A DNA stretch of 10,038 bases from a bacterium (GTDB taxonomy: Bacteria; B130-G9), in contig JAGHCW010000244.1 in NCBI GenBank assembly GCA_021160245.1, positions 1 through 10,038 on the forward strand, written 5' to 3'. Below are positions 1 to 10,038 of the stretch, one piece after another. A program made the position numbers and the translations under genes. The notes under the pieces were generated by a model. It saw only the letters and a program-made list of their open reading frames with translations, was not told the DNA's origin and ran no database searches. How positions within the stretch are numbered: the stretch's first letter is position 1; each line of letters opens with the position of its first letter.

Positions 1-2973
1 CTTCAGGAGCTCAAGGTTCCCCATAATCGCCGTCAGGATGTTGTTGAAATCATGTGCGACGCCTCCCGCCAGACGCCCAATCGCTTCCATCTTCTGCGCC
101 TGAAGAAGCCTCTCCTCGACCTTTCTGCGCTCCGTGATGTCCCTCGACACTCCGAGTATCGCGGTTGCCTTGTCACTCTCATCGCGCAGAAAGGTCACAC
201 GGGTCTCAGTCCAGACTGTGCCGCCGTCCTTGCAGAGCATCTCAAGCTCCAGCGTGCGAGAGCGATGAAGGTCCTTCTGCTCGGAACTCTCCAGCTCTAT
301 TTCCTCTTTGAACACATCTTGAACAAGCTTCAGCGAATCAGGGGTCAGCCCATCCTCTAACGTATGGGACATCGCTTCTTCCGGACTGAAGCCCGTTAGG
401 CGCTCGATCGAGGGACTTATGTAAAGGGATTGCATTGTCGAAAGGTCCCTCACCCAAACCATGTCGGAGATATGCTCCGCAAGAAAATAATAATCCTTCT
501 CCCTCTTGCGCAGCGCCTCCTCCGCCTGCTTCTGCTCCGTAACGTCGGTAATCAAGGCAAAGCAGCCGTTGTGTTCGCCAGACTTGCCATCAAGCGTCGT
601 CGCGCTAAAACGTGTGTAAACGTCCCCGCCAGTTTTGCTTTTCAGGACGACCTCGTAGCTGCGGTGGATGGTAGTCTCAATGCTCCCCATTTGGTCCGCG
701 AAAATCTTCGAGTTCTCGTCATCAACGAAGTCCAAGGGGGTCTTGCCCAACATCTCATCGCGGGTGTAGCCAATCATGTCGCAAAGAGCTTGATTAACGT
801 CGAGCGTCTTGCGGTTGCTGTCAAGCAGCCAATAGCCCTCCGAAGTTGTCTCAATGAGCCTTCTGTATTGCGATTCACTCTCCCGTAGCGTCTCATCCGC
901 CCGCTTGCACTCTTCCTCTGTCTTCATGCTGTGAAGCGCAAAAGCTAAGTCATCTGCCAGCTCCATGAACAAGGAACGCTCATCTTCGTCCGAGGTGAGT
1001 TGGGCCGGGATGGAGACGCCCAAGAGGCCATACACCTTTCCACGGTATTCCAACCGGATGACAAACGCTCCTCCGTGGGCGTAGGCGGATGATAGAGGGC
1101 AGTCTTTGCACTCCGAACGCACGTCTTGGACTGCTCTGATCTTAAGCTGCTCCAACACAGCTTGAGCACAATCGGTGAGCTCGCCTCGCTTGAACAGTTC
1201 CAAAATGGGTTGGATATCCTCGTCCAAGTCGGACTCGGCTGCGGTCAAGAGTTGCCGTGACTCGTCCAGCAGCGCGATCCAGGCGTGATTATAGCCTCGG
1301 CTCTCGGTGAGGTTCTCACAGGCACGCTTAATCAACCTATCGCGGTCCTTCTCCTGAGTGATCAGCTGATTGACGTTGCGGATGGCGCGAAGCGACAAGT
1401 TCAAGTGCTCTATTCTCTCTCTCGACCGCTTGCGGTCCGTGATGTCTGCGAAGATGGCGACGAACTGGCCTCGGACAGGAGAAAACGCGGATATGTCATA
1501 GTGCCTCTTGAGAGCTTCGCTGTACTGCTCAAAGCGGATCGGTTCCCCGGTCAATGCGACACGCCCATATATTTCAATGAAGTGTGAATCTTCCATACCG
1601 GGCAGCACCTCTGTTATGCGTTTGCCGCGAATATCGCTCGCCTTCAGGCCCGTAAGCTCCTCAAAGGCCCGATTGACGTCGAGAAACATGTAGTCAGTTG
1701 GGGTTCCTTCATCATTCAGCACGATTTCGTGAAGAGCAAAGCCATTGATGGAGTGGTCAAAAAGACTACGGTAACGCTCCTCGCTTGCCTGTAACGTCTC
1801 CTCCGCCTGCTTGCGCGCTTCTTCCGTCTCAATGCTGTGAAGTGCAAAAGCCAGGTCATTTGCCAGCTCCGTGAACAAGGAACGCTCTTCTTCGTCCGAG
1901 GTGAGTTGAGATCGGATGGAGACTCCCAACAGGCCATACACCTTTCCACGGTATTCCAGCCGAGTAACATACGCCCCGTTGCCAGTATGTAGGGGCGACA
2001 GAGGACAGCCCTCGCACTCGAGCCCAATCTCTTCAATTACCAATATGCCGGGTTGCTCAAGCGCAATTTGGCAGCACCGGGTCAGCTCGCCTCGCTTAGT
2101 TAGCTCGATAACGTGCTGGAAATCCTCGCCCAAGCCGGACTCGGCTGCGGTCAAGAGTTGCCGTGACTCGTCCAGCAGCGAGATCCAAGCGTGATTATAG
2201 CCTCGGTTCTCGGTGAGGTTCTCACAGGCACGCTTAATCAGCCTATCGCGGTCCTTCTCCTGAGTGATCAGCTGATTGACGTTGCGGATGGCGCGAAGCG
2301 ACAAGTTCAAGTGCTCTATTCTCTCTCTCGACCGCTTGCGGTCCGTGATGTCCAGCAATGAGGCGACACTTCTCTTGGTTCCAGGGATCAAGCCTACGCA
2401 GAGCAGTATCTGCTTGACGTTTCCCTGCCTATCTACGAACTCGAACTCATACTCGTTGGGCGCCTCAACGCCCTGCTGCCTCCTTGTGCGGTGATAATCC
2501 TTCATTCTCGCAAGGTCTGAGGACGCCACAAACTCCGTCCACTTCATCTTGCCCTCGAGCTCATTCTTGCTGTAACCGCTAAGCTCTTCGAATCCGGTGT
2601 TGACCATAAAGAGCAGCATGTCATCTTCGACGATGATGGTGGCGGCCGAGGTGTTCTCGAAAATGGCTCTATAGCGCGCCTCGCTCTCCCGAAGCGCCTC
2701 CTCGGCCTTCTCCCGCAGAAAGGCGTATAATAAGAAAACCCAGAGCGCCGGTTTCAGCACCTTGAAGTAGTCCGAAATAGAGTCCAGCGACTCGGTAATT
2801 CCCGACCATTCAAGGAAATTGCCCAGGCTTTCAAACAGGATCAGTGCGAAAAGGCCCATCAACAGCAGCTTGATGTTCCGTCGAAAAGCCCGGCCCCAGC
2901 CTCCTAATAGTTTGATGATGGCTGCAATCGCCGCAGCGAAGCAGACAAGATCAAAAAAGGCCACAAGGCTCAT
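1..2973 (-). CDS. Membrane-anchored multi-PAS/GAF sensor histidine kinase (3' end outside window)
   Basis: The reading frame is open for 991 codons from an ATG at 2973 to the window edge with no stop. The first ~90 residues hold about three hydrophobic segments (about 3-24, 36-55, 73-86), so the protein is probably an inner-membrane sensor. Then follow PAS1 (about 97-212), a GAF-like domain (about 235-385), PAS2 (about 396-514), a second GAF-like domain (about 537-687), PAS3 (about 695-815), PAS4 (about 820-945) and the start of HisKA, with the H-box GGVAHDFNNIL and phospho-acceptor His974. The N-x-x-L-style H-box is typical of hybrid or NtrB-like kinases. The ATPase domain, and any receiver domain, would lie outside the window. 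Each GAF carries a C-x2-CPL motif (ECEGCPL, ECKDCPL), a possible metal, redox or structural site. PAS domains end in DIT(D/E)RK-type linkers. The start overlaps the stop of the upstream small membrane gene (ATGA), implying translational coupling. Signal and target genes are unknown. Confidence 0.93.
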   Translation of the reverse strand, partial: MSLVAFFDLVCFAAAIAAIIKLLGGWGRAFRRNIKLLLMGLFALILFESLGNFLEWSGITESLDSISDYFKVLKPALWVFLLYAFLREKAEEALRESEARYRAIFENTSAATIIVEDDMLLFMVNTGFEELSGYSKNELEGKMKWTEFVASSDLARMKDYHRTRRQQGVEAPNEYEFEFVDRQGNVKQILLCVGLIPGTKRSVASLLDITDRKRSRERIEHLNLSLRAIRNVNQLITQEKDRDRLIKRACENLTENRGYNHAWISLLDESRQLLTAAESGLGEDFQHVIELTKRGELTRCCQIALEQPGILVIEEIGLECEGCPLSPLHTGNGAYVTRLEYRGKVYGLLGVSIRSQLTSDEEERSLFTELANDLAFALHSIETEEARKQAEETLQASEERYRSLFDHSINGFALHEIVLNDEGTPTDYMFLDVNRAFEELTGLKASDIRGKRITEVLPGMEDSHFIEIYGRVALTGEPIRFEQYSEALKRHYDISAFSPVRGQFVAIFADITDRKRSRERIEHLNLSLRAIRNVNQLITQEKDRDRLIKRACENLTESRGYNHAWIALLDESRQLLTAAESDLDEDIQPILELFKRGELTDCAQAVLEQLKIRAVQDVRSECKDCPLSSAYAHGGAFVIRLEYRGKVYGLLGVSIPAQLTSDEDERSLFMELADDLAFALHSMKTEEECKRADETLRESESQYRRLIETTSEGYWLLDSNRKTLDVNQALCDMIGYTRDEMLGKTPLDFVDDENSKIFADQMGSIETTIHRSYEVVLKSKTGGDVYTRFSATTLDGKSGEHNGCFALITDVTEQKQAEEALRKREKDYYFLAEHISDMVWVRDLSTMQSLYISPSIERLTGFSPEEAMSHTLEDGLTPDSLKLVQDVFKEEIELESSEQKDLHRSRTLELEMLCKDGGTVWTETRVTFLRDESDKATAILGVSRDITERRKVEERLLQAQKMEAIGRLAGGVAHDFNNILTAIMGNLELLK
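926..1446 (-). repeat. Internal duplication, copy 2 (GAF + linker coding unit)
   Basis: This segment of the kinase gene matches 1832-2352 at a constant offset of 906 bp (302 codons). The sub-segment 1218-1446 differs from 2124-2352 at 6 of 229 positions by eye, and 1336-1446 is identical over 111 bp. The sub-segment from 926 to about 1055 is roughly 90% identical to its partner. The middle (about 1066-1217) is clearly diverged. It encodes about residues 510-683, the linker helix plus the second GAF-like domain. Confidence 0.9.
1832..2352 (-). repeat. Internal duplication, copy 1 (GAF + linker coding unit)
   Basis: This is the partner of 926-1446. It encodes about residues 208-381: the DITDRKR end of PAS1, the linker helix and the first GAF-like domain. 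Both ends of the unit are highly conserved at DNA level, including synonymous positions, while the core coding for the region around the C-x2-CPL motif has diverged. This suggests a recent duplication or ongoing gene conversion with divergence of the presumed sensing core. Confidence 0.9.
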
Positions 2974-3248
2974 TTACGGGCCTCCTTCCTACTCCCGTGG
3001 ACCTTCCAGCACCATACAGCGACCAACACCGCACTGGCGGAATAGCACGCATGCTCCACGATGTTAAGGAAGCTCCCCCAGAAAAAACCCTCGAGGATCG
3101 TCAGAACCCAGCCCGCAAGGAGCATGTAGAAGGCACTGATGAGGGTTTTCCATGACGGAAGGCGCTTCAGCGCCTGCCCGTTGATCAAGATAAAGATGAG
3201 AACTCCTGCCCCAAGCAGCAGCGTCAACACCTCGTTTTCTTGTATCAT
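2970..3248 (-). CDS. Small three-helix membrane protein coupled to the histidine kinase
   Basis: A 92-residue protein of unknown family. It has three predicted membrane helices (about residues 7-25, 33-52 and 68-86) with short basic loops and a basic C-terminus (GSRKEARK). The ATG at 3246-3248 is supported by a GAGGGAGGT Shine-Dalgarno at 3255-3263. Its TGA overlaps the kinase ATG by 4 bp, so the two products are very likely co-translated and may work together in the membrane. The helix-basic loop-helix-acidic/aromatic turn-helix layout resembles the kinase's own N-terminal membrane region, so the two may be paralogous membrane modules. No catalytic residues are evident. Role as a kinase partner or membrane sensor is inference. 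Confidence 0.8.
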   Translation of the reverse strand: MIQENEVLTLLLGAGVLIFILINGQALKRLPSWKTLISAFYMLLAGWVLTILEGFFWGSFLNIVEHACYSASAVLVAVWCWKVHGSRKEARK

Positions 3249-3484
3249 CCCGAAACCTCCCTCAGACCTAGGCTCTCAATCCTGATGGGTTGGCAGCTAT
3301 TAGGTTTGACATTTATTAGATGCCCTCCCGGCGGGATATGCAAGCAGGAGCCAAAACTATCAAAGGCACAGACGTTATGAACACGTCCGCCCCATATTTT
3401 ACGCTTCGATCTAACGAACCTAATTACTATAACTAATTTGCCGACCGCGAGTCGCAAAGTCAAGGCTTTCGACCCCCGTATGAC
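3249..3484. other. 236-bp intergenic region, probable leader/promoter of the sensor pair
   Basis: This is the largest gap in the minus-strand series between 3485 and 1, so it is the likely place for a separate promoter for the small membrane gene and kinase. It contains a minus-strand TTGACT (3458-3463) with a weak -10-like CAAATT 17 bp downstream (3435-3440), an AT-rich stretch at about 3420-3440, and a short inverted repeat GACGT-N7-ACGTC at 3371-3387. None is strong enough for a firm promoter or operator call. No intrinsic terminator for the upstream glycosyltransferase is visible. Confidence 0.3.
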
Positions 3485-4450
3485 CTAGTCTTCCAGCCGC
3501 CAGGGCCCGGACGTCTTCCGCCTTCTTAGATGCCTAATCAGCAGGTATGGCGTGAGGAGGAATATGTATGCCGACTGGAGTTTGAGCAGAACGAGCAACT
3601 TTATGAAAACGAGCGGGTCTGAAATTGCGAATTTCCGGAAGCGGAACGTCTTCAGTACGGGCTGGACGATTGCCCTGTGATAGAGCAGGACTCTCAGAGG
3701 ATGCTTGTGAACTGATTCGCGATAGAGGCTGGGGTGCCGCTCATAAAGGTAAAACTCACTTTCCAGATTGCGGGTGCGCGTTATCAGCTTGCGCATGGTG
3801 GTCGGCCTCGGCGGATGCGTGACCACGGCATCTCGTGAGAAACCTATCTCGCCGAGTGTCTTCACTTTGAATGTGATGTCCCAGTCCTCGTTGTCCGGCG
3901 TGCCCAAGAACCGGCAGCCCGGATACGGGAACGACTCCTCGAACATCCCCACGCGAATCAGAACGTCGCGCCTGTACGCTACATTGCAGGTCGGAAAACC
4001 ATACTCGAAGTCATTCTCCACCTGATGCGTAAATGGCGTGATCTTCTCCGGCTCGGAAGTCGTCGGACCGCCAACGCCCAAATGCTCCGGATACTCCTTG
4101 AGATGCCGATCTATCGCCTTAAGCCAACCACGCTTGGGCACACAATCAGAATCGGTAAACGCGATTATCTCACCGCAAGCAGCCCGGATGCCAGCATTGC
4201 GCGCAGCCGAGGCGCCACCCCGCTCATTGCGAGTATATGTCAGCGTTCCGCCACGCGACTCGAATCGCCGCGCGAAATCTGATGCCAAATCGCTCGTCCC
4301 GTCGGTCGAGCCATCGTCCGACACGACGACCTCAAAACGCCCCAAATCGAAATCCTGCTCAAGCAAGCCATCGAGGCAGGATTCGAGGAGACTCTCGCTG
4401 TTATAGGTCGGGATCACGACTGAGATTCTTAAAACCTGCTCTGGGCTCAT
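3485..4450 (-). CDS. Family 2 glycosyltransferase, membrane-associated
   Basis: A 321-residue GT-A-fold glycosyltransferase. The N-terminus has the GT2 opening ISVVIPTYNSE (residues 9-19) and the nucleotide-binding VSDDGSTDGT (43-52). The DXD-type metal/nucleotide-sugar motif is D100-S-D102 (FTDSDCVP). The acceptor-side motif N-E188-D189-WD is followed by a conserved-looking FKVKTLG. The family transfers a sugar from a nucleotide-sugar donor to a polysaccharide, lipid-linked glycan or protein; donor and acceptor cannot be read from sequence. The C-terminus has a hydrophobic stretch (about 279-305) followed by an RHLRRRK basic patch, suggesting anchoring at the cytoplasmic face of the inner membrane. 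It starts 15 bp after the rfaE2 stop and probably belongs to the same operon. Its own SD is weak. It stops at TAG (3485-3487). Confidence 0.93.
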   Translation of the reverse strand: MSPEQVLRISVVIPTYNSESLLESCLDGLLEQDFDLGRFEVVVSDDGSTDGTSDLASDFARRFESRGGTLTYTRNERGGASAARNAGIRAACGEIIAFTDSDCVPKRGWLKAIDRHLKEYPEHLGVGGPTTSEPEKITPFTHQVENDFEYGFPTCNVAYRRDVLIRVGMFEESFPYPGCRFLGTPDNEDWDITFKVKTLGEIGFSRDAVVTHPPRPTTMRKLITRTRNLESEFYLYERHPSLYRESVHKHPLRVLLYHRAIVQPVLKTFRFRKFAISDPLVFIKLLVLLKLQSAYIFLLTPYLLIRHLRRRKTSGPWRLED

Positions 4451-4465
4451 GGGGTTTTACTGACC

Positions 4466-4963
4466 CTATACGGTCGTTTGCTCCCGAATCCGCTCTATGA
4501 TGCTCTTCGTCGCGTGGTCCTTCGGATCGCCGCAGATCACCGTCCGACCTCCCAGTCTTTTCACGACCTCCCGCTCCGGCACCGTCTCTTCGGTGTAGTC
4601 CGTTCCTTTGGCGTGAATGTCAGGTCGAAGCCGCCTTATAACCTCAGACACGTCCTCGCCCGAGAAGATGCAGACCCAATCGACCGCCTCCATCGCTGAC
4701 ACTATCTCCGCTCTCGCGTCCTCATCAAGAATCGGCCGCCCCGCTCCCTTAATCGCACTGACGGAAGCATCGCTGTTCAACGCAAGCACGAGGCAATCGC
4801 CCAGCCGCCTCGCCGCCTCGAGGTAGCGGACATGGCCGACGTGAATCAGGTCGAAGCAGCCATTTGCGAGCACGATCGTCTTGCCCGCAGCTTTGAGGCC
4901 GAGGACGGTCTTCTCAAGTTCTTCGAGCGTCCGGCGCTTCCCAAAATAGTTATCCGTTGGCAT
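4466..4963 (-). CDS. rfaE2: RfaE2-type D-glycero-beta-D-manno-heptose-1-phosphate adenylyltransferase
   Basis: A 165-residue cytidylyltransferase-fold nucleotidyltransferase, close to the usual length of stand-alone RfaE2 (the C-terminal half of bifunctional HldE). Motifs: ANGCFDLIHVGHVRYL with the HxGH site at residues 41-44; LNSDASVSAIKGAGRPI (62-78); KGTDYTEETVPE (119-130), corresponding to the family's KGxDY segment; and a C-terminal HATKSIIERI (150-159) in place of the ISxxx-like STT variants. The known family reaction activates heptose-1-phosphate with ATP to ADP-heptose for LPS core or other heptosylated surface glycans. The kinase half (RfaE1) is not in this window. The ATG overlaps the stop of the upstream lipoprotein gene by one base (TGATG) and has a poor SD, so coupling is likely. 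Some relatives use other sugar- or glycerol-phosphates, so the exact substrate is inference. Confidence 0.9.
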   Translation of the reverse strand: MPTDNYFGKRRTLEELEKTVLGLKAAGKTIVLANGCFDLIHVGHVRYLEAARRLGDCLVLALNSDASVSAIKGAGRPILDEDARAEIVSAMEAVDWVCIFSGEDVSEVIRRLRPDIHAKGTDYTEETVPEREVVKRLGGRTVICGDPKDHATKSIIERIREQTTV

Positions 4964-5349
4964 CAGTATCGGCCCACGGTGATTACGGAATGATGCCCGT
5001 CACTGCGGTCGCTTATCCGCTCTGGGTTCTTTGGGTCCCAGACCCTCTTGGCGCCGTCAACCAGGAACAAGTACTCGTATGTCCCCGGGCCTAGACGGAT
5101 GCAGACTTCCCAGATGCCGCTTTCGCTCTTTTTCATTTCGGACTCCCCAGTCGGTCGCCATGAGTTGAACGTCCCGATGACCGAGGCGGAGGTGGCGTTT
5201 GGCGTGCAATATCGGAACATCACGCATTCGGCCATTATCTGCGGAGACTTGAACGAAGGCTCTGGGACCCGTTTTGCCCGGCACCCGAACGCGGCAAACA
5301 GAGCTAGAACCAATATGGCGATAACGAGCAGTCTGCTTGGGGTTTTCAC
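4963..5349 (-). CDS. Small lipoprotein with glycogen-binding (AMPK/CBM48-like) domain
   Basis: A 128-residue protein with a lipoprotein signal peptide: basic MKTPSR, hydrophobic 8-20, then AAFG-Cys23 as lipobox. Residues about 43-126 read as an early-set beta-sandwich of the AMPK glycogen-binding/isoamylase-N type: ASVIGTFNSW (55-64), GIWEVCIRLGPGTYEYLFLV (78-97), VDG, VWDPKNPE and SDGHHSVITV. The two Trp residues (W64 and W104) sit in the segments that contact glucans in characterised domains. There is no catalytic domain, so it would bind rather than cut. Start codon is GTG (5347-5349), chosen because of a strong AAGGAGG 9 bases upstream. It follows the TPR/CsgG-like lipoprotein gene by 40 bp and overlaps rfaE2. 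A role in glycan binding or envelope attachment is inference; similar domains in lipoproteins can also be purely structural. Confidence 0.85.
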   Translation of the reverse strand: MKTPSRLLVIAILVLALFAAFGCRAKRVPEPSFKSPQIMAECVMFRYCTPNATSASVIGTFNSWRPTGESEMKKSESGIWEVCIRLGPGTYEYLFLVDGAKRVWDPKNPERISDRSDGHHSVITVGRY

Positions 5350-5358
5350 AACTAGTAT

Positions 5359-5365
5359 CCTCCTT
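5359..5365 (-). promoter_or_regulatory. Ribosome binding site for GTG-started lipoprotein gene
   Basis: The minus strand reads AAGGAGG, nearly a full anti-SD match, with 9 bases to the GTG at 5347-5349. No in-frame ATG gives a signal peptide here, so this site fixes the GTG start. Confidence 0.75.
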
Positions 5366-5389
5366 TGCGATCAAGCATTCGTAATCATT

Positions 5390-6907
5390 TCAAAAGTCCA
5401 GCTCAAGCGACATGGGATCGGGCACATGAGGCGTCGTGTCAATCGTTGAGAGTATCTTGACCGCCATAGTCCCCGCAATGTCCTTTACGATCTTGTCGAT
5501 CATCTCGCTTTCCGACACGAGATTGCGCCTCGCCTCAGCCCTCTCCTTGATGCTTGATTTCACGCCCACGTTTGACGCGTAAATGTCTATCGAGAAGTTG
5601 TCTGCGTACTCGATGCTATCTCTCTCGGACGACGAGATCTGGTGGAGTATTGCGACGCTGCCGTTTTTTACCTTCACAGCCTTAATCGAGCCGCCCACCG
5701 TAACGGAGATGCTGTCGCGATAGACCGTGTAAGTCATCTCCTTGTCCTTGCTGCACGTGGTCTCGTATTCTTTCCCGTCCTTGTCGGTTTTCTTGCACTT
5801 GTAGTAATAAGTATAGGTTGCCTTGTACCTGTTCTTCTGAAGGCCCGGGTGGTTGGTTTGGAAGCGATTGATCTTGCCGAACACCAAATACTCCACACCG
5901 TGAATTGTGCTGAACGACTCGAACCGGTCGGTTACGCCGGCCATCCCCAAGCCCTGCTCCTTCACTATCGAATCCAGCGACTCCCGCTCGATTATCCTAA
6001 GGTAGCGGCTGCATTTTGCCCCTATGTCGCTCTTGATGTTGTCGAATATAAAGTCGCCCATATTGATGCCCGAGGCGCGCCGATGCGTTAGATTGTCGAA
6101 GCGAATGAAGCCAATCCGATCAATCGCGCACTCGTCGGCCTTTGATATGAGCGCCTGAATGTCCTTATATCCGCTTTTAATCTCCTGACCATCCCGGAAG
6201 TCCATCGCAGCGTTCCGGCAGTAGCCCTTCTCCAGAAAGTACTTGCCCATTTGATAAAATATCTCGGCCGCACACGTTGCAGCATCGTTGCCGCCCGGAA
6301 CCTCCTTCTCGGCCAATATGTACTTCTTGGTTGCCTCACGGTACTTCGATGCCTTGACCAACTTCTTGCCCCAGGCGCAGAACGACTCCGCGATCTTCTG
6401 ATGAGCGTCCTTGAAGCCAGCCTTGAAACTCAGGGCGGAGCGGAACTCGCCGATTGCCCTATTGAAGTCGCCGGCATTGTGCTTTTTTATGCCTTTATCA
6501 TAGTACTTCTGCGCCGTCGCGGACGACATGCCGGCTATCTTCTCGCGGATGTTGACCGTTCGGAAGCTCAAACTGTTGTATTTTTTGAGCGCGGCCAAAT
6601 AATTAGAGAGCTCCTTGTACTGCAATAGCGCGGACTCAAAGTCCCCGTTCTCCTCATCGCCCTGAGCGAGATCGAGCTTCTGCTCATAGCCCTTCTCGGC
6701 AACGCGCGCAAGGCCCAGCAGAGCCTTCTTATAGGTCGGCTTCTTGTCCAGCGCCTCAATATACTTCAGGCCCGCCTCGTAGTGTCGCCCCGTCTCCTCA
6801 AGGTCTTCCCCAAGCCGCCTGGCCTTCGACGCCGCGCAGCTGAATAGTGAAAAACAAAGGGCCAAGAGCAATAGAATGACAGCGGAAGTTTTCAAGAGAC
6901 CCCTCAA
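5390..6907 (-). CDS. TPR-repeat lipoprotein with CsgG-like C-terminal domain
   Basis: I chose a TTG start at 6905-6907 (505 residues) because GGAGGGAG lies 6 bases upstream and it gives a compact signal peptide, MRGLLKTS, a hydrophobic run and LFS-Cys24. An in-frame ATG at 6943 (517 residues) has a poor SD and adds 12 charged residues. Residues about 35-255 are helical TPR-like repeats, for example GDFNRAIGEFRSALSFKAGF and YREATKKYILAEKEVPG. From about residue 262 a CsgG-like alpha/beta domain begins (IDRIGFIRFDN, then IIERESLDSIVKEQGLGMAG and HGVEYLVFGKINRF). CsgG relatives are periplasmic or outer-membrane lipoproteins, and some form export pores. An insertion of about 35 residues with two Cys (YKCKK...TTCSK) follows the YLVFG strand. 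It heads a probable operon with the glycan-binding lipoprotein, rfaE2 and the glycosyltransferase. Pore formation is not shown; a TPR scaffold for an envelope complex is equally possible. Confidence 0.85.
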   Translation of the reverse strand: MRGLLKTSAVILLLLALCFSLFSCAASKARRLGEDLEETGRHYEAGLKYIEALDKKPTYKKALLGLARVAEKGYEQKLDLAQGDEENGDFESALLQYKELSNYLAALKKYNSLSFRTVNIREKIAGMSSATAQKYYDKGIKKHNAGDFNRAIGEFRSALSFKAGFKDAHQKIAESFCAWGKKLVKASKYREATKKYILAEKEVPGGNDAATCAAEIFYQMGKYFLEKGYCRNAAMDFRDGQEIKSGYKDIQALISKADECAIDRIGFIRFDNLTHRRASGINMGDFIFDNIKSDIGAKCSRYLRIIERESLDSIVKEQGLGMAGVTDRFESFSTIHGVEYLVFGKINRFQTNHPGLQKNRYKATYTYYYKCKKTDKDGKEYETTCSKDKEMTYTVYRDSISVTVGGSIKAVKVKNGSVAILHQISSSERDSIEYADNFSIDIYASNVGVKSSIKERAEARRNLVSESEMIDKIVKDIAGTMAVKILSTIDTTPHVPDPMSLELDF

Positions 6908-6913
6908 TATACT

Positions 6914-6921
6914 CTCCCTCC
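6914..6921 (-). promoter_or_regulatory. Ribosome binding site supporting a TTG start
   Basis: The minus strand reads GGAGGGAG, then six bases, then TTG at 6905-6907. The ATG at 6941-6943 upstream has no comparable site, so this favours the shorter protein with the better signal peptide. Confidence 0.6.
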
Positions 6922-6999
6922 GAATTGGATGTGATCCCCTCATTTAAGAACCAATTCCGTGAAGTGGCTTACATTGCCGAGGCTTTCCGGGCCATACGA

Positions 7000-7971
7000 T
7001 CAGACGCCCAAAGGCCCGCGAATGTCAATCAATAGAGACTTATCCAATTCCACTTCATCGACTCTTCTATTGTATATGTGAATTAGCAGCGCAAACTGCT
7101 TGGGTGCTTCCATGCTCGAGAAGCTGGCTAATTCATCAACATTCTGAGCAACAAAGGACTCAATTGACTGAACTACGATCTTGCCTGGAGCCTCCAATTC
7201 CGCCAGCTGTCTGGCCGCCTCAAACTTGCTGTCAGCGACAAGGAGGTATGCCCTTAATCCGTCGACAAGGTTTTCGTGACACCTCCGACAGACTTCAGAA
7301 TGAGGCGCCACAGTCACGTGGAAAACTGTCTCGCGCATGAGAAAATCTCCGGGTCGGCCACGTTGTTCATCCGCAGCGCTGCTGCAGATGTTTTCGATCT
7401 TCTCGTCTGGAAATCGCAACTGGAGTTTGGCGCCAACAAGGTATTCCGCGACTTGCCCTTCTTTGCCCTTCGCGCATGCGGCAGCAAGTAGGCTCCTGAC
7501 AATATGCCACGTTGTCTTGGACTTATCATACACTACTATTAGGCGCTCGCTATTGTGATACTCACTGATCTTCTCAACGAGAAACCTCTGCAAATGCTCC
7601 AGCAAAATGTTCCTGTCATCTTCATCAATCTCATTCAAATGACTTTCTTCGAGAGCGCGGAGCATTCGGTATATTCGATCGTGGTTCCCCCGATTCGTGC
7701 GGCCCGCCTCGCTGACAAATGCTCTTGTCTCACCAAAACTCGCCAATATGGTCTTCAGTGCGCCACGAGATATTCCGGATAGCTGACCCTTACCCGGCGT
7801 GCAATGGTCTTCGAGCTTAAGCGTAAAACGAGTCTTCAGACGCTCAAGGACGATAAGTGCCGCAGCTATTGTGCCACGCGCTGGAAACTGGGTACCTTTG
7901 ATCTTCGGTAGATCATCGTACCAATTTTCAAAAACATCTAGAATCTCTATCTTGTGGCTCATCTTAGCCAC
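7000..7971 (-). CDS. Probable type II restriction endonuclease (DUF4928-like)
   Basis: A 323-residue soluble protein with no signal peptide or membrane segments. From memory of the family it resembles DUF4928 proteins, which sit beside C5-cytosine methyltransferases as presumed restriction enzymes. Matching features are GRTNRGNHDRIYRMLRAL (90-107), VAEYLVGAKLQLRFP (174-188), RGRPGDFLMRETVFHVTVAP (204-223) and a C-terminal IESFVAQNVDELA (270-282). The nuclease core could be a variant PD-(D/E)xK site: E176 in a helix, D209 in GDF, E214, and H218 where a lysine would be expected. It overlaps the methyltransferase gene by 13 bp, with methylation encoded first, the safer order for host protection. 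The start MAKMSH offers two ATGs nine bases apart (7971 and 7962). GC counted by hand on two 60-base lines was 42-45%, against 58% on two lines from neighbouring genes. Family assignment is moderately sure; cleavage activity and site are unknown. Confidence 0.7.
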   Translation of the reverse strand: MAKMSHKIEILDVFENWYDDLPKIKGTQFPARGTIAAALIVLERLKTRFTLKLEDHCTPGKGQLSGISRGALKTILASFGETRAFVSEAGRTNRGNHDRIYRMLRALEESHLNEIDEDDRNILLEHLQRFLVEKISEYHNSERLIVVYDKSKTTWHIVRSLLAAACAKGKEGQVAEYLVGAKLQLRFPDEKIENICSSAADEQRGRPGDFLMRETVFHVTVAPHSEVCRRCHENLVDGLRAYLLVADSKFEAARQLAELEAPGKIVVQSIESFVAQNVDELASFSSMEAPKQFALLIHIYNRRVDEVELDKSLLIDIRGPLGV

Positions 7972-9665
7972 TCGGCGTCAGAAGGTCTTAGAACTTCACC
8001 GTGAAGCAGCTCCGCAACCACTGGATTTAGATAGTATTTCGCAATCCACCTTATTACCTGCACGCAGACCGCGTCGCCAAAACCGAAAAGGGCCTGGTTC
8101 AAAGGAACTGTGATTTTGTAGTCGTCGGCGCCCATCAGTCTCGCACACTCCCTTGATGTCAATAAGCGAACGGAGTAACGGCCCTTTCCGGCCCTGAAAA
8201 GAATCTGCCTCCCACTTCCCCCCCGGGGCGTACGCAGGCAACCTGCTATCCCATCAGTTCGCAGCTCCGCCATCGAGCGTCCTTTTCTAACTCGCCGGAA
8301 AACAGTTCCATATGACCATTCGGCGTCCGTCATCATTTGTTCCGCTATCCTCCGATGACGCGGGCTCATCTGATTAAGTAAGTATTCAGCCCTCTCATCG
8401 TTCCACCAGAACGCCGAATCTTCTGGCAAGTCCTCCAGTATTGCCTCAAGCGGCTTTGAGGCTGGCTCCGGTTCTGGCAGCACACGCAGGCGCCATCGAA
8501 TGTCGCGGTTGGATAGTATGAATTTCATTAGCGACTTGGGCCTGACTACACTCTCGCGCCTGATTACGTCAAAGGGATTATCCGTGTCCTCTCCGTCTGA
8601 CAAGATGCCAACAACAAATAATCGGGGTCGGCTTTGTGGGACAAACGAGGATGCGTCAAGCATGAAGGCGTCAACTGAATACCCTAATAAATTCAACGCC
8701 AGCAAGGCTTCGCGGAAATCATTTCCTTGGTTAGACCTCATCAAACCCAAGACATTTTCAATTAGGATTAGCGGGGGCTTCCTTTCGTCAAGCTCCTTGA
8801 GGATAGCAATGAAACGCCAATAGGCGGAGGAATGCTTTCCGCTTAATCCCCGGCAGGCCCCCGCGAGTGAAAGATCATTGCAGGGAAATGATGCCGTAGC
8901 CAAGGACACCGTCGGTATTCTCTCTGCAGACAATTTCCAGATGTCATCAAGGAGAAAATCAGATTCAGCGTTCGGGAAGTTCTCTCCATACATTTCATAC
9001 TTTTTTTCATCTATGTCATTTGCAAACGGGACCGACCAACCTTCATCTTCCAGCGCACGGCGCATAAGGCCAATCCCGGCGAAAAACTCAGCCACAGAAC
9101 GATGCGCAAGAAGGGAATACTGGGAGGAATCGATCTCGCCCCTAAGAGTGGCAAGCGTCGTTGCGACGCATGTATCTAAATTATCCTGAATGTCGCTTTC
9201 CCAGAATCTGAGAACCGACCATCCCTTCGAAAGGAGCGCCTCGGTTACTCGACAGTCCCGGCTCATATTGCCCCGGATCTTTTTGAGCCAATAGTCCTTG
9301 GAGGCTGTGTGGTCAAATTGGTCCTCCAGGCAGCTGAGCCCGCGTCGCTTCCACTGCCGACCATGCCAGAAGTCACCGTCAACAAAGACCGCTAGACGGC
9401 GTGAGGGAAAGACAATGTCCGGTTTCCCATCAAGGTCTCTCCTGCAAGTCCTATAGCGAAGCCCTTTTTTCCAAATGGCTTTCCGTAGCCTTATTTCTGG
9501 CGTTGTATCTGATGAATGAACTCGTCTCATCAATTCCGATACGTTCGTCAGTTTGCTGAGCGTCAACTGCTCCCCGGACATACTCCGCGTCTCCATACTA
9601 TCGCTGTTTGGCACCTGCAGCAAGCACACCCACCTTGGATGCAAATCCACATCGAACAAGCCCAT
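7959..9665 (-). CDS. Fused Vsr-type mismatch endonuclease and C5-cytosine DNA methyltransferase
   Basis: A 568-residue two-domain protein. Residues about 42-160 are Vsr-like: LMRRVHSSDTTPEIRLRKAI, then KPDIVF (D83, the catalytic-type Asp), FVDGDFWHGRQW (H101), KDYWLKKIRGNMSRD and GWSVLRFWESDI. Vsr enzymes nick beside T:G mismatches made when 5-methylcytosine deaminates. Residues about 190-545 are a C5 methyltransferase: motif I AEFFAGIGLMRRAL, motif IV SFPCNDLSLAG with catalytic Cys262, motif VI IENVLGL (E303), motif VIII QSRPRLFVVG, a target-recognition region of about 355-490, motif IX RLLTSRECARLMG, and motif X GFGDAVCVQVIRW. All core motifs are present, with N263 where PCQ is commonest. 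The SD for the ATG at 9665 is poor; ATGs at 9596 and 9581, both before the Vsr core, are alternatives, the latter with GGAG nearby. The gene overlaps the restriction gene. Recognition sequence cannot be predicted by eye. Confidence 0.93.
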   Translation of the reverse strand: MGLFDVDLHPRWVCLLQVPNSDSMETRSMSGEQLTLSKLTNVSELMRRVHSSDTTPEIRLRKAIWKKGLRYRTCRRDLDGKPDIVFPSRRLAVFVDGDFWHGRQWKRRGLSCLEDQFDHTASKDYWLKKIRGNMSRDCRVTEALLSKGWSVLRFWESDIQDNLDTCVATTLATLRGEIDSSQYSLLAHRSVAEFFAGIGLMRRALEDEGWSVPFANDIDEKKYEMYGENFPNAESDFLLDDIWKLSAERIPTVSLATASFPCNDLSLAGACRGLSGKHSSAYWRFIAILKELDERKPPLILIENVLGLMRSNQGNDFREALLALNLLGYSVDAFMLDASSFVPQSRPRLFVVGILSDGEDTDNPFDVIRRESVVRPKSLMKFILSNRDIRWRLRVLPEPEPASKPLEAILEDLPEDSAFWWNDERAEYLLNQMSPRHRRIAEQMMTDAEWSYGTVFRRVRKGRSMAELRTDGIAGCLRTPRGGSGRQILFRAGKGRYSVRLLTSRECARLMGADDYKITVPLNQALFGFGDAVCVQVIRWIAKYYLNPVVAELLHGEVLRPSDAEWLR

Positions 9666-9749
9666 ATACGCAGAATGCAGGGATCATGGGTCGCAGCGCA
9701 AATGGCTCATACTTGCCCCAATGACAAGTTACCTTCATCAAGTAAATAA

Positions 9750-9763
9750 AAGCTAAGTAGCTT
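9750..9763. repeat. 14-bp palindrome AAGCTA-AG-TAGCTT overlapping the candidate -10
   Basis: Perfect 6-bp arms around a 2-bp centre, overlapping the -10 candidate of the methyltransferase gene. It could be an operator, for example for autoregulation of the RM genes. A terminator reading is unlikely: the stem is AT-rich, the loop is very short, and the T-run follows four bases later on the plus strand, where no upstream gene is present. Confidence 0.4.
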
Positions 9764-9778
9764 AACGTTTTTTGTCAA
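9750..9778 (-). promoter_or_regulatory. Candidate sigma-70 promoter for the Vsr-methyltransferase gene
   Basis: On the minus strand a perfect TTGACA (9773-9778) is followed after 17 bp by TAGCTT (9750-9755), a half-match to TATAAT. It lies about 85 bp upstream of the 9665 start. The -10 is weak, so this is tentative. Confidence 0.4.
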
Positions 9779-9864
9779 TGTGTTTCTTCTACCATCAACA
9801 TAAGTGACGTCCTCAAAGCCGTTTCAGTCTCACGAAAATTTCCTGACCTGGATTTGCTTGAAAA

Positions 9865-9880
9865 CGGCGCAGGTTTTGCG
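9865..9880 (+). promoter_or_regulatory. Candidate sigma-54 (-24/-12) promoter
   Basis: The plus strand reads CGGCGC-AGGTT-TTGCG. The invariant GG (9866-9867) and GC (9878-9879) are separated by exactly 10 bases, as in TGGCAC-N5-TTGCA, and the TTGC half is intact. Three less critical positions differ. A transcript would start near 9890, about 30 bases before the ATG at 9920. One chance match of this quality in about 250 bp is possible. Confidence 0.4.
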
Positions 9881-9907
9881 GAAACTATCCAATAATAGCA
9901 AATCGCA

Positions 9908-9913
9908 GAGGAG
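9908..9913 (+). promoter_or_regulatory. Ribosome binding site of the plus-strand gene
   Basis: GAGGAG followed by six bases and ATG at 9920-9922. It is the main support that the short truncated reading frame at the edge is a real gene. Confidence 0.75.
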
Positions 9914-9919
9914 TGTAAA

Positions 9920-10038
9920 ATGAGTATCAACGAAGAGATGATCGAAAAACTTGTTCGGGAGTCTCTGGCCAAACTCGGCCAAACGGATTCAACCGCAACC
10001 GTTCATAAAGCGCCCGTTTCCACACCTATTGGCGCCGC
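9920..10038 (+). CDS. Truncated gene with microcompartment encapsulation-peptide-like N-terminus
   Basis: Thirty-nine codons are visible before the window ends. The protein opens MSINEEMIEKLVRESLAKLG, an amphipathic helix with I/L/V at 3-4 residue spacing, followed by a Thr/Ala/Pro/Val-rich flexible stretch (residues 21-39). This helix-plus-linker pattern is known from enzymes targeted into bacterial microcompartments, such as CoA-acylating aldehyde dehydrogenases (PduP/EutE-like), phosphotransacylases and some aldolases and lyases. The catalytic domain is outside the window, so the enzyme cannot be named. A strong SD and a sigma-54-like promoter precede it, and it diverges from all other genes here. 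Alternatively it could be an unrelated protein that happens to start with an amphipathic helix. Confidence 0.65.
   Translation, partial: MSINEEMIEKLVRESLAKLGQTDSTATVHKAPVSTPIGA

Follow-up and report, generated by a model that had tools for sequence, protein, structure and literature searches.

Bacterial microcompartments of the FRAG types (FRAG1-7) have shell genes spread over as many as six loci and a triplet of BMC-P genes (PMC8217296). The FRAG genes, found in many candidate phyla, are mostly remote from known enzymes. Since the shell genes mostly do not adjoin enzymes, the study that catalogued the FRAG types did not settle their function (Sutter et al. 2021, PMC8217296). We found no later work on FRAG types, beyond that study, in the open-access literature. 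Also relevant is the ACI microcompartment of Acidobacteria, with a class II aldolase that has a C-terminal encapsulation peptide (EP), a BMC-P triplet, and a remote aldehyde dehydrogenase (PMC8217296).

We analysed a 10,038 nucleotide stretch of bacterial DNA, hereafter the window, that ends within a putative microcompartment cargo gene. The source genome shares with FRAG systems separate shell gene places, three BMC-P genes, the lack of a main locus, an aldehyde dehydrogenase, and a host from a candidate phylum. What sets the present case apart is that likely cargo can be proposed, namely an aldehyde dehydrogenase with an EP and an aldolase that ends in a tag-like helix. The likeness to ACI comprises a class II aldolase, here with a tag-like C-terminal helix, the BMC-P triplet, and a distant aldehyde dehydrogenase. 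However, the ACI main locus unites the BMC-P triplet and BMC-H, whereas the window genome has no main locus. The class II aldolase and acylating aldehyde dehydrogenase of PVM and PVM-like (fucose/rhamnose) systems also occur in the window genome, and the closest tree relative of our dehydrogenase, from Dorea, sits in a PVM-like sugar-kinase/aldolase locus. Those loci are compact, in contrast to the dispersed genes described here. Finally, a likeness to SPU (sugar phosphate) systems is seen in relatives of the enzyme, most of which (Chloroflexota, Gemmatimonadota) have shell genes at their loci. DeoC (PF01791) and RpiB (PF02502) are encoded in both relatives' loci checked (L063 and L111). Unlike in SPU, neither was seen beside the window enzyme or shell genes. 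What is new here is the proposed cargo set for a FRAG-type genome; the scattered-shell pattern itself was catalogued in 2021 (PMC8217296). The combination of a tagged dehydrogenase, an aldolase bearing a tag-like helix, and a scattered shell set provides a testable pathway for a FRAG-type organelle.

Identity of the gene at the window edge

The window is an entire contig (C229) of a 3.43 Mb genome (G000; 244 contigs, 94.8% complete). Hence, the gene at its edge was cut by the assembly. From an ATG at position 9920, on the + strand, a frame stays open to the contig end (9920..10038). This gives 39 codons, plus 2 nt, encoding MSINEEMIEKLVRESLAKLGQTDSTATVHKAPVSTPIGA. The sequence contains a Shine-Dalgarno element (GAGGAG, 9908-9913, + strand) 6 nt before the ATG, in line with the preliminary description. 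A search of 40 other genomes with the window 39-mer gave a single significant match (E = 8e-4), to contig C52 of a genome from a different genus of the same family (G001). The N-termini are 51% identical, and AAGGAGG is found at the place in G001 corresponding to the Shine-Dalgarno element. Comparison of the first 21 codons gives 8 identities, 6 synonymous differences, and 7 non-synonymous differences. A chance open frame is ruled out by the G001 ortholog. Hence, given the G001 N-terminus, the codon differences, and an encoded helix in register with those from other phyla, we conclude that the window frame is coding.

In G001, the N-terminus (MSIDEEQIARLVRETLAELGQ...) leads straight into a CoA-acylating aldehyde dehydrogenase of the EutE/PduP branch. 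The ortholog is in two pieces (C52 and C103). The best NCBIfam match for the N-terminal part is PRK15398 although, being a partial sequence, it falls below the full-length cut-off of the model. Two of the three PF00171 genes in the window genome are intact. The remaining one, the only member that is 5'-truncated, begins inside the protein at base 1 of contig C71. This part encodes 444 amino acids, with identities of 79% and 77% to the two parts of the ortholog. Its beginning, ASGPLFTTVDEAV..., matches the end of the G001 linker (ASGPAFASVDEAV), and the frames fit. Contigs C229 and C71 have no overlapping bases. Because of this, we infer the join from frame, family, exclusivity, and the ortholog; the window gene almost certainly continues at base 1 of C71, as judged from these sequence features. 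In the C71 part, the catalytic cysteine of the family is residue 243 (FDHNVLC), which is near-invariant in 58 sequences. The closest solved structures to the C71 enzyme include 5jfl and 4c3s, which we take to be microcompartment aldehyde dehydrogenases. The gene product therefore has the fold (EutE/PduP-branch PF00171) and catalytic cysteine of a microcompartment-type CoA-acylating aldehyde dehydrogenase, one of the enzyme families anticipated in the preliminary description. The enzyme was not found in two further genomes of the phylum, G002 and G003, with assemblies that are 86% and 83% complete, respectively.

The N-terminal peptide in relatives of the enzyme

Residues 1-21 form the predicted encapsulation peptide, an N-terminal helix (MSINEEMIEKLVRESLAKLGQ) encoded at 9920..9982 on the + strand. 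This is followed by a poorly conserved linker, rich in Ser, Thr, Ala, and Pro, that separates the peptide from the enzyme core (9983..10036, + strand). To place these elements in context, we scanned the C71 protein against 84,980 named genomes and obtained 57 relatives from many phyla. Shell genes at their loci were sought in flanks of up to about 8 kb each side, using HMMs made from shell proteins of the window genome's family. The enzyme is within about 10 kb of shell genes in 48 of the 57 relatives. Each of the 48, judging by inspection of the aligned upstream sequence, carries the helix in an N-terminal extension. Two relatives on short contigs have the helix, with no shell gene in view. 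Seven Actinomycetota loci, which belong to one clade, have neither helix nor shell genes in view. The association between helix and shell genes among the 57 relatives gives a Fisher p of 1.4e-7, uncorrected for relatedness.

In alignments, the window helix is in register with its counterparts at the N-termini of microcompartment aldehyde dehydrogenases from other phyla, including shell-linked relatives. The hydrophobic moment is ordinary compared with shuffled sequences (p = 0.11-0.38). Hence, homology rather than amphipathicity carries the case for the peptide, and amphipathicity was discarded as stand-alone evidence. The amphipathic helix that had been proposed is thus homologous to shell-linked helices, but unremarkable in its moment alone. 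The flexible linker proposed alongside it agrees with the variable linker sequence and length across relatives. It agrees too with an AlphaFold model of the Dorea sister protein (mean pLDDT 70), in which helix 3-20 is followed by low-confidence residues 20-31 and then the enzyme core. Since 48 of 57 relatives are near shell genes, and all 48 have the helix, it is well supported by sequence comparison that the window gene encodes an encapsulated cargo enzyme. The G001 fusion likewise upholds the earlier proposal of a cargo enzyme with an N-terminal targeting peptide. It follows that a terminal peptide can identify cargo where gene neighbourhood cannot.

As a separate observation, the aldehyde dehydrogenases of the seven Actinomycetota loci without peptide or nearby shell genes (L100-L103, L105, L106, and L110) are closely related to the microcompartment enzymes. 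This clade is a possible case of natural loss of encapsulation.

Shell genes of the window genome and its relatives

The preliminary description placed the gene first in a microcompartment operon and predicted shell proteins to the right. The content of both genomes with the gene shows otherwise. On C71 (7.8 kb), the dehydrogenase is followed by a HicB-like ORF, ornithine carbamoyltransferase, a PKD-domain (PKD-repeat) protein, and a dipeptidase; no shell gene is present. Similarly, contig C103 of G001 has no shell gene in 25 kb downstream of the enzyme, and the first 20 kb that were read contain unrelated genes. Note that neighbouring genes, other than those with HMM matches, were named by reading translations. 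A downstream region lacking shell genes, along with a gene body from outside microcompartment families, had been suggested as grounds for doubting the proposal. Downstream shell genes are indeed lacking but the gene body is of a microcompartment family. Hence, the cargo gene was right and the operon was wrong.

Whole-genome scans for PF00936 and PF03319 found shell genes in each of the four genomes compared from this phylum (G000-G003), dispersed among unrelated genes and, in G000 and G001, located away from the dehydrogenase. G000 and G001 each have two BMC-H genes, one tandem BMC-T gene, and three BMC-P genes. The less complete G002 and G003 have five shell genes each. PF03319 genes number three in G000, G001, and G003, and two in G002. 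The six shell genes of G000 are on five contigs, with BMC-T and one BMC-P on the same contig about 4.3 kb apart, and the six of G001 are on six contigs. No compact main locus, of the ACI or PVM type, was found in the genomes examined.

The shell genes lie amid unrelated neighbours and their positions are kept, in part, in sister genomes. Conserved neighbourhoods are leuS/aldolase/BMC-H, helicase/BMC-T (with the helicase immediately preceding), and queE/BMC-P. In the last of these, queC/queD/queE-like genes precede BMC-P; another BMC-P is beside TonB-like and PerM-like genes. We conclude that the scattering is old in the family, and not an assembly effect, because the neighbours are unrelated and partly conserved. 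Contig fragmentation was considered as a cause, and rejected for G000 and G001, where kilobases of unrelated genes flank most shell genes. For instance, the BMC-P gene on contig C94 is flanked by 14.7 and 29 kb of contig sequence. The proteins are well conserved: the main BMC-H is 94-99% identical between G001, G002, and G003. In all four genomes, BMC-T has the motif CPGKY, presumably the iron-sulphur site of PduT. No upstream motif common to the dispersed genes rose above shuffles in 21 pairs. Overall, dispersed shell genes without a main locus, and a BMC-P triplet, are both found, and the layout fits the FRAG organisation.

One gene next to the shell set deserves mention. Just after the second BMC-H, a 198-amino-acid protein is encoded (L045 7553-8146, on contig C21 of G000), with orthologs on G001:C28 and G002:C173. 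It has an N-terminal motif, ITPLAxD, common to RpiB N-termini of SPU loci; the rest is without a Pfam match. Possibly, this is an unrecognised microcompartment accessory protein.

Aldolase and partner enzymes

Each genome has a single class II aldolase (PF00596) gene, which adjoins that for the main BMC-H where the contig shows it. In G000, G001, and G003, the aldolase C-terminus is a tag-like helix (SGELVAEVLAAIKREFAEI in G000). The hydrophobic moment of this stretch, which was picked by eye, gives p = 0.02. In a phylogenetic tree, the sister of the dehydrogenase is the Dorea enzyme (L060, support 97/91). The locus of the latter has a class II aldolase, an FGGY kinase, shell genes, and a weak fucose-isomerase-like match. 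PduL (PF06130) is absent from all four genomes, which have full or near-full shell sets, while control genomes were positive. A classical phosphotransacetylase (Pta) is present. Iron alcohol dehydrogenase gave weak matches only, none convincing. Hence, without PduL or a convincing iron alcohol dehydrogenase, the usual core pathway is incomplete. Because of the aldolase with its tag-like helix beside BMC-H, and the Dorea sister locus, our best guess is a sugar-phosphate aldolase pathway, followed by conversion of aldehyde to acyl-CoA.

The proposed organelle and competing explanations

As far as can be read from sequence, we regard the enzyme family, the peptide, and the genome-wide dispersed shell set as established. 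Most probably, the tagged dehydrogenase is encoded apart from the other microcompartment genes and recruited in trans to a FRAG-type organelle together with the aldolase. The dehydrogenase would be made apart from the shell, then drawn by its peptide into an organelle built from the dispersed BMC-H, BMC-T, and BMC-P genes. The fuculose-phosphate-type class II aldolase, with its tag-like C-terminal helix, would join the same organelle and cleave a sugar phosphate, freeing lactaldehyde or a similar aldehyde. The dehydrogenase would then turn this aldehyde into acyl-CoA, and the shell would hold the reactive aldehyde. A bolder version, which we hold tentatively and lean slightly against, casts a FRAG microcompartment as a sugar-phosphate aldolase organelle whose assembly is wholly in trans. 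The terminal peptides on the two enzymes would then be all that visibly ties them to the shell. In this reading, no two parts, whether cargo or shell, adjoin except aldolase and BMC-H, and some shell genes sit within housekeeping neighbourhoods, following queE or the helicase. If true, this would assign a concrete function to a FRAG type for the first time.

Logically, the finding that shell genes flank the enzyme in most relatives, and that the window genome does encode shell genes, could indicate an ordinary operon with shell genes just past the contig end. We consider this very unlikely. The contigs that carry the rest of the enzyme, C71 in G000 and C103 in G001, are without shell genes, and those of both genomes are elsewhere amid unrelated genes, as at C94. 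For the G001 neighbourhood, contig content refutes an operon. We give fractionally less credence still to the idea that the window gene specifies a different EP-tagged protein, with C71 the remainder of another gene. While the lack of sequence overlap between C229 and C71 would allow this, the ortholog fuses the same N-terminus to the same enzyme. Furthermore, C71 has the only 5'-truncated family member, which starts at the matching linker position.

The enzyme might instead be cytosolic and stand alone, its helix a relic of a lost locus, while the scattered shell genes have ceased to build an organelle or serve a different one. The dispersal of those genes, the lack of PduL, and the failure to find the enzyme in two of four genomes all speak for such decay. 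Conversely, G000 and G001, which have the gene, both keep the helix; the shell set, pentamers included, is conserved at high identity; and the aldolase with its tag-like helix is kept beside BMC-H. We judge a relic improbable, if less so than the preceding alternatives, and favour recruitment in trans.

The region upstream of the dehydrogenase gene

The preliminary description gave the gene its own divergent promoter region. As that description implies, the next gene upstream (7959-9665) is on the minus strand and so divergent. A block at 9857-9886 on the + strand (CTTGAAAA...GGAAACT) is conserved with G001, 20 of 30 bases being common to both (p about 0.05). That this is the promoter is suggestive only, and a sigma-70 scan found no + strand site upstream of the gene. 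The divergent neighbour is part of a type II restriction-modification pair, directly upstream of the dehydrogenase gene (7000-9665, minus strand). Its ORF of 568 amino acids encodes a fusion of a Vsr-like nuclease domain (PF03852) with a C5 cytosine methyltransferase (PF00145), and is overlapped by a DUF4928/REase_II gene. At the opposite end of the window (1-2973, minus strand) is a large multi-domain ORF that, from its translation, resembles a sensor histidine kinase and contains two near-identical internal repeats (RSRERIEHLNLSLRAIRNVNQLITQEKDRDRLIKRACENLTE...).
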